Source of the DNA: Janthinobacterium sp. UMAB-56
GTDB lineage: Bacteria > Pseudomonadota > Gammaproteobacteria > Burkholderiales > Burkholderiaceae_D
Length of the DNA stretch: 64,000 nucleotides
Direction: 5' to 3'
NCBI RefSeq assembly: GCF_900095265.1
Contig: NZ_LT607663.1
Location: 62,001 to 126,000, forward strand
The notes below the pieces were generated by a model. It made no database searches, was not told the origin of the DNA, and saw only the letters and a list, made by a program, of their open reading frames with translations. The position numbers and the translations under genes are program-made. Shown one piece after another: positions 1 to 64,000 of the stretch (position 1 is its first letter; each line of letters opens with the position of its first letter).

Positions 1-1
1 T

Positions 2-556
2 GAATGCATCGGCTGTGCCGCCTGCGTCGATGCCTGCAACAGCGTGATGGACAAGGTCGACCGGCCGCGTGGACTGGTACGCTACAGTACCGACCATGCG
101 ATGGAAAACAACTTCAGTTCGCAGCAGATCCGCCAGCGCGCCATGCGCCCGCGCGTGCTGATCTACACCTCCATCCTGGCCTTGATCATCATTGCCGTGT
201 GTACTTCGCTGGCCCTGCGCACGCCGCTGAAAATGGACGTCATCCGCGACCGCGGTTCGATGGGACGCGAAGTGGAAGACGGCATGATCGAAAACGTCTA
301 CCGCCTGCAGATCATGAACACTTCGGAGCAAAGCCAGCATTTCAAAATCAGCGCTTCCGGCTTGCCGGGCCTGACCTTGCTGACGCGCGAGGAAGTGACC
401 TTGCAGCCGACGGAAACGCTGGGCTGGCCGATCCGCCTGCGCGTGCCGCACGGCGTGGGAGAAAAGGGCTCGAACAAGATTGCGGTCGAACTGCAATCGC
501 TGGACGACCCAACGCTGCATGTGCGTGAAAGCGCGGTCTTCATCGTGCCGCGCTAA
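2..556 (+). CDS. ccoG: CcoG, cbb3 cytochrome oxidase accessory protein (3' part)
   Basis: Only the C-terminal part of the protein is inside the window; the reading frame is open from base 2. It begins in a ferredoxin-type Cys cluster (ECIGCAACVDACN), followed by one membrane segment (VLIYTSILALIIIAVCTSLAL) and a periplasmic Ig-like domain ending ESAVFIVPR. This is the layout of CcoG/RdxA/FixG, a membrane Fe-S protein linked to copper delivery or redox steps in assembling the cbb3 oxidase. The next gene is a FixH-like protein and the next but one is fnr, which is the expected low-oxygen respiration context. The oxidase subunit genes presumably lie before base 1 (inference). Confidence 0.93.
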   Translation, partial: ECIGCAACVDACNSVMDKVDRPRGLVRYSTDHAMENNFSSQQIRQRAMRPRVLIYTSILALIIIAVCTSLALRTPLKMDVIRDRGSMGREVEDGMIENVYRLQIMNTSEQSQHFKISASGLPGLTLLTREEVTLQPTETLGWPIRLRVPHGVGEKGSNKIAVELQSLDDPTLHVRESAVFIVPR

Positions 557-564
557 GGTAGCAA

Positions 565-590
565 GGCCAGTCCCCGTATGGGGATTGGCC
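565..590. repeat. intercistronic hairpin between ccoG and fixH
   Basis: An 11-bp inverted repeat (GGCCAGTCCCC, loop GTAT, GGGGATTGGCC) with one G-T wobble. No T-run follows it, so it looks like an mRNA processing or stability hairpin and not a terminator. The fixH ribosome binding site follows at about 599. Confidence 0.5.
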
Positions 591-610
591 AATTAATCAG
601 GAGAAATACC

Positions 611-1135
611 ATGTCCGACAGTCTCAAGCTGCAAGCTCCCGTTGCACCGTGGTACAAGCATCGCTGGCCGTGGCTGCTGATGCTCGGTCCCGGCCTGTCC
701 GTGGTCGTCGGCAGCTTCATGGGCTATATCGCGTTTACGCAGCCCGACGCGCTGGTGGTGGGCGATTATTACAAGCAGGGCAAAGCGATCAATCAGGACT
801 TGCGGCGCGATACCATCGCCAGCAACCTGGCGATGGATACCAGCCTGTCGTATGACGTTGCTGCAGCGCGCCTGACCGGTTCCGTGCATAGCTTCAGCAA
901 GGCTTACCAGGGACCTTTGCTGCTGCACCTGGCGCATGCGACCCTGCCGGAAAAAGATATCAAGCTGATGGTACAGCCCGATGCGGCCGGCAACTTCTCG
1001 GTGGCGCTGCCCATGCTCGAACGCAGCCGCTGGCAAGTGCTGGTGGAAAACGACAAGCGCGAGTGGCGCCTGTCCGGCATCTGGACCTGGCCGCTGCAAC
1101 GCAGCATCGCGCTGCATGCCGATGAAGAGTTATAA
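611..1135 (+). CDS. ccoH: FixH/CcoH-like membrane protein
   Basis: A 174-residue protein with one N-terminal membrane segment (about residues 22-44, WLLMLGPGLSVVVGSF) and a periplasmic domain containing VVGDYYKQGKAIN, a signature of the FixH family. FixH/CcoH acts in assembly and stability of the cbb3-type oxidase. The start at 611 is chosen because it is preceded by CAGGAGA at suitable spacing; an in-frame start 33 nt upstream would run through the intercistronic hairpin. It follows ccoG by 54 nt and meets fnr tail to tail, with stop codons 3 nt apart. Confidence 0.88.
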   Translation: MSDSLKLQAPVAPWYKHRWPWLLMLGPGLSVVVGSFMGYIAFTQPDALVVGDYYKQGKAINQDLRRDTIASNLAMDTSLSYDVAAARLTGSVHSFSKAYQGPLLLHLAHATLPEKDIKLMVQPDAAGNFSVALPMLERSRWQVLVENDKREWRLSGIWTWPLQRSIALHADEEL

Positions 1136-1138
1136 GCC

Positions 1139-1897
1139 TTATTTGCAGACGTCGGTGCCGGCCGTAATGGCTTTCAACTTGGCCGGCTGCAGTATCTCGA
1201 TCTCGCGGTTGGAGACGCGCAGCCAGCCTTCCTTCTTGAACTTCGACAACAGCCGGCTGACGCTCTCGATGGTCAGCCCCAGGTAGTTGCCGATTTCCTC
1301 GCGCGACATGCGCAGCTGAAAATTGGTCCCGGAATAACCGCGCGCCTCGTAGCGCGACGCCAGGTTGACGATGAAGGCGGCAAAACGCTGCGTCGCCTGC
1401 ATATTGCCCAGCAACAGCATCACGCTTTGCTCGCGCGTGATTTCCTGGCTCATCATGCGGTGGAAATGGCGCAGCAGGGTCGGCATATTGCCCAGCAATT
1501 GTTCCAGGCTGGAAAACGGAATTTCACACACTTCGCTATCTTCCAGTGCCACCGCATTACAGTGGTGGCGGTCGGCGCTGATGGCATCCATGCCCAGCAG
1601 TTCGCCCGCCATCTGGAAGCCCGTCACCTGCTCTTCGCCGCCCGGATTGATCTGGTAGGTCTTGAAGTGCCCCAGGCGTATTGCATACAGGTTCTGGAAC
1701 GAGTCGCCGATGCGGAACAGCGGGGCGCCGCGCGCGATCTTGCGGCGGCGGCCGATGATCTGGTCCAGTCTATCCATGTCACCCACATCGAGACCCATCG
1801 GCAGGCACAATTGATGCATGCTGCAGGTCGAGCACCGCGCACGCAAGGCCTCCACGTTCACTGTGGGCAAGGTGGGAGTGCTTGGCGCTTCTGTCAT
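1139..1897 (-). CDS. fnr: Fnr/Anr-type oxygen-responsive transcription regulator
   Basis: A 252-residue CRP/FNR-family protein. The N-terminal cluster CSTCSMHQLC supplies Cys22, Cys25 and Cys31, and EVCEIPF supplies Cys124, matching the four ligands of the oxygen-labile 4Fe-4S cluster in E. coli FNR. A cyclic-nucleotide-like beta-roll fills the middle. The C-terminal helix-turn-helix SREEIGNYLGLTIESVSRLL carries the E..SR DNA-reading pattern of FNR. The ATG at 1897 is preceded by AAAAAGGT on the coding strand; an upstream in-frame extension has no family match. It is convergent with the cbb3 assembly genes, which are classical Fnr targets. No clear TTGAT-N4-ATCAA box was found in its own upstream region. 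Confidence 0.93.
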   Translation of the reverse strand: MTEAPSTPTLPTVNVEALRARCSTCSMHQLCLPMGLDVGDMDRLDQIIGRRRKIARGAPLFRIGDSFQNLYAIRLGHFKTYQINPGGEEQVTGFQMAGELLGMDAISADRHHCNAVALEDSEVCEIPFSSLEQLLGNMPTLLRHFHRMMSQEITREQSVMLLLGNMQATQRFAAFIVNLASRYEARGYSGTNFQLRMSREEIGNYLGLTIESVSRLLSKFKKEGWLRVSNREIEILQPAKLKAITAGTDVCK

Positions 1898-2136
1898 GTC
1901 GATACCTTTTTGAAAATGCAATAACAAGTTTACTGCATACAGAGTTGCCGTGTGCCAATTTCGCCGCAATTTCGGCGAATAAACGACGTCTAGCCTTTAA
2001 TTATATGGCAACATCGTCAAAAGCCCGTACGGGGAGGGCAATTTGCGCAGTGGCGCTTGCCAAGCTGAGGTATTGATAGGAAAATTCCTGACAGCATTAT
2101 CTGCCGCCTGTGCCGCCCGGCACTGAAAAGGAAATC

Positions 2137-5100
2137 ATGAAGCCTCTCGGCATCAAAGCAAAAGTCGCGCTGGCCACCAGCCTGACCTCGATCGCCATGA
2201 TCGCGCTGGTCACCATACTCCAGGTGCAGCACATGCGCGACGACTTCACCCGAGTCTTGCTGGGCCAGCAATCGGCAGTGATCAGCCGCACTGCCGCCGA
2301 GCTCGACGACAAGCTCGGCATGTTGCTGCAAATCGTCACCCTGACGGCCAAACAACAGCCGCCGGAACTGATCGGCCAGCCTGCCCGGCTGCGCGAATAC
2401 TATGCGCGCCGCTCGATGCTGGTGCTGTTCGATGACGTGCTGGTGCTCGACGCGCAGGGCGCCATCGTGGCCGACATGCCGGAAGTGGCGGGGCGCGCCG
2501 GCATCAATGTCGCCGAGCGCGAATATTTCCAGACCGTCCTGCGCACGCGCCAGCCCATGATTACCGAGCCCATGCTGGGCAAATCGAGCGGCATGCCCAT
2601 CGTGCAGATGGTCGCCCCCGTGCTGGACGCCGATGGCCAGGTGGCTGGCGTGGTGATCGGCGTGCTGCGCCTGTACAAGGACAACCTGCTGGGACGCCTG
2701 CGCACGGAAAAAATCGGCAAGAACGGCTATTACTTCATCCTCACGCGCGGCGCCGTGCCGCGCTATGTGCTGTACCCCGACACCAGCCGTTTGCTGCAGC
2801 CGCGCCAGCCGGACGCCAACCTGGCGACCACCCGGCTGCTGCAGGAGGATGGCGAAGGCAGCATGGTCAGTACCAATAGCCGCGGCACCACGGCCGTCAA
2901 CAGCTTCAAGCGCCTGCAATCGGTGAACTGGCTGCTGGCCGCCTCGCTGCCCATCGAGGATGCCTTTGAACCCTTCGATGGCGTGCTGTACCGGCTCGTG
3001 CTGTGGAGCATCCTCGCTTCGCTGCTGGCCGCGGCCGTGCTGGGCTGGGTCACCGTGCGCCTGCTGTCGCCGCTGGTGCGCCTGCGCGATACACTGCTGG
3101 CCCTGCGCACCAGCGGCAGCCGCTTCACCCCCGTGCCGGTGCAGCAGCGCGACGAGATCGGCCAACTGACGGAAGCGTTCAACGGCCTGATGAGCGAACG
3201 CGACCGCCTGCAGCAGGAACTCGAATCGCGCGCGGCGGAACTGGAACAGGAGCGCGACCGGGCCGAGGCGGCCAACCGCGCGAAAAGCGATTTCGTGGCC
3301 AACATGAGCCATGAAATCCGCACGCCCCTCAATGCCGTGCTGGGCATGGTGTATCTGTTGGGCAATACCCGGCTCGACACGGAACAGCGCAAGTATCTGA
3401 CCATGGTGCGCGTGGCTGGCCAGTCGCTGCTGGGCATCCTCAACGACGTGCTCGATTATTCGAAGATCGAGGCGCGCCGCATGGAATTGTCGCCTGTCGA
3501 ATTCGACCTCGACGAAGTCATGAATACGCTGGCCACGACGATGACCATGAATGCGGGCGAAAAGGAGCTGGAACTGGCCATCGCCGTCGAACCCGATGTG
3601 CCGCGGCGCCTCGTGGGCGACACCCAGCGCCTGCAGCAAATCCTCGTCAACCTGGCCGGCAACGCCATCAAGTTCACCGAGAGCGGCGAAGTGGTGGTGG
3701 CCGTCAGCCTGGCCGAGAGCGATAACGGGCGCGCCTGGCTGCGCTTCGAAGTACGCGACACGGGCATCGGCATGACGGAGCAGCAGCAACAGCAGCTGTT
3801 TTCCGCTTTTTCGCAGGGCGACCAGAGCATCACGCGGCGCTTCGGCGGCACGGGCCTGGGCCTGGCCATCAGCAAGCAGCTGATCCACATGATGGGCGGC
3901 GAGATCGCCGTCGCCAGCAGCGAAGGCAAGGGCAGCCGCTTCTGGTTCAGCGTACCCTTCGAGATGCTGGCGCAGCCGGCCGAGACGCGGCGCACACCGA
4001 CCCTGGGCCAGCTGCGTCTGCTGGTAGCCGACGATAACCGCACCACGCGCGAACTGATCGTCAAGCTGATCGAGGCGTGGGGCTGGCTGGCCGACGAAGT
4101 GGACTCCGGCTTTGCCGCCATCGAACTGTACCGCGAACGCCTGGCACAGCAGCAACCGTACGACGTGGTGCTGGCCGACTGGCACATGCCCGTGATGGAT
4201 GGCCTGGCCACGGCCAAGGCCATCCGCCAGGCTGCCACGGGCCAGCGCCAGCCCATCGTGGTGATGGTCAACGCCTTCGCCCGCAATCACCTGGAAGAAA
4301 TCTCCAGCGCGGCCGAGGCCGATGTCGTGCTGATGAAACCGATCACGGGATCGAGCCTGTTCGACGCCCTGCACCAGGCGCTGATCGCCAAGAACGACGA
4401 CGGCGAGCAGCGCATGTTGCACCAGCCGCTGGGCACGGAACTGGCCGGCGTGCATTTCCTGCTGGTGGAAGACAACCATTTGAATCAGGCCGTGGCGCGC
4501 GGCATTCTCGAACACATGGGCGCCACGCTGGATGTGGTGGGAGACGGCTTGCAGGCGGTAGAACGGCTGCGCACGGAAGCGCTGCGCTACGACATCGTGC
4601 TGATGGACATGCAGATGCCCGTCATGGACGGCTTCAGCGCCACCCACATCATCCGCACGGAGCTGCGTCTGAGCCTGCCCGTGATCGCCATGACGGCCGG
4701 CGTACTGGCGTCCGAGCGCGAGCGCTGCATGACGGCCGGCATCAGCGATTTCATCGCCAAGCCCGTGGTGGTAGAAGAGATGATGCAAGTCATCCTGCGC
4801 CACCTGCCCAAGCGCCCGCAAGTGCAGGCGGCCGAGACGGTGCCCGTCGCCGATGAGGAAATGTTTTCCATGGCGCCGCTGATGCGCGTGATGGGACGCG
4901 ACGCGAAAGGGCGCGGTGTGCTGCGGCGCATGGTGGAAGACGCGCTGAACAAGGGCATGACGCCCATGCGCGACGCCGAAACAGCGTTGCAGGCAGGCCG
5001 CCACAGCGACGTCGCGCGCATCCTGCATGGCGTGCGCGGCTCCGTGGGAACCCTGGGCACGAAACGCCTGATCCGCGCCGCGTTCGCCACCGAGGAAGCC

Positions 5101-5211
5101 ATCGACGCGGGCAGCCTGGACGCAGTGCCGGCGCTGCTGGCGCAAACGGCGCAGGAACTGGAACTGGCGCTGGCGGCGGCACGGGAGTGGCTGGCGCGCT
5201 TACAAGATTAA
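2137..5211 (+). CDS. hybrid sensor histidine kinase with two receiver domains and HPt
   Basis: A 1024-residue membrane sensor. Order: TM1 (about 8-30), a periplasmic double-Cache-like domain, TM2 (about 287-310), HAMP, HisKA with phospho-accepting His392 in [10 protein letters not shown], HATPase with an N box near residue 506 and G boxes ([15 protein letters not shown]), receiver 1 with Asp681 ([11 protein letters not shown]), receiver 2 with Asp824 ([11 protein letters not shown]), and an HPt domain with His964 (ILHGVRGS). This allows a full His-Asp-His internal relay in the BarA/TorS style. The start at 2137 follows AAGGAAATC. No response regulator gene is adjacent, so the output partner is unknown. 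It ends 1 nt before the convergent modE stop. Confidence 0.92.
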
Positions 5212-5212
5212 A

Positions 5213-6037
5213 TCAGGCAGGCACACCCAGGATCACGCTGGACGCTTTGAATATCGCCGTCACGCTGCTGCCGGGGGCTATGCCCAGGTCGGTACTGCTC
5301 TGGTTCGTGATGATGGCGGCAAGCGTGCCGCCGCGCGGCAAGTCCAGCACCACTTCCGTGTTGACGGCGCCCGTCTGCACGCGCGTCACCAGACCGGACA
5401 ATTGATTGCGCGCGGAAAAGCGCGCCCCGTCGCTGGCAGTCACGAGGATGATCGACGAAGCCTTGATCAGCGCAAACGCTTCCGCATCCGGCACCAGGCC
5501 CAGGTTTACGCTGCTGCCCTGCGTGACGATGGCGACGATGTGCTGTCCGCCGGGCAATTCCAGGGTGACTTCATCGTTGACGGCACCCTGTTTCAGTTCG
5601 GCCACCTTGCCCAGGAATTGATTGCGCGCCGTGGTTTTCATGGCCATTCTCCGTATGAGTAAAAGATCGTCGGCGATGCCTTCCGCCTGGCTGCCCAGCT
5701 GGTGCAGATAGCGCGCATGCTCGCGCTCGATGATGCGGAAATTGTCGACCAGCTGGCGCCCCCGTTGCGTCAGCCGCGTGCCACCGCCGCCCTTGCCGCC
5801 CGTCAAGCGCTCGACCAGCGGCTCGCCGGCCAGGTTGTTCATCGCGTCGATGGCGTCCCAGGCCGCCTTGTAGCTCATCTTCACAAGCTTGGCCGCCTGC
5901 GTGATGGAGCCGCACTCGGCGATGGCGCCCAACAATTCCACGCGGCCGGCGCCGCCCAGATGCTCGCCACCCACCGTCATCCATACCGAGCCTTGCAGGC
6001 CGATTTCCGCTGCCGCTGACTTATCCAATGCGTTCAC
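5213..6037 (-). CDS. modE: ModE, molybdate-dependent transcription regulator
   Basis: A 274-residue protein with an N-terminal LysR-like winged helix (GSITQAAKLVKMSYKAAWDA, then ERLTGGKGGGGTRLT, very close to E. coli ModE). Two Mop (molybdate-binding) domains follow, each starting with a SARNQLSG or TARNQFLG type motif. It represses molybdate uptake when molybdate is bound. A GTG start at 6037 is chosen because it gives the N-terminal length of E. coli ModE; it overlaps the modC stop by 17 nt, indicating translational coupling. It is the last gene of modABCE; E. coli modE is instead divergent. Its probable operator lies upstream of modA at 8224-8247. Confidence 0.9.
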   Translation of the reverse strand: MNALDKSAAAEIGLQGSVWMTVGGEHLGGAGRVELLGAIAECGSITQAAKLVKMSYKAAWDAIDAMNNLAGEPLVERLTGGKGGGGTRLTQRGRQLVDNFRIIEREHARYLHQLGSQAEGIADDLLLIRRMAMKTTARNQFLGKVAELKQGAVNDEVTLELPGGQHIVAIVTQGSSVNLGLVPDAEAFALIKASSIILVTASDGARFSARNQLSGLVTRVQTGAVNTEVVLDLPRGGTLAAIITNQSSTDLGIAPGSSVTAIFKASSVILGVPA

Positions 6038-6743
6038 CCAATGCCATGTGTTCTTCCCTGTTATCGATCTGTCCGTCGCGCAAGTACAGCACATGCTCGC
6101 CCAGGATGCGCGCATCTTCCGGATCGTGGGTGATCAGGATCATGGGCACGTCCAGGCGTTGCTGCCACTGGCTCAGTTCCAGACGCATTTTGACACGCAG
6201 GGCCGGATCGAGGGCGGCAAACGGCTCGTCGAGCAGCAGCGCGTTTGGTTCGGCCACGAGCGCCCTCGCCAGCGCCACCCTTTGGCGCTGGCCTCCGGAC
6301 AACTCGTCGGGAAACTGGTGCGCCAGTTCCTGCAAATGAAAGGCGGTCAGCCAATGCTCGACCTTGGCCAGCTTTTCGCGCGCGCGCGGGTTGAACCAGC
6401 CGCGCGCCAGGCCGAAGCCCACGTTCTGGCGCACCGTCAGGTGCGGGAACAGCGCGTAATCCTGGAACAGGTAAGCCACATTGCGCTGCTGCGGCGGCAA
6501 ATTGATGCCGGCGGCGGAATCGAACAGGGTACGGCCATTCAGGCGGATATGCCCAGCGTCAGGCGTGAAGAGTCCGGCAATGGCTTTCAGGGTCATGCTT
6601 TTGCCGGCGCCGGAGGGGCCATACATGGCGATGCGCTGACTGTTCGAGGTGCATTGCACCTGCATGTCGAAGCGGCGTTTTCCGGAGCGCAAGGTGGCGC
6701 GAAGGTCGAGGTCGAGTTGCATAGGCGTCATCCTCAGCGTCAT
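6021..6743 (-). CDS. modC: ModC, molybdate ABC transporter ATP-binding protein (short form)
   Basis: A 240-residue ABC ATPase with Walker A GPSGAGKSM, Q-loop LFQDYALFPHL, signature LSGGQRQR, Walker B ALLLDEPFAALD and switch His in ILITHD. It powers molybdate import with ModB. Family members such as E. coli ModC are about 350 residues and carry a C-terminal TOBE/Mop domain; this one ends just after the ATPase core, so that regulatory domain is absent. The start at 6743 forms an ATGA overlap with the modB stop; internal ATGs at 6731 and 6722 are alternatives. Confidence 0.92.
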   Translation of the reverse strand: MTLRMTPMQLDLDLRATLRSGKRRFDMQVQCTSNSQRIAMYGPSGAGKSMTLKAIAGLFTPDAGHIRLNGRTLFDSAAGINLPPQQRNVAYLFQDYALFPHLTVRQNVGFGLARGWFNPRAREKLAKVEHWLTAFHLQELAHQFPDELSGGQRQRVALARALVAEPNALLLDEPFAALDPALRVKMRLELSQWQQRLDVPMILITHDPEDARILGEHVLYLRDGQIDNREEHMALGERIG

Positions 6744-7411
6744 TTGTGCGCGATGCGCCCGGGCGCCAGGCGGCCAGCCGACAGCAGCACCACGATGCAC
6801 ACGGCAGAGGTGATCAGCACCAGGGTGTTGGCGACGTCGTCCTGGCCCGCCTGCACGGCTTCATACACGGCCACCGACAAGGTTTGCGTCTTGCCGGGGA
6901 TGCTGCCAGCCACCATCAGGGTGGCGCCGAATTCGCCCAGCGCGCGCACAAAGCCCAGCAACACGCCGGCGAGGATGCCGCGCCAGGCCAGCGGTAAGGT
7001 CACGCGGAAAAAGATGGCCATTTCGGAAATACCCAGCACGCGGGCCGCCTGCTCCAGCTGGCCGTCGACGGCCTCGAAGGCGGCGCGCGCCGGCTTGAAG
7101 ACGAGGGGAAAGGCCACCACCGTGGAGGCGATCACGGCGCCCTGCCACGTAAAAATGAGGTTGATGCCAAAGTTGTCCTGCAGCCAGACGCCCAGGGTGC
7201 CGCGCCGGCCCAGCAGCACCAGCAGGTAATAGCCGAGTACGGTAGGCGGCATCACCATCGGCAGGGTCAACAGGGCGTCGAGCAACTCGCGCCCGGGAAA
7301 ACGCGTGCGCGCCAGCAGATAGCCCGTACCGATGCCGAGCAGCAAATTGAGCGCCGTGGCCCAGGCCGCTACTTTCAGCGACAGGGCCAGCGCGGTCCAG
7401 GCGATATCCAT
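6740..7411 (-). CDS. modB: ModB, molybdate ABC transporter permease
   Basis: A 223-residue integral membrane protein with about five to six hydrophobic segments and the EAA-type coupling loop near QAARVLGISEMAIFFRVTLP. The TLPMVMPPTVLGYYLL stretch is typical of ModB/CysT-type permeases. It forms the channel of the molybdate importer. It sits 18 nt after modA and overlaps modC by ATGA. Confidence 0.93.
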   Translation of the reverse strand: MDIAWTALALSLKVAAWATALNLLLGIGTGYLLARTRFPGRELLDALLTLPMVMPPTVLGYYLLVLLGRRGTLGVWLQDNFGINLIFTWQGAVIASTVVAFPLVFKPARAAFEAVDGQLEQAARVLGISEMAIFFRVTLPLAWRGILAGVLLGFVRALGEFGATLMVAGSIPGKTQTLSVAVYEAVQAGQDDVANTLVLITSAVCIVVLLSAGRLAPGRIAHK

Positions 7412-7429
7412 GCGGGCGCGTCCCTGAAG

Positions 7430-8188
7430 TTATGGCTTCTTGAAACCGTACTTGGCCAGGATGGCTTGCGCCGGCGCCGTCTGCAGGTAGCTGACGAAGC
7501 GCCGCGCTTCGGCGGCATTGCTGCTGCCCTTGATGGTGGCGATCGGGTACAGCACGGGCGCGTCCAATGGCACGTCCAGCACCACGCTCACCTTGTCTTT
7601 CATGATGGCCGCGTCGGTGGCGTAGACAAAGCCTGCATCGACTTCGCCGCGCGCCACGTAGTCGAGCGACTGACGCACGTTCTGCGTGCCAATGGCCTTG
7701 GGCTGCACGGCTTCCCACAGTTTCGCCTTCTTCAGCGCGCCTTCGGAGTAACGGCCGACGGGCACGCTGGCCGGGTTGGCGATGGCCACGCGGGTCACGC
7801 CCTTGTGCATCAGGTCGCTCAAGCTCTTGATGCCCAGCTTGCTATCGTGCGGCACGATCAGCACCAGGCTGTTGCCGACGAAATCCATGCGGTCGGCTGG
7901 CAAGACGAGACCCTGCTTTTGCGCCGCATCCATGGTTTCCTGGTCGGCCGAGGCAAACACGTCCACGGGCGCACCCTTGACGATCTGCTGCAGCAGCACG
8001 CCCGAGGCGGCGAAGTTCAAGGACACCTTGCTGCCCGGATACTGCGCCTCGTAGCTTTGCGCCGCATCCTTGAACGCATTCGTCAGGCTGGCCGCCGCCG
8101 ACACCACCACTTCGCCGGCAAAGGCGGAGGTGGCGGCGGTAGCCAGCAGGGCGGTGCCGAGGAGCTTGGCGAGGAAGGTGAGGCGCAT
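7430..8188 (-). CDS. modA: ModA, periplasmic molybdate-binding protein
   Basis: A 252-residue secreted solute-binding protein. Signal peptide about residues 1-24 (MRLTFLAKLLGTALLATAAT, then SAFA), followed by VVVSAAASLTNAFKD, the oxyanion-binding start of the ModA family. Further ModA-type stretches are NFAASGVLLQQIVKGAPVDV and ASADQETMD. It binds molybdate/tungstate for ModBC. The ATG at 8188 is the only start that leaves a proper signal peptide. First gene of the operon; the ModE-like operator lies 36-59 nt upstream. Confidence 0.94.
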   Translation of the reverse strand: MRLTFLAKLLGTALLATAATSAFAGEVVVSAAASLTNAFKDAAQSYEAQYPGSKVSLNFAASGVLLQQIVKGAPVDVFASADQETMDAAQKQGLVLPADRMDFVGNSLVLIVPHDSKLGIKSLSDLMHKGVTRVAIANPASVPVGRYSEGALKKAKLWEAVQPKAIGTQNVRQSLDYVARGEVDAGFVYATDAAIMKDKVSVVLDVPLDAPVLYPIATIKGSSNAAEARRFVSYLQTAPAQAILAKYGFKKP

Positions 8189-8223
8189 GATCGTATCCTT
8201 GTAAGTGAACGGTGAACAAGGAG

Positions 8224-8247
8224 CGTAATATACACGCATATATAGCG
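8224..8247. promoter_or_regulatory. candidate ModE operator upstream of modA
   Basis: Read on the minus strand this is CGCTATAT, seven bases, then TATATTACG: two TATAT half-sites flanked by outer CG pairs. This fits the known ModE operator pattern (TATAT half-sites separated by a short spacer, with flanking CG). It lies just upstream of modA in an operon that ends with modE, so molybdate-dependent autorepression is the natural reading. Confidence 0.8.
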
Positions 8248-8306
8248 TTCTGCCATGGCACAAGTCAAGGCGGCTGAACTTGTGTCCAGCGCGCCCTCGT
8301 GCCGCC

Positions 8307-9320
8307 TCAGGCGGCCACTTTCTCGCTCTCCAGGCCATCCTTGCGCCTTGCATAGCGTTGCGCAATCACGGCGCAGATCATCAACTGAATCTGGTGAAAC
8401 AGCATCAGCGGCAGGATCACCATGCCCAGCGAGTGCGTGGCAAACAGCACCTTGGCCATGGGCACGCCGCTGGCCAGGCTTTTCTTCGAACCGCAAAAGA
8501 CGATGGCGATTTCGTCTTCCTTGGAAAAACCGAGGCGGCGGCTGATGAAGGTCATCAGGCCCAGCACCAGCGCCAGCAACAGTATGCTGAACACGCACAG
8601 GGCGACCAGGGTTTCCACCGAGATCGTGTGCCACAGGCCTTCGCTGACGGCTTCGCTGAAGGCCGTGTAGACCACCAGCAAAATGGAACCCTGGTCGACG
8701 AATTTCAGCATGGCCTTGTGGTGGTCGACCCAGCGGCCGATCCAGCGGCGCAGGAACTGGCCGGCCAGGAAGGGCAGCAGCAATTGCATGACGATGGAGA
8801 GCACGGCATCGAGCGACGACTTGCTTTCCGCGCCCTTGGCCACCAGCAAGCCCACCAGGATGGGCGCGAGGAAGATGCCGATGAAATTCGAGGCAGAAGC
8901 GCTGCAGATGGCGGCCGGCACGTTGCCGCGCGCCATGGCCGTCAAGGCGATCGACGATTGCACGGTCGATGGCAGCGCGCACAGGAACAAAATGCCCACG
9001 TACAGCTCGGGCGTGAGGAAGGTCAGCGCCAGCGGACGCAGGGCCAGGCCCAGCAAGGGGAACAAAATAAAGGTGCTGGCCAGCACCAGCAAGTGCAGGC
9101 GCCAGTGCATGACGCCGGCCACCACGGCTTCGCGCGACAGCTTGGCGCCATGCAGGAAGAACAGGGCGCCGATGGCGACGGTGGTGACATGACCGAAGAC
9201 CACAGCTGTCTGACCCGTGCAGGGCAGGAAACTGGCCAGCGCCACGGTGACGAGCAGGGCGATGGTGAAATTATCGGGTTTCAGATTGCGCAGCAGGGCG
9301 GCGGGAGAGAAAGAAGACAT
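8307..9320 (-). CDS. SBF-like (bile acid:sodium symporter family) transporter
   Basis: A 337-residue protein with about ten hydrophobic segments. FLHGAKLSREAVVAG, ALPSTVQSSIALT and FCGSKKSLASGVPMA are hallmark stretches of the SBF-like/YfeH branch of bile acid:Na+ symporters. Substrate cannot be predicted. The start at 9320 has AGGT about 6 nt upstream. It follows the mod operon in the same direction but is separated from modA by the ModE operator, so it is probably transcribed separately. No regulator gene is next to it. Confidence 0.85.
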   Translation of the reverse strand: MSSFSPAALLRNLKPDNFTIALLVTVALASFLPCTGQTAVVFGHVTTVAIGALFFLHGAKLSREAVVAGVMHWRLHLLVLASTFILFPLLGLALRPLALTFLTPELYVGILFLCALPSTVQSSIALTAMARGNVPAAICSASASNFIGIFLAPILVGLLVAKGAESKSSLDAVLSIVMQLLLPFLAGQFLRRWIGRWVDHHKAMLKFVDQGSILLVVYTAFSEAVSEGLWHTISVETLVALCVFSILLLALVLGLMTFISRRLGFSKEDEIAIVFCGSKKSLASGVPMAKVLFATHSLGMVILPLMLFHQIQLMICAVIAQRYARRKDGLESEKVAA

Positions 9321-9471
9321 GCGGTGACCTGGTAGCGGCGCAGCCTTGCAACACTGTGCCGTGGATGACAAAAAGCGCCGGGAGTGGCGCCAGTGCTGGC
9401 TATTCTACCTGTATTGCCCGGCACCTTGCCTGGCGGCATGGGTATCGCCGCCCTGCAAAAACCGTGCGGAC

Positions 9472-9500
9472 AAAAAAATGCCCTGTCCGCAGACAGGGCA
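9472..9500 (-). terminator. rho-independent terminator of the BON-domain gene
   Basis: On the minus strand a perfect 9-bp stem TGCCCTGTC/GACAGGGCA with a 4-nt loop is followed by seven T residues. It lies 30 nt after the stop of the 9530-9892 gene. Confidence 0.85.
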
Positions 9501-9529
9501 ACCCGGAGTAAAGTACAGCGCGAGGGCGA

Positions 9530-9892
9530 TTAGCCGGCGGCTTTGACTTTCAGTTCGTTCTTGATTTCCTTCACGCCGCTCACGGAAGCGACGATCTGCA
9601 CGACGCGGTCACCCGCTTCGGCGCTCGGCACGTCACCCGACAGGACGACAACACCTTGCTGTGTTGCTACCTTGACTGGCAGGGCAGCGGCTTGCGCATC
9701 GGCGCTCAGGGCGGCCTTGGCCGAGGAAGTGATGGTTTCATCAGGGACGGCTGCGGCGGCGTTGGCGGCCACGACGGTGTCAGCAGGAGCTTGTGCTTTT
9801 GGTGCGGAGTCAGCTGCATGCGAAGCGGTGATCGAGGCGCCCGACAGAACGATAGCGGCAACCAGGGTATTGAACAGTTTCGATGTTTGCAT
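9530..9892 (-). CDS. small periplasmic BON-domain protein
   Basis: A 120-residue protein: signal peptide (about 1-27, ending ASHA), an Ala-rich linker, and one BON domain (about 55-118) with VKVATQQGVVVLSGDVPSAE and VSGVKEIKNELKV. BON proteins (OsmY type) are thought to bind membranes or cell-envelope components and are often stress induced. The start at 9892 follows GAGAGGAACTACC. It stands alone, with its own terminator and a 267-bp upstream gap. Confidence 0.88.
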   Translation of the reverse strand: MQTSKLFNTLVAAIVLSGASITASHAADSAPKAQAPADTVVAANAAAAVPDETITSSAKAALSADAQAAALPVKVATQQGVVVLSGDVPSAEAGDRVVQIVASVSGVKEIKNELKVKAAG

Positions 9893-10159
9893 GGTAGTTC
9901 CTCTCAATGAAGTTAAAAGCTTCTTACTTGGATAAAGCAACACTTTGAAGCGTCACATCTACCCATACAGCAAGCACCGTGCCAGCTTTTAAATTTCATT
10001 TAAAATCAATCACTTATATTCAAATCCGATTTTTTCTGCGCGTTCTGGCCGGATCTGGCCCGAAAAACAGGGCTTTTTGTCGCCTGGCAGCGACAGCTAG
10101 TGGCAAAACCATCAACGTTTTACGCTAAACCACTGATTTAAAAGGATTTATTTTTGTCG
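9893..10159. other. intergenic region upstream of the BON-domain gene
   Basis: About 270 bp, locally AT-rich near 9985-10030, holding the promoter region of the BON gene and the 3' side of glrR. No ORF, RNA gene or clear operator recognised. Confidence 0.5.
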
Positions 10160-11527
10160 CTATTCAGCGACAGGGTCAGCATCACCGCGGAACAGGGCCG
10201 GCGTCAGCTCATATTTCTGTAGTAAGCGGTAGAACTCCGTGCGGTTACGGTCGGCCAGGCGGGCCGCGTCGGCCACGTTGCCGTCCGTCAGGCGCAGCAA
10301 TTGAATCAGATAGTCGCGCTCGAAGCGCTGCTTGGCTTCGTTATAGCTGAGTGCTTCCAGGGATGGCACGCGCAGGGCGCGTTGCACCAGGGACAAGGGC
10401 ACCAGCGGCGCCGTGGCCAGCGCGCACACTTGCTCGACCACATTGACCAGCTGTCGCACATTGCCGGGCCATGGCGCGCTGACTAAGGCAGTCAAGGCAT
10501 CGGGCGCAAAGCCATTCAGGGTTTTTTGATACTTGGCCGCCAGTTTCTGCAGGAAATGGTTCGCCAGCAGGGAGATATCTTCGCGGCGCTCGGCCAGCGG
10601 CGGCAGGGTCAGGGTCACGACGTTCAGGCGGTAATACAAGTCTTCGCGAAATTGCCCTTCCGCCATGGCCACGTCCAGGTCGCGGTGCGTGGCGGACAAG
10701 AGCCGCACATCGACCGGACGCGTCTGGTCGGCGCCGACGGGGCGCACGGCCCGCTCCTGCAGCACGCGCAGCAGTTTGACCTGCAGCGGCAGCGGCATGT
10801 CGCCGATCTCGTCCAGGAACAGGGTGCCGCCATCGGCCGCCAGGAACAAGCCTTCGCGGTTGCCGACGGCGCCCGTAAACGACCCTTTTACGTGACCGAA
10901 CAGTTCCGATTCCAGCAGCTGCTCGGGAATGGCGCCGCAATTGACGGCGATGAACGGCGCATTGGCGCGGCGGCTGGCATTGTGCAGGGCGCGCGCCAGC
11001 AATTCCTTGCCCGTGCCGCTGGGACCGCGTATCAAGATGCTGGCATCGGAACCGGCCACCAGCTTGGCTTCGGCCAGCAGCTCGGCCATCTGCGAACTAC
11101 GGCTGATCAGCTCGGCACGCCAGCTTTCGTCGCCGGAGGCAGGCGCCGGCATGACGGTGGACAGGTTGATGGCGTACGCCACTTTTTCCATCAGGAGCTT
11201 GCCGTCGAACGGTTTCGTCAGATACGCAAACGCGCCGCGCGCCGTCGCTTCGACGGCGTCGGGAATGGTGCCGTGTGCCGTGAGCAAAATGACGGGCAGG
11301 GCCGCATGCTGGCGGCGGATTTCATCGAACAGGGCCAGGCCGTCGCGGCCCGGTAGTTGCACGTCGGTAATGACCAGGGCCGGCAATTCCACGGCCAGGC
11401 GCGCCAGCGCCGCTTCCGCGCTGCCCACGGCCGTGACCCGATAATTGCCTGCCTTCAAGCGGATGGTCAGCAGGCGCAGCAGGTCTGGATCGTCGTCGAC
11501 CAATAAGATGTGGGCGTGCTCGCTCAT
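10160..11527 (-). CDS. glrR: GlrR/QseF-type sigma-54 response regulator
   Basis: A 455-residue NtrC-family protein. Receiver domain with Asp55 ([12 protein letters not shown]), AAA+ domain with Walker A GPSGTGKE (168-175) and Walker [12 protein letters not shown], then a Fis-type helix-turn-helix ([20 protein letters not shown]). The sigma-54 contact loop reads GSFTGA (215-220) where GAFTGA is usual. GlrR activates sigma-54 promoters in response to the GlrK kinase. The ATG overlaps the stop of the preceding lipoprotein gene (ATGA), giving the order glrK-qseG-glrR known from enterobacteria (qseE-qseG-qseF). Confidence 0.9.
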
Positions 11528-12066
11528 TTTGGCGCTCCCGCGGCAGGGCGCACGGACAGGCTGCGTTCGATGTTTTTCAGCGCTTCGAGTTTTTCATTCA
11601 ACTGGTCGATGCGGCGCTGGGCGTCGCGCAGCTGGGTGTTGAGCTTGTCGATGCTCTCTTCCTGGCGGCGCAGCTCACCGTACTGGCTGCTGAGCAATTG
11701 CGCCAGCGGTGCCAGCAGTTGACCATCCTTGCCCGTGGCAGTGGCCAGCGGTTCCAGCAAGGCTTGCGCGCGGGCCAGGTCGCCGGCACCGCGCACAGTC
11801 GCCTGCAGCATGGCGCGGCGGACGGTGTTGTGCGGCGCGTGATCGGCCTTCGCCAGGTCCAGCTGCGCCTTCATCAGTTCCGACGGCGTCATCAGGCGCA
11901 AGGCACTTTGATAGGCCAGCAGTTCGGTCAGTTGGGGATCGGCCACCACCACCACGCGCGGCGGCGTTTGCACCAGCACAGGCGTCTGGGGGGAAGGCTT
12001 GGCGGCGCAAGCGCCCAACAGCAGCGCACAGGCGGCCATGCCGGCCAGGGAAATTCTCGTCATCAT
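11524..12066 (-). CDS. qseG: QseG-like outer-membrane lipoprotein
   Basis: A 180-residue lipoprotein: signal peptide with lipobox LLLGAC (Cys20), a middle helical region, and a C-terminal coiled coil (about 135-172, with SIDKLNTQLRDAQRRIDQLN). It is placed between a kinase and a sigma-54 regulator with ATGA overlaps on both sides. In enterobacteria the protein in this slot, QseG (YfhG), is an outer-membrane lipoprotein that modulates the QseE/GlrK kinase. Sequence identity cannot be judged here, so the name rests on position, lipobox and coiled coil. Confidence 0.72.
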   Translation of the reverse strand: MMTRISLAGMAACALLLGACAAKPSPQTPVLVQTPPRVVVVADPQLTELLAYQSALRLMTPSELMKAQLDLAKADHAPHNTVRRAMLQATVRGAGDLARAQALLEPLATATGKDGQLLAPLAQLLSSQYGELRRQEESIDKLNTQLRDAQRRIDQLNEKLEALKNIERSLSVRPAAGAPK

Positions 12067-13475
12067 AAGGGCAGTTCTATCCGAAAATGCGCGCCAGCCT
12101 GGCGCGGTAAAAGGGTGACGCTGCCATCGTGGGCAGCGATATATTCGCGCACGATGGACAGGCCGATGCCATTGCCGTTGCGTGCACCGGCCGCCTGGCG
12201 CACCCCCTGGTAAAACGGTTCGAAAATACGCGCGGCATCCTCGGGCGCCACGCCGGCCCCCTCGTCGATGCAGTCGATGCGCACACGGCCGCCTTCGCAG
12301 GACAAGGCAAATTGCACGCTGCCGCCTTCCGGGCTGAAGCGCACGGCATTCGACAGCAGGTTGGCCAGGGCCGTGGCCAGCTTGTCGCGGTCGGCCTGCA
12401 CGATCAGGGACACGCCCTGCACCGTGACCGTCAAACGGCGCGCCAGCCATTGCAGGCGCTGCCCGGCCACCACATCTTGCAGCAAGACCAGCAAATCGAC
12501 CTTGCTGTGCGCCAGATGCTGGGCGTCAAAGGCGGCGGTATTGTAGCGCAGCAAGTCTTCGATCTGGGTTTGCAGGGACGCCGTGTTTTGCTGCAGGATG
12601 CCGGCGATTTCACGCTGGCCATCGCTGAGCTTGCCTGCCACCTCGTCTTCCAGCAAGGCCACGCCTTCGCGCAGCGCCGCCAGCGGCGTCTTCAGCTCAT
12701 GCGAGATGTGGCGCAAAAAGCGTTCCTTGTCGGCATCGAGGTCCGCCAGGCGCTGGCGCAGCCAGTCGAGCTGCTGGCCCAGACGGCGCGTATCGGCCGG
12801 GCCGCCGACGACGATGGGCTGGTCATAGCGCTTGTCGCCCAGGCGCCCGATGGCCGTCTCGATGCGGCGCAAGGGGCGCGACAGCAAGAAGCCGAAGCAG
12901 GTGGCCAGCACGGCCGCCAGCAGCACGGCGCCGCCCACCAGCACGCCCAGCACGCGGCGCTGGCGCTCCAGCTCGGCCAGCAGGGCGTCGTTGCGGCTGC
13001 CGATTTCCGTCTTGCTTTCGCGCGCCAGGCTGTCATTGATCTGCGTCATGCGGGCAAACGCGCGGTACACGACGGCGTGGCCATCGCGCTTGCGGCGCTT
13101 GCCGGCCTGCAACACTTCCCAGGCCGCTTGCGCCTGCGCCGTCCACTCCTCAGCCAGCTGCGGCGCGAACTCGGGCGTGGCGCGGTTCAACACTTGCAGC
13201 GCGGCCGTCGCGTCGTCGCGGGCCGCCGCATAGCGCTCGCGGAACACGGGGTCGTCGAGCACGAGAAACTGGCGCGCGCTGCGCTCCATGGCCAGGGTGC
13301 GCTCGGACAGGCGCTGCGACTGTTCCGTCAGGGTAATCGCCTGCGCCGCCGTCTCGCGCCCCAGCCGCGCCAGGTGCTCCAGGGTCAGCAGGGCTTGCAC
13401 GGACGTGGCCGTCAAAATGCCCGTCGTCAAAATGAAGGCGGCAAATAGCAGTTGGCGAAAGGACAGTCTGGACAA
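12063..13475 (-). CDS. glrK: GlrK/QseE-type sensor histidine kinase
   Basis: A membrane kinase of about 470 residues: TM1 near the N terminus (LLFAAFILTTGILTATSV), a helical periplasmic sensor, TM2 (VLGVLVGGAVLLAAVLATCF), HAMP, HisKA with HISHELKTPLAALREG, and HATPase with NLLSNAVRFSP and NGIGLSIVREYI. The start is uncertain: no ATG lies in the right place, and the TTG at 13475, preceded by GAAGG, is my best choice. It is the first gene of the glrK-qseG-glrR operon. The likely role is envelope-stress sensing feeding sigma-54 transcription (inference from the family). Confidence 0.85.
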   Translation of the reverse strand: MSRLSFRQLLFAAFILTTGILTATSVQALLTLEHLARLGRETAAQAITLTEQSQRLSERTLAMERSARQFLVLDDPVFRERYAAARDDATAALQVLNRATPEFAPQLAEEWTAQAQAAWEVLQAGKRRKRDGHAVVYRAFARMTQINDSLARESKTEIGSRNDALLAELERQRRVLGVLVGGAVLLAAVLATCFGFLLSRPLRRIETAIGRLGDKRYDQPIVVGGPADTRRLGQQLDWLRQRLADLDADKERFLRHISHELKTPLAALREGVALLEDEVAGKLSDGQREIAGILQQNTASLQTQIEDLLRYNTAAFDAQHLAHSKVDLLVLLQDVVAGQRLQWLARRLTVTVQGVSLIVQADRDKLATALANLLSNAVRFSPEGGSVQFALSCEGGRVRIDCIDEGAGVAPEDAARIFEPFYQGVRQAAGARNGNGIGLSIVREYIAAHDGSVTLLPRQAGAHFRIELPL

Positions 13476-13774
13476 GGTAAGTGCCTTCGGTTCAGTCAGC
13501 AAGGGGGAAAAGGCGCATGGTACGCTAAGCTTACATTCGGAGACGCCAGCCACCCGGGAATGATCAATTTTGCAACACTGCCGCTTTTGCGGCCGCCAGC
13601 AAGGCACCGGCGGCGGCGCGCGAATACTCCTAGTACAATAGGGGAAAACTTCATACAGGCGTCAAAGTGACACCCCGCCCTGGCGGCCAGCCCTGGCATT
13701 ACGCCACTTTGCCCCCACATGTGATGCAGCCCTACCGACTATCCGAATCACCTACCGCAGAGATCCCATACCGC
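13476..13774. other. divergent promoter region between glrK and the PreP-like gene
   Basis: About 300 bp with no supported gene. It must hold the promoters for both directions; CTAGTACAATAG near 13629 is a possible -10 area for the rightward gene. No clear operator. Confidence 0.4.
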
Positions 13775-16651
13775 ATGAGCACATTTGAAAAAGTCAGCAG
13801 CAACTTCATTCCAGTCTTGCAGGCAACCATCGAGCAATATGTCGAGCCAGCAACGGGCATGCGCCATATCCACATGCATACCGAGCAGGCTGAGATGGTG
13901 TTCCTGGTGGCCTTTCCCACTGTGCCGGAAGTAAGCGACGGGCGCGCCCACATCCTCGAACACCTGGCCTTGTGCGGCTCGGCCCGCTACCCGGTGCGCG
14001 ACCCCTTCTTCTCGATGCTGCGCCGTTCGACGGCCACCTTCATGAATGCGATGACCTATTCGGACCGCACCGTGTACCCGTTCGCCAGCACCGACCGCAA
14101 GGATTTCTTCAACCTGCTCGATGTGTACCTCGATGCGGCCTTCTTCCCCAACCTCGATTACCTGAACTTCCGCCAGGAAGGCTGGCGCCATGCGTTCGAA
14201 GGCGACAAACTGGTGTACCAGGGCATCGTCTTCAATGAGATGAAGGGCGCTTTCAACAGCCCCATGCGCGCGCTCGACAGCGGCATCGCCAGCGCCTTGC
14301 TCAAGGGTACGACGTATGAAGTGGAATCGGGCGGCGATCCGCTGGTGATCCCGGAACTGACGCATGCCATGCTGAAAGAATTCCACGCCAGCCACTACCA
14401 TCCTTCGCAAGCCGTCATCATGACAGCCGGCAATATCGAAGCGTCGGCCGTGCAGGAACAAGTCGCGGAACGCGTGCTGTCCAAACTCAGCGGCTTTAGC
14501 CCGCGCCGCCTGCCGCAACTGGCGCCCGCGTGGACCGCACCGCAGGAAAACGTGGTGAAAATTCCGTCGCAGGAAGCGCGCGACGATGAATTCGGCCTGC
14601 AATTCGCCTGGCTGATGGGCGAGTCGAGCGACCCGATCGCCTACTACCACGCGCATCTGCTGTCGCATGGCTTGCTGGGCGAATCGTCGGCGCCCGTCAT
14701 GCGCGCCATGGAATCGGCCGGCTATGGCCGTCCATCGGACATGAATGGCCGCGACGCGGGCATCCGCCAGATGGTCTTCCACATCGGCATGGAAGGCTTG
14801 ACCCAGGAACAGATCGCCGATGCGCACCAGCGCATCTGGAGCGCGCTGGAAGAAACGGCGGAAGAGGGCATTCCCGCCGCCGTGCTGCACGCGGCCTTGC
14901 GCGATATCAAATACAGCCAGCGCGAAATCAGCAGCGGCCGCATGCCTTACGGCCTGGGCCGCTTGCTGCACGCCTTGCCACTGGCCATGTATGGCGGCGA
15001 CGTGATGGATGCCTTCGACAATGCGGCCATCCTGGAAACCTTGGAACAGCAAATCGAAGACCCGGAATTCTTCAAGCAACTGGTGCGCGAGCTGATCGCC
15101 AATCCAAGCCGTTTGACCACCCATGTGGTGCCCGACAGCGCCTACTTTACGGACCGCGCCGCACAGGAAGACGCCAGGCTGGCCGCCCTGCAAGCGAGCC
15201 TGACGGATGCCGAGCGCGAACACATCGTGGCCGAGTCCGCCGCGCTGGAAGCGCATCAGCAACTGCCATCGAATTCGGAAGTCTTGCCGCGCATCCGCCC
15301 CGGCGACGTCAGCGCCTTGCCGCGCCCGGCACTGCCGATTCCACCGGCCGTCGACGGCGCCGTGGCGTTTTCCATTGCCTCGAACGGCATCAGCTATGCC
15401 AACGTGCTGTACGACGTGTCCAGCCTGCCGGAAGCGTCGTGGCCATGGCTGCGTTTGTACACGGACCTGGCGCCGGAACTGGGCGTGGGCGAGATGTCCT
15501 TCGACGACGCCAGCGCCTGGCGCCAGAGCATGGTGCCCTCGTTCCACATCGGCCTGGAAGCGATTCCCCGCCCACAGCAAGCCATGCGCGTGGAACTCTC
15601 GTTCTCGGCCAGCGGCTTGCGCGAAGAACACGCGGCCATCGCCGCCGTGCTGTCGGCCTGGATCGCCAAGCCCCGCTTCGATGAAGAAGAGCGCCTGGCT
15701 TTCCTGATCGAAAGCCTGGTGCAGGATAAATTGAGCAGCCTGGCCGAATCGGGCAACCGCTATGCCATGCTGGCCTCGGCAGCGCCCCTGTCGCCCACAC
15801 GCCGCTTCGACGACATCGTCGGTGGCCCGGCCGCGCTGCCGTTCTACCGCCGTCTGCAGCAACTGAGCAAGACCTCGGCAGGCTTGCAGGAAATCGCGCG
15901 CGAACTCGACACCCTGCACGCCCACATCATCGCCCAGGCGCCAACCGTGCTGTGCGCGGGTCTGGAGCAGGATGGCATCGCCCTGGCCCGTTTGCTGGAA
16001 CTGCCGGCGGCCAGCGTCGACAACGCTGTCCCTACGGCAACGGAAGTGCCAGCGCCAGCAGCATTGCCGTTGGCCAACACGGCCCTGCATGCGACGAGCC
16101 AGATCAACCATTGCTTCGTTTCCTGGGCCGTGCCCGGCGTGCACAATCCGGACGCTTCTGCCCTGGCAGTGGCCGCCGAACTGATGACCAACCAGGTGCT
16201 GCATACGGCCCTGCGCGAAAAAGGCGGCGCGTATGGCGGCAGCGCCAGCTATGCGGCCGGCGCCGGCACATTTACCCTGAGCTCCTACCGCGATCCGCGC
16301 CTGGCCGGCACCTTTGCCGACTTCGGCACGACGCTCGATCAAATCCTCGACGGCGACTTCTCGCAAGAACAGGTGGAAGAAGCCATTATCTGTGTCATCA
16401 AGGGCCTCGACAAGCCGCACTCGCCGTACGCGGAAGCGCTGACGGCGTGGAATATGCAGCAGCGCGGCACGACGGAAGCCGTGCGCCAGCAGTTCCGCAC
16501 TGGCGTGCTGACCTGCACCCTGGCGCAGATCAAGGACGTCACGCGCACCTGGCTGAAAAACGGCCAGCAAAGCCGCGCCGCGTTTGCGGGCAACACGACG
16601 CAAGACCTGGCGGGCCTGGAAGTAGTCGATCTGCTGGCGCTGGCCAGCTAA
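13775..16651 (+). CDS. M16C-family metallopeptidase (PreP/Cym1-like)
   Basis: A 958-residue zinc peptidase with the inverted motif HILEH (His59, Glu62, His63) and the downstream glutamate region VFNEMKGAFNSP, followed by the R/Y region near the C terminus (REKGGAYGGSASY) seen in M16 enzymes. Full length matches the clamshell, two-half PreP/Cym1 group, which degrades short unfolded peptides. There is no signal peptide, so it is probably cytoplasmic. The ATG at 13775 is chosen because family similarity starts there; an upstream GTG at 13667 would add a proline-rich, non-homologous stretch. Confidence 0.9.
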   Translation: MSTFEKVSSNFIPVLQATIEQYVEPATGMRHIHMHTEQAEMVFLVAFPTVPEVSDGRAHILEHLALCGSARYPVRDPFFSMLRRSTATFMNAMTYSDRTVYPFASTDRKDFFNLLDVYLDAAFFPNLDYLNFRQEGWRHAFEGDKLVYQGIVFNEMKGAFNSPMRALDSGIASALLKGTTYEVESGGDPLVIPELTHAMLKEFHASHYHPSQAVIMTAGNIEASAVQEQVAERVLSKLSGFSPRRLPQLAPAWTAPQENVVKIPSQEARDDEFGLQFAWLMGESSDPIAYYHAHLLSHGLLGESSAPVMRAMESAGYGRPSDMNGRDAGIRQMVFHIGMEGLTQEQIADAHQRIWSALEETAEEGIPAAVLHAALRDIKYSQREISSGRMPYGLGRLLHALPLAMYGGDVMDAFDNAAILETLEQQIEDPEFFKQLVRELIANPSRLTTHVVPDSAYFTDRAAQEDARLAALQASLTDAEREHIVAESAALEAHQQLPSNSEVLPRIRPGDVSALPRPALPIPPAVDGAVAFSIASNGISYANVLYDVSSLPEASWPWLRLYTDLAPELGVGEMSFDDASAWRQSMVPSFHIGLEAIPRPQQAMRVELSFSASGLREEHAAIAAVLSAWIAKPRFDEEERLAFLIESLVQDKLSSLAESGNRYAMLASAAPLSPTRRFDDIVGGPAALPFYRRLQQLSKTSAGLQEIARELDTLHAHIIAQAPTVLCAGLEQDGIALARLLELPAASVDNAVPTATEVPAPAALPLANTALHATSQINHCFVSWAVPGVHNPDASALAVAAELMTNQVLHTALREKGGAYGGSASYAAGAGTFTLSSYRDPRLAGTFADFGTTLDQILDGDFSQEQVEEAIICVIKGLDKPHSPYAEALTAWNMQQRGTTEAVRQQFRTGVLTCTLAQIKDVTRTWLKNGQQSRAAFAGNTTQDLAGLEVVDLLALAS

Positions 16652-16665
16652 AAGCGCCGTACCGG

Positions 16666-16696
16666 ATTCAATACCGCAACTATTGCGGTATTGAAT
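16666..16696. repeat. perfect 14-bp inverted repeat between convergent genes
   Basis: ATTCAATACCGCAA, loop CTA, TTGCGGTATTGAAT. The loop is exactly the reverse complement of the TAG stop of the VOC gene. It lies between two convergent stops (16651 and 16680) and could end transcription from both sides, though neither side has a T-run. Confidence 0.75.
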
Positions 16697-17084
16697 TCGC
16701 TTCCATGTACATCAGTTCCCATTGATGACCATCCGGATCCTGGAAACTGTGGCCATACATGAAGCCGAAATCGATGGGCTCCTTGTAAATGCTGCCGCCC
16801 GCCTGGACGGCCTTCGCCACCAGATCATCGACTTCGCCACGGCTCTCTGCAGACAAACACACGAGCACTTCCGTCGCCACCTTGGTATCGCACAACTGCT
16901 TGGGCGTGAATTGCTTGAATTTGTCGTGCGTCAACAGCATCACGAAAATGTCGTCGGCGACAATCATGCACGTCGCCGTTTCATCCGTGAAATGGGCATT
17001 GAAACTGAAGCCCAGCGCCGTGAAGAACGCCACGGAACGCTCGAGCGACTGCACGGGCAGATTGACAAAGATTTTGCGGGCCAT
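16680..17084 (-). CDS. VOC-family (glyoxalase/bleomycin resistance fold) protein
   Basis: A 134-residue protein with paired beta-alpha-beta-beta-beta units: KIFVNLPVQSLERSVAFFTA at the start and FGFMYGHSFQDPDGHQWELM near the end. This matches PhnB/YaeR-like VOC proteins; substrate unknown. Two ATGs are adjacent; the second (17084) has the better spacing to AGGAG. The C-terminal codons form half of a perfect inverted repeat. Confidence 0.82.
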   Translation of the reverse strand: MARKIFVNLPVQSLERSVAFFTALGFSFNAHFTDETATCMIVADDIFVMLLTHDKFKQFTPKQLCDTKVATEVLVCLSAESRGEVDDLVAKAVQAGGSIYKEPIDFGFMYGHSFQDPDGHQWELMYMEANSIPQ

Positions 17085-17139
17085 CATGTCTCCTTGAAGT
17101 GAGATTAAGAATGCTGCCCGCCGATTCTACACCGGCTTT

Positions 17140-18036
17140 TTACACGCCCGCGCGCCCCACGCTCTTCGGCGCGTAGCCAAAATAGCGGCTGAAGGCGGCG
17201 CTGAAATTGGCCGGGTGGCGGTAGCCCGTTTGCCAGCCTGCCTGGGCCACCTGGCAACCATTTTCCAACAGCAACTTTGCCCGCTGCATGCGCAGCGCCA
17301 GCAAGGTGCGCTGCGGGCTGTCGCTGTAACGGTAGCGCCACCCCTGCTTGAGTTTGAACAAGCTCAAGCCCACTTGCGCGCACAGGTAATCGAGTGTGAG
17401 GGTTTGCGCCATCTCCGCCTGCATCAGCGCATGCGCGCGCTCCAGTTTGGCAATATCGGCCTCGGACCAGCGCGGCACAGGCGCGCATGCGGGCAGCGGA
17501 CGCAGTCCCCGCAACTGTTCCGCCAGCAGGCTGAGCACGCCGATATGCACGGCCAGCGGGTCCGTCGCGCGCAGCAGGGAACGCGCCTGCAGGGCACTTG
17601 CCGCCGTGGTGGCCGCATGCGCCAGCTGGCGCGCGCCACCTTCGGGCAGCAAGCAAGCCAAGCCTTCCGGCCACTAACGCGCCAGCGCATCTTCGTCGAC
17701 CAGCACGCGCAATTGCGCCGCCCGCTGGCCCGCTTCGAAACGGCGCTCGCCACTGGTGTGGCGAAAGGCCGTCAGCGTCGTATGACCACTGCGGAAACGC
17801 AATTGTTCGCCATCGCGCGTGGCGTAGCCGGACGCGCCTTCCAGGCCGATGGTGATCACCAGGCCGCCCGCATCGTCATGCCGCGATGGCTCGACGAGCC
17901 CAAGCCGCGGCCGGTAATCGGAATGCACGAGCAACAAGCCGTGCTCGACCTGCCTCCGGTCGGCGCGGCATTCGCCCATGCCGGGGTCCAGCTGGCGCCG
18001 CACCCAGCCTGCCGCTTCCCTGTCCTGTTCCCTCAT
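17140..18036 (-). pseudogene. PchR-like AraC-family regulator interrupted by an in-frame TAG
   Basis: One frame from the ATG at 18036 (preceded by GGGGGAG) to 17140 encodes an AraC-type regulator of about 300 residues, but codon 17676-17674 is TAG, directly after VDEDALAR. Before the stop lies a sensor domain (GLVITIGLEGASGYATRDG and GHTTLTAFRH), as in PchR-type siderophore regulators. After it come a linker and the complete AraC DNA-binding domain (LTLDYLCAQVGLSLFKLKQG, YRHPANFSAAFSRYFGYAPK). No frameshift is needed to join them. The rest of the frame looks undecayed, so the lesion is recent, a strain variant, or a sequencing error. It faces a Fur box. Confidence 0.85.
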
Positions 18037-18100
18037 CGCTCCCCCGGTTTTCCCGCGCACCGTCGCGCATACGAAATGCGCCGCGTCGCATACAAATGCA

Positions 18101-18119
18101 AATGATAATTATTCTCATT
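18101..18119. promoter_or_regulatory. Fur box in the divergent promoter
   Basis: AATGATAATTATTCTCATT is a near-consensus 19-bp Fur operator with ATGATAAT on one side and TTCTCATT on the other. It lies between the AraC-type regulator and the methyltransferase. A possible -10 element for the rightward gene (TAAAAT, 18126-18131) would place its -35 inside the box. Both genes are therefore predicted to be repressed by iron. Confidence 0.85.
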
Positions 18120-18177
18120 GTTGCATAAAATAGTGCTCAGGCACACCTCGATGCCCACTACGCCGAAAGGAAGCACC

Positions 18178-19209
18178 ATGCCGTTCACTTCGCAACACCC
18201 TTTGCAACCCTATTGGGACCTGGCCATCGCGCTCGTGCAGGCGGACGGGCTGGCCGCCGCCCTGGAACTGGGTATTTTCGAGCTACTGTCCACGCCACAC
18301 ACGCCGGCGCAGTTGGCCGAAGCGCTGTCGCTGCATGCGCCGCACACGGCCCTGCTGCTGGAGTTACTCTGGAGCATGGAAGTGCTGGAGCGCAATGAGG
18401 TCGATGACGAGACACAGCGTTACCGCTGCACGGCCGCCACCCTGCAGTATTTCTGCCGCGACTCCATGGCCTTTTGCGGCGACGCCTGGCTGTACCGGCT
18501 GCATGCGCTGCGCCATTTCGCCACCCAGTTACCCAGCATCGTGCGCGACGGCGGCAAAGCGGCGCCGTACACCACGGCGAATGGCGTCAACTGGGCCGCC
18601 GCAGCGCAACAGCAAATCGGCCAGGAGCAGCGCGCCGTCACCATGCGCGCGGCCCTGTCCGTGATGCAGCGCATCGCCCCGTTTGCGGCACGCGCTACGC
18701 CGCTGCGCCTGCTCGACGTGGGCGGCGGCCCCGGCTGGGTTGCCATTGCGCTGGCGCAAGCCCATGCGGGTTTGCACGGCTGCGTCTTCGACTGGCCGGA
18801 AACGGTGGCCGTGGCCGCCGCGAACATCGCCCATGCGCAACTATCCGAGCGGCTGGAGACTTTGGGCGGCGATCTGGCCAGCGACGATATCGGCAGCGCT
18901 TACGACCTCATCTGGTGCTCGTCCGTACTGCACTTCGTGCCCGACATGGCGGGCGCCCTGCGCAAGATGCATGCGGCCTTGAAGCCCGGTGGCGTGCTGG
19001 TCTGCGTCCAAGCGGAAATCGCTGCGGCAGCAGGCGACGCGACGCGCGTGCTGCCGTATTACTTGCCGATGCGTATGCTGGGCCGCACGGTGACACGGCA
19101 GGGGGCATTGGCGCAGTTGCTGCGCGACACGGGCTGGCAGCAAGTGGAGCAATACAAGGCCAGCGATTTTCCCATGGCGCCCGTGCAAGTGCTGATTGCG
19201 CGTACCTAA
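18178..19209 (+). CDS. SAM-dependent O-methyltransferase-like protein, Fur-box associated
   Basis: A 343-residue class I methyltransferase. The N-terminal winged-helix dimerisation region (about 10-95, with ALVQADGLAAALELGIFELL) is typical of plant-type COMT/antibiotic O-methyltransferases. The SAM motif is LLDVGGGPGWVAIALA, followed by GCVFDWPETV, YDLIWCSSVLHFVPD and LKPGGVLVCVQAEI. The start at 18178 follows GGAAGCACC. Substrate unknown. The Fur box upstream and the divergent PchR-like regulator suggest a role in low-iron metabolism, for example modifying a siderophore or secondary metabolite (inference). No biosynthetic genes are adjacent. Confidence 0.85.
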   Translation: MPFTSQHPLQPYWDLAIALVQADGLAAALELGIFELLSTPHTPAQLAEALSLHAPHTALLLELLWSMEVLERNEVDDETQRYRCTAATLQYFCRDSMAFCGDAWLYRLHALRHFATQLPSIVRDGGKAAPYTTANGVNWAAAAQQQIGQEQRAVTMRAALSVMQRIAPFAARATPLRLLDVGGGPGWVAIALAQAHAGLHGCVFDWPETVAVAAANIAHAQLSERLETLGGDLASDDIGSAYDLIWCSSVLHFVPDMAGALRKMHAALKPGGVLVCVQAEIAAAAGDATRVLPYYLPMRMLGRTVTRQGALAQLLRDTGWQQVEQYKASDFPMAPVQVLIART

Positions 19210-19210
19210 C

Positions 19211-19238
19211 AATTACCATTTAGTAATTATCTTTTTTA
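19211..19238 (+). terminator. weak hairpin plus T-run after the methyltransferase
   Basis: AATTAC, 6-nt loop, GTAATT, then a tract ATCTTTTTTA. The stem is short and AT-rich, so termination is only probable. Confidence 0.45.
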
Positions 19239-19357
19239 TAGCAGATGGCAGCACAAATACGCTAAGCTGTGCCTGCAGCGTGGCCGCTGCCTGACGTGGC
19301 TCGCCAGCATAGATCGATGTCATCGCAGCACTTCGCTGCCTCTACAGGGAATCCATC

Positions 19358-20110
19358 ATGAGTCAATATATTGCAGGAAAAGTCGTCGTCATCACCGGTG
19401 CCAGCAGCGGCCTGGGCGAAGCCACCGCGCGCCACCTGGCCGCATTGGGCGCTTGCGTCGTGCTCGGTGCGCGGCGCATGGACTTGCTCAACACCATCGC
19501 CGAGGAAATCACGGCCGCCGGCGGCAAGGCCGCCATCGCCGATACCGACGTCACGGTGCCTGCCGAGGTCAAGAATCTGATCGACACGGCCCTGGCCGTA
19601 TTTGGCAAGGTCGACGTGCTGATCAACAACGCGGGACTGATGGCCATCGCGCCGATGAGCGCCTTGAAGGTCGACGAGTGGAACAACATGATCGATATCA
19701 ACATCAAAGGCGTGTTGAATGGCATCGCCGCCGTCTTGCCCCATTTCCAGGCGCAAAACAGCGGCCATTTCATTAACATCTCGTCGGTGGCGGGACAAAA
19801 AGTCTTCAGTCCGGGCGGCACCGTTTACAGCGGTACGAAGTTTGCCGTCAGCGCCATCTCGGAAGGCTTGCGCCATGAACTGGCCGCCAGCGGCGGCACC
19901 ATCCGCACCACCACCATCTTGCCGGGCGCCATCGATACGGAACTGACAGGCGGCAGCAGCCACGCGGAAAGCGCGGCCGGCTTGAAAGAGTTTTACAAGC
20001 AAGCCATCCCCGCCGACGCGGTGGCACGCGCCGTGGCGTATGCGATCGGGCAACCGGACGACGTGAGCATCAATGAAATCGTGCTGCGTCCCACGGTGCA
20101 GGAGTTTTAA
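19358..20110 (+). CDS. short-chain dehydrogenase/reductase
   Basis: A 250-residue classical SDR: cofactor motif TGASSGLG (about 14-21), NNAG in DVLINNAGLMAIAP, catalytic Ser in INISSVAG, and YSGTK supplying the Tyr and Lys. The sequence resembles YdfG/clavaldehyde-dehydrogenase-like NAD(P)-dependent oxidoreductases with broad hydroxy-acid or aldehyde substrates. It is convergent with a LysR gene; their stop codons overlap in a TTAA. Confidence 0.9.
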   Translation: MSQYIAGKVVVITGASSGLGEATARHLAALGACVVLGARRMDLLNTIAEEITAAGGKAAIADTDVTVPAEVKNLIDTALAVFGKVDVLINNAGLMAIAPMSALKVDEWNNMIDINIKGVLNGIAAVLPHFQAQNSGHFINISSVAGQKVFSPGGTVYSGTKFAVSAISEGLRHELAASGGTIRTTTILPGAIDTELTGGSSHAESAAGLKEFYKQAIPADAVARAVAYAIGQPDDVSINEIVLRPTVQEF

Positions 20111-21006
20111 GCCGCACCTTGCTGCAGCGACTCGATGATCAGGCCGGCCAGCCGCTCGACGGGCGGCCGGGACACGCTGGAGGCACGCAGCAGTTCCAGC
20201 GACAACGGGGGCAGGGCGGGCAAGCCCGCCGCCACGTGATCGAGCGCACACACGGAAGAGGGCAAGCCCAGGCTGGTGCGTACCGTCACGCCCAGCCCGG
20301 CGGCCGCAGCCGCCCACAGGCCTGCCAGGCTGGGACTGGTAAACGCCGTGCGCCAGGCAATGCCGGCCCCATCGAGCGCCTGCGTGGCGCAGCGCTGGAA
20401 CAGGCAATCGCGGTCGAACGTAATGAGCGGCAACGGCTCGCCCGATTCGGGGCGCCAATCCAGGCTGGACGAAGCGATCCAGCGCATGGCCGGTTCGGCA
20501 ATATGCTGGCGCTGCGGCGGCGGATACTCGGCCACGTCGGCGATGCAGGCGCCGCCCCACAGCAGGGCCAGGTCCAGCTGGCCCATGGCCAGCCCCTGCA
20601 TCAAGGCCGTGTTGCGCGCCACATGCGCCTCGATGCGTACTTTCGGGTGCGCGCGGGCAAAACGCCCCAGCACGTCGGGCAGCAAGGCTTCGCCAAAATC
20701 CTCTTGCAAGCCGAGCCTGATCCAGCCTTCCAGTTCCGCCCCGCGCATGGCGACGGCCGCCTCGTCATTGAGTTCCAGCAAGCGGCGCGCATAGCCGAGC
20801 AGCACTTCGCCGCCTGGCGTCAGCGCCAGCCCCCGGCCATCCTTGCGGAACAGGGGCATGCCCGCCTGCTCCTCGAGTTTTTTCAGCTGCGCGCTGACGG
20901 CAGAGGTGGAGCGTCCCACCTTGTCGGCCGCGCGGGCAAAGCTGCCCAGCTCGATGCCAGCCACATAGCTGCGCAGAAAGGCGATGTCGAAATTAAGCAG
21001 GCTCAT
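20107..21006 (-). CDS. LysR-family transcription regulator
   Basis: A 299-residue LysR protein with helix-turn-helix SFARAADKVGRSTSAVSAQL (about 22-41) and a periplasmic-binding-like effector domain. It is divergent from an MFS carrier gene starting at 21119, which is its likely target; the 112-bp gap between them would hold the operator. Effector unknown. Confidence 0.9.
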   Translation of the reverse strand: MSLLNFDIAFLRSYVAGIELGSFARAADKVGRSTSAVSAQLKKLEEQAGMPLFRKDGRGLALTPGGEVLLGYARRLLELNDEAAVAMRGAELEGWIRLGLQEDFGEALLPDVLGRFARAHPKVRIEAHVARNTALMQGLAMGQLDLALLWGGACIADVAEYPPPQRQHIAEPAMRWIASSSLDWRPESGEPLPLITFDRDCLFQRCATQALDGAGIAWRTAFTSPSLAGLWAAAAAGLGVTVRTSLGLPSSVCALDHVAAGLPALPPLSLELLRASSVSRPPVERLAGLIIESLQQGAA

Positions 21007-21118
21007 GGCGCAGATTCAATCGTCCTGTTTTATGGGATGGTATGGTGAAAATTATCTGATATTCAGAATGATCGTAGCGCGCAACACTGTCAGGGTCAAT
21101 CACTTTCCTCACCATGCC

Positions 21119-22384
21119 ATGACCACCAGCTGCCCAGTCATTCCTGTTCCCGTCCCCGCCACCACGCCCGCGCCGGGCGATGCCCACCGCTGGAAAGTAC
21201 TGGCCGTAGGTGTCGCGGCCAATGCCAGCTTTTCCGCCGCCGCCAACGGCATGCCCACTACGGCCATCTGGCTGCGCAGCGGCTATCACCTGAGCAATAC
21301 ACAACTGGGGGTGGCGCTGGGCGCCATGGGCCTGGGCGTGGCCCTGACCGAATTACCCTGGGGCATGGCCACCGACCGCTGGGGCGACCGCCCCGTGCTG
21401 CTGACCGGTTTGCTGGGCACCATGCTGGCGCTATTGACCTTGCTGCTGTGGATCACGCCCCAGGACAGCGCCGTGCCGCCCTTGTGGGCGCTGGCGGCGG
21501 GACTGGCGCTGGTCGGCGTGCTGGGCGGCAGCGTGAATGGCGCCAGCGGCCGCGCCGTGATGCGCTGGTTCGGCCCGGGCGAGCGCGGTTTCGCCATGAG
21601 TATCCGCCAGACAGCCGTGCCGCTCGGCGGCGGCCTCGGCGCCCTCATCCTGCCCAGCCTGGCATCGCGCCATGGCTTCATGCCCGTCTTCGGCGCCCTG
21701 GCGCTCGTATGCGGCCTGTCGGCGTTTTTTACGTGGCGCTGGATGCATGAGCCAGATTTCTCTGCCGAGGCCGCCACGGGCCCGCAAAACGCGCCCACGG
21801 GCCTGCCTGGGCTCAAGCCGCCGCCACCGCTGAAAAATCGCCGGGTCTGGCGCATGGTGGCCGCCATCGGCTTGCTGTGCGTGCCCCAGTTTGCCGTACT
21901 CAGCTACGCCACCGTGTTCCTGCACGACCATGGCCACCTGGGCCTGGCGGCCATCACGGCCGTGATGGTGGCCCTGCAGGCGGGCGCCATGGTGATGCGC
22001 ATCTGGAGCGGCCGCCACACGGACCGCCACGCGAACCGGCCCGCCTACCTGCGCGGCTCGGCCCTGGTGGCGCTGGCTTCATTCCTTGTACTGGGTTGCA
22101 TCGCCTGGCTGGAGGCGCCGGGCTGGCTGCTGATGGCCGCCGTGGTGGCGGCCGGCATCGCCGTGTCCGCCTGGCACGGTGTGGCCTACACGGAACTGGC
22201 CACGGAAGCGGGCGGCACCAACGCGGGCACGGCCCTGGGCATGGCGAACACGGCAGTCTACGTGGGGCTGTTCCTGACACCGGTCACCCTCCCGCACCTG
22301 CTGGCAGCCAGCAACTGGCCCGTCGTGTGGTGGCTGGCGGGGCTGGTGGCGCTGTGTACCTGGCCGCTGTTTCCTAAAGCTTAG
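21119..22384 (+). CDS. MFS transporter (CynX/NimT-like)
   Basis: A 421-residue protein with about 12 hydrophobic segments. The loop between segments 2 and 3 holds the MFS signature variant GMATDRWGDRPVLL. Overall pattern resembles the CynX/NimT or cyanate-permease branch. The start at 21119 has a poor ribosome binding site; an in-frame ATG at 21068 is an alternative. Probably controlled by the divergent LysR regulator. Its stop overlaps the stop of the next, convergent gene. Confidence 0.82.
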   Translation: MTTSCPVIPVPVPATTPAPGDAHRWKVLAVGVAANASFSAAANGMPTTAIWLRSGYHLSNTQLGVALGAMGLGVALTELPWGMATDRWGDRPVLLTGLLGTMLALLTLLLWITPQDSAVPPLWALAAGLALVGVLGGSVNGASGRAVMRWFGPGERGFAMSIRQTAVPLGGGLGALILPSLASRHGFMPVFGALALVCGLSAFFTWRWMHEPDFSAEAATGPQNAPTGLPGLKPPPPLKNRRVWRMVAAIGLLCVPQFAVLSYATVFLHDHGHLGLAAITAVMVALQAGAMVMRIWSGRHTDRHANRPAYLRGSALVALASFLVLGCIAWLEAPGWLLMAAVVAAGIAVSAWHGVAYTELATEAGGTNAGTALGMANTAVYVGLFLTPVTLPHLLAASNWPVVWWLAGLVALCTWPLFPKA

Positions 22385-23040
22385 GGCAATAAAGAAATAC
22401 GGTAAATACAGCGCATCGCATTCGTCAGCAAATGCTGCTCGCGCACGATGCTGGCGCTGGGCCCCACCACTTCCTGGAACAGCTGCAATTCGGAGCGGCA
22501 AAAACCCTGGCAGGTACGCGCGGCGGCGCAGATGGGGCAGTGGTCTTCGATCAGCAACCAGTCGTCGCCATCCGCTTCCACGCGGGCCATATAACCCTCT
22601 TCATCGCGCACGGCCGCCAGTTGCTGCAGCCGCGTGGGCAAGTCCGGCGCCGAGCAGGCCAGCGCGTAGGCGCCACGGCTTTCCTCTTCGCGCTGCGCGA
22701 TCAGTTTATCCAGCCCCGCTTCGCCGAACAGCTGGCGCACCGAGCCGATCAGCTTGATCGTCAGCTGCGCATGCGTGTCGGGGAAGCGCGCATTGCCCGC
22801 TTCCGTCAAGACCCAGTTCTGGCGCGGCCGTCCGGCGCCGGCCTGCGCTTCCTGGCGCCCCTCGATCAAACCAGCCGCCACCAGCTTTTGCACTTGCTGG
22901 CGCGCCGCCTCGCCCGTCATGTCCAGGGTCTTGGCCAGGGTTGCCGTGGAGACGGGCCCCTTGGTCTTGATGAAATACAGGATGCGCTCCGTCGTTTGCG
23001 GCGCTTCGCTATTATCCAAACGTTTACTTGTGTAATTCAT
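22381..23040 (-). CDS. winged-helix regulator with C-terminal Cys cluster (SufR/ArsR-like)
   Basis: A 219-residue regulator. N-terminal winged helix (TERILYFIKTKGPVSTATLA, then KTLDMTGEAARQQVQKLVAAGL), a middle dimerisation region, and near residue 175-190 the cluster CPICAAARTCQGFC with four Cys in 14 residues followed by RSELQLFQEVVG. This arrangement occurs in the SufR-like group of regulators, where the cysteines can hold an Fe-S cluster or metal. The ATG at 23040 is used; a TTG three codons earlier is possible. It is divergent from DUF2165-RND efflux genes, which it probably controls. Confidence 0.85.
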   Translation of the reverse strand: MNYTSKRLDNSEAPQTTERILYFIKTKGPVSTATLAKTLDMTGEAARQQVQKLVAAGLIEGRQEAQAGAGRPRQNWVLTEAGNARFPDTHAQLTIKLIGSVRQLFGEAGLDKLIAQREEESRGAYALACSAPDLPTRLQQLAAVRDEEGYMARVEADGDDWLLIEDHCPICAAARTCQGFCRSELQLFQEVVGPSASIVREQHLLTNAMRCIYRISLLP

Positions 23041-23164
23041 TTCACTCAACTATCATGGGGCCAGTTAACCAACTAATTGCTTGCATAATAGGCCGGTAGC
23101 TCCCCGCTGTCGAGGGATTTCCACGTCCGCATGCAGGCAAGACACCTTTTGGACTGGACTTCCC

Positions 23165-23647
23165 ATGCATCTGCAGCACTCCATCTGGCTGTTTCACGCC
23201 ATTCTCGCTACCGGCCTGGCCATCTGGCTCAGCCTGGCCGCCATCAACAATTTGCACGCCTTCCACGGCGCTGTCTGGGCCATCGGCAACACCATGCGCA
23301 TGGACCCGCTGCGCCAGGACCCGACCATCCAGACGCCGCTGCTGCGCCGCGCCCTAACTTCACTGACCCTGCACCGGCTATCGCTGGGCGTGGTGCTGGC
23401 GCTGCAACTGCTGGCCGCCATCGCCGCCTGGACCGGCGTGACGCTGTTTGTCGGCGGCGGCCTGGCCACTGCCTTGCCGTGGCTGAACCTGGCCCTGTGC
23501 GCCATGGCCGCCTTTTTGCTGCTGATGCACCTGGGTGGCCTGTGGTTCGGCTACTGGATCGCGCAGGAAGGCTTGCAGACGACGCACGTGGTGCTGCTGC
23601 TGTGGACCCTGGGCTTGTTCTTTCTCTTCAACGCGCAGCGGACCTGA
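23165..23647 (+). CDS. DUF2165-like small integral membrane protein
   Basis: A 160-residue protein with four predicted membrane helices: SIWLFHAILATGLAIWLSLA, a segment after TLHRLSLGVV, WLNLALCAMAAFLLLMHLGG, and VVLLLWTLGLFFLF at the end. A short soluble part (MDPLRQDPTIQTPLLRRA) lies after the first helix. Pattern matches predicted small integral membrane proteins of the DUF2165 group; function unknown. It is 53 nt upstream of the RND adaptor and probably the first gene of the efflux operon. Confidence 0.7.
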   Translation: MHLQHSIWLFHAILATGLAIWLSLAAINNLHAFHGAVWAIGNTMRMDPLRQDPTIQTPLLRRALTSLTLHRLSLGVVLALQLLAAIAAWTGVTLFVGGGLATALPWLNLALCAMAAFLLLMHLGGLWFGYWIAQEGLQTTHVVLLLWTLGLFFLFNAQRT

Positions 23648-23700
23648 TCAGCCTCCGCTGCGCCTCTTCTTCCCTTTGTAATGCTGTAAAGGACTTCATC

Positions 23701-24801
23701 ATGCATACGAAACTCGTCGGCGCTTCCGCGCTGGCCCTCACGCTGGCCATCGCCGGTGCCGCGCTGTCCCCCCGCGCCGACTCGCATGCGGCCGATGCCG
23801 CTGCCACTCCCGCCACCAAGGTGGCTCTGGTCCCCGTCGTACTGGGCACGCAGGAACGCTACTTCACGGGCGTGGGCGAACTGGAGGCGGCGCGCCAGGT
23901 GCAAGTGGCCGCCGAAACGGGCGGGCGCATCACGCAGATCCACTTTGCATCGGGGCAAACCGTGGCGGCCGGCGCCATCCTCGTGCAACTCAATGACGCG
24001 CCAGAACAGGCAGCCCTGCTGCGCCAGCGCGCGCAGCTGAAAAACGCGGAAAGCAGTCATGCCCGCACGGCGCAAATGGTCAGGGACAAGGCCGCCACGC
24101 AGGAGCAATTGGATAGCGCCCTGGCCGCGCGCGATGCGGCGCTGGGCGATGTGCGCCAGACGCAAGCGCTGATCGCGCAAAAGACCATCCGCGCGCCGTT
24201 CGCCGGACAGCTGGGCATCCGCAAGGTGCATGCGGGCCAGTACCTGAACGCGGCCGATACGGTGGCCAGTTTGATCGACACGAAGGCCCTGCTGGTGAAC
24301 TTCGCCCTTGATGAACAGAGCAGCGCCAAACTGGCGCCGGGCCAGGCCGTGCAAGTGCTGGTGGACGCCTATCCCGGCGACGTCTTCACGGCAAAGATCA
24401 ACGCCATCGACCCGCTGATCGCCCGTTCACGCATGGTGCAGGTACAGGCGGCGCTCGCCAATCCCCACAGCGCCCTGAAGGCAGGCATGTACGCCAACGT
24501 GCGCGTGGCGCGCGAAGCGGGACAACAACTGACGGTGCCGGAAACGGCGGTGACCTACAGCGCGTATGGCGACACGGTCTTCGTCGCGCAACAGGAGGGA
24601 AAACAGCCACTCACCGTCAAGCGCGTGGGCGTGACCCTGGGCGAGCGGGCAGGGGGCCGCGTGGAAATCGTCAAGGGCTTGCGCGAGGGCCAGCGCGTGG
24701 TCGCCTCGGGCCAGCTGAAACTGGCGGACGGCATGGCCGTGCAAGCCGTGCCCAATACCCTGGACGAGGCCAAGCGCGCCGCGCCCAGGGCCGGTTCGTA
24801 A
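23701..24801 (+). CDS. RND efflux periplasmic adaptor (MFP) subunit
   Basis: A 366-residue secreted adaptor: signal peptide (about 1-28), barrel-sandwich/lipoyl halves (GGRITQIHFASGQTVAAGAI and TIRAPFAGQLGIRKVHAGQY), a helical hairpin between them, then beta-barrel and membrane-proximal domains (LKAGMYANVRVAREAGQQLT). It links the inner-membrane RND pump to the outer-membrane channel. The permease gene starts 15 nt downstream. No lipobox is evident, so it is not clearly a lipoprotein. Confidence 0.92.
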   Translation: MHTKLVGASALALTLAIAGAALSPRADSHAADAAATPATKVALVPVVLGTQERYFTGVGELEAARQVQVAAETGGRITQIHFASGQTVAAGAILVQLNDAPEQAALLRQRAQLKNAESSHARTAQMVRDKAATQEQLDSALAARDAALGDVRQTQALIAQKTIRAPFAGQLGIRKVHAGQYLNAADTVASLIDTKALLVNFALDEQSSAKLAPGQAVQVLVDAYPGDVFTAKINAIDPLIARSRMVQVQAALANPHSALKAGMYANVRVAREAGQQLTVPETAVTYSAYGDTVFVAQQEGKQPLTVKRVGVTLGERAGGRVEIVKGLREGQRVVASGQLKLADGMAVQAVPNTLDEAKRAAPRAGS

Positions 24802-24816
24802 AGGAAGGCGAGCAAC

Positions 24817-27800
24817 ATGAAATTTACCGATTTGTTTGTGCGCCGCCCTGTGCTGGCGCTGGTGATCAGCACCCTGATCCTGATGCTGGGCGTGATCGCC
24901 ATCAAGCAGCTGCCGATACGCCAGTACCCGATGCTCGAATCGTCCACCATCACGGTGACGACCACGTATCCGGGCGCCTCGGCGGAACTGATGCAGGGTT
25001 TTGTGACGCAGCCGATCGCGCAAGCCGTGTCGTCGGTGGAAGGCATCGACTACCTGACTTCGTCGTCCGTGCAAGGCAGCAGCACGGTCACCGTACGCAT
25101 GGAATTGAACCGCGATTCCACGCAGGCCTTGACGGAAGTGATGGCCAAGGTCAACCAGGTGCGCTACAAGCTGCCCGAAGGCGCTTTTGACCCCGTGATC
25201 GAGCGCGCTGCCGGCGATTCCTCGGCCGTCGCCTATGTGGGCTTTGCCAGCGAGAGCGTGTCGGCGCCCGCGCTGACGGACTACCTGGCGCGCGTGGTGC
25301 AGCCGATGTTCGCCACCATCGACGGCGTGGCGAAAGTGGACGTGTATGGCGGCCAGCAGCTGGCCATGCGTTTGTGGATCGATCCGGCAAAACTGGCCGC
25401 GCGCGGCCTGACGGCGGCCGACGTGGCCGATAGCGTGCGGCGCAATAACTACCAGGCGGCGCCCGGCAAAGTGAAGGGGCAGTTCGTCGTCTCTAACATC
25501 AGCGTCAACACGGATCTGACCAGCGTGGCGCAGTTTCGCGACATGGTCATCAAGAAGGGCGGCGATGCAAAAGACAGCGCTGCGCTTGTGCGTTTGAAGG
25601 ACGTGGGCACGGTGGAACTGGGCGCAGCCGCGACAGAAACGAGCGGCATCATGGATGGCGTGCCGGCGGTGTACCTGGGCCTGTCGCCCACGCCGGGCGG
25701 CAACCCGCTGGTGATCGTCGACGGCATCAAGAAACTGCTGCCGGAGATCCAGAAAACCCTGCCGCCCGGCGTGAAAGTCGAGCTGGCGTTCGAGACGGCG
25801 CGCTTCATCCAGTCCTCCATCGACGAGGTGGCGCACACCCTGCTCGAAGCGCTTCTCATTGTCGTCATCGTGATCTACCTGTGCATGGGTTCCTTGCGCT
25901 CGGTGCTGATTCCCGTGGTGACGATCCCGCTGTCGATGCTGGGCGCGGCGGCGCTGATGCTGGCCTTCGGCTTCAGCATCAATTTACTCACCCTGCTGGC
26001 GATGGTGCTGGCCGTGGGCCTGGTGGTCGATGACGCCATCGTCGTGGTGGAAAACGTGCACCGCCATATCGAGGAAGGCAAGACGCCCGTGGCGGCCGCC
26101 CTGGTGGGGGCGCGCGAAGTGGCAGGTCCCGTCATCGCCATGACGATCACCCTGGCCGCCGTATACGCGCCGATCGGCATGATGGGCGGCTTGACGGGCG
26201 CGCTGTTCAAGGAATTCGCGCTGACCCTGGCCGGCGCCGTGGTGGTGTCGGGCGTGGTGGCGCTGACCTTGTCTCCCGTGATGAGTTCCTTGCTGCTGCA
26301 GCCGAAACAGGCGGAAGGGCGCATGGCGCGCGCCGCCGAGCATTTCTTCGAGGGCTTGACCTCGCGCTATGCGCGCCTGCTGGACCGCTCCCTGCACCAC
26401 CGCTGGCTGAGCGCCGGTTTCGCTGCGCTGGTGATGGTGAGTCTGCCGTTTTTGTACCTGCTGCCGCAGCGCGAACTGGCGCCGGCGGAAGACCAGGCCA
26501 GCGTCTTGACGGCCATCAAGGCACCGCAGCATGCCAACCTCGATTACGTCGAGCGCTTTTCGTACAAGCTCGATGACATCTATAAAAATATTCCCGAAAC
26601 GGCGTCGCGCTGGATCATCAATGGCGGCGAAGGGCCGGCATCGAGCATCGGCGGCATCAACCTGACGCCGTGGGCCGAACGTTCGCGCAATGCGGCCGTC
26701 ATCCAGGCCGAATTGCAGCATGCCGTGGGCGACGTGGAAGGCACCAGCATCTTCGCCTTCCAGCTGGCGCCCCTGCCAGGGTCGAGCGGCGGCTTGCCCG
26801 TGCAACTGGTCTTGCGCAGTGCGCAGGATTACGCCACCCTGTTCCGCACCATGGAAGACGTCAAGCAGCGCGCGCGCGATAGCGGCCTGTTCGCCGTCGT
26901 CGACAGCGACCTCGATTACAACAACCCCGTCGTGAAAGTGCGCGTGGACCGTTCAAAAGCCAATAGCCTGGGCATCCGCATGCAGGACATCGGCGAATCG
27001 CTGGCCGTGCTGGTGGGCGAGAATTACCTGAACCGCTTCGGCATGGATGGCCGCGCGTATGACGTCATCGCGCAAAGCCCGCGCGAACAGCGATTGACGG
27101 CGCAAGCCCTGACGCAGCAGTACGTGCGCGCCGACGATGGCAGTCTGCTGCCCCTGTCGGCCATCGTGTCGGTGAGCGAGCAGATCGAGCCGAACATGCT
27201 GACGCAATTCAACCAGCAAAATGCGGCCACCTTCCAGGGCGTGCCGGCGCCGGGCGTGACTCTGGGCGACGCCGTGGCCTTCCTCGATGGCGTGGCCAAG
27301 ACCCTGCCACCGGGCTTCAGCTACGACTGGCAATCCGATGCGCGCCAGTTCGCCACGGAAGGCAATGCCCTGCTGCTGGCCTTCTTGGCGGCCGTCGTCG
27401 TGATTTACCTGGTGCTGGCGGCGCAGTATGAAAGCCTGACAGACCCCTTGATCATCCTGATCACGGTGCCCCTGTCGATTTGCGGCGCCCTGATTCCCCT
27501 GGCGCTCGGTTACGCCACCGTCAATATCTACACGCAGATCGGCCTCGTGACCCTGATCGGCTTGATCAGCAAACACGGCATCTTGATGGTGGAATTTGCC
27601 AATGAATTGCAGGTGCATGAAGGGCTGGACCGCATCACGGCCATCCGCAAGGCGGCGCAGATCCGTCTGCGCCCGATTTTGATGACGACGGCCGCCATGG
27701 TGGTGGGCCTGGTGCCGCTGCTGTTCGCTTCCGGCGCAGGCTCCAACAGCCGTTTCGGCCTGGGTGTGGTGATCGTCTCGGGCATGTTGATCGGCACCTT

Positions 27801-27915
27801 CTTTACCCTGTTCGTGCTGCCCACCGTGTACACCTTTTTGGCCCGCCGCCACACGGCCGACCATGCCACGCCGCGCGCGCGCGACCTGTCGCAGGCGCTG
27901 AAGGAATCCCTATGA
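24817..27915 (+). CDS. RND efflux permease, HAE-1-like
   Basis: A 1032-residue RND pump with 12 membrane segments and two large periplasmic loops. TM4 has the proton-relay pair in VGLVVDDAIVVVENVHRH; TM10 region LVTLIGLISKHGILMVEFAN is also typical. It is closest in style to MexF/MdtB-like multidrug pumps, although the substrate cannot be called. Its stop overlaps the outer-membrane factor start by ATGA. Confidence 0.93.
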   Translation: MKFTDLFVRRPVLALVISTLILMLGVIAIKQLPIRQYPMLESSTITVTTTYPGASAELMQGFVTQPIAQAVSSVEGIDYLTSSSVQGSSTVTVRMELNRDSTQALTEVMAKVNQVRYKLPEGAFDPVIERAAGDSSAVAYVGFASESVSAPALTDYLARVVQPMFATIDGVAKVDVYGGQQLAMRLWIDPAKLAARGLTAADVADSVRRNNYQAAPGKVKGQFVVSNISVNTDLTSVAQFRDMVIKKGGDAKDSAALVRLKDVGTVELGAAATETSGIMDGVPAVYLGLSPTPGGNPLVIVDGIKKLLPEIQKTLPPGVKVELAFETARFIQSSIDEVAHTLLEALLIVVIVIYLCMGSLRSVLIPVVTIPLSMLGAAALMLAFGFSINLLTLLAMVLAVGLVVDDAIVVVENVHRHIEEGKTPVAAALVGAREVAGPVIAMTITLAAVYAPIGMMGGLTGALFKEFALTLAGAVVVSGVVALTLSPVMSSLLLQPKQAEGRMARAAEHFFEGLTSRYARLLDRSLHHRWLSAGFAALVMVSLPFLYLLPQRELAPAEDQASVLTAIKAPQHANLDYVERFSYKLDDIYKNIPETASRWIINGGEGPASSIGGINLTPWAERSRNAAVIQAELQHAVGDVEGTSIFAFQLAPLPGSSGGLPVQLVLRSAQDYATLFRTMEDVKQRARDSGLFAVVDSDLDYNNPVVKVRVDRSKANSLGIRMQDIGESLAVLVGENYLNRFGMDGRAYDVIAQSPREQRLTAQALTQQYVRADDGSLLPLSAIVSVSEQIEPNMLTQFNQQNAATFQGVPAPGVTLGDAVAFLDGVAKTLPPGFSYDWQSDARQFATEGNALLLAFLAAVVVIYLVLAAQYESLTDPLIILITVPLSICGALIPLALGYATVNIYTQIGLVTLIGLISKHGILMVEFANELQVHEGLDRITAIRKAAQIRLRPILMTTAAMVVGLVPLLFASGAGSNSRFGLGVVIVSGMLIGTFFTLFVLPTVYTFLARRHTADHATPRARDLSQALKESL

Positions 27916-29300
27916 AAAATTACCACTATCTTGTCGCCCTTTTCCCCGTGCTGGCCGGCTGCGCCGTCAGCCCCGCCTACGTCACGCCGGGCACGCCCGA
28001 GATCCACCTGGCCAGTCCCCAGCAAGCGCAATTTGCGCCCACTACGGGCGCCGTCAGCGAGGCCGCCTGGTGGACGTTTTTCGATGATGCGCGCCTGTCG
28101 CAACTGATCGCCAGCGCCCTGGAATACAACCTCGATATCGCCCAGGCGCAGGCGAAGCTGCTGGCCGCGCGCGCCATCTTCGACGAGCGCCGGCTCGACG
28201 AACTGCCGGCCGTCACCAGCCAGGCCGGATGGCAGCGCACTGTCCAGCAGGATACTCCGGGCAGCCGCGCCGCCAGCGCCAGCACGCGCGTGGGTTTCGA
28301 TGCGCAATGGGAAATCGACCTGTTCGGCCGCCTGGCGCACATGAGCCGTTCGGCGCAGGCGCGGGCCGACGCGGCGCAGGCGGACTTGCGGCAAATGCAG
28401 CTGACGATAGCGGCCGAAGTGGCGCGCAATTACTACGAGGCGCTGGGCTACCAGCAAAACCTGGCGCTGACGCAGGCGCAGGTGCAAAGCTGGCGCGACA
28501 CGGTGTCCCTGATCGATGCGCGCATCCGCGCCGGCAGCGGCTTGCCGGAAGAACGCCATAACGCGCTGGCCAACCTGGCGCGCAGCGAAGCAGCATTGCC
28601 GCCGTTGCAGGCGGGATTGCGCCAGGCGCAGTACCGGCTCGATGTGCTGAGCGGTCAGCAACCTGGCGCCATCGCGCTGGCCACGACGCTACGGCAACAG
28701 GCGCCGCTGGCGGGCCAGCTGCCGCTGGGCGACGTGAACCAGCTGATCCAGCGCCGTCCCGACGTGGTGCGCGCCGAGCGCTTGCTGGCCGCCTCCAGCG
28801 AAGACGTGGGGGCCGCCACGGCCGACCTGTATCCGCGCCTCAGCCTGGGTGGATTCTTAGGCTTCTTTGCGCTGCGCGGCAGCGGTGTTTTCGACGGCGG
28901 CGCGCGCGCCTTCGAGGTGGCACCAAGCGTCAGTTATCCGGCCTTCCGCCTGGGCAGCGTGCGGGCACGCTTGCGCGGCACGCAAGCCGAGGCACAGGGT
29001 GCGCTGGCGCGCTATGAGCAAGCGCTGCTGGTGGCGCAGGAAGAGGTGGAAAACGCCGTCACGCAACTGGCGCAAAACCAGATGCGATTGGCTTCCCTGC
29101 TGCAATCGGCGCGCCATGGCAACGCGGCCCTAGACATCGCCACGACGCGCTATCAGGGCGGCGCCGGCAGCTACCAGGCGGTGCTGGAAAACCAGCGCGC
29201 GCTGTACGATATACGGCGCGCAGCGCTGCAGGCGGAAACGGCGTCCTACATCGATGCGATCGCCCTGTACAAGGCGCTGGGATGGGGGCACACTATGTAG
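27912..29300 (+). CDS. RND outer-membrane factor lipoprotein (NodT/OprM family)
   Basis: A 462-residue outer-membrane channel. Lipobox VLAGC at Cys17, then the two repeated OMF halves; WWTFFDDARLSQLIASALEY and LIQRRPDVVRAERLLAASSE are family hallmarks. It completes the tripartite pump with the two preceding genes. Confidence 0.93.
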   Translation: MKNYHYLVALFPVLAGCAVSPAYVTPGTPEIHLASPQQAQFAPTTGAVSEAAWWTFFDDARLSQLIASALEYNLDIAQAQAKLLAARAIFDERRLDELPAVTSQAGWQRTVQQDTPGSRAASASTRVGFDAQWEIDLFGRLAHMSRSAQARADAAQADLRQMQLTIAAEVARNYYEALGYQQNLALTQAQVQSWRDTVSLIDARIRAGSGLPEERHNALANLARSEAALPPLQAGLRQAQYRLDVLSGQQPGAIALATTLRQQAPLAGQLPLGDVNQLIQRRPDVVRAERLLAASSEDVGAATADLYPRLSLGGFLGFFALRGSGVFDGGARAFEVAPSVSYPAFRLGSVRARLRGTQAEAQGALARYEQALLVAQEEVENAVTQLAQNQMRLASLLQSARHGNAALDIATTRYQGGAGSYQAVLENQRALYDIRRAALQAETASYIDAIALYKALGWGHTM

Positions 29301-29324
29301 CATTTTCGATCAAGAGGAGAGGCG

Positions 29325-29900
29325 ATGTTCACGCAAGGCAGCTGGCTCAATCCACCGCAGACCTGGTCTGCCGACGGCGCGCAATTGCGCGTGACGACAG
29401 ATGAAAAAACCGACTTCTGGCGCAAGACTTCGTATGGTTTTTTCCGCGACAGCGGCCACTTTTTCGGCACCGGCATCGACGGCGATTTCACGGCGCAACT
29501 GCACGTGGCAGCGCAGTACTCTGCGCTGTACGACCAGGCCGGCATGATGGTGCGTATCGACGAGCAAAACTGGCTCAAATGCGGCGTCGAATACGCCGAC
29601 GGCCAGCTCTTGTTGAGCACGGTGTTGACGCTGGAAAAATCCGATTGGGCCGTCAGCATGGCGCCCGCCATGCCCGAGGGTTTCTGGCTGCGCGTGACGG
29701 TGGAAAAAGGCGTGATCCGCGTGCAGTATTCGACCGATGGAGAGCGCTGGCCGCTGCTGCGCCTGGCGCCGTTTCCCGAGGCCAGCAGCTACCGCGTGGG
29801 ACCCATGTGCTGCACGCCGGAACGCGCCGGGCTGGAAGTGGTTTTTTCGCAGTTCTCTTGCGGCCCCGCGCTGCAAAAGAACTTGCACGATTTAAGCTAG
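29325..29900 (+). CDS. DUF1349 (concanavalin-like fold) protein
   Basis: A 191-residue cytoplasmic protein without signal peptide. WRKTSYGFFRDSGHFFGTGI, YDQAGMMVRIDEQNWLKCGV and ending VVFSQFSCGPAL are characteristic of the DUF1349 family (yeast Ree1-like, concanavalin-like jelly roll). Function in bacteria is not established. The start at 29325 follows AAGAGGAGAGGCG. It lies 24 nt after the efflux operon and may be cotranscribed. Confidence 0.82.
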   Translation: MFTQGSWLNPPQTWSADGAQLRVTTDEKTDFWRKTSYGFFRDSGHFFGTGIDGDFTAQLHVAAQYSALYDQAGMMVRIDEQNWLKCGVEYADGQLLLSTVLTLEKSDWAVSMAPAMPEGFWLRVTVEKGVIRVQYSTDGERWPLLRLAPFPEASSYRVGPMCCTPERAGLEVVFSQFSCGPALQKNLHDLS

Positions 29901-29901
29901 A

Positions 29902-30300
29902 TCAAGCCACCCACGTTTCGTGCAAATGGCGCCATAGCAGCGCTCCAGCCGGGGTTTTCTCATACACGACGGTGGACAGGCGCTGCGTGCTGTCGCCGCC
30001 CGGCAGCGACTGGAATTCGCGGTAGGAGACAGTCGCGCCAACGATGCTTTCCTGGACTAATGTCAGGTCGGCGATGCGCATGGCGAGGCCCGGACGGCTG
30101 CCGCCGGCAGCGCGGAAAAACGTCGTCAAGCCGGCGCCATCGAGCTGCTTGCCGCCGGGTGCCACCATCGTGAATGCGGGGGAAAAGCGCGCGAGTAAAT
30201 CGGCGCAATGTTCCGCCGTCACTGCCTCGCCAGCAAGCCATGCGCGGATCAGCCCATGCGTGGAGATTACGTCGTCAAAATAGGGGTTCCTTACATTCAT
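29902..30300 (-). CDS. SnoaL/NTF2-like fold protein (DUF4440-type)
   Basis: A 132-residue single-domain protein with the NTF2-like pattern: N-terminal helices, FSPAFTMVAPGGKQLDGAGL, and a C-terminal sheet ending LLWRHLHETWVA. Function unknown. The ATG overlaps the stop of the DHA2 exporter gene (ATGA), so they form an operon. Confidence 0.72.
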   Translation of the reverse strand: MNVRNPYFDDVISTHGLIRAWLAGEAVTAEHCADLLARFSPAFTMVAPGGKQLDGAGLTTFFRAAGGSRPGLAMRIADLTLVQESIVGATVSYREFQSLPGGDSTQRLSTVVYEKTPAGALLWRHLHETWVA

Positions 30301-31718
30301 TTTTTGCTAGCTCCATGGTGATGTAAAAGGTCGAGAACAGCGCGGTTGTCGATGCGCGCACACAGCGCCAGCGGCAGCACGCACGAGATGGCGGCCAGCG
30401 CAAAGCACCAGTGAAACACCTGCGCCGCACGCAGGTGCTGGGTGGGGTTATCGAGCGACGCAATGCCCTGCGCCGCCAGCAAGCCGTTCAGCAGTACGCT
30501 GAGCAGCGCCACGCCCAGGCAAAAGCCCAGCTGGCGGTTGATATTCCACACGGCGCTGGCCTGGCTCAGTTGCCCGTCCGGCGTGCGCAGGAAAGCCGTG
30601 CTTTGCGCCGTGCTGCTGCACAAGCCGCCGCCAAAACCCATCACGGCGTAGGCCCAGGCCAGCCAGAACAACTGGCCCGCAGAGTCCACCCGCAGCAGCA
30701 TCAGCATGCCCGCCGCCTGCAGCAGCGCGCCAGCGATGAACAGCGGTTGCGGACCCACGCGGCGATAGCTTTTAGCGGTCAGTGAAATGGCCGCAAACGA
30801 GGCCAGTGCCCAAGGCAGCATCAGCGCACCCGCCGTGGATGCCGACATGCCCAGCACGCCCTGCAGGTACAGCATGACCAGCAAGCTCACGCCCATGAAG
30901 ACGCCCGGCACCAGCAAATACATGAGCATGGAGATACGCAGCAGGGGTTCGGCGGCCAGGCGCAGCTTGAGCAGCGGCGCCGGTTTGCGCAAGGCGCCGT
31001 GCACGTACACCCAGGCGCAGGCGAAGCCCAGGACCAGCACGCCGGTGCCGGCCAGCATGTCTCCTGGCGTGCCCAGCATGGTCAGCCCCAGCAACAGCAG
31101 CAAAATCGCCGTGCTGCCCGCCACCAGGCCGCCCACGTCGAGACGGGGAACGGCAGCGCGCGGCGGGTCGGGTCGCAGCCAGCAGGCGGCCAGCAGCAGC
31201 GCCAGCGCGGCAAACGGCACGTTCAAATAGAAAATCGCCCGCCACGAAAGGCTGTCGACGATCACGCCGCCCAGGGCGGGCGAGAGGGCGGGCGCCAGCA
31301 AGCCCACCAGCATGATGACGGAGGACAGGCCGGGGCGCTCGGCTGGCTGGTATAACTGATAGGTCATGCTTTGTCCCAGCGGGATGAGCAAGCCGCCGCC
31401 CAGGCCCTGCACGCAGCGCCAGGCGATCAGCGCCTCGATCGAGGGCGCCAGGCCGGCGCCAATGCTGGCGCATAAAAAAGTTAGCAACGATGCCATGAAC
31501 ACGGTTTTGCTGCCATAATAGGCAGCCAGCCAGGCGCTGGCCGGGATGACGATGGTCAGGCCGAGGATGTAGGCGGTGCTGATCCAGGCCAGCTGCGCCA
31601 CCGAGGCGTGCAGGGCATGGCCGATGTCGGGATAGGCGACGCTGGTGATGAACATATTGATCAGGTCGACGAAAAACCCCAGCAGGTAGATGGCCGCGAC
31701 CTTTTTGCGATAGTCCAT
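30297..31718 (-). CDS. DHA2-family MFS drug exporter (EmrB/QacA-like)
   Basis: A 473-residue transporter with about 14 hydrophobic segments. Signature stretches: ISTAYILGLTIVIPASAWLA (motif D1 region), RCVQGLGGGLLIPLGQSMTY (motif B) and LVGLLAPALSPALGGVIVDS (motif C, antiporter). DHA2 members export lipophilic drugs by proton antiport. It is divergent from a LysR gene across a perfect palindrome (31791-31809), so that regulator likely controls it. Confidence 0.9.
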   Translation of the reverse strand: MDYRKKVAAIYLLGFFVDLINMFITSVAYPDIGHALHASVAQLAWISTAYILGLTIVIPASAWLAAYYGSKTVFMASLLTFLCASIGAGLAPSIEALIAWRCVQGLGGGLLIPLGQSMTYQLYQPAERPGLSSVIMLVGLLAPALSPALGGVIVDSLSWRAIFYLNVPFAALALLLAACWLRPDPPRAAVPRLDVGGLVAGSTAILLLLLGLTMLGTPGDMLAGTGVLVLGFACAWVYVHGALRKPAPLLKLRLAAEPLLRISMLMYLLVPGVFMGVSLLVMLYLQGVLGMSASTAGALMLPWALASFAAISLTAKSYRRVGPQPLFIAGALLQAAGMLMLLRVDSAGQLFWLAWAYAVMGFGGGLCSSTAQSTAFLRTPDGQLSQASAVWNINRQLGFCLGVALLSVLLNGLLAAQGIASLDNPTQHLRAAQVFHWCFALAAISCVLPLALCARIDNRAVLDLLHHHGASKK

Positions 31719-31790
31719 GGTGCTCCGAATGGCAAACGGCCAGCTTAAGCGCCACAGGCCATTTGCGTAAGGCGCTGGCTCCGATTACAC

Positions 31791-31809
31791 TGTCAAAACT
31801 ATTTTGACA
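31791..31809. promoter_or_regulatory. palindromic operator candidate between DHA2 exporter and LysR gene
   Basis: TGTCAAAA, CTA, TTTTGACA: a perfect 8-bp inverted repeat in the 127-bp divergent region, 37 nt upstream of the LysR start. Probable LysR binding site. Confidence 0.6.
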
Positions 31810-31845
31810 AACTGCGGCGAGCCGCATGTATCCTCATCCTCTTCC

Positions 31846-32748
31846 ATGATCAGTCTAGACCGCCTGGGAATTTTCATCGCCATCGTCGACGCCGGTTCAC
31901 TGACGGCGGCCGCCGCCGTGCTGGGCCAGAGCAAGGCCGTCGTCAGCTTCAACTTGAAACAGCTGGAGGCGGAACTGGGCGTGTCGCTGCTCACGCGCAG
32001 CACGCGCAGCCTGGCGCTGACCGACGTGGGGAGGCGTTTTTACGAAGATTGCCAGCGCGTGCTGAGCGAAGCGCACGGCGCCATCGAAACGGCGCGCCAG
32101 GGCCATCAAGGCTTGCGCGGCACACTGCGCCTGACCACCACCGTCGAATACGGCAGCCGCACGGTGATACCCGCGCTGATCGCCTTCGCCGCCGCTCACC
32201 CGCAACTGCAAATCCAGCATTCCTCGTCGTCTTCGCATGAAGACTTGATTTCGGGCCGCTACGACCTGGCCATCCGCATGGGTTCGCTCAACGATTCGAG
32301 CTACCGTGCTTCGCTGATCGAGCCGTATGCGATCTGGCCCGTCGCCTCGCCCGCCTACCTGGCCAGCCTGCCAGCACAAGGCATCGCCACGCTGGATGAA
32401 TTGCAGCGCGCGCGCTGGCTGGCGCACAGTCGCCTGGCCTCGCCGCTGCGCTGGGAGGTGCACACGCCCGCCGGCCCCGCCGCCTTCGCCGCGCAGGATG
32501 ACGCCGCCATCCATTCCGACTCCGCCTCGGCCCTGCTGGGCTTTACCCTGGGCGGCTGCGGCGTGGCCTTGCTGCCGCAATGGCTGGTAGAGGGGGAAGT
32601 GCGCGCGGGACGCCTGCGCCGTCTGCTGCCCGACGTCGTCTTCCCGCAGCAGGGCGTGTATGCCGTGTATCCGAACACCCAGCATATTGCGGAAAAGGTG
32701 CGTGCCTTCATCGATTTTTTGCGCGCGTTCGTGGGCACGCCCGACTAA
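31846..32748 (+). CDS. LysR-family transcription regulator
   Basis: A 300-residue LysR protein: helix-turn-helix SLTAAAAVLGQSKAVVSFNL (about 21-40) and an effector domain with HEDLISGRYDLAIRMGSLND, typical of the CrgA/PecT-like subgroup. The ATG at 31846 gives the normal LysR N terminus. It is divergent from the DHA2 exporter and SnoaL-like genes, which are the likely targets. Confidence 0.9.
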   Translation: MISLDRLGIFIAIVDAGSLTAAAAVLGQSKAVVSFNLKQLEAELGVSLLTRSTRSLALTDVGRRFYEDCQRVLSEAHGAIETARQGHQGLRGTLRLTTTVEYGSRTVIPALIAFAAAHPQLQIQHSSSSSHEDLISGRYDLAIRMGSLNDSSYRASLIEPYAIWPVASPAYLASLPAQGIATLDELQRARWLAHSRLASPLRWEVHTPAGPAAFAAQDDAAIHSDSASALLGFTLGGCGVALLPQWLVEGEVRAGRLRRLLPDVVFPQQGVYAVYPNTQHIAEKVRAFIDFLRAFVGTPD

Positions 32749-32862
32749 AGTTTCACTTCGTCAATATTTGAGAGAGCAACGTTTTCCAAGCGGCAAACGA
32801 GCGCCCCTTTCGTTTATCACGGCCTACACTGACAGGACGTTGTTCATCGATTGGAGATCATC

Positions 32863-33696
32863 ATGGCACATACATTGGCCGCAGTTTTCGCCCTGCGCGA
32901 CATGGCCGAGCGCGCCCGGCACGAGCTGATCACGGCGGGCCTGCCCGGCGCCAGCATCCGCGTGCACGATGCGGGTAGTGACGAATTTTCCGCCACGGAA
33001 GACATCCGCCGCGACGGTAGCGACAGCTTGCTCGACAATATCAAGCATTTCTTTACGGACATGTTCGGCAATCACGCCGACCGCCACATCTATGCGGAAG
33101 CCGTGCGGCGCGGCCATGTCGTGCTGACCCTGGAAGGAGCGAGCGACGCCGATATCGAGCGCGCCACCGACATCGTCGAGCGCTACGCGCCGCTCGACAT
33201 CGATGCACATGCCGACCATTGGCGCGCAGGCGGCTGGCAAGGCATGCCGCAAAACGACAGCACGTTGCGCCAGGGCGCCAGCATGCAGTCGGGCGCGCCA
33301 TCGCAGCAAGGCACGCCCAGCGGCAACCGGAGCGAGGCGGCGCCAGCGTCGCAGCAATTTGCGGGCGGCATGGCATCGCCTCCGCCGTCCGGCGCGGGCG
33401 CCAACGTGCGCCGCTATCCGAGCGCCGACAATCTGCCCGGTACCAGCGACGACGACGAGCAGTACTACCGCCAGCACTGGAGCGGCCAGTATGCGTCCAG
33501 CGGCGCGCGCTTCGACGACTACGATCCCGCCTATCGCTATGGCCATTCAATGGCGGGCAGCGACAGCTACCGGGGGCAAAGCTGGGAGCAGGTCGAGCTG
33601 GAACTGCGCAGCACCTGGGAACACACGTATCCGCAGTCGGCGTGGGACGACTTCAAGGCGGCCATCCAGCATGGCTGGGAGCGCGTGACGTCCTGA
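32863..33696 (+). CDS. putative general-stress-type protein with disordered linker
   Basis: A 277-residue protein. Residues 1-110 (AAVFALRDMAERARHELITA, later DRHIYAEAVRRGHVVLTLEG) resemble the YflT/heat-induced stress protein fold, a ferredoxin-like domain reading a helix after AVF. Residues 125-185 are low complexity rich in Gln, Ser, Gly, Ala and Pro. The C-terminal 60 residues (YRGQSWEQVELELRSTWEHT) resemble the tail seen in CsbD-like stress proteins. The start at 32863 follows TTGGAGATC. Role is inferred only. Confidence 0.65.
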   Translation: MAHTLAAVFALRDMAERARHELITAGLPGASIRVHDAGSDEFSATEDIRRDGSDSLLDNIKHFFTDMFGNHADRHIYAEAVRRGHVVLTLEGASDADIERATDIVERYAPLDIDAHADHWRAGGWQGMPQNDSTLRQGASMQSGAPSQQGTPSGNRSEAAPASQQFAGGMASPPPSGAGANVRRYPSADNLPGTSDDDEQYYRQHWSGQYASSGARFDDYDPAYRYGHSMAGSDSYRGQSWEQVELELRSTWEHTYPQSAWDDFKAAIQHGWERVTS

Positions 33697-33729
33697 GCGT
33701 CGCCGGGCGCTGCGGGCTTCCCCGATGCC

Positions 33730-34785
33730 TCAGCGCCCCTCGTGCGTCAGTTGCAGGAAGTGGTTCAGGATATGGAAGTGGTCTTCGAAGAATTGCTCCT
33801 CCATCGCCGGCAGCGACGCCACCGGTATCCACTGCGCCAGCGCCGCATCGTCGGCCGCCTTCACCGCCGGCAGCTGGCGCGTCTTCAAGTCAAAATAATG
33901 CGCATGCGTGATGGTGCGCCCGCGCTGGCTGCGGTCCGGGTGGTCGAACACGGCCACGCCGACCAGGGCCTCGACGAGGGTGGGCGCCAGCACGCCCAGC
34001 TGGGTCTCTTCCGCCAATTCGCGCAGGGCGCCCTGCAGCAGGCGTTCGCGCGGCTCCAGGAAGCCGCCGGGCAAGGCCCACAAACCCTTGCCCGGATAGC
34101 CGCCACGGCGCACGAGCAAGACGTGGCCGCCCGTCTGCACCAGCGCGTCGACGGTGGCGAATATGGGTGGATACGGCGCCGTGCGCCAGCGCGCCTTGTA
34201 CGCTTCGATGGCGCGGTATTCCTGCACCAGCGGCGCGTACCACGGCAATAAAGTCCACGCCTTCAGGTACTGGCCGATGGCCGCCGGCAGCAGTTGCGCC
34301 ACGGCGCTCAGCGACACGTCCACGTCTTCGGCTTCGAACAGCACGTTGCGGATGGCCGTCGCGCCTATCGGCGCGCCCGCATCGATTTCCAGATTGAGCA
34401 ACTGCCACTGCGGGAAATGGTGCAGATAGTAACTGGTGGCGTCCTTGAAGCAAGCCACCAGGGTGACGCGCTGCGCTGCGGGCACGGCGAGCGTCACGGC
34501 GCGCCGCACGGCATCGGCCCACCGGCCATCGTCGTAGTAATCGCGCACGGCCACGTAATGCACGCGCGCGCGCTGTTCCTCTGGCAGGGTGGCGGCGATC
34601 ATGGCGGCCCGCTCCTGCCACGTAAATGGGTTCTTCGGACTGCGCGCATGGAAGGCGGAGCCGAGCACCACCACCACCTGGGCGGCGGTGGCCAGCGCCG
34701 TTTGCAGCAAACCGGCATGGCCATTGTGAAAAGGCTGGAAACGGCCGATCAGGATGGCCGCGTCGGCGCGATAGGTAAGGCTCAT
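33730..34785 (-). CDS. bifunctional NMN adenylyltransferase / Nudix hydrolase (NadM-like)
   Basis: A 351-residue fusion. Residues 1-175 form the nucleotidyltransferase: GRFQPFHNGH with the HxGH motif, SPKNPF, and IGATAIRN (SxTxxR-like). Residues 205-345 form a Nudix domain with GGFLEPRERLLQGALRELAE as Nudix box; the usual Gly near its end is Gln. Such NadM-Nudix fusions make NAD from NMN and hydrolyse ADP-ribose or related nucleotides. Its ATG overlaps the nadE stop (ATGA), fixing a shared NAD role. Confidence 0.9.
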   Translation of the reverse strand: MSLTYRADAAILIGRFQPFHNGHAGLLQTALATAAQVVVVLGSAFHARSPKNPFTWQERAAMIAATLPEEQRARVHYVAVRDYYDDGRWADAVRRAVTLAVPAAQRVTLVACFKDATSYYLHHFPQWQLLNLEIDAGAPIGATAIRNVLFEAEDVDVSLSAVAQLLPAAIGQYLKAWTLLPWYAPLVQEYRAIEAYKARWRTAPYPPIFATVDALVQTGGHVLLVRRGGYPGKGLWALPGGFLEPRERLLQGALRELAEETQLGVLAPTLVEALVGVAVFDHPDRSQRGRTITHAHYFDLKTRQLPAVKAADDAALAQWIPVASLPAMEEQFFEDHFHILNHFLQLTHEGR

Positions 34786-36497
34786 GCATCGTCTCCGGTG
34801 GGGTAGTGGGCGGCGATCGGCAATTGGCGCCCGCTGCCAAAGGCGCGCGAACGCACGCGGATGATGGGCGCCGCCTGGCGCCGCTTGTATTCATTGCGGG
34901 CGACCAGGCCAAGGATGCGTGTCACGAGGGCGCGTCCGTCGTCCGTCTCGCGCAGCTGGTCGACCAGGCTCAAGGCTTGCGCGCTTTCCTGCGCCGGCAG
35001 GCGGCGTCCCTCGATATGCCACTTCAAAATCTCATCGAGCACGGGATACGGCGGCAAGCTGTCAGTGTCGCGCTGGCCCGGCGCCAGTTCCGCCGACGGG
35101 GGTTTCTCCAGCACGGCGGCGGGTATCAGCTCACGCCCGGCGCTGGCGTTGAGATGGCGCGACAGGGCGAACACCTCGGTTTTATACAGGTCACCGATCA
35201 GTCCCAGTCCCCCATTCGTATCGCCGTACAGGGTGCAGTAGCCGACCGAGATTTCGCTCTTGTTGCCGGTGGTGAGCAGCAGGGCACCGAAGGCATTCGA
35301 GTACTCCATCAAGATCGTGCCGCGCACGCGCGCCTGCAGGTTTTCCAGTGGCAGCGCCTGCAGCTTGCCGTCAAAGGCCGCCGCGTAGCCAGCTTCGTAC
35401 TGCGCCACGATGTCGCGTATCGGATGCGTGTGCAGCGCGATGTGCAAGTTGGCGCACAGGGCGACGGAATCGCTGACGGAGCCGGCGCTGGAAAAGACGG
35501 AGGGCATGGTAATGGCCACCACATTGTCGGCGCCCAGCGCCTCGACGGCCAAGGCCAGGGTCAGCGCCGAATCGATGCCGCCCGAGCAGCCGACGACGAC
35601 TTTCGTAAAACCGCAGCGGCGCGCATAGTCGCGCAAACCCAGCACGATCTGACGGCGCGCAAACTCCACGGCGGGGATGCCTTCCGGGTCGGGCACGGGG
35701 AAGGGCTGGCCATCGGGCTGCGCGAAACGGCCATCGGCAAAGCGCAGCAGCTGGAAATCTTCCACGAAGCGAGCCGCCTCGAATTGCACGCCGTCGGTCG
35801 GCGAGATGGCGAACGAGGCGCCGTCGAACACGAGCTGGTCCTGGCCGCCCACCTGGTTGACGAAGAGCAGGGGCAGGTGCACGCGCTTGCAGGCGGCACC
35901 AAACACGGCATGGCGCTGCGCGCGCTTGCCGATATCGGACGGGCTGGCGTTGATGCTGACGACCAGGTCGGGCCGCGCAGCGTGCAGGGCATCGAAGGGA
36001 TTGACGGCGTAGGCGCGGCCATCGTCGTTCCAGCCATCCTCGCAAATCATGAAGCCCACCTTGCAGCCGGCGATGGACAAGGTGCAGGCGCCGGGCGGAC
36101 CCGGCTCGAAATGGCGGCCCTCGTCGAAGATGCCGTAGGTGGGCAGCAGCTGCTTGTAGTATTCGGCGACGATGCGCCCGTCGCGGATGGCCAGCAAGGC
36201 GTTATACAAGGGCTTGCCGACACCGGGATTGGGCCGCGCCGTGCCGATGACGGTGACCAGCGCAGGCCAGCGCGTGGATGCCTGCAGCAAGGTATCCAGC
36301 GCCTGCTGCATGTGGCGCAGGAAGGCCGCATCCTCGAACAGATCGCCCGGGTAGTACGCGCACAGCGACAGTTCGGGGCAGACCAGCAAGTCGGCGCCAT
36401 CGCTGCTGGCACGGCCCATGCGCGCGATGATGGCGGCAACATTGGCGTCGAAGTCGCCCACGGTGGGATTCATCTGGGCGAGGGCGATGGTCAGCAT
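34782..36497 (-). CDS. nadE: glutamine-dependent NAD synthetase
   Basis: A 571-residue enzyme: N-terminal nitrilase-type amidase with Glu in VCPELSLCAYYPGD, a Lys in EYYKQLLPTYGIFDEGRHF, and Cys in GFMICEDGWND; then the synthetase domain with PP-loop GCSGGIDSALTLA. It converts nicotinate adenine dinucleotide to NAD with ammonia from glutamine. The ATG at 36497 begins LTIALAQMNPTVGD, the standard family start. Operon with the NadM-Nudix gene. Confidence 0.95.
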   Translation of the reverse strand: MLTIALAQMNPTVGDFDANVAAIIARMGRASSDGADLLVCPELSLCAYYPGDLFEDAAFLRHMQQALDTLLQASTRWPALVTVIGTARPNPGVGKPLYNALLAIRDGRIVAEYYKQLLPTYGIFDEGRHFEPGPPGACTLSIAGCKVGFMICEDGWNDDGRAYAVNPFDALHAARPDLVVSINASPSDIGKRAQRHAVFGAACKRVHLPLLFVNQVGGQDQLVFDGASFAISPTDGVQFEAARFVEDFQLLRFADGRFAQPDGQPFPVPDPEGIPAVEFARRQIVLGLRDYARRCGFTKVVVGCSGGIDSALTLALAVEALGADNVVAITMPSVFSSAGSVSDSVALCANLHIALHTHPIRDIVAQYEAGYAAAFDGKLQALPLENLQARVRGTILMEYSNAFGALLLTTGNKSEISVGYCTLYGDTNGGLGLIGDLYKTEVFALSRHLNASAGRELIPAAVLEKPPSAELAPGQRDTDSLPPYPVLDEILKWHIEGRRLPAQESAQALSLVDQLRETDDGRALVTRILGLVARNEYKRRQAAPIIRVRSRAFGSGRQLPIAAHYPTGDDA

Positions 36498-36592
36498 GGC
36501 GATCCTTCTTTGGTTGCGCTTGAAACCACTATCCTGCCTGAAAACGTTTCTGAAGGTACTGATGCAATCGTGCAAGCCTGCCGGTCGCTGCC

Positions 36593-37108
36593 TTACAAGG
36601 TCTTGAGCCAGGCCCGCAAGCGCGTGCGCGCATTCGCATAGGGCGACGAGGTGTTGAACTGGATCATGCGTCCCATCGTGTAATGCGTGTACCAGGGCTG
36701 GCCATACAGTTGCGCGTCGTCATGGGCGTCGATCAGCGCCAGCAACTGGTCTTTCGCCTGTTCCAGGCGCTGCAGCAAGGCTTCCATGCTGAGTTCAGCA
36801 TAGTCCGCATGGAAGCGCTGCGCCAGTTTTCCCAGAGCGTTCCACGTGAAACCTTCGGCGGGAAAGGCAATCTCATCCATCCGTTTTCCCTCACGCAGCT
36901 GCGCGTGCCAGTGCAAGACCAGCTCGTTCCAGCCCACCAAGTACGCCAGCAGATCGCACACACTCATGCGCGTGCCCTTCACCTGGCCCTCCAGCACGGG
37001 GGCGCGCGCCAAGGCCGGCGGCACGCGCGCCAGCTCCTGCATCAGCTTCGCGTACGTACTGTCGATGGCGGCGATGAGTGCCCGCTTGCTGTTGGGAATC
37101 GCCATCAT
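36593..37108 (-). CDS. ClbS/DfsB-family (DinB-like) four-helix bundle protein
   Basis: A 171-residue protein starting MMAIPNSKRALIAAIDSTYA, with SVCDLLAYLVGWNELVLHWH and FPAEGFTWNALGKLAQRFHA in the middle and ARTRLRAWLKTL at the end: the DUF1706/ClbS pattern. ClbS protects against colibactin; other members are of unknown role and sit in the DinB-like superfamily. The ATG at 37108 overlaps the upstream regulator's TGA, so it is coupled to it; ATG 37105 is an alternative. Confidence 0.8.
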   Translation of the reverse strand: MMAIPNSKRALIAAIDSTYAKLMQELARVPPALARAPVLEGQVKGTRMSVCDLLAYLVGWNELVLHWHAQLREGKRMDEIAFPAEGFTWNALGKLAQRFHADYAELSMEALLQRLEQAKDQLLALIDAHDDAQLYGQPWYTHYTMGRMIQFNTSSPYANARTRLRAWLKTL

Positions 37109-37749
37109 GCCGCCTTGACGACAGGCAGGCCGGCCGCCTGCCACTCGTCGTAGCCACTGCCGAGACGGCGCGCATGCAAGCCGTGCTGGCGCAGTGCCGC
37201 CACCGCCTGCACGGACAGCACGCAATACGGGCCACGGCAGTAAGCGGCAATGTCCTGGTGTGGCGGCAGTTCCGCCAGGCGGCGCTGCAAGTGTTCAAAG
37301 GGAATATTGATCGCCCCGGGCAAATGGCCTACAGCGAATTCCTGCGCGGGCCGCACGTCGAGCACGGTGATGCTGGCTTCCTGCATGCGTTCCAGCAACT
37401 CCTCGCGCGTCAGCGCTTCCACATGGTCGCCCCGACTCAACGCCTGCAACTCGCTGCGCTGATGCTGCGCATACACGTCCAGCGCGCCCAGCAGTTGCAC
37501 AATGGGGCCGCTACCGAGCCGGTACAGCACGCGCTTGCCGTCGCGCCGCGCCTGCACGAAACCGGCGCGCCGCAACTGCTGCAAATGCTGGGAGGTATTG
37601 GCCACGGACAGGCCCGTCAACTCCACCAGTTGCTCCACCGCATATTCGCCGTACGCGATCTGCTCGAGCAGGCGCAGGCGCGGTGCACTGCCTAAAATAT
37701 GGGCAAACCCGGCGGAACCGGTAAGCAATTCGATTTCAGCATTTTTCAT
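37105..37749 (-). CDS. ArsR-type winged helix fused to rhodanese domain
   Basis: A 214-residue fusion. Residues 1-90: ArsR winged helix (LVELTGLSVANTSQHLQQLR, RRAGFVQARRDGKRVLYRL). Residues 110-214: rhodanese domain with ITVLDVRPAQEFAVGHLPGA and catalytic loop CRGPYC, so the active Cys is present. This architecture suggests a regulator that senses a persulfide or thiol modification (inference). The ATG at 37749 starts 15 nt from a large palindrome that lies in the divergent promoter. Confidence 0.9.
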   Translation of the reverse strand: MKNAEIELLTGSAGFAHILGSAPRLRLLEQIAYGEYAVEQLVELTGLSVANTSQHLQQLRRAGFVQARRDGKRVLYRLGSGPIVQLLGALDVYAQHQRSELQALSRGDHVEALTREELLERMQEASITVLDVRPAQEFAVGHLPGAINIPFEHLQRRLAELPPHQDIAAYCRGPYCVLSVQAVAALRQHGLHARRLGSGYDEWQAAGLPVVKAA

Positions 37750-37763
37750 TGACACGATGCTAG

Positions 37764-37807
37764 CACCCTTATAACATTCAAGCAATCAATTGAATGTTAT
37801 AAGGGTG
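37764..37807. promoter_or_regulatory. 18-bp perfect inverted repeat, operator candidate
   Basis: CACCCTTATAACATTCAA, 8 nt, then TTGAATGTTATAAGGGTG. It fills the 64-bp gap between the ArsR-rhodanese gene and the divergent DUF2938 gene. Very likely the ArsR operator, able to repress both directions. Confidence 0.85.
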
Positions 37808-37813
37808 TTAGCG

Positions 37814-38302
37814 ATGCAACTATTCTGGTTTGATGCCATGGCGATCGGCGTAGGCGCGACGGCGGTGATGGATGTGTGGGCGGTAGCGTTAAAGCGCTTC
37901 TGGTGCATTCCCTCGCTGAACTTTGCGATGGTGGGGCGCTGGCTGGGCCATCTGCCGCGTGGCAGCGTCACCCACGTCAACATCGCCCAGGCGGCGCCCG
38001 TGCGCGATGAAGCGGTGCTGGGCTGGACAGCCCATTACCTGATCGGCGTGCTGTTTGCGGCCGTGCTGCTGGCGCTGGTGGGACAGGAGTGGGTGCAACA
38101 GCCGACCTTCGCGCCGGCGCTGCTGGCGGGCCTGGTGAGCGTGGCCGCGCCGTTTTGCATCTTGCAGCCGGGCATGGGTGCCGGCCTGGCCGCCAGCAAG
38201 ACGGCGCATCCGACGGCGGCCCGCCTGCGCAGCCTGATGGCGCACACGGCGTTCGGCATCGGCCTGTACCTGGCGGCGCTGCTGTGGTCGACCGTGCGTT
38301 AA
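37814..38302 (+). CDS. DUF2938-family membrane protein
   Basis: A 162-residue protein with four hydrophobic segments (first: FDAMAIGVGATAVMDVWAVA). GRWLGHLPRGSVTHVNIAQA and FCILQPGMGAGLAASKT are typical of the DUF2938 family. Function unknown. It starts 7 nt after the palindrome at 37807, divergent from the ArsR-rhodanese gene, so probably regulated by it. Its stop overlaps the convergent MscS gene stop. Confidence 0.85.
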   Translation: MQLFWFDAMAIGVGATAVMDVWAVALKRFWCIPSLNFAMVGRWLGHLPRGSVTHVNIAQAAPVRDEAVLGWTAHYLIGVLFAAVLLALVGQEWVQQPTFAPALLAGLVSVAAPFCILQPGMGAGLAASKTAHPTAARLRSLMAHTAFGIGLYLAALLWSTVR

Positions 38303-40725
38303 GTGCTCAACGGCGGCACGGGTGCCGGTGCGGTAGCCACCGCCGAGATAGTCGGCGCCTCGGGCTGCGCCGGTACGCTGCTCAGCACCATGGTGCTGGG
38401 ATTGGAAATCGGCATGGTCGCCGCGTGCAGGCGCTTGAGCAAGTCAAACAGCAAATCGCTGCGCACCCCATACGCGAGGCGCGGCGAGCCCACATACGCT
38501 GTGGCGTTGAACATCAGATAGCCATTGTCGATGCCGTCGAGCTGCACGCTGGGCGCCGGCGCGTCGAGCACGTCGTGATTCTCGACAAAGGCGGCCAGGA
38601 TCAGCGCGCGCGCCTCGTCCGCATCCGTGGACAGGGGCAGCGGCAGTTTCAGTTGCACTCGGCCCAGCGGATTGGCCAGGGTCACGTTGCGCACCGTCTT
38701 GGTGATGAATTCCGAATTCGGCACGATCACCGTGGAACGGTCCCCCAGCTGAATTTCCGTGGCGCGCACATTGATGCGGCGAATGTCGCCTTCCACGCCG
38801 CCCAGCGAGACCCAGTCGCCCACCTTGACGGGGCGCTCGGCCAATAAAATCAGGCCGGAAACGAAGTTCTGCACCACCGCCTGCAAGCCGAAACCGATAC
38901 CCACCGACAAGGCCGATGCCACCCATGCGATGCGTTCCAGGCCGATGCCGGCCGCCGACAGCGCCAGCGCCACAGCCGTCACGCCGCCGATATAACCGAA
39001 CAGGGTGAGGAAGGACATCTGCATGCCAGCGTCCAGGTTCGTCGTCGGCAAATAGCTGTTTTGCAGCCAGCGCTTGAACAGGCCGATGCCGATGAAGCCC
39101 AGCACCAGCACCAGCAGCGCCTGGATCACGGTGGCGGGGCGGATCGCCACCTCGCCGATGGCCAGGCCATCTTGCAGCTTGCCCACGCGCTGGAACAGCT
39201 CGCTAGGACCTTCGCCGAACGGCGCCAGCAAGAGCATCAACGCCAGCAGCACGACGATGGCGCGGCCAATGCCCGACAGCAGTACGGCAGCCTGGTCGCG
39301 CGCCTTGGGCGTGGCCAGCACGGGGTTGACGGCGTCCGGCGGCGGCGGGGTGGAGGCCAGCAGCATGCAGATATCGTCCAGCAACACCGTCAACAGATAA
39401 GTGCTGCACACCACCACCATGACCCAGGCGATTTGCTTGGTGACAAAACTGCCAAAGGCGACATAACCGATCAACAGACTGACCAGGCTCGATGCCAGCG
39501 TCAGCCACAGCAGCAGCACCACGCCGCGCAACCACAGCGGCGTGACAGGCGAAGCGGGGTCGGCAGCGCGCACCTGGCGCCAGCAACGCTCGGCGCGCAT
39601 CAAGCCAAAGGCCACTGTCATGCTCAGCACCAGCGCCACGATGCAGTTGATGGCCACAGCCGTCGACAGGCCCGCATTGATGACGGTGGACACGCGTTCG
39701 GCCGTCCACACCAGCACCACGACCAGCGCAAACACGCTGGGGTATTGGCGCATGCGGTGCGCCAGCGCATCGGACAGCGGCAGCAGGCGCCACGAGGCGC
39801 GGTTCGGCGACAACAGCGCATGGCCCAGACCCGCCGTGAAACCGGCGAAGCAGATGATGCCGATCAAACTACTCAAGAATATATCCGTCTTGTCGGAGAC
39901 ATTGCCATCCCAGCGCAAGCCCAGCGCCAGCAATTCGGCCACCAGGCCCGGCGTGGCCAGCGCCAGCAACAACACGGCCAGCGCATGCAGCGAGCGGCGC
40001 AGGCGGCCATGCGGCACGCGCGTCGAAGTGAGCAACAGCAAATAACGCGAAACCCATACACTGGCCGCCAGCAACAGCACGATGGCGACCAGGATGCCGC
40101 CCCAGACGGACTGGGGCGTCTCGCGCGCCGCGTCGACCAGTTCCTGGCCCAGCTTTTGCAGGCGTTGCATATTTTGCGGCAACTCCACATGCAACTGTTT
40201 CCAGAAGGAACTGGCAAGGATGGAGGCCGTGCGCTCTCCCAGGCGCGCCTGCAACTGCGCGCGGCGCACCGTCGACACTTGCTCGGACGCCTGCGTGGCT
40301 TCAACCGACAATAAGCGCGCCAATTTCACCTGCGCATCGAGCGCGCTGCTGGTCCGGTCCAGCTGTCCGCGCTGCGCCGCCACATCGGGCGCATCCTTGG
40401 TGCCCGCCGCCGGCTTGCCCAGCTCGGCCAGGCGCGCCTGCACGCTGGCCAGCATCGGCTCCAGCGTCGCCGCTACCTTGTCCGCATCGGCACTGGCCGC
40501 CAGCGCATCGGCCTTCATCTGCGACAGGGTCGCGTCCGGCACATCGGCGTCGGCGTCCAGCGTCTTCTGGATGACCGTAATCTGCTTGCGCAAGCCATCG
40601 AGGCGCTGGTCGGCCGTGACGGCGTCGTCGTCGGGCTGTGCCCAGGCAGGAGCGGCCGACAGTGAGCAGGCCAGCAACAGCGCCAGCAAAAACGGGGTAA
40701 ATCGAAAAATACGGTAAGAAATCAT
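38299..40725 (-). CDS. large MscS-family mechanosensitive channel (DUF3772 N terminus)
   Basis: An 808-residue protein: signal peptide (about 1-32, ending PAWA), a periplasmic coiled-coil/DUF3772 region (LRKQITVIQKTLDADADVPD), many membrane helices, and the MscS core with pore-lining GIGFGLQAVVQNFVSGLILL and the beta domain WVSLGGVEGDIRRINVRATE. Such proteins release solutes under osmotic downshock. The ATG at 40725 gives the signal peptide. Convergent with the DUF2938 gene. Confidence 0.9.
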   Translation of the reverse strand: MISYRIFRFTPFLLALLLACSLSAAPAWAQPDDDAVTADQRLDGLRKQITVIQKTLDADADVPDATLSQMKADALAASADADKVAATLEPMLASVQARLAELGKPAAGTKDAPDVAAQRGQLDRTSSALDAQVKLARLLSVEATQASEQVSTVRRAQLQARLGERTASILASSFWKQLHVELPQNMQRLQKLGQELVDAARETPQSVWGGILVAIVLLLAASVWVSRYLLLLTSTRVPHGRLRRSLHALAVLLLALATPGLVAELLALGLRWDGNVSDKTDIFLSSLIGIICFAGFTAGLGHALLSPNRASWRLLPLSDALAHRMRQYPSVFALVVVLVWTAERVSTVINAGLSTAVAINCIVALVLSMTVAFGLMRAERCWRQVRAADPASPVTPLWLRGVVLLLWLTLASSLVSLLIGYVAFGSFVTKQIAWVMVVVCSTYLLTVLLDDICMLLASTPPPPDAVNPVLATPKARDQAAVLLSGIGRAIVVLLALMLLLAPFGEGPSELFQRVGKLQDGLAIGEVAIRPATVIQALLVLVLGFIGIGLFKRWLQNSYLPTTNLDAGMQMSFLTLFGYIGGVTAVALALSAAGIGLERIAWVASALSVGIGFGLQAVVQNFVSGLILLAERPVKVGDWVSLGGVEGDIRRINVRATEIQLGDRSTVIVPNSEFITKTVRNVTLANPLGRVQLKLPLPLSTDADEARALILAAFVENHDVLDAPAPSVQLDGIDNGYLMFNATAYVGSPRLAYGVRSDLLFDLLKRLHAATMPISNPSTMVLSSVPAQPEAPTISAVATAPAPVPPLST

Positions 40726-41204
40726 GCGAACCCGGGGACTGAAAGAGAGAGGATGCAGAACGAATGCCATCGGAAAACACTGTCGCCACCAGACCGGCAT
40801 GGCCGCCTTTTCCTGCAGTGGTATGCAATATAGCTGAAAAAGGCCGCCGGACGAGCGCATTCGTACACAGCAATGCCCCCAAGCCGTAGCGCTTCAACAT
40901 GTGGCTGATGGCTCAGCGAAAGTCGCTGAAAACGCTCTCCGTGCGGCACCAAACAGACGCACTGTTCATGAAAGAGAATCATCGTCCGAGCAATTGCAAC
41001 GCACTGAAGGTCCGGTGCATCCTCTCGCAATCCCATCGGCCAGGCGAGTGTGTTCGCCCCCACGCCACATGCTCCTGTCCGGTCAAATTAATCGCGAAAT
41101 CAACAGGATAGACGCGTCCGTGTCGCATCCGCCATCCGCTCCGAACTCATCCGGTCTCGGCCTCTTCTCCTATCCAAGCGAGAGGCACATTTCCTCCAAT
41201 AACG
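40726..41204. other. gene-poor stretch upstream of the MscS gene
   Basis: About 480 bp without a convincing gene. Open frames exist but their translations show no family features. It leads into the DUF3141 remnant and may be decayed sequence. Confidence 0.45.
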
Positions 41205-41518
41205 TCTTGATGGCTTGGCCTGCATACCTGGTCGATGCGCTACAACGTAGCGTACTGTTCCTCGACCTGCTGCGTCAGCTCGGCAACCAGCAAACTGACA
41301 TCGCCTCGCAGCCGATGGCGACCGCGCTGCATTTCGAGAACGAGGTGCCAAGGAGCGGCAAGTTGTTACCCAGGCCCATCAATTACACACTTTCACGCAT
41401 CTTGCCACCGCCCGGCATCGAGATTGACGCCAGCAAGCACAGCGTCATCCAACTGCGAAGAGTGTTGAGTCAGCAATTCAAACGCCACAGACACCTGGCG
41501 ATGTCTGTGGCGTCATGA
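41205..41518 (+). pseudogene. remnant of a DUF3141-family protein gene
   Basis: An open frame encodes AYLVDALQRSVLFLDLLRQL, then GNQQTDIASQ, then KLLPRPINYTLSRILPPPGI, then EIDASKHSVI. This is the conserved N-terminal region of DUF3141 proteins (QRSVLFLD-type helix, LPRPVNY-type strand, PPxGxEIDxxKRPF). The similarity stops where the family continues with its DPRAGHGPGI region, and the frame ends 25 codons later, inside a hairpin. No intact remainder follows; the mesD gene begins on the other strand. Left end is approximate. Confidence 0.7.
41483..41512 (-). terminator. terminator hairpin after mesD
   Basis: A perfect 11-bp stem (CGCCACAGACA / TGTCTGTGGCG) with an 8-nt loop. On the minus strand it is followed by TTTGAATT and lies 48 nt after the mesD stop. 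Confidence 0.7.
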
Positions 41519-41560
41519 AGCACAAGGCAAGACTCGCCTGTTCGGTATTTCACCAGCCTG

Positions 41561-42589
41561 CTAGGTCGAGAGTTCTCCTCGGATGATTTCAGCGCCAGCA
41601 CTGAGCGCATGCAATTTGCCTCTTGCAACTCGACGAGACAAGGGCGCCATGCCACAGTTGGTGCTCGGGTAGAGCTTGTCCGCATCGACAAAGCGCAGCG
41701 CTTTGCGCAGGGTGTTGGCGACTTCCTCTGGCGTTTCAATGGTATTGGATGCCACGTCGATGGCCCCAACCATGACTTTTTTGCCACGAATGAGCTCAAT
41801 CAGGTCGATGGGAACACGCGAATTGTGGCATTCCAGCGAGATGATGTCGATATTCGATTTCTGCAGCTTGGGAAAAGATTCTTCATATTGACGCCACTCG
41901 GACCCCAGCGTATTTTTCCAGTCCGTATTGGCCTTGATGCCGTAACCATAGCAAATGTGCACGGCGGTTTCGCATTTGAGCCCTTCAATCGCCCTTTCCA
42001 GGGTAGCAATTCCCCAATCATTCACCTCATCAAAGAAAACATTGAATGCGGGCTCGTCGAATTGAATGATGTCGACGCCAGCAGCCTCCAATTCCCTGGC
42101 TTCCTGATTGAGGATCTTGGCAAATTCCCAGGCCAGTTTTTCACGGCTCTTGTAGTGGCTGTCATACAGCGTATCAATCATCGTCATCGGACCGGGCAGT
42201 GCCCATTTAATGGGCTGCGTGGTTTGCTGGCGTAAAAATCTGGCGTCTTCCACAAAAACCGGCTTCGGGCGGCACACTGCGCCCACGACGGTCGGCACAC
42301 TCGCATCGTAGCGATCACGAATTCTGACGGTCTCACGTTTGTCAAAATCCACTCCGCTCAGATGCTCGATAAACGTGGTGACGAAATGCTGACGGGTCTG
42401 CTCGCCATCACTGACGATATCGATGCCTGCCTGCTGTTGTTCCTGCAGCGACAAACGCAAGGCATCCTGTTTGCCCTCGATCAGTTCCTCGTCCTGTAAC
42501 TTCCACGGCGACCACAGCTTTTCAGGCTGTGCAAGCCAGGAAGGTTTGGGCAGGCTGCCGGCAGTTGAAGTCGGTAATAATTTTTTCAT
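41561..42589 (-). CDS. mesD: MesD, core-MetE folate-independent methionine synthase
   Basis: A 342-residue protein with only the catalytic half of MetE. All four zinc ligands are visible: His211 and Cys213 in AVHICYGYG, Glu253 in ISLECHNSR, Cys312 in STNCGMAPL. The substrate region DGEQTRQHFVTTF and QFDEPAF also match. It lacks the N-terminal MetE domain used with folylpolyglutamate. Core MetE next to a DUF1852 gene defines the MesD family, reported to need MesX and oxygen for methionine synthesis. The ATG at 42589 is 25 nt after mesX. Base composition is lower in GC than its neighbours. Confidence 0.9.
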   Translation of the reverse strand: MKKLLPTSTAGSLPKPSWLAQPEKLWSPWKLQDEELIEGKQDALRLSLQEQQQAGIDIVSDGEQTRQHFVTTFIEHLSGVDFDKRETVRIRDRYDASVPTVVGAVCRPKPVFVEDARFLRQQTTQPIKWALPGPMTMIDTLYDSHYKSREKLAWEFAKILNQEARELEAAGVDIIQFDEPAFNVFFDEVNDWGIATLERAIEGLKCETAVHICYGYGIKANTDWKNTLGSEWRQYEESFPKLQKSNIDIISLECHNSRVPIDLIELIRGKKVMVGAIDVASNTIETPEEVANTLRKALRFVDADKLYPSTNCGMAPLSRRVARGKLHALSAGAEIIRGELST

Positions 42590-42614
42590 GATGGTGATTT
42601 CGTGTGTTGGTGAA

Positions 42615-43592
42615 TCAGAGAGCGTAATTCGCAGTCCATTGTTCAAGAACATTTTTATATGGCTTGATGAAGTGCTCTTCCGTATATTTTCCCTGCTTGA
42701 CAGCCAGCTGGCTGCGCTCTTCCCGGTCATAGACAATCTGCGTCAATGAGTAATCCTGATTCTTCAGGCTGGGCTGATACGACTTGCCTGCCGCCGAATT
42801 GGCGTTGTAAATTTCGGGCCGGTAAATCTTCTGGAATGTTTCCATCGTGCTGATGGTGGCGATCAGTTCAAGATTGGTGTAGTCGCCAAGCAGGTCGCCG
42901 ATGAAATAAAACGCCAGCGGTGCGGCACTATCCGGCGGCATGAAGTAGCGAACCTGCATCCCCATTTTTTCAAAATATTGATCGGTCGAGGAAAACTCGT
43001 TTTGTTGATACTCGACACCCAATACGGGATGCTGATTCCCGGTCCGGTGATAGACCTTGCTGCTCGATGCACTGATGCAGATGACCGGCGGCTTGTCGAA
43101 GTGCTCCTGGTAAGTGTCTGAGCTGACAAAGTGCTTGAACAGCTTGCCATGGAAATCGCCGAAATCATCCGGGGCGCTGAAGGTGGATTGATTATTGTTA
43201 TGCTCTGCCAGCACTACGCTGAAGTCGTAGTCGCGCACGTAAGAGGAGAAGTTATTGCCTGCAATCCCATCGATGCGTTCCCCGGTTTTTTTGTCGATGA
43301 TGGTCGGTTTCAGTATCTCGATCAATGGAATATTGCTGCCTTTGACATCAATATTCAACTCCACGGAAATGATTTCGAGCTCTACGGAGTAGCGATCGCC
43401 GTTCGGGTTGTCCCAATGCGCCAGGTTGTTGAAACGGTTGTCTATCATCCTCAGGGTATTGCGCAGGTTTTCCTGGCGGCTGTTTCCCCGGGCCAGATTG
43501 GCAAAGTTGGTCGTCAGGCGCGTATTGTCGGCCGGATGATAGTGTTCATCGAAAACAATACTCTTGATGCTGAATATAAAATCTTTGCTCAT
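42615..43592 (-). CDS. mesX: MesX, DUF1852 partner of MesD
   Basis: A 325-residue protein recognised as DUF1852: FIFSIKSIVFDEHYHPADNT at the start, NPNGDRYSVELEIISVELNI, and LIATISTMETFQKIYRPEIY. MesX is required for MesD activity; its biochemical step is not known, and I see no standard cofactor motif. It precedes mesD by 25 nt. Codon use is AT-richer than in flanking genes (many AAT, AAA, GAT codons), suggesting acquisition by transfer. Confidence 0.92.
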   Translation of the reverse strand: MSKDFIFSIKSIVFDEHYHPADNTRLTTNFANLARGNSRQENLRNTLRMIDNRFNNLAHWDNPNGDRYSVELEIISVELNIDVKGSNIPLIEILKPTIIDKKTGERIDGIAGNNFSSYVRDYDFSVVLAEHNNNQSTFSAPDDFGDFHGKLFKHFVSSDTYQEHFDKPPVICISASSSKVYHRTGNQHPVLGVEYQQNEFSSTDQYFEKMGMQVRYFMPPDSAAPLAFYFIGDLLGDYTNLELIATISTMETFQKIYRPEIYNANSAAGKSYQPSLKNQDYSLTQIVYDREERSQLAVKQGKYTEEHFIKPYKNVLEQWTANYAL

Positions 43593-43658
43593 GGTGATCT
43601 GGTGTCCTGATTTCTGCGAAAAAATGAATGTGTGGATTGCTGGCCGTCGTGATGCGTG

Positions 43659-44240
43659 TCAGGCCGCGACCGCTTCATCAGCGGTGGCAGAACGTGCATG
43701 GCGCGTCAATCCGATCAATGGCAAGGCCCGTTGGACCGCCAGTGTGGCCCGCTGGATCAGAGCCTCGTCCTGCAGACGGTAGTCGAGGAAATCCTTGTCG
43801 GTTGCATAGACGCCCAGCGGCAATGTGCGTGCCTGGAAGAAGCTGAACAGCGGCCGCAACTGGTGGTCGATCATCAGGGCATGGCGCTCGCTGCCGCCGG
43901 TGGCAGCCAGCAAGACTGGCTTGTCGATCAAGGCGTCCTGATGAATGAAGTCGAAGAAGTGCTTGAACAGTCCCGTGTACGCGCCGCGGAAGACCGGTGT
44001 TGACACCACCAGGATGTCGGCTTGCTCGACTGCTGCAAGTTCCTGCTCCACCGCATCGGGCAGCTGGGCGCGCCAGGCTGCGCCAGCGAGCTGCGGTGCG
44101 AGCTGCCCCAGTTCGACCAGGCGTTGTTCGCACAGCACTTCGTCGGCGATCAGGTCCATCAGGTGCTCTGCCAGGGCTGCAGCCTTGGAAGGGCGTTGCA
44201 GCCCGCCGGAAACCGCGACTAAACGAAGTGGACGTGTCAT
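43659..44240 (-). CDS. NAD(P)H-dependent FMN reductase (MsuE-like)
   Basis: A 193-residue flavodoxin-fold protein: LRLVAVSGGLQRPSKAAALA (phosphate-binding loop), ADILVVSTPVFRGAYTGLFK, and KPVLLAATGGSERHALMIDH. These match MsuE/SsuE-type reductases that supply reduced FMN to oxygenases. It is the first gene of the operon with mesX and mesD, 66 nt upstream of mesX. Start 44240 (MTRPLRL) is chosen by analogy to MsuE; ATG 44252 is an alternative. A sulfonate-metabolism role is possible, but no ssu/msu monooxygenase is nearby. Confidence 0.88.
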   Translation of the reverse strand: MTRPLRLVAVSGGLQRPSKAAALAEHLMDLIADEVLCEQRLVELGQLAPQLAGAAWRAQLPDAVEQELAAVEQADILVVSTPVFRGAYTGLFKHFFDFIHQDALIDKPVLLAATGGSERHALMIDHQLRPLFSFFQARTLPLGVYATDKDFLDYRLQDEALIQRATLAVQRALPLIGLTRHARSATADEAVAA

Positions 44241-44318
44241 TTTTGCTTTCATATGGATGGATGCGCCAGGGCCGAAAAATACAGGCAACAAGGGAATCGA
44301 TGATAGCGGCGGAGATCG

Positions 44319-44354
44319 ATGAAGTATAATGGTCTTATTTCATACATCCATGAA
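44319..44354. promoter_or_regulatory. overlapping inverted repeats in the metR-like/FMN reductase divergent promoter
   Basis: ATGAA at 44319 pairs with TTCAT at 44339, and that TTCAT pairs again with ATGAA at 44350. MetR sites are built from TGAA and TTCA halves, but the spacings here do not match the usual TGAA-N5-TTCA exactly, so the assignment is tentative. Confidence 0.4.
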
Positions 44355-44368
44355 TATGGCTCATCTCA

Positions 44369-45301
44369 ATGCTTGAACGCATTCACCTCAGCATCGTCCA
44401 GCAGGTCGAGAAACAAGGGTCGTTGACGGCCGCAGCTGGCGTGCTGCACCTGACCCAGTCGGCCCTGAGCCACAGCATGAAGAAGCTGGAGCAGCAACTG
44501 GGCACCGACGTCTGGCTGCGCGAAGGGCGCAACCTGCGCCTGACGCAGGCCGGACAGTATCTGCTGGCGGTGGCGAACCGGGTGCTGCCGCAACTGGACC
44601 TGGCCGAAGAGCGCCTGGGCCAGTTTGCGCAGGGTGAGCGCGGTGCGCTGCGCATCGGCATGGAATGCCACCCTTGCTACCAGTGGCTGCTCAAAGTGGT
44701 GTCGCCCTATCTGGCCGCATGGCCCGACGTGGATGTGGACGTCAAGCAGAAGTTCCAGTTCGGCGGGATCGGCGCGCTCTTCGGCTACGAGATCGACCTG
44801 CTGGTCACGCCCGACCCGCTGCACAAACCGGGGCTGACATTCGAACCCGTGTTCGACTACGAGCAGGTGCTTGTCGTGGCCAAGGGCCATGCCCTGGCTA
44901 CTGCGGCGTATGTGCAGCCCCAGCAACTGACTCAGGAAGTGCTCATCAGCTACCCCGTGGATATCGAGCGCCTGGACATCTATAACCAGTTCCTGTTGCC
45001 GGCCGGTGTCACGCCCAAGCGCCACAAAGCCATCGAAACCACCGACATCATGCTGCAGATGGTGGCCAGCGGCCGTGGCGTGGCCGCCCTGCCGCGCTGG
45101 CTGGTCGAGGAATACGCGGCCAAGATGGACGTAGTGCCTGTGCGGCTGGGCATGCACGGCATCGCCAAGCAAATCTTCCTGGGGGCACGCGAGACGGACA
45201 CCGCCATCGACTACGTGCGGGCCTTCATCGAACTGGCCCGCCAGCCTGCCAGCGTCACTGCGCAAGGCAGTGATGCTAAAACCCCCGATGCATCCCGATA
45301 A
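44369..45301 (+). CDS. metR: MetR-like LysR regulator
   Basis: A 310-residue LysR protein resembling E. coli MetR along its length: HTH SLTAAAGVLHLTQSALSHSM, effector domain with GMECHPCYQWL (MetR: ECHSCIQWL), ISYPVDIERLDIYNQFLLPA and MVASGRGVAALPRWLVEEY. MetR activates methionine-synthesis genes with homocysteine as co-effector. It is divergent from the FMN reductase-mesX-mesD operon and is its likely activator. Confidence 0.88.
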   Translation: MLERIHLSIVQQVEKQGSLTAAAGVLHLTQSALSHSMKKLEQQLGTDVWLREGRNLRLTQAGQYLLAVANRVLPQLDLAEERLGQFAQGERGALRIGMECHPCYQWLLKVVSPYLAAWPDVDVDVKQKFQFGGIGALFGYEIDLLVTPDPLHKPGLTFEPVFDYEQVLVVAKGHALATAAYVQPQQLTQEVLISYPVDIERLDIYNQFLLPAGVTPKRHKAIETTDIMLQMVASGRGVAALPRWLVEEYAAKMDVVPVRLGMHGIAKQIFLGARETDTAIDYVRAFIELARQPASVTAQGSDAKTPDASR

Positions 45302-45349
45302 GCCCAGGCCCGCCGGCAACATCACGCAAGGCGATACTCTGGCGCCAGC

Positions 45350-46501
45350 CTACGTCGCGCTTTCCATGGATTCCACTGTGTCGAAAATATGCGCCAGTGC
45401 GCTTTCCATGGCACCGGCAGTCGCGTCGCCGCTCTGGTTGGTGATGATGAAGACCCCCAGCTGATATTGAGGAACGACGTAGGCATAGCTTTGCGCACGT
45501 GGCACGCCGCCATGGTGTACATAATGCGTGCCCAACTGGGGATTGCTACCGATGTTCCAGAAATAGCCTATGCTGAAGTCGTCCTGAAAGCGTGCCAAAG
45601 GCTTGTGCGACTCGACGACGGCAGGATCGGCGCTCAATTGCAGGCGCAGGTACTTCGCCATATCCGGCATGGTCGACTTCACGTTGCCGGCGGCCCCCCA
45701 AGGCAGTTGTGGCATCGGTGTTGTGATGACGGGATTGTCGCTGTGGTAGCCGGGCGCTAGCCGGCCGCTATCCTTGGCGGTGATTCTCAGCCTGGTATCT
45801 TGCATGCCGGCTGCGCGCGCGACGAATTGCGTGAGCAGGACTTCATAAGGCATTGCGTAGATTTTTTCGAGAGTGTGCGCAATGAGTTCGCTACCGGCGC
45901 TTGAATATGCGTAGTCCTTGCCAAGCGGGCCTTTGATGCTGACTGTATGCAAGTCCTGCCAGAATTGCTGTTGTCCGTAGTTGGCGTAGGCTGCATTGAG
46001 CTTTGCCGGCGTGGCGTGTGCGGTGAAATCCTTCAATATGGTGTTCACCTGCATGGGCAGCATGCCCGGCATATTGCTGGTGTGCGTGATCAAATGGCGC
46101 AAGCGCACTGGCTGCCCCTGCGACTGCAGGTTCGGGTAGGCGGCCGGCAGGTACTTTTGTATGGGATCGTCGAGCGCCGCCTTCCCATCAAGCACGGCGT
46201 TCGCCAATAGCAGGCCAGCAAAAGTTTTGCTGACTGAGCCGATTTCATACAGCGTTGTATCGTTCGGCGGATTGGCTTTGCCGGTCTCCAGCTCGCCTTG
46301 ATGCAGAATGAATTCCTTGCCGCGATAAACGACAGCAATCGAGGTCGCGTGTAGCAATTTTGACTGCAGCAGGGTGGTCGCGGTCTGCCGCATGGCCGCA
46401 GGAATATCATGCGCAGGTGCCGTGGCTGCGGGCTTGCAAGCTGCCAGCACGAGTGTCGTTCCAATTATGATTGCGGCGAGTTTGCTCATCATGCGCACCA
46501 T
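45350..46501 (-). CDS. serine beta-lactamase-like lipoprotein hydrolase (class C fold)
   Basis: A 383-residue lipoprotein with lipobox LVLAAC (Cys22). Catalytic SVSK (Ser89, Lys92), YSS in GKDYAYSSAGSEL at the Tyr position, and HHGG near the C terminus mark the class C beta-lactamase/DD-peptidase fold. Members include AmpC and many esterases; true beta-lactamase activity cannot be predicted. Start codons cluster (46501, 46492, 46489), all without a good ribosome binding site. Confidence 0.85.
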   Translation of the reverse strand: MVRMMSKLAAIIIGTTLVLAACKPAATAPAHDIPAAMRQTATTLLQSKLLHATSIAVVYRGKEFILHQGELETGKANPPNDTTLYEIGSVSKTFAGLLLANAVLDGKAALDDPIQKYLPAAYPNLQSQGQPVRLRHLITHTSNMPGMLPMQVNTILKDFTAHATPAKLNAAYANYGQQQFWQDLHTVSIKGPLGKDYAYSSAGSELIAHTLEKIYAMPYEVLLTQFVARAAGMQDTRLRITAKDSGRLAPGYHSDNPVITTPMPQLPWGAAGNVKSTMPDMAKYLRLQLSADPAVVESHKPLARFQDDFSIGYFWNIGSNPQLGTHYVHHGGVPRAQSYAYVVPQYQLGVFIITNQSGDATAGAMESALAHIFDTVESMESAT

Positions 46502-46600
46502 CCAGGGGGGAGGGGCATTCTCGCACAATGGGTTCAGCGGTGACAGAAAAAAGTCACTCGCATGGTTTTTCCAGAGAGTGAACGGCGGTGCTGGATAAAA

Positions 46601-46628
46601 GAAAACGCCACCCGACGGTGGCGTTTTC
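46601..46628 (-). terminator. terminator after glmS
   Basis: GAAAACGCCACC, loop, GGTGGCGTTTTC: a perfect 12-bp stem whose minus-strand end runs into TTTTCTTTTATCC. It lies 32 nt after the glmS stop. Confidence 0.85.
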
Positions 46629-46660
46629 TTCTTGATGGCCCGGGGCGGCACCCGGCCGGC

Positions 46661-48490
46661 TTACTCCACCGTCACCGATTTGGCCAGATTGCGTGGCTTG
46701 TCCACATCCGTACCGCGCGCCAGTGCCGTGTGATAGGCCAGCAATTGCAGCGCAACCACGTGCAGGATAGGCGACAGGTCGCCGTAGTGCTCGGGCAGGC
46801 GGATGACGTGCAAGCCTTCGCCGGAACTGATACGGGAATCGACGTCGGCGAAGACGTACAGCTGGCCGCCGCGGGCGCGTACTTCCTGCATGTTCGATTT
46901 CAGCTTTTCGATCAGGGCGTCGTTCGGCGCGATGGTGACGACGGGCATTTCATTCGTCACCAGGGCCAGCGGGCCATGCTTCAATTCACCGGCCGGGTAC
47001 GCTTCGGCGTGGATGTAGGAAATTTCCTTCAGTTTCAGCGCGCCTTCCAGGGCGATCGGGTAGTGCATGCCGCGGCCCAGGAAGAGGGCGTTTTCCTTGC
47101 GCGCGAATTCCTCGGACCAGGCGATGATCTGCGGTTCCAGCGCCAGCACGGACGCGATGGCGACAGGCAAATGGCGCATGGCTTTCAGGTGCGCCGCTTC
47201 CTGTTCTTCACTCAGGCGGCCATTGACTTGCGCCAGGCACAGGGTCAGCAGGAACAGGCCGGCCAGCTGCGTCGTGAAGGCTTTGGTCGATGCCACGCCC
47301 ACTTCCACGCCGGCGCGCGTAATGTAGGCCAAGGCGCATTCGCGCACCATGGCGCTGGTGGCCACGTTGCAAATGGTCAAGGTGTGCTGCATGCCCAGGC
47401 TGCGCGCATGTTTCAGGGCGGCCAGGGTATCGGCCGTCTCGCCGCTTTGCGAAATCGTCACCACCAGGGTATTCGGATGCGGCACGCTGTCGCGATAGCG
47501 GTATTCGCTGGCCACTTCCACGCTGACAGGCACTTTGGCAATCGCTTCGATCCAGTACTTGGCCGTCATGCCCGCATACGAACTGGTGCCGCAGGCCAGG
47601 ATCAGCACGCGGTCGATCTGCTTGAAGATGGCATAGGCGTTGTCGCCGAACAGTTCCGGCATGATGCCCGTTACGCCTTCGAGCGTGTCGCCGATGGCGC
47701 GCGGCTGTTCAAAAATTTCCTTTTGCATGTAGTGGCGGTACGGACCCAGCTCGGCCGCGCCTGTGTGGGCATGCACGGTCTTCACTTCGCGCTCGACCGG
47801 CTTGCCATCCACGTCGACGATCCAGCAGCGCGACAATTGCAGGTCGACCACATCGCCTTCTTCCAGGTAGATGATCTGGTCCGTCGTGCCGGCCAGGGCC
47901 ATGGCGTCGGAGGCGACAAAATTTTCACCGTTGCCCAGGCCGACGATCAGGGGCGAACCCTGGCGCGCGGCCACCACGCGGTGCGGCTCGTCGCGGCAAA
48001 AGACGGCAATCGCATACGCACCGTCCAGGCGTTTCACGGCCTGCTGCACGGTCTCGAACAGGTCGCCGTTATACATGTGCTCGACCAGGTGGGCGATCAC
48101 TTCCGTATCCGTCTGGCTCTGGAAGACGTAACCGAGGGCCGTCAGTTCGGCGCGCAGTTCGTCATGGTTTTCAATGATGCCGTTATGCACCAGCGCCACG
48201 CGGGCGTTCTCTTCCGTTGGGGAAAAATGCGGGTGGGCATTAAACGAGACAGGGGCGCCATGCGTGGCCCAGCGCGTGTGGGCGATGCCCGTAAAACCGC
48301 TCAAGCCTTCTTCGGCGATCTGCTTTTCCAGCTCGGCCACGCGCGAAGTGGAGCGCGAGCGCTGCAAACGACCATCCGCATGCAGGGCGATGCCGCAGGA
48401 ATCGTAACCGCGGTATTCCAGGCGCTTCAAGCCTTCAACCAGGATGGGAGTGATATTACGTTGCGCTACCGCGCCGACGATGCCGCACAT
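46661..48490 (-). CDS. glmS: glutamine-fructose-6-phosphate aminotransferase
   Basis: A 609-residue Glm[11 protein letters not shown] with the N-terminal nucleophile Cys2, amidotransferase motifs ([23 protein letters not shown]), and two SIS domains ([31 protein letters not shown], ending [13 protein letters not shown]). It makes glucosamine-6-phosphate for peptidoglycan and LPS. glmU lies about 1.3 kb away, beyond an Lrp gene and a DnaA-box-rich gap. No glmS ribozyme is expected or seen. Confidence 0.97.
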
Positions 48491-48577
48491 GGAAACCTCT
48501 GTCTAAAAATTCATCAATGCAGCATGCTAATGCAGAGCGCATGAAATATGCTTTCTAAATCTGTATATTTTTGACTG

Positions 48578-48609
48578 AATATTTCATCGCCATTTTGTGA
48601 TGAAATATT
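48578..48609. promoter_or_regulatory. 11-bp inverted repeat in the glmS/lrp divergent region
   Basis: AATATTTCATC, 10 nt, GATGAAATATT. A further copy of ATGAAATAT lies at 48541-48549. Probable binding sites for the Lrp-type regulator that starts at 48651. Confidence 0.6.
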
Positions 48610-48650
48610 ATTTCATTTATACTCGATATATTCTCCAATTCGTCAAAATC

Positions 48651-49124
48651 ATGAACAATAGCAATATTACTCTCGACGAGATCGATCGTCGCATCCTGAA
48701 CGCTTTGCAAATTGATGCATCGCAAACCAACAGTGAGCTGGCGCAATCTGTGCATGTTTCGGCGCCCACCTGTTTGCGGAGAGTCAAGCATTTACGGGAA
48801 AGCGGCGTCATCGAGCGGCAAGTGGCCATCGTCGCGCCGCAGATGGTGGGCGCGCGCCTGACCGCCATCGTGGAAATTACGCTCGATGTGCAGGCGGCTG
48901 AACGCATGGAAGAATTCGAACAACTGGTGGCCCAGGAAGCGGCCGTGCTGCAGTGCTATCGCGTCTCGCCCGGGCCAGACTTCGTGCTGATGGTGCAGGT
49001 GGCCGACATGCCCGCCTACCACGCGCTGGCGCATCGCCTGTTTGCCGCGCACGCCAATGTGCGCAACGTAAAAAGCTATTTTTCCACCTTTCGCAGCAAG
49101 TTCGAGACGCGTATCGCCGTCTGA
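48651..49124 (+). CDS. Lrp/AsnC-family transcription regulator
   Basis: A 157-residue protein: helix-turn-helix LDEIDRRILNALQIDASQTN and SELAQSVHVSAPTCLRRVKH, then a RAM/effector domain with GPDFVLMVQVADMPAYHALA. The ATG at 48651 gives the usual Lrp length. It is divergent from glmS across repeats that are likely its own operator; whether it controls glmS is unknown. Confidence 0.92.
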   Translation: MNNSNITLDEIDRRILNALQIDASQTNSELAQSVHVSAPTCLRRVKHLRESGVIERQVAIVAPQMVGARLTAIVEITLDVQAAERMEEFEQLVAQEAAVLQCYRVSPGPDFVLMVQVADMPAYHALAHRLFAAHANVRNVKSYFSTFRSKFETRIAV

Positions 49125-49763
49125 AGCGGGCTGGCAGAGAAGTTATCCCGCCTTATCCCCGGCTTTCCACTCGCTTATGCACAATGTTATCCACACGCTC
49201 TCAAGTGCAAGCTTTTCCGTTCATCACTTTCTGACTCACATAATACGAGCCAGAAACGATTGATCGATGCCTGGCACAGACTTATCCCGACTTATCCGCA
49301 GCTTGCCCACCAGTTAGCAACACGCTTTTTCACAGCTTTACCCACAGGGAAGATCGACACATGCTGCAACAATATCCTTTAAATACAATAACTTAAAAGT
49401 TATTCCTGTATTATCCCTATTTTGCACACAGGTTTATCCACACTTCGGGCTAGCAGCATTGAAGGCTATTTTTCAAGTGACCCCAGCCGAGTCTGCAAGC
49501 CAGCCAAACTCAGCATGAGCTGAAGACTTATACCGTCTTTTCCACCGCTTATACGCAGCTTATACCAGGCTTATCCATCACTTGTCAGCATGCTTGCCCA
49601 CATGCTTATCCACACTCGACACTTCCGTGAAGTGCGGGAGGCGAATCATGGCGTGACTTATCCCGAATTACCAGCCAACTCTCCACAGGATTATCCACAG
49701 GCGTAAAAAAACGCCGCCAGCCCGGACAGGCTGGCGGCGTCATGCGTATTGAAGGCGGTGCGC
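49125..49763 (+). other. gene-free region with clustered DnaA-box-like sequences
   Basis: About 640 bp without a supported gene. Four perfect TTATCCACA boxes lie at 49187-49195, 49434-49442, 49607-49615 and 49691-49699, plus TTATGCACA (49175), TTTTTCACA (49326), TTTTGCACA (49420), TTATCCGCA (49292) and TTACCCACA (49338). In all, roughly eleven TTATCC words occur, all on the plus strand. There is no TAG/TAA trinucleotide tract as in the 63-64 kb region. A DnaA-binding (titration or reactivation) locus is a plausible reading. Confidence 0.65.
49704..49740 (-). terminator. rho-independent terminator of glmU
   Basis: A perfect 12-bp GC stem (ACGCCGCCAGCC / GGCTGGCGGCGT), followed on the minus strand by six T residues; 24 nt after the glmU stop. 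Confidence 0.9.
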
Positions 49764-51140
49764 TTACTTCTTGATTTTCACGGGGCGTGTCCAGCCATCG
49801 ATGGTCACCTGGCGCGCGCGCGAAACGGTCAGCTTGCCGGCCGGCGCATCTTTCGACAAGGTCGTGCCGGCGCCCAGAGTGGCGCCCTTGCCGACGGTGA
49901 CGGGTGCGATCAGCTGGCTGTCACTGCCAATAAAAGCGTCGTCTTCAATGACGGTACGGAATTTATTCACGCCATCGTAGTTGCAGGTAATCGTGCCGGC
50001 GCCGATGTTGACCTTCGAACCGATGGTGGCGTCGCCGATGTAGGCCAGGTGGTTGGCCTTGCTGTGCGCGGCGACCTGGCTGTTTTTCACTTCGACGAAG
50101 TTACCGATATGCACGTCTTCCGCCAGCACCGTGCCCGGGCGCAGGCGCGCGTAAGGCCCGATGATGGAAGCGGCGCCGACGACGGCGTCCTCGATATGGC
50201 AGAACGGCTTGATCTGCGCGCCAGCGGCCACCGTGGCATTGATGATGACGTTGTTGGCGCCCACGCGCACGCCGTCGCCCAGTTCCACGCGGCCTTCGAA
50301 CACACAGCCGACATCGATGGTGACATCGCGGCCGCAAATGAGTTCGCCACGCACGTCGATGCGGGCCGGGTCCAGCAGGGTCACGCCCCGCTCGAGCAAG
50401 GCTTGCGCGATATTGTTCTGGTGTATGCGCTCCAGCTGGGCCAGTTGCACCTTGCTGTTGACGCCCGCCACTTCCCACACGGCGGCCGGGTGGGCCGAGG
50501 TGACGGCCACGCCGTCGGCGACGGCCTGGGCGACGATATCGGTCAGATAGTATTCCCCTTGCGCATTGTCATTCGACAGGGCCGACAGCCATTGCTTGAG
50601 CTGCACGGTGGGTGCGACCATGATGCCGCTGTTGATTTCGCGGATGGCGCGCTCGCTTGGGGACGCGTCCTTTTCCTCGACGATGCGCACGATGGCGCCG
50701 TCTTCTCGCACGATGCGGCCCAGGCCGAACGGATCGTCCTGTTCCACGGTCAAGATGGCCAGATTGTCCGTGCCGGCCGCCTGCACCAGCTGCTGCAGGG
50801 AAGCGGCGCTGGTCAGCGGCACGTCGCCGTACAGGATCAGGGTCGGCACCGTGTCGTCCAGCAAAGACAGCGCTTGCTGCACGGCATGACCGGTACCCAG
50901 CTGCTGCGCCTGCTCAGCGGCATCGATCTGCACGGCATGGCTGGCGTTATAGCCGTCGAGCAACTTCAGCACGGCTGCGCCCCCATGCCCGTAAATCACG
51001 CATAATCGGGACGGCGCCAGGCCGCGCGCCGTGTCGATGACGTGCGACAACAGCGGCTTGCCCGCCAAGGGATGCAATACCTTGGGCAGTGCCGACTGCA
51101 TGCGTTTGCCCATACCGGCAGCGAGAATCACAACGTTCAT
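49764..51140 (-). CDS. glmU: bifunctional UDP-GlcNAc pyrophosphorylase / GlcN-1-P acetyltransferase
   Basis: A 458-residue GlmU: N-terminal [35 protein letters not shown] and a C-terminal left-handed beta-helix of hexapeptide repeats ([33 protein letters not shown]). It completes UDP-GlcNAc synthesis from the GlmS product. Own terminator downstream; divergent from the DUF6279-like gene by 27 nt. Confidence 0.97.
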
Positions 51141-51167
51141 AGAGCGTAATTTTTATAAGTTAAGAAT

Positions 51168-52073
51168 ATGAAAAAGTTTAACACGCAGGCCCCGTCTTCC
51201 ACGCCCTTCAGCCGGTTTTCTTATGTCGTGCTGGCCTTAATGCTGGTCATCGTCGCCGGCTGCAGCGGCTTGCGCCTGGCCTACAACAACGGCGATACCG
51301 TACTGTACTGGTGGCTGAACGCGTATGTCGACCTGGACCGCGACCAGAAGGGCTGGGTACGCGACGATATCGACAAGCTGTTCGATTGGCACCGCAAGAC
51401 GCAATTGAAGGATTACGTGGAAATCCTGCGTACGGGCCAGAAGCAGTTGCAAGGCAGTACCACGCAGGCGGACCTGATGATGGATTACAGCGAGGTCAAG
51501 CAACGTACCCAGGCGCTGTTGCTGAAAGCGGCGCCCGAGCTGGCCGACCTGGCGCGCTCGCTCAAGCCCGAACAAATCACACAGATGGAAAAGAAGTTCA
51601 AGTCGAACAATGATGATTACCGCAAGAAATATCTGAGCGGCGACCAGGAAAAGCGCCAGCAACTGCGCTACAGGAAAGCCATGGAGCAATTCGAACTGTG
51701 GTTCGGCAATTTCAGCAGCGAGCAGGAAGCCCTCATACGCAAGGCGTCCGACGCGCGTCCGCTGAACAATGAGCTCTGGCTCGACGAGCGCATGCGGCGC
51801 CAGCAGAACGTGTTGAACCTGGTCAAAAAAGTCCAGCAGGAAAAGCTCGGCAAGGAAGCGGCCGCGACCTTGATCTCGACCCTGATCAAGGACAGTTTCG
51901 AGCGCCTGGAACATTCAGAGCGCAAGGCCTTCTTCGATGCTTACGAAAGCAGCACGGCGCAGATGGTCTTGACGGCGATCAAGATCGCCACGCCGACGCA
52001 AAAAGCCCACGCCGTCAAGCGCATGCAGGGCTGGATCGACGATTTCAATTCGCTGGCCACGCAAGCCAAATAG
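51168..52073 (+). CDS. DUF6279-like lipoprotein
   Basis: A 301-residue lipoprotein: lipobox LVIVAGC (Cys32) after a long n-region, then a highly charged, helical mature part beginning GLRLAYNNGDTVLYWWLNAY, with DLDRDQKGWVRDDIDKLFDW. This opening is typical of a betaproteobacterial/gammaproteobacterial DUF6279 lipoprotein group of unknown function. It is followed by rsmD after 69 nt. Confidence 0.75.
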   Translation: MKKFNTQAPSSTPFSRFSYVVLALMLVIVAGCSGLRLAYNNGDTVLYWWLNAYVDLDRDQKGWVRDDIDKLFDWHRKTQLKDYVEILRTGQKQLQGSTTQADLMMDYSEVKQRTQALLLKAAPELADLARSLKPEQITQMEKKFKSNNDDYRKKYLSGDQEKRQQLRYRKAMEQFELWFGNFSSEQEALIRKASDARPLNNELWLDERMRRQQNVLNLVKKVQQEKLGKEAAATLISTLIKDSFERLEHSERKAFFDAYESSTAQMVLTAIKIATPTQKAHAVKRMQGWIDDFNSLATQAK

Positions 52074-52142
52074 ACAGGCAGCTCCAGCAGGGGAGAGGGG
52101 GCCATATGCTATAGTGGCCGCCATCGAATTGAAGAAATCCCC

Positions 52143-52802
52143 ATGCAAAAGAAGATTAAAAAACCTGCCAAAGTCCCCGTCCACCACGCGCCGCCACCGA
52201 ACCAGGTACGCATCATCGGCGGCCAGTGGAAGCGTTCCGTGCTGCCTGTTTTGCAGGCACTGGGCTTGCGCCCGACACCGGACCGCGTGCGCGAAACCGT
52301 ATTCAACTGGATCAATCACTTGCGTGACGGCGACTGGGCCAACGCCCAGGTGCTGGACTTGTTCGCCGGCAGCGGCGCACTGGGTTTTGAAGCGGCCAGC
52401 CGCGGCGCCGCCGCCGTCACCATGGTCGATACGCACACGCCCGTGATCCGCCAGCTGGAAGAAAACAAGGCGAAATTGCGCGCCGAGAATGTCCAACTGC
52501 TGCGCGGCGACGCCCTGCTGACGGCGCAAGGCCTGGCATCGCGCGGCCAGCGTTTCGACCTGATCTTCCTCGATCCGCCTTACCAGCAGGATTTCCTCGC
52601 CAAAGTGTTGCCCTTGTGCGCCAACCTGCTCAAGGAAGGCGGCATGATTTACGCGGAATCGGGCTTGCCGCTGGTCTTCGATGAAAGCAGTGCACTGGAA
52701 AAGCCCGAGTGGATGGCACCGTGGGAAGTCATCCGTGCCGACAAGGCAGGCACCGTTTATTATCATTTGCTAACTTACAACAAACTGCCGGCAACTGCCT
52801 GA
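52143..52802 (+). CDS. rsmD: 16S rRNA (guanine-N2)-methyltransferase RsmD
   Basis: A 219-residue enzyme: VRIIGGQWKRSVLPVL, RPTPDRVRETVFNWI, SAM motif VLDLFAGSGALGFEA and catalytic DPPY in LIFLDPPYQQDF. It methylates G966 of 16S rRNA. It precedes coaD, the usual rsmD-coaD arrangement. The first 20 residues are Lys/Pro rich. Confidence 0.95.
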   Translation: MQKKIKKPAKVPVHHAPPPNQVRIIGGQWKRSVLPVLQALGLRPTPDRVRETVFNWINHLRDGDWANAQVLDLFAGSGALGFEAASRGAAAVTMVDTHTPVIRQLEENKAKLRAENVQLLRGDALLTAQGLASRGQRFDLIFLDPPYQQDFLAKVLPLCANLLKEGGMIYAESGLPLVFDESSALEKPEWMAPWEVIRADKAGTVYYHLLTYNKLPATA

Positions 52803-52905
52803 ATCTGCCTATAAATGAGGCAAAAAGGCCCCCAGGCCCGAGGCGAAGCACCAAGGTGGTCACCAATTTCAGGCATAATGCGCGTCTATATTGGTGCATC
52901 GTTAG

Positions 52906-53412
<507 letters not shown>

Positions 53413-53426
53413 GTAAGAGTGAAATC

Positions 53427-53693
53427 ATGGCATTACTGATCACCGACGAATGCATCAATTGCGACATTTGCGAGCCCGAGTGCCCGAATGACGCGATCTA
53501 CATGGGCGCGGAAATCTACGAAATCGACCCCAACAAGTGCACCGAATGCGTGGGCCACTTTGACGAGCCGCAATGCCAGCAAGTGTGCCCCGTCAGTTGC
53601 ATCCCCTTCAATCCCGCCTGGCGCGAAAGCCCGGAGCAGCTGATGGCCAAGTACGAACGCCTGCAGGCCGAACTTCCCGCCGCAAAAACCTGA
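53427..53693 (+). CDS. YfhL-type 2x[4Fe-4S] ferredoxin
   Basis: An 88-residue ferredoxin with CINCDICEPECPNDAI and CTECVGHFDEPQCQQVCPVS, the second cluster having the longer C-x2-C-x8-C-x3-C loop of the YfhL/Allochromatium group. Low-potential electron carrier; partners unknown. Directly after coaD, as commonly found in betaproteobacteria. Confidence 0.93.
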   Translation: MALLITDECINCDICEPECPNDAIYMGAEIYEIDPNKCTECVGHFDEPQCQQVCPVSCIPFNPAWRESPEQLMAKYERLQAELPAAKT

Positions 53694-53800
53694 GCTTTTC
53701 TCCCTCGCCTCTGTTCGTGGCGCCAGCTTCTGCCAACTGTTCTACACTGTGTGCTTGTGCGGACTTATCCACAGCACATGTTTCTCTACGGAGGCAGAAG

Positions 53801-54397
53801 ATGCATAGCAGCACATCGCGTTTGAGCCGCTCCCTGGCCGCCGCCTGCCTGTGCGCCGCCTTGGCACAAGCAGCGCTGGCCGTCGAAGTGGGTGGCGTCA
53901 AACTGGACGACACGGTGCAGCTGGCCAGCCGCGAGTTAAGACTCAACGGCGCCGGCGTGCGCTACAAGGTCATCTTCAAGGTCTACACGATTGCGCTGTA
54001 CCTGCCGGAAAAGAAAACCCAGTTAGCCGACATCCTCGCGCTGCCCGGGCCGCGCCGTCTCGAAATCGTCATGCTGCGCGACATCAGTTCCGACGAGCTT
54101 GGGCTAGCCTTCATGCAGGGCTTGAAGCGTAGTTCCGAGCAGGCCGACCGCACGCGCCTGCTGAGCCAGACAATGCAGTTCGGCGCCATGTTCGAAATGG
54201 TGCCCGGCCTGAAAAAGGGTGACATCCTGACCGTGGACTGGCTGCCGGAAGAGGGGACCTTGTGCAAGTTGAACGGCAAGCAGCTGGGCGACACGGTGCC
54301 GGACCTGGCCTTCTACAATGCGCTGCTGAAAATCTGGATCGGTAACCATCCGGCCGACACCTTGTTGCGCGCGCATTTGCTGGGCGATATGGCCTGA
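53801..54397 (+). CDS. secreted chalcone isomerase-like protein
   Basis: A 198-residue protein: signal peptide (about 1-27, ending AALA), then VEVGGVKLDDTVQLASRELR, YKVIFKVYTIALYLPEKKTQ and GDTVPDLAFYNALLKIWIGN, the bacterial chalcone-isomerase-like (CHI-like, Pfam 16036-type) pattern. It probably binds a lipid or small molecule; catalysis is unproven. The ATG at 53801 follows ACGGAGGC. A perfect TTATCCACA lies 28 nt upstream. Confidence 0.85.
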   Translation: MHSSTSRLSRSLAAACLCAALAQAALAVEVGGVKLDDTVQLASRELRLNGAGVRYKVIFKVYTIALYLPEKKTQLADILALPGPRRLEIVMLRDISSDELGLAFMQGLKRSSEQADRTRLLSQTMQFGAMFEMVPGLKKGDILTVDWLPEEGTLCKLNGKQLGDTVPDLAFYNALLKIWIGNHPADTLLRAHLLGDMA

Positions 54398-54413
54398 AAG
54401 AAAACGCGGGCGT

Positions 54414-54437
54414 AAAAAAAGCCGGCACACGCCGGCT
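54414..54437 (-). terminator. terminator of the 54461-54766 gene
   Basis: AGCCGGC, ACAC, GCCGGCT stem followed on the minus strand by seven T residues. Confidence 0.85.
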
Positions 54438-54460
54438 CGTCACTTGCAACGGTTGAGCAC

Positions 54461-54766
54461 TCAGGCACGCGTCGACAGGGCGCGCAATTCGGCAGCATTG
54501 CTTGGCGATACGCCATCCATATTGCCCAGGGTACGCTTCAAGGCTTGCGCTTCGCGCATCTGCTGGCGCGCCAGACGCTCTTCGCGGCTCAGCTTGGGAC
54601 GCACCAGCAGCACCATGGCGCGGGCGATCCCTACCAGCAAAGGCTTGAACAGCAGGGCGAAAGCGCCCACGGCCACGATCACCAGCACGAGTTGCAGGGC
54701 GTTCAGCAGGGAAATCTCCAGCACGGGTGCGGATACTGCGTACAGGGCGGAGGCGAAGGTAGACAT
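54461..54766 (-). CDS. small membrane protein, unknown function
   Basis: A 101-residue protein with one hydrophobic span (about 18-47, LLNALQLVLVIVAVGAFALL) and a charged helical tail (PKLSREERLARQQMREAQAL). No family recognised. It has its own terminator; the start at 54766 is the best guess, with ATG 54781 also possible. Confidence 0.65.
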   Translation of the reverse strand: MSTFASALYAVSAPVLEISLLNALQLVLVIVAVGAFALLFKPLLVGIARAMVLLVRPKLSREERLARQQMREAQALKRTLGNMDGVSPSNAAELRALSTRA

Positions 54767-54957
54767 ACTGTTCCAGTGCATTATAGAATTTGCCAGTACT
54801 ATAGTGCAGTGCAACATATAAATCTAATTCCATTTCCTGATACCAATTATATGAATCGTGAATGGAAACTGTAATATTTTTTGACGAGTGAAAATATTCG
54901 TGCCCGGCGCGGTTTACACTCTTCAGTAATCAATTCAACTTTTATCTTGGGCTTTCC

Positions 54958-55938
54958 ATGAGTTTTCTGACGCTGGATCTGAACTTGCTGCGTGTTTTCG
55001 ACGCCGTCATGACGGAACAAAACCTGACGCGCGCAGCGGGCCACCTGGCGATGACGCAGCCGGCGGTATCGAACGCCATCAAACGCCTGCGCGAGAGCCT
55101 CGGTGACGAATTGCTGATCCGCACGGCGTATGGCGTGAAACCCACGCCGCGCGCCGAAGCGCTGTGGCCATCCGTGCGCTCGGCCCTGGCCAGCCTGGAA
55201 GCGGCCGTCACGCCGGAAACCTTCGACGTGTCGAAAACGCATGCCACCTTCCGCATGGCCATGGCCGATGCGACCGCCGCCTTCTGGCTGCCTTCCCTGA
55301 TGCGCTCGATCGAACGGGAAGCGCCCGGTGTCAACGTGCGGATGATGCCGCTGACCACGCGCGAACCGCGTCCCATGCTGCTGCGCGGCGACATCGACCT
55401 GGCCGTGGGCTTCTTTCCCGGCGTGGCGGCGCAATTGTCGAGCGAAACGGGTTCGCCCATTCGCCACGAGCGCCTGTATTCCGGCAAGTATGTGTGCGTG
55501 ATGCGCCGTGGCCATCCGCTGGCCGACAAGGAATTGACCTTGGATAACTATTGCGCGGCGAACCATTTATTGGTGAGCTTTTCCGGCCGCGCGCACGGCT
55601 TGATCGACGAGGCGCTGTCGCAGATCCACCGCGAACGGCGCATCTTGTTGACGGTCAACCAGTTCTTCACGGCCGGACGCGTGGTGGCCAATTCCGACCT
55701 GATCACGGTCTTGCCGCGCCATCTGATCGCCTCGACGGGCATGACGGAATCCCTGCTGTACAAGGATTTGCCGCTGACCCTGCCGGCCGTCCACCTGGAC
55801 ATGCTGTGGCACGAGCGCGACGCCCGCAGCCCCGCCCACAAATGGCTGCGCAACCACCTGGAAAGCATGAACACGCCCACCCTGCGCACGGCCACAGCGG
55901 CTGGCGGCGGCGTGGCACCGAAGCCGCATATTGAATAA
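54958..55938 (+). CDS. LysR-family transcription regulator (NodD/SyrM-like branch)
   Basis: A 326-residue LysR protein: LDLNLLRVFDAVMTEQNLTR, AAGHLAMTQPAVSNAIKRLR and GRVVANSDLITVLPRHLIAS in the effector domain. The LNLL start and PAVSNAIKRLR pattern occur in the NodD/LeuO-like branch. No adjacent target gene; the gene upstream is on the opposite strand (a small membrane protein). Confidence 0.9.
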   Translation: MSFLTLDLNLLRVFDAVMTEQNLTRAAGHLAMTQPAVSNAIKRLRESLGDELLIRTAYGVKPTPRAEALWPSVRSALASLEAAVTPETFDVSKTHATFRMAMADATAAFWLPSLMRSIEREAPGVNVRMMPLTTREPRPMLLRGDIDLAVGFFPGVAAQLSSETGSPIRHERLYSGKYVCVMRRGHPLADKELTLDNYCAANHLLVSFSGRAHGLIDEALSQIHRERRILLTVNQFFTAGRVVANSDLITVLPRHLIASTGMTESLLYKDLPLTLPAVHLDMLWHERDARSPAHKWLRNHLESMNTPTLRTATAAGGGVAPKPHIE

Positions 55939-55956
55939 ATCGTAGCCTGCACAAGA

Positions 55957-55990
55957 AAAAACGCCTGATGATGATTCATCAGGCGTTTTG
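55957..55990. terminator. bidirectional terminator between LysR and chemoreceptor genes
   Basis: AAAACGCCTGATGA, loop, TCATCAGGCGTTTT: A-tract, 10-bp stem, T-tract, suited to ending transcription from both convergent genes. Confidence 0.85.
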
Positions 55991-57550
55991 CTATGCATGA
56001 TTGCTGGAGCGGTAACCAATTCTGAAACCGCCCCAGTGCTTGCCATCGACGTGGATGGGCACGGATAAATCGTGCATGACTTCGCCCGTATCGCGCTTGT
56101 AGGTCTGCAACAGGAAGGCCCTGGTGTTGCTGCCGCAGCGCTTGCCCGTGCGGTCGCTGAAGATGCGCTTGGTGCGGTTATTCACCATATCGGTGGCGTA
56201 ATCGCCCGTCAGCGGCTGGGAAAACTTCTTGTTGTGCGTTGGAAAATATCCATTGTTGTCGACGGCGCCCGCATACGCCAGGTGGGGCAGGGCGGCCAGC
56301 ACGCCTTCCTGCAAGTCCGGCAGCACCTTGTCTGTAAATGCATCGAACTTCGTGTTGTGCTTGGGCGGATTCGTGTTCGGGATGGGGCGGTAATGACGGT
56401 CGAACAGGGCTTCGCGCGTGATGCGCCCCGAAACGATGGCTTGCTCGAACAGTTTGCCCACCTCGCGCGCTGCGCGCTGGGCCGCCTCGCGGATCTCGTC
56501 GTGCGGCGTGGCCACGCTCGATTCACCGAGGGCGCCGGCGATCACCTCGGCCCGCTCCGCCAGGGCCATGGCTGACTGCGTGGCGCGCGGCAATTCGGCA
56601 TTCGTCGACAGCATGCTGTCGCGGATTTGCAAGATGGCGTCGGCGATCAGCTGCGTCGTATCGACGTGTTCACGCGAGGCGCGGGCGATTTCGCCGATCT
56701 CGGCCTCGGACTCGCCCGATGATTCCTCGATATGGCTGAGTGAAGCGTGCACGCTCTCCACATTGCGCGCCGCTTCCGTGACACCGGCCGCCAGCGAACT
56801 CATGCCACGTGCAGCCTTTTCCGACTGTTCATTGATTTCGCGCACCATCACGCTGATTTCATCGGAGGCTTCCTTGGTGCGCTGCGCCAATTGCCGCACT
56901 TCACCCGCCACCACGGCAAAACCGCGGCCGTGTTCACCGGCGCGCGCCGCCTCGATGGCGGCGTTCAGCGCCAGCAAGTTGGTGCGCGCGGAAATATCGG
57001 AAATGGCTTCCGTAAAGCCTGTGATGCGCTTGGATTTTTCCTGCAGGCTGAGCATGGTGCTGGAAGCGCCTTGCGCTTCCTCGCGTGCAATATTGATGCG
57101 GCGCAGCCCCTGGTCCACTTCGGCGCGTGCCGCCACGCTTTCCACGCGCACGCCGGCGGCCACCTTGGCGGCCCTTTCCGCATTGGCGGCGATTTTTTCC
57201 GTCATCGCGGCATTTTGTGCGGAACTGTCGGCGATGTCGCTAGCCGTGCGCACATCGAGTTCCACCTTCTGTTTGACGGAATCGACAAAATACGAAGTTT
57301 CCGCCGCGCCGATCATGATGTCATCGATGGCCTTGCCCACCGTGTCGGCGAACTGGTGCAAGCCAGGTTCACCACGCGGACGCGCGGCAAAGGCCAGCAG
57401 CGCGGCGCCAATGGCGGCGGCCACGCAGGCAATTAGATACGGATGGTCGCCGCCCGATAACAGCAGCAGATAGGCCAGGCAACAGGCAACGGCCATGGCC
57501 AGGATCGTGAATACAAAGAAACGCACCAGCTGATGCTGCAACTGCTTCAT
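55991..57550 (-). CDS. methyl-accepting chemotaxis protein with C-terminal ligand-type domain
   Basis: A 519-residue receptor: two N-terminal membrane helices ([20 protein letters not shown] and [17 protein letters not shown]) with almost no periplasmic part, an MCP signalling domain with [20 protein letters not shown] and [20 protein letters not shown], then a 120-residue C-terminal domain ([41 protein letters not shown]) of Cache-like type. The ligand-type domain is therefore cytoplasmic and behind the signalling domain. The start at 57550 follows GCGGGGGAC. No methyltransferase pentapeptide is visible. Confidence 0.88.
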
Positions 57551-57751
57551 TTGTCCCCCGCTGCGCAAACCCGTCACGTCCAAGCAGGGACGTGGCGTAA
57601 CCGTATGCGGGTGGGCACGATTGCCCACCTTGCACCCTGAACGTAACGTCTGCGCGGCGTTTCAGGCGGCTACCGGGTAGCAGTGTGTAGTTCTACCCTA
57701 CAACATTTGTTCCGATAGCTCAATCAGAAAAGTGGGTTGGCTACACCGAGC

Positions 57752-58207
57752 TCACTTAATGGGCAATTTAGTGGTGTTTTTGACCTCTTCCATGACGGCA
57801 TAAGTGTGGGTTTCCCGCACACCTTTTTGCAGCAGGGTCTTGCCCAGGAATTCGCGGTAGGCTGCCATGTCCTTGACGCGTGCCTTGACCAGGTAATCGA
57901 AGCCGCCGGCCACCATATGACATTCCAGTACCTCTGGAATGATTTGTACGCTATGCTTGAAGGCGTCGAACACTTCCGGCGTCGTGCGATCGAGCACGAC
58001 TTCGATGAATACCAGCAGCGACACGTCGAGCAGTTGCGGGTTCAACTGGGCCGTATAGCCCATGATGTAGCCCGATTCGTGCAACTTTCGCACGCGCTCC
58101 AGACAGGCGGCCGGCGACAAGTTCACGCGCGCGGCCAGCTCCACATTGCTGATGCGTCCATCGCTCTGCAATTCCATCAAGATTTTCTTACTGATCTTGT
58201 CCAGCAT
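57752..58207 (-). CDS. Lrp-family regulator of putA (PutR-like)
   Basis: A 151-residue Lrp protein: ISKKILMELQSDGRISNVEL, helix-turn-helix AARVNLSPAACLERVRKLHE and effector part GGFDYLVKARVKDMAAYREF. Divergent Lrp-type genes next to putA (PutR, BkdR-like) activate proline use in response to proline; this is the likely role. The ATG at 58207 follows GGGGGTGATGG; ATG 58213 is in frame as well. Confidence 0.9.
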   Translation of the reverse strand: MLDKISKKILMELQSDGRISNVELAARVNLSPAACLERVRKLHESGYIMGYTAQLNPQLLDVSLLVFIEVVLDRTTPEVFDAFKHSVQIIPEVLECHMVAGGFDYLVKARVKDMAAYREFLGKTLLQKGVRETHTYAVMEEVKNTTKLPIK

Positions 58208-58218
58208 TACCATCACCC

Positions 58219-58237
58219 CCAAATTAATATTATTTGG
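58219..58237. promoter_or_regulatory. imperfect palindrome, Lrp-type operator candidate
   Basis: CCAAAT, TAATATT, ATTTGG with an inner TAATATTA, in the putA/lrp divergent gap (207 bp) close to the lrp start. AT-rich dyads of this sort are typical Lrp-family sites. Confidence 0.5.
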
Positions 58238-58414
58238 TTAAATTGTCGCATCAAAAACTATCTATTGCTAGCCCCCTGTATTACCAGAATTAATCCATAA
58301 GAATCCCCTTTACAATCGAATCATCTTAACGTCCGACTTTCTGTATTTTTTTGCACCAAAAAAGAGCAAGAATTACGTCAGTTTTCGTCCCCTTTTTCCT
58401 TGTAAAGAGCACTT

Positions 58415-61400
58415 ATGCACCCTGCAGGCCCCTCGGCTTTTACCCCGATTCCTTTTGCTGCATTGCAGGCAGAAATCCTGCCCGAAGCAACACCACAGCG
58501 CGCCGCCATCACCGCCGCCTATAGGCGCGATGAGGTTTCTGCGGTGCAGTGGCTGTTGCAACAAGTCCGCCCCAGCAGCACCGAAACGACGGCCGAAGGG
58601 CAAGCGCTGGCGCACCGACTGGTATCGAATGTGCGCCAAAAACGCACACGCGCCTCCGGCGTCGATGCACTGATGCACGAGTTCTCGCTGTCGTCGGAAG
58701 AGGGTGTTGCATTGATGTGTCTGGCTGAAGCGCTGTTGCGTATACCCGACAGTCAAACGGCCGACCGTTTGATCGCCGACAAAATCAGCAAGGGCGACTG
58801 GAAAAAGCATCTGGGCGAATCGCCGTCGCTGTTCGTCAATGCCGCCACCTGGGGCTTGCTGATTACGGGCAAACTGGTCAGTACCAGCAGCGAATCTGGC
58901 CTCGGTTCGGCCATGACAAAACTCATCGCCAAAGGCGGCGAACCGCTGATACGCAAGGGCGTCGATCTGGCCATGCGGATGTTGGGCAACCAGTTCGTGA
59001 CGGGCCAGACCATCGAGGAAGCGTTGAAGAACAGCCGCGAGAATGAAACGCGCGGCTACCGTTACTCGTACGACATGCTGGGCGAGGCGGCCCTGACGCA
59101 GCAGGACGCGGCCAACTATTACGCCTCGTACGAAACGGCGATCCATGCCATCGGCAAGGCGTCGGATGGTCGCGGCATCCGCAACGGCCCCGGCATTTCC
59201 GTGAAACTGTCGGCCCTGCACGCGCGCTACAGCCGCGCCCAGCGCGCCCGCGTCATGGAAGAATTGCTGCCGAAAGTCAAAGCGCTGCTGCTGCTGGCGA
59301 AACAGTACAACATCGGCTTCAACATCGATGCGGAAGAAACGGACCGCCTGGAACTGTCGCTGGACTTGATGGAAGCACTGGCGTTCGATGCGGACCTGGC
59401 CGGCTTCGACGGCATCGGCTACGTGGTGCAGGCGTATCAAAAACGCTGCCCTTACGCCATCGATTTCCTGATCGACCTGGCGCATCGCAGCGGACGCAAG
59501 TTCATGGTGCGCCTGGTGAAAGGGGCGTATTGGGATGCCGAAGTCAAACGCGCGCAAGTCGATGGCCAGGAAGGCTATCCCGTCTACACGCGCAAGGTCT
59601 ACACGGACGTCTCTTACCTCGTGTGTGCGCAAAAACTGCTGGCTGCCAGCAGCCTGATCTATCCGCAATTTGCCACGCACAACGCGCAAACCCTGTCGAC
59701 CATCTATACCTGGGCAAAACGCGACGGTATTATCGACTACGAATTCCAGTGCCTGCACGGCATGGGCGAAACCCTGTACGACCAGGTCGTCGGGCCCGAT
59801 AACCTGGATAAGCCGTGCCGCATCTACGCACCCGTCGGCTCGCATGAAACCCTGCTGGCCTACCTGGTGCGCCGCCTGCTGGAAAACGGCGCCAACTCGT
59901 CCTTCGTCAACCAGATCGTCGACGAAAGCGTGGCCATCGATAGCCTGATCCGCGATCCCCTGGAGCAGGCGCGCCTGCAGGGCGGCTTGCCGCACCCGGC
60001 TATCGCGCTGCCGCTGGACATGTTTGGCAGCGAACGCAAGAACTCGGCCGGCCTGGACCTGTCGAATGAAGACACCTTGCGCGCCCTGGCCAGCGGCCTG
60101 GCGCAGCAGCAGTCATGGCAGGCGGCGCCGCTGATCGATGGCGCCGTCAGCCTGAATGGCCCCACGCACATGTTGCACAATCCGGCCCAGCACGACGATG
60201 TCGTGGGCAAGGTCATGGAAGCCGGTCCGGCCGACGTGGAAACGGCGCTGGCCAGCGCCAGTGCCTACGCCATGGACTGGCAAACAACAGAGCCGGCGGT
60301 TCGCGCACAAGCCTTATTGCGCGCGGCCGACCTGTTTGAAGAACATCATATCGAGCTGATGGCCCTGGCCGTGCGCGAAGCGGGCAAGTCCCTGCCGAAC
60401 GCGATCGCTGAAATCCGCGAAGCCGTCGACTTCCTGCGCTATTACGCGGCGCAGGTGGAACATGCGCCGAACACCCTGGCGCTCGGTCCCGTCACCTGCA
60501 TCAGCCCGTGGAACTTCCCGCTGGCCATCTTTACGGGCCAACTGGCCGCCGCCCTGGCGGCAGGCAACGTGGTACTGGCCAAACCGGCCGAGCAAACGCC
60601 GCTGATCGCCCACCGCGCCGTGCAATTGCTGCATGCAGCGGGCGTGCCGCGCGGCGCGCTGCAATTTTTGCCCGGCAGCGGAGAGATCGTTGGCGCCGGC
60701 CTGTGCAATGACGCGCGTGTGAAAGGCGTGATTTTCACGGGTTCGACGGAAGTGGCGCAATTGATCAACCGCAACCTGGCCGCGCGTGCCGTGGCCGAAG
60801 GCATCGACCTTCCCCTGATCGCTGAAACGGGTGGCCAGAATGCCCTGATCGTCGATTCGTCCGCCCTGCCGGAGCAAGTGGTGCAGGACGTGATGTCGTC
60901 CGCTTTCGATAGCGCTGGCCAGCGCTGCTCGGCCTTGCGCGTGCTGTTCCTGCAAACGGAAATCGCCGACAAGACCATCCACATGCTGAAAGGCGCCATG
61001 CAGGAGCTGCGCGTTGGCAATCCTGACCGCCTGGCGACCGATATCGGTCCCGTCATCGATGCGGAAGCGCAAAGCAAGCTGCTGGCGCACATCAACAAGA
61101 TGAAAACCGTGGCCATCGACCATTATTCGCTCGATTTGCCTACCGTCAAAGGCACGTTTGTCGCCCCGACCGTGCTGGAAATCAAGTCGCTGGCGCAATT
61201 GACGCAGGAAGTCTTCGGTCCCGTGCTGCACGTGATCCGCTACAAGCGCTCCGAACTGCCGCAACTGGTGCAATCGATCAACGACAGCGGTTATGGCTTG
61301 ACCCTGGGCATCCATACGCGCATCGATGAAACCATCGATTTCATCACCAAGCGCGCGCATGTGGGCAATATTTATGTGAACCGCAACATCGTCGGCGCCG

Positions 61401-62068
61401 TCGTCGGCGTGCAGCCGTTCGGCGGCGAAGGCAAGTCGGGGACCGGCCCCAAAGCAGGCGGGCCCCTGTACCTGAAGCGCCTGCAGCGCAATGCGCCGGC
61501 CGGCGCACAGCACCAGCGCCAGGCGCCGCCGGCGCTTGACGCGCTGACTGTGTGGGCAAAGATGCATGGCCACGACAAGGTCGAGCAGCTGGCGCAAGAA
61601 TACGCGCGCACGACGTTGCTGGGCAGCACTACCGTCTTGCCAGGCCCGACAGGCGAGCGCAATACCCTGAGCTTTGCCGCACGGGGCACGATTCTGTGCG
61701 CGGCGGCCACCTCCGGAACCTTGATGAACCAGCTGGCAGCAGTCCTGGCCACAGGAAACCAGGCCCTGGTGCTGGCGCAATCGCCGGAGTTGATCCCGGG
61801 CGACTTGCCGGCCGCGCTGAAGGACCGCATCCAGGTTGTCAGCAGCCTGGAGTCGGTCAAGCATGATTTCCAGATCGCCATGATCGAGCCGAGTCTCGAT
61901 GGCCGGCTCAAAGTGCTGCTGGCGGCACGGGAAGGGGCGCTGGTGGGCACCATCGCCACCACGCAGGAGGGTGTCATCCCCCTGTGGCGCCTGGTCGCTG
62001 AGCGGGCGCTGTGCGTGAATACGACGGCAGCGGGCGGCAACGCCAGTTTAATGATGTTAAGTGTCTAA
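58415..62068 (+). CDS. putA: bifunctional proline dehydrogenase / P5C dehydrogenase
   Basis: A 1217-residue PutA. Residues about 90-500: proline dehydrogenase barrel (GFNIDAEETDRLELSLDLME, FMVRLVKGAYWDAEVKRAQV, QFATHNAQTLSTIYTWA). Residues about 560-1010: aldehyde dehydrogenase with Glu804 (AETGGQNALI) and Cys838 (SAGQRCSALR). A C-terminal ALDH-superfamily-like extension (about 1030-1217) follows. The N-terminal ribbon-helix-helix DNA-binding domain of E. coli PutA is absent, so this PutA is not a repressor; the divergent Lrp gene takes that role. It converts proline to glutamate via FAD and NAD. Followed by a clear terminator. Confidence 0.96.
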   Translation: MHPAGPSAFTPIPFAALQAEILPEATPQRAAITAAYRRDEVSAVQWLLQQVRPSSTETTAEGQALAHRLVSNVRQKRTRASGVDALMHEFSLSSEEGVALMCLAEALLRIPDSQTADRLIADKISKGDWKKHLGESPSLFVNAATWGLLITGKLVSTSSESGLGSAMTKLIAKGGEPLIRKGVDLAMRMLGNQFVTGQTIEEALKNSRENETRGYRYSYDMLGEAALTQQDAANYYASYETAIHAIGKASDGRGIRNGPGISVKLSALHARYSRAQRARVMEELLPKVKALLLLAKQYNIGFNIDAEETDRLELSLDLMEALAFDADLAGFDGIGYVVQAYQKRCPYAIDFLIDLAHRSGRKFMVRLVKGAYWDAEVKRAQVDGQEGYPVYTRKVYTDVSYLVCAQKLLAASSLIYPQFATHNAQTLSTIYTWAKRDGIIDYEFQCLHGMGETLYDQVVGPDNLDKPCRIYAPVGSHETLLAYLVRRLLENGANSSFVNQIVDESVAIDSLIRDPLEQARLQGGLPHPAIALPLDMFGSERKNSAGLDLSNEDTLRALASGLAQQQSWQAAPLIDGAVSLNGPTHMLHNPAQHDDVVGKVMEAGPADVETALASASAYAMDWQTTEPAVRAQALLRAADLFEEHHIELMALAVREAGKSLPNAIAEIREAVDFLRYYAAQVEHAPNTLALGPVTCISPWNFPLAIFTGQLAAALAAGNVVLAKPAEQTPLIAHRAVQLLHAAGVPRGALQFLPGSGEIVGAGLCNDARVKGVIFTGSTEVAQLINRNLAARAVAEGIDLPLIAETGGQNALIVDSSALPEQVVQDVMSSAFDSAGQRCSALRVLFLQTEIADKTIHMLKGAMQELRVGNPDRLATDIGPVIDAEAQSKLLAHINKMKTVAIDHYSLDLPTVKGTFVAPTVLEIKSLAQLTQEVFGPVLHVIRYKRSELPQLVQSINDSGYGLTLGIHTRIDETIDFITKRAHVGNIYVNRNIVGAVVGVQPFGGEGKSGTGPKAGGPLYLKRLQRNAPAGAQHQRQAPPALDALTVWAKMHGHDKVEQLAQEYARTTLLGSTTVLPGPTGERNTLSFAARGTILCAAATSGTLMNQLAAVLATGNQALVLAQSPELIPGDLPAALKDRIQVVSSLESVKHDFQIAMIEPSLDGRLKVLLAAREGALVGTIATTQEGVIPLWRLVAERALCVNTTAAGGNASLMMLSV

Positions 62069-62095
62069 ATTTTAAGCAGGCAGTGAATGAGGAAG

Positions 62096-62122
62096 GGCAG
62101 AACCAGTGGTTCTGCCTTTTTT
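62096..62122 (+). terminator. rho-independent terminator of putA
   Basis: GGCAGAACC, AGT, GGTTCTGCC followed by six T residues, 27 nt after the putA stop. Confidence 0.92.
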
Positions 62123-62141
62123 ATGCGCGCTTGATTAAAAA

Positions 62142-62918
62142 TCAAGCAGCCAGACGCTGGCATAGCTGCTGAATCACCGTAAACGCGTACGGCGAGGCGA
62201 CGGTCTGCACGAAGCGCATGAAGTCGACGGCGGCCTCTTCGTTGGCGTTATCGGAAATGGTACGCATGACAGTAAACGGCACGCCCAGTTCAAAACACAC
62301 TTGTGCCACGGCGGCGCCTTCCATTTCAACCGCCAGCAAGTCGGGGATATCGGCTTTCAGCTGCGTCACATGCGCGGCGCTGCTGATGAACTGGTCGCCG
62401 CTGGCGATCAGGCCACGGTGAACTTGCGCGTGCTGCAAGCCAAATTCCACGATATCGGCCGCCTTCAGCACGCTGGAAACATCGTCACGCAGGAAATCTT
62501 CCGCGGCAGCGGCCAGTTGCGTGCTCAATTCCAGATCCGTGGCAAAGCGCTGCAGTCCCGTCAAAGGCACTTCGAAGCGGGGAAACAGAGGACGGGCATC
62601 CATATCGTGCTGCAGCAGTGATTCGGCCACCACAATATCGCCCACTTTCACGTGTTTATCCCCACTGCCGGCCACGCCGGTGAAGACGATGTGGGTAACT
62701 CCGTACTTTTCCACAAGGATAGATGCTGTCATGGCAGCGGCAACCTTGCCCAGACGCGACAGGACGCACACAGCGTCGATATTCCACAGGGTCCCCAGGG
62801 TGTAGTCGCGCATACCGTGCGAACGCCTCTGGGGGCCTTGCATGGCTTCTACCAGCCCCTGCTGTTCTTCATGCAAGGCACTGATGATGCCTAAACGCAT
62901 TTTTTTGTATGAATTCAT
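62142..62918 (-). CDS. mtnN: 5'-methylthioadenosine/S-adenosylhomocysteine nucleosidase
   Basis: A nucleosidase of the Pfs/MtnN family: MRLGIISALHEEQQGLVEAM, THIVFTGVAGSGDKHVKVGD, and DLLAVEMEGAAVAQVCFELG with the catalytic Glu and the purine-pocket ME-G pattern. The final Asp is in RTISDNANEEAAVDFMRFVQ. It recycles adenine from MTA and SAH. The frame opens at 62918 but family similarity starts at the ATG at 62900, which is also possible; neither has a good ribosome binding site. Confidence 0.9.
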   Translation of the reverse strand: MNSYKKMRLGIISALHEEQQGLVEAMQGPQRRSHGMRDYTLGTLWNIDAVCVLSRLGKVAAAMTASILVEKYGVTHIVFTGVAGSGDKHVKVGDIVVAESLLQHDMDARPLFPRFEVPLTGLQRFATDLELSTQLAAAAEDFLRDDVSSVLKAADIVEFGLQHAQVHRGLIASGDQFISSAAHVTQLKADIPDLLAVEMEGAAVAQVCFELGVPFTVMRTISDNANEEAAVDFMRFVQTVASPYAFTVIQQLCQRLAA

Positions 62919-63011
62919 GCTGTTTTTACAGGTTTTTGGGATTGCAATACGGTTTATACGGTGAAAACAGCTAGTTCGACGACTTTTCCACCGTTCGCGT
63001 TTGTTTCTGTG

Positions 63012-63075
63012 TTTTAAATAAAGATGTATACATAAAAATAGTAGTGATAGTAAACGGCCATTTTTTTGTGGATAA
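63012..63075 (-). repeat. origin module 1: AT tract, DnaA-trios, inverted DnaA box
   Basis: AT-rich TTTTAAATAAAGATG area, trinucleotides TAG TAG TGA TAG TAA at 63039-63053, 13-nt spacer, TGTGGATAA at 63067-63075. Read on the minus strand: DnaA box, spacer, then ACT/ACTA-type trios leading into AT-rich DNA, the order of the basal unwinding element described for B. subtilis and other bacteria. Confidence 0.75.
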
Positions 63076-63201
63076 GTCGGTATACCATTGAAAAATCATC
63101 GACTTAGTGCACAAAAAAGTAGGCGCACAAGCATTGTATCTACGGAGGACTTGTTTGGGATAAAAATTGAGCTGTGGACAAAGAGTGACTTTTCCCACAT
63201 C

Positions 63202-63233
63202 TCATCCTGTGGATATGCAGGCACTTATCCACA
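63202..63233. repeat. paired DnaA-box element, copy A
   Basis: TCATCCTGTGGATAT followed 8 nt later by TTATCCACA: two DnaA boxes in opposite orientation. Confidence 0.8.
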
Positions 63234-63469
63234 CGGCCAAGCAAAAATCACGGGTTTTCTTGCTGTCGTGGCATGTTTGACGTGGTTCGCATGCAGGGAT
63301 CCTTGTCTGGCAATCAAACTTGAGCGACCACAAATGTTGTTCTTTCGCACACGCTGGCATCGAGGTGATTCCTGGCAGACGGTTTGGCAGTGGGTCGCGA
63401 TGTCGCCGTTGGCTTTGACGTTGCATGGGCGCTTTTTGGAAATATCCCCGGACTTCCGCGTTTTTTATC

Positions 63470-63533
63470 GGTTTACAATAGATCTATATATAAAAATAGT
63501 AGTAATAGTAAACGCGAATTTTTCTGTGGATAA
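63470..63533 (-). repeat. origin module 2: AT tract, DnaA-trios, inverted DnaA box
   Basis: TTTACAATAGATCTATATAT tract, TAG TAG TAA TAG TAA at 63497-63511, 13-nt spacer, TGTGGATAA at 63525-63533. Exactly 458 bp after module 1 for both trio and box. Confidence 0.8.
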
Positions 63534-63658
63534 GTCGCTTTTTTTCAACAGGATCATACGTTTACGTGCAAAATAAAACGTGCATAATCGCTGTATTGCG
63601 CGAGGAGCAAAATTGTATAAAATGCGGGCCTGCGCATAACTTTGTGTTTACTCACAAG

Positions 63659-63690
63659 TCATCCTGTGGATATCAAGTGACTTATCCACA
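63659..63690. repeat. paired DnaA-box element, copy B
   Basis: The same TCATCCTGTGGATAT and TTATCCACA pair as copy A, with an identical 8-nt gap, exactly 457 bp further on. Confidence 0.8.
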
Positions 63691-63944
63691 ATCGAAGCAA
63701 ACTTCCCCTCTTTTTCATATCGAACTAGCTGCTTGTCCAGCGCTCGTCCAGGTCTGTTGACGTTTCCATTTTGCCAAACGGTTTGGCAGTGCTGTGCGCG
63801 TGATGCCGGCCGCGCCGGTTTTCGTCGTTCAGTTGTTGGCTAGGTTTTTTTTTGACAGGTGCTTGCTCGTATTTTCTGAGGTGACGCTTGCGAAGGACGC
63901 TGACGGCGAAGGGCAGGCAAAGCGAGCGTTGTCGGGTTTACCTT

Positions 63945-64000
63945 AATAAGTATGTATACAAGAATAGTAATAGTAGTTAACGGTGACATCTTCTGTGGAT
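63945..64000 (-). repeat. origin module 3 (cut by window end)
   Basis: TTAATAAGTATGTATACAAG tract, TAG TAA TAG TAG TTA at 63965-63979, 14-nt spacer, TGTGGAT running off the end. It lies 468-469 bp after module 2. Confidence 0.7.

Follow-up and report, generated by a model that had tools for sequence, protein, structure and literature searches.

A probable chromosomal origin of three tandem, complete-looking initiation units in Janthinobacterium

Three repeated modules and their parts

The window analysed here, a stretch of 64,000 nucleotides corresponding to bases 62,001-126,000 of its contig, ends inside a 1.45-kb gap between an mtnN-like nucleosidase gene (62142..62918, minus strand; Phosphorylase superfamily, Pfam PF01048, E 2.1e-42, with the mtnN name given by eye) and a GMC oxidoreductase gene. 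The gap is occupied by an array of three modules, each consisting of an AT-rich stretch, a DnaA-trio and a copy of TGTGGATAA, spaced 458 and 469 bp apart when the window is read together with its continuation in the 187-kb contig (125,013-126,160 in contig coordinates). The trio tracts start at 63039 (TAGTAGTGATAGTAA), 63497 (TAGTAGTAATAGTAA) and 63965 (TAGTAATAGTAG), and the copies of TGTGGATAA that follow them lie at 63067, 63525 and 63994, confirming the positions and intervals given in the original prediction. The predicted gap of 13-14 nt from trio to box holds for modules 1 and 2, at 13 nt in both; in module 3 it is 17 nt, and becomes 14 only if the next TTA is counted. One triplet, a TGA in module 1, is off consensus.

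The AT tract, trio and box that were originally taken to make up a module are all present, but the module is larger, extending ~165 bp rightward beyond its R1-type box to take in an IHF-like site and an inverted distal box. Read in order, the ~230-bp unit comprises an AT-rich stretch, TAG/TAA triplets, a spacer, the R1-type box, the IHF-like site, a middle part of lower conservation, CCTGTGGATAT and an inverted TTATCCACA, and all three units carry the full set at fixed spacing. In module 1 the AT-rich unwinding element (DUE) and trio occupy 63013..63053 (plus strand; trio 63039-63053), followed by the R1-type DnaA box at 63067..63075 (minus strand, exact consensus), the IHF-like site at R1+27 (63094..63106, plus strand, one mismatch against WATCAANNNNTTR) and, 158 bp from R1, the distal pair of CCTGTGGATAT and an inverted R4-type TTATCCACA (63206..63233, plus strand, with the R4-type box at 63225-63233). 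Module 2 has its DUE and trio at 63472..63511 (plus strand; trio 63497-63511), its R1-type box at 63525..63533 (minus strand, again exact), an IHF-like site at R1+27 (63552..63564, plus strand, two mismatches against the same consensus) and its distal pair 157 bp from R1 (63663..63690, plus strand, with the inverted R4-type TTATCCACA at 63682-63690). Module 3 crosses the window end: its DUE and trio lie at 63942..63981 (plus strand; trio 63965-63976), its R1-type box (minus strand) is split, with 63994..64000 in the window and the intact box at 63994-64002 in the contig, and both its IHF-like site (64021-64033) and its inverted R4-type box (64152-64160) lie beyond the window.

This array is not a chance pattern. 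Exact TTATCCACA occurs 39 times in the 6.1-Mb genome, compared with 10 occurrences of a reversed control, and six of the 39 fall inside the 1.1 kb of the modules, which thus form a DnaA-box cluster. A strict trio-plus-box pattern finds only modules 2 and 3 in the whole genome (reversed control, none), missing module 1 because of its TGA. A profile of the left half of the unit, built from 76 modules that included those of close relatives and excluded those of this genome, matches exactly three places, and these are the three modules.

Across 30 Janthinobacterium loci, the R1 box and the inverted distal box lie 157 or 158 bp apart in 90 of 90 modules (155-160 bp searched); nine of these loci were read in reverse orientation, which does not alter the distances, the two boxes being inverted repeats of each other. 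In a divergent genome (G015, locus L049) the R1 box of the second module is off consensus. Among 142 full modules found by the profile in the family and in named loci, the distal box sits at 157-158 bp in 83 and at another spacing in 36, no pair being found in 23; at least three triplets lie upstream of R1 in 129 of the 142 (family and other loci). Of 230 modules, 201 match the IHF consensus WATCAANNNNTTR at R1+26 to R1+31 with no more than one mismatch (1.1 in shuffles) and 227 with no more than two (9.8 in shuffles), the family modules in these counts having been found by a profile that itself covers the IHF-site columns; R1+27 is the best of the offsets searched (26-31) in 221 of the 230. 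Module counts are not independent of one another, since the species are related and some genomes are present under two identifiers (for example, L077 and L223).

The layout is that of Escherichia coli K-12 oriC, in which a DUE stands beside the R1 box TGTGGATAA, an IHF site lies at R1+27 (two mismatches; offsets 20-39 searched) and an inverted R4 TTATCCACA lies on the far side, although R1 and R4 are 180 bp apart in E. coli as against 157-158 bp in Janthinobacterium. The E. coli origin differs in being one unit rather than two or three, and no [T/A]A[G/A] triplet run is found in the 56 bp before its R1. GATC, moreover, is sparse in the array, with 3 copies in 1.19 kb compared with 11 in the 232-bp E. 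coli oriC, so that the dense GATC associated with SeqA sequestration is lacking. The triplets have their likeness in the Bacillus subtilis-type BUS: the DnaA-trio consensus is given as 3'-GAT-5' (that is, TAG), with a spacer to the box that peaks at 10-13 bp, in the available portion of PMC8287927, and modules 1 and 2 have 3'-GAT-5'-type triplets and a 13-bp spacer. Unlike that system, the array has three BUS-like elements in one origin, each with an IHF-like site, a spacer of 14 or 17 bp in module 3, and the TGA of module 1. Because the IHF-like offset, the inverted R4-type box and the TAG-type triplets occur together, each unit joins an E. coli layout to a Bacillus-type trio.

Evidence for a chromosomal origin

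Four lines of evidence, namely the skew minimum, a parS cluster, the DnaA boxes and low helix stability, identify the locus as very probably the chromosomal oriC of a Janthinobacterium, and the predicted chromosomal origin with three repeated unwinding modules is well supported by them. The minimum of cumulative GC skew lies 0.3-1.7 kb from the modules in three of the four genomes tested. On the 187-kb contig it falls at 123,348, 1.7 kb from the first DUE, with the skew rising afterwards. In the complete genome of a relative (G004) it falls at 362,962 within the contiguous stretch between 340 and 400 kb, the first R1 box being at 363,233; sampled 20-kb stretches of that genome are negative in five of six from dnaA to 360 kb, positive in all ten between 360 kb and 3.5 Mb, and negative again in three of four beyond. 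A second relative (G030) was analysed over 660 contiguous kb with dnaA (at 5,628 kb) among them; the minimum there is at 5,980,489, 1.1 kb from the first R1 box at 5,981,576. The fourth genome, G128 from another genus, has weak and noisy skew without a minimum at the modules.

The Janthinobacterium genome under study has five parS-like sites, all at distances of 6.2-11.6 kb from its modules. Each of the 11 other genomes searched likewise has a parS group at 6-15 kb from its own modules; three of them have one or two distant matches as well, and the reversed control of the pattern matched 4 of 12 genomes. The DUEs are 76-80% A+T, compared with 46-48% in the inter-module spacers, and by nearest-neighbour energy those of modules 2, 1 and 3 are, respectively, the first, fourth and fifth least stable non-overlapping 40-bp stretches of the 187-kb contig.

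In many bacteria oriC lies beside dnaA. The original prediction held that a skew minimum and dnaA both lying elsewhere would speak against an origin here; dnaA does lie elsewhere, ~350 kb from the modules, but the skew minimum is at the modules. Among 15 complete or nearly complete Janthinobacterium genomes, the distance between dnaA and the modules is 300-374 kb in all but the divergent G015, where it is ~0.5 Mb. It could be read in 9 of 18 genomes of other genera, where it runs from ~6 kb (G286) to 313 kb (G104), the modules and dnaA of the remaining nine lying at opposite contig ends. Since the distance spans ~6 kb to ~0.5 Mb in 24 genomes, dnaA is no guide to the origin in these bacteria.

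A separation of 300-374 kb from dnaA in 14 of 15 Janthinobacterium genomes could also be expected if the array were a regulatory site for DnaA, of the datA or DARS kind, and the real oriC lay next to dnaA; datA itself combines DnaA boxes with an IHF site, according to the available part of PMC10380432. We regard this explanation as very improbable, given that the skew minimum and the parS cluster lie at the modules and not at dnaA, whereas datA and DARS are sites away from the origin. On the contig that carries dnaA in the genome under study, all but one of 17 5-kb bins have positive GC skew, the exception (-0.013) lying just past dnaA, and the cumulative skew over these bins has no minimum at dnaA. 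Such one-sided skew contradicts an origin at dnaA, which we reject; the interval upstream of dnaA, as far as an rpmH-like gene (identified by eye), contains two TTATNCACA boxes and no module match.

Conservation, distribution and age of the units

Over 23 close species, mean conservation of the DUE-trio parts is 97.4-99.9% (99.9, 99.1 and 97.4% in modules 1, 2 and 3), that of the R1 boxes 99.5-100% (99.5% in module 1), that of the distal box pairs 98.6-99.2% and that of the IHF-like sites 94-99% (94.6 and 94.0% in modules 1 and 2); both inter-module spacers are 88% conserved, and the short spacer on the mtnN side 94%. Within Janthinobacterium, mean identity is 86-89% between a module and the corresponding module of another species, but 54-61% between the modules of one genome; in this comparison L049, where three modules are present, gave two by the exact-box rule, so that one misclassed row lowers the 'M2' minimum. 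Because the modules are more conserved than the spacers, and counterparts are closer than neighbours, the genus has retained all three copies, unwinding parts included, since a triplication of long standing. The word 'amplified' in the original prediction thus implies too recent an event for Janthinobacterium.

By nucleotide search, the locus is present in 36 of 37 genomes of the genus, the one without it being 82% complete, and absent from 24 of 24 genomes of other families. The same search matched only two modules in one genome (G021); named records with modules are J. lividum HSC-65S10 and J. sp. S3T4. The left-half profile matched 271 of 294 genomes of the family (Oxalobacteraceae-like, judged from its named genera), with one match in 51, two in 162, three in 58 and none in 23; these are match counts per genome, adjacency having been seen in the fetched loci and in many listed places, and strict filters and incomplete genomes may explain part of the genomes with none or one. 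All 27 Janthinobacterium genomes in this sample have three matches. With 23 of the 294 genomes lacking a match and 51 having only one, possession of more than one unit is not indispensable. The order of trio, spacer and box, whose conservation had been proposed as a check, persists in the genus and in the greater part of the family; the strict trio-plus-box pattern occurs in 177 of the 294.

In a sample of 300 genomes of the order, a slightly looser trio-plus-box pattern occurs in 14, six of them outside the family, and the profile matched 74. Outside the family, 65 of 290 order-sample genomes matched with lower scores, 18 of them with at least two matches, which lie near one another in some cases and far apart or on separate contigs in others. 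As these scores are lower and the matches are not all adjacent, we do not claim tandem origins for the order as a whole. In the family f31, of large genomes, one genome has module matches ~90 to 385 kb apart on a single contig (G554:C7) and another has matches 3 kb apart plus a match on another contig (G422:C2 and C7), in both cases unlike the Janthinobacterium arrays.

The number and arrangement of units vary among genera. Three modules are present in Massilia (3 of 3 loci) and in Pseudoduganella (one of them 3.2 kb further along), two in Duganella (3.1 kb apart in an 8-kb locus), Undibacterium (2 of 2 loci), Herbaspirillum (6 of 6 loci, with one module cut by the locus end) and Curvibacter (4 of 4 loci, mostly partial), and one in Polynucleobacter (5 of 5 loci). 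In some genera the units are mutually inverted, or stand 2-3 kb apart with whole genes between them. Inverted units occur at L214 7106-8098, L210 5340-8337, L212 6862-9864 (with LysR-type and aldehyde dehydrogenase genes between the units), L204 3848-4678 and L205 6245-7590; at the first of these, in genome G194, the two units show no difference over their aligned left halves, a likeness that points to gene conversion or to an inverted duplication of recent date. Duganella-type genomes have a long gene between two origin units (L117 3572-7218, L217 5896-9190, L218 6012-8441 and L101 1897-5224), which in L117 and L217 encodes a Cache-PAS-GGDEF-EAL protein of cyclic-di-GMP type; the genes of L218 and L101 are alike by eye.

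Could the array be a functionless product of slippage, amplified in tandem not long ago? The tandem layout itself would fit, as would the finding that, in several genera, both copies in a genome are each other's nearest relatives, yet we find the idea scarcely credible: Janthinobacterium copies are far closer to their counterparts in other species than to their neighbours, the spacers have diverged where the modules are conserved, and no genome among the 294 sampled from the family has more than three profile matches, with 220 having two or three. In a tree of 79 modules, the bootstrap of which had not settled, unit 2 of Janthinobacterium groups with the first unit of Duganella at a support of 100/99, and unit 3 with the last one at 91/96, which falls short of the starred level; given these groupings with Duganella counterparts, units 2 and 3 are apparently older than the genera. 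The same tree, with the same unsettled bootstrap, places the two units of a genome as sisters in several other genera (G118, G092, G071 and G286). These sister copies reflect either repeated duplication or homogenising gene conversion, and both would fit selection for more than one unit.

Possible workings of the array and comparison with known origins

We consider it likely that the chromosomal oriC of Janthinobacterium species consists of three tandem, complete-looking initiation units rather than one. The computation supports the identity of the locus as oriC, the full set of elements in its units, their conservation beyond that of the spacers and the presence of more than one unit as the usual state in the family; from these features we infer that DnaA and IHF may bind, DNA melt, helicase load and replication start at any unit. 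In a given unit, DnaA would occupy the R1-type box as well as the inverted boxes at the far end, and IHF would bend the DNA at the R1+27 site; a DnaA-ATP filament would grow from R1 across the 13-17 bp spacer onto the TAG/TAA trios, and on the trios it would open the AT-rich stretch, onto which helicase would be loaded. In the most likely mechanism, every unit would serve as a nucleation point for DnaA and IHF, whose complex would open the DUE of that unit, and redundant or alternative melting sites are compatible with all observations. As a more tentative generalization, the origins of the family may be arrays of two or three autonomous orisomes, each able to melt and load helicase alone, with initiation picking one or using several, and with most lineages kept by selection at more than one unit even as single copies are duplicated, converted, inverted or separated by genes.

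The main rival, which shares the supported part of this three-unit reading, is a composite origin in which one module melts and the other two are DnaA platforms that titrate DnaA or time initiation, in the manner of the auxiliary DnaA-box clusters of bipartite origins. A precedent is the Helicobacter pylori origin, with two DnaA-box clusters and one DUE (available part of PMC8235120); the lowest-stability DUE of the array is that of module 2; and the copies could have specialised, because their mutual identity is 54-61% on average. Still, we think a single melting site rather unlikely. The DUE and trio are 97.4-99.9% conserved in every module, the three DUEs rank first, fourth and fifth in instability, and the conserved DUE and trio count against pure titration of DnaA, which needs boxes alone. 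Units of other genera that are inverted or separated by genes, too, still fit the full profile of DUE, trio and R1. Our preferred reading remains that of three tandem units, each of which may open its own DUE.

The usual description of a bacterial chromosome gives it a single origin with a single melting site; the B. subtilis origin has two DnaA-box clusters, and haloarchaeal chromosomal origins lie far apart. We file the array as a variant of the known DnaA-dependent oriC. The several origins per replicon of haloarchaea offer a likeness, but these are Orc/Cdc6-associated and are not tandem units within ~1 kb. Closer in kind is the H. pylori origin, which likewise has more than one DnaA-box cluster, although its two clusters go with one DUE and trio in the available part of PMC8235120, whereas each unit here has a DUE and trio of its own. 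The origin of chromosome 1 of Burkholderia cenocepacia was left unplaced because of dispersed elements, and the accessible portion of the same report describes no repeated complete units (PMC4948915). Among the open-access matches listed, none described complete origin units in tandem for Janthinobacterium, Herbaspirillum, Massilia or Burkholderiales. If the three-unit reading is true, origin redundancy, the choice of melting site and once-per-cycle control become testable by deletion of single units; with at least two complete-looking units in most sampled genomes of the family, which unit fires is a new question.

Two further DnaA-box arrays were observed in the genome. The densest TTATCC cluster of the contig lies ~13.5 kb from the origin, at 49140-49705 of the window, in a 639-bp gap between the gene for an AsnC/Lrp-type regulator and a glmU-like gene, and comprises 11 TTATCC sites in one orientation, four of them exact TTATCCACA. 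Its counterpart in G004 has 11 TTATCC sites, three of them exact, ~13.5 kb from the modules of that genome, and the cluster is a candidate DnaA-titration or regulatory site. On another contig (L229 4600-5600, corresponding to G000:C11:64600-65600), seven tandem units spaced 136-170 bp apart lie between the gene for the large subunit of exonuclease VII and an exbD-type operon; each has, by eye, an ATCAA IHF-like motif, a T(T/G)(A/G)TCCACA-type DnaA box and a head-to-head TGTGNG motif. This second array, a candidate DARS- or datA-like site, holds five of the genome's 39 exact copies of TTATCCACA.
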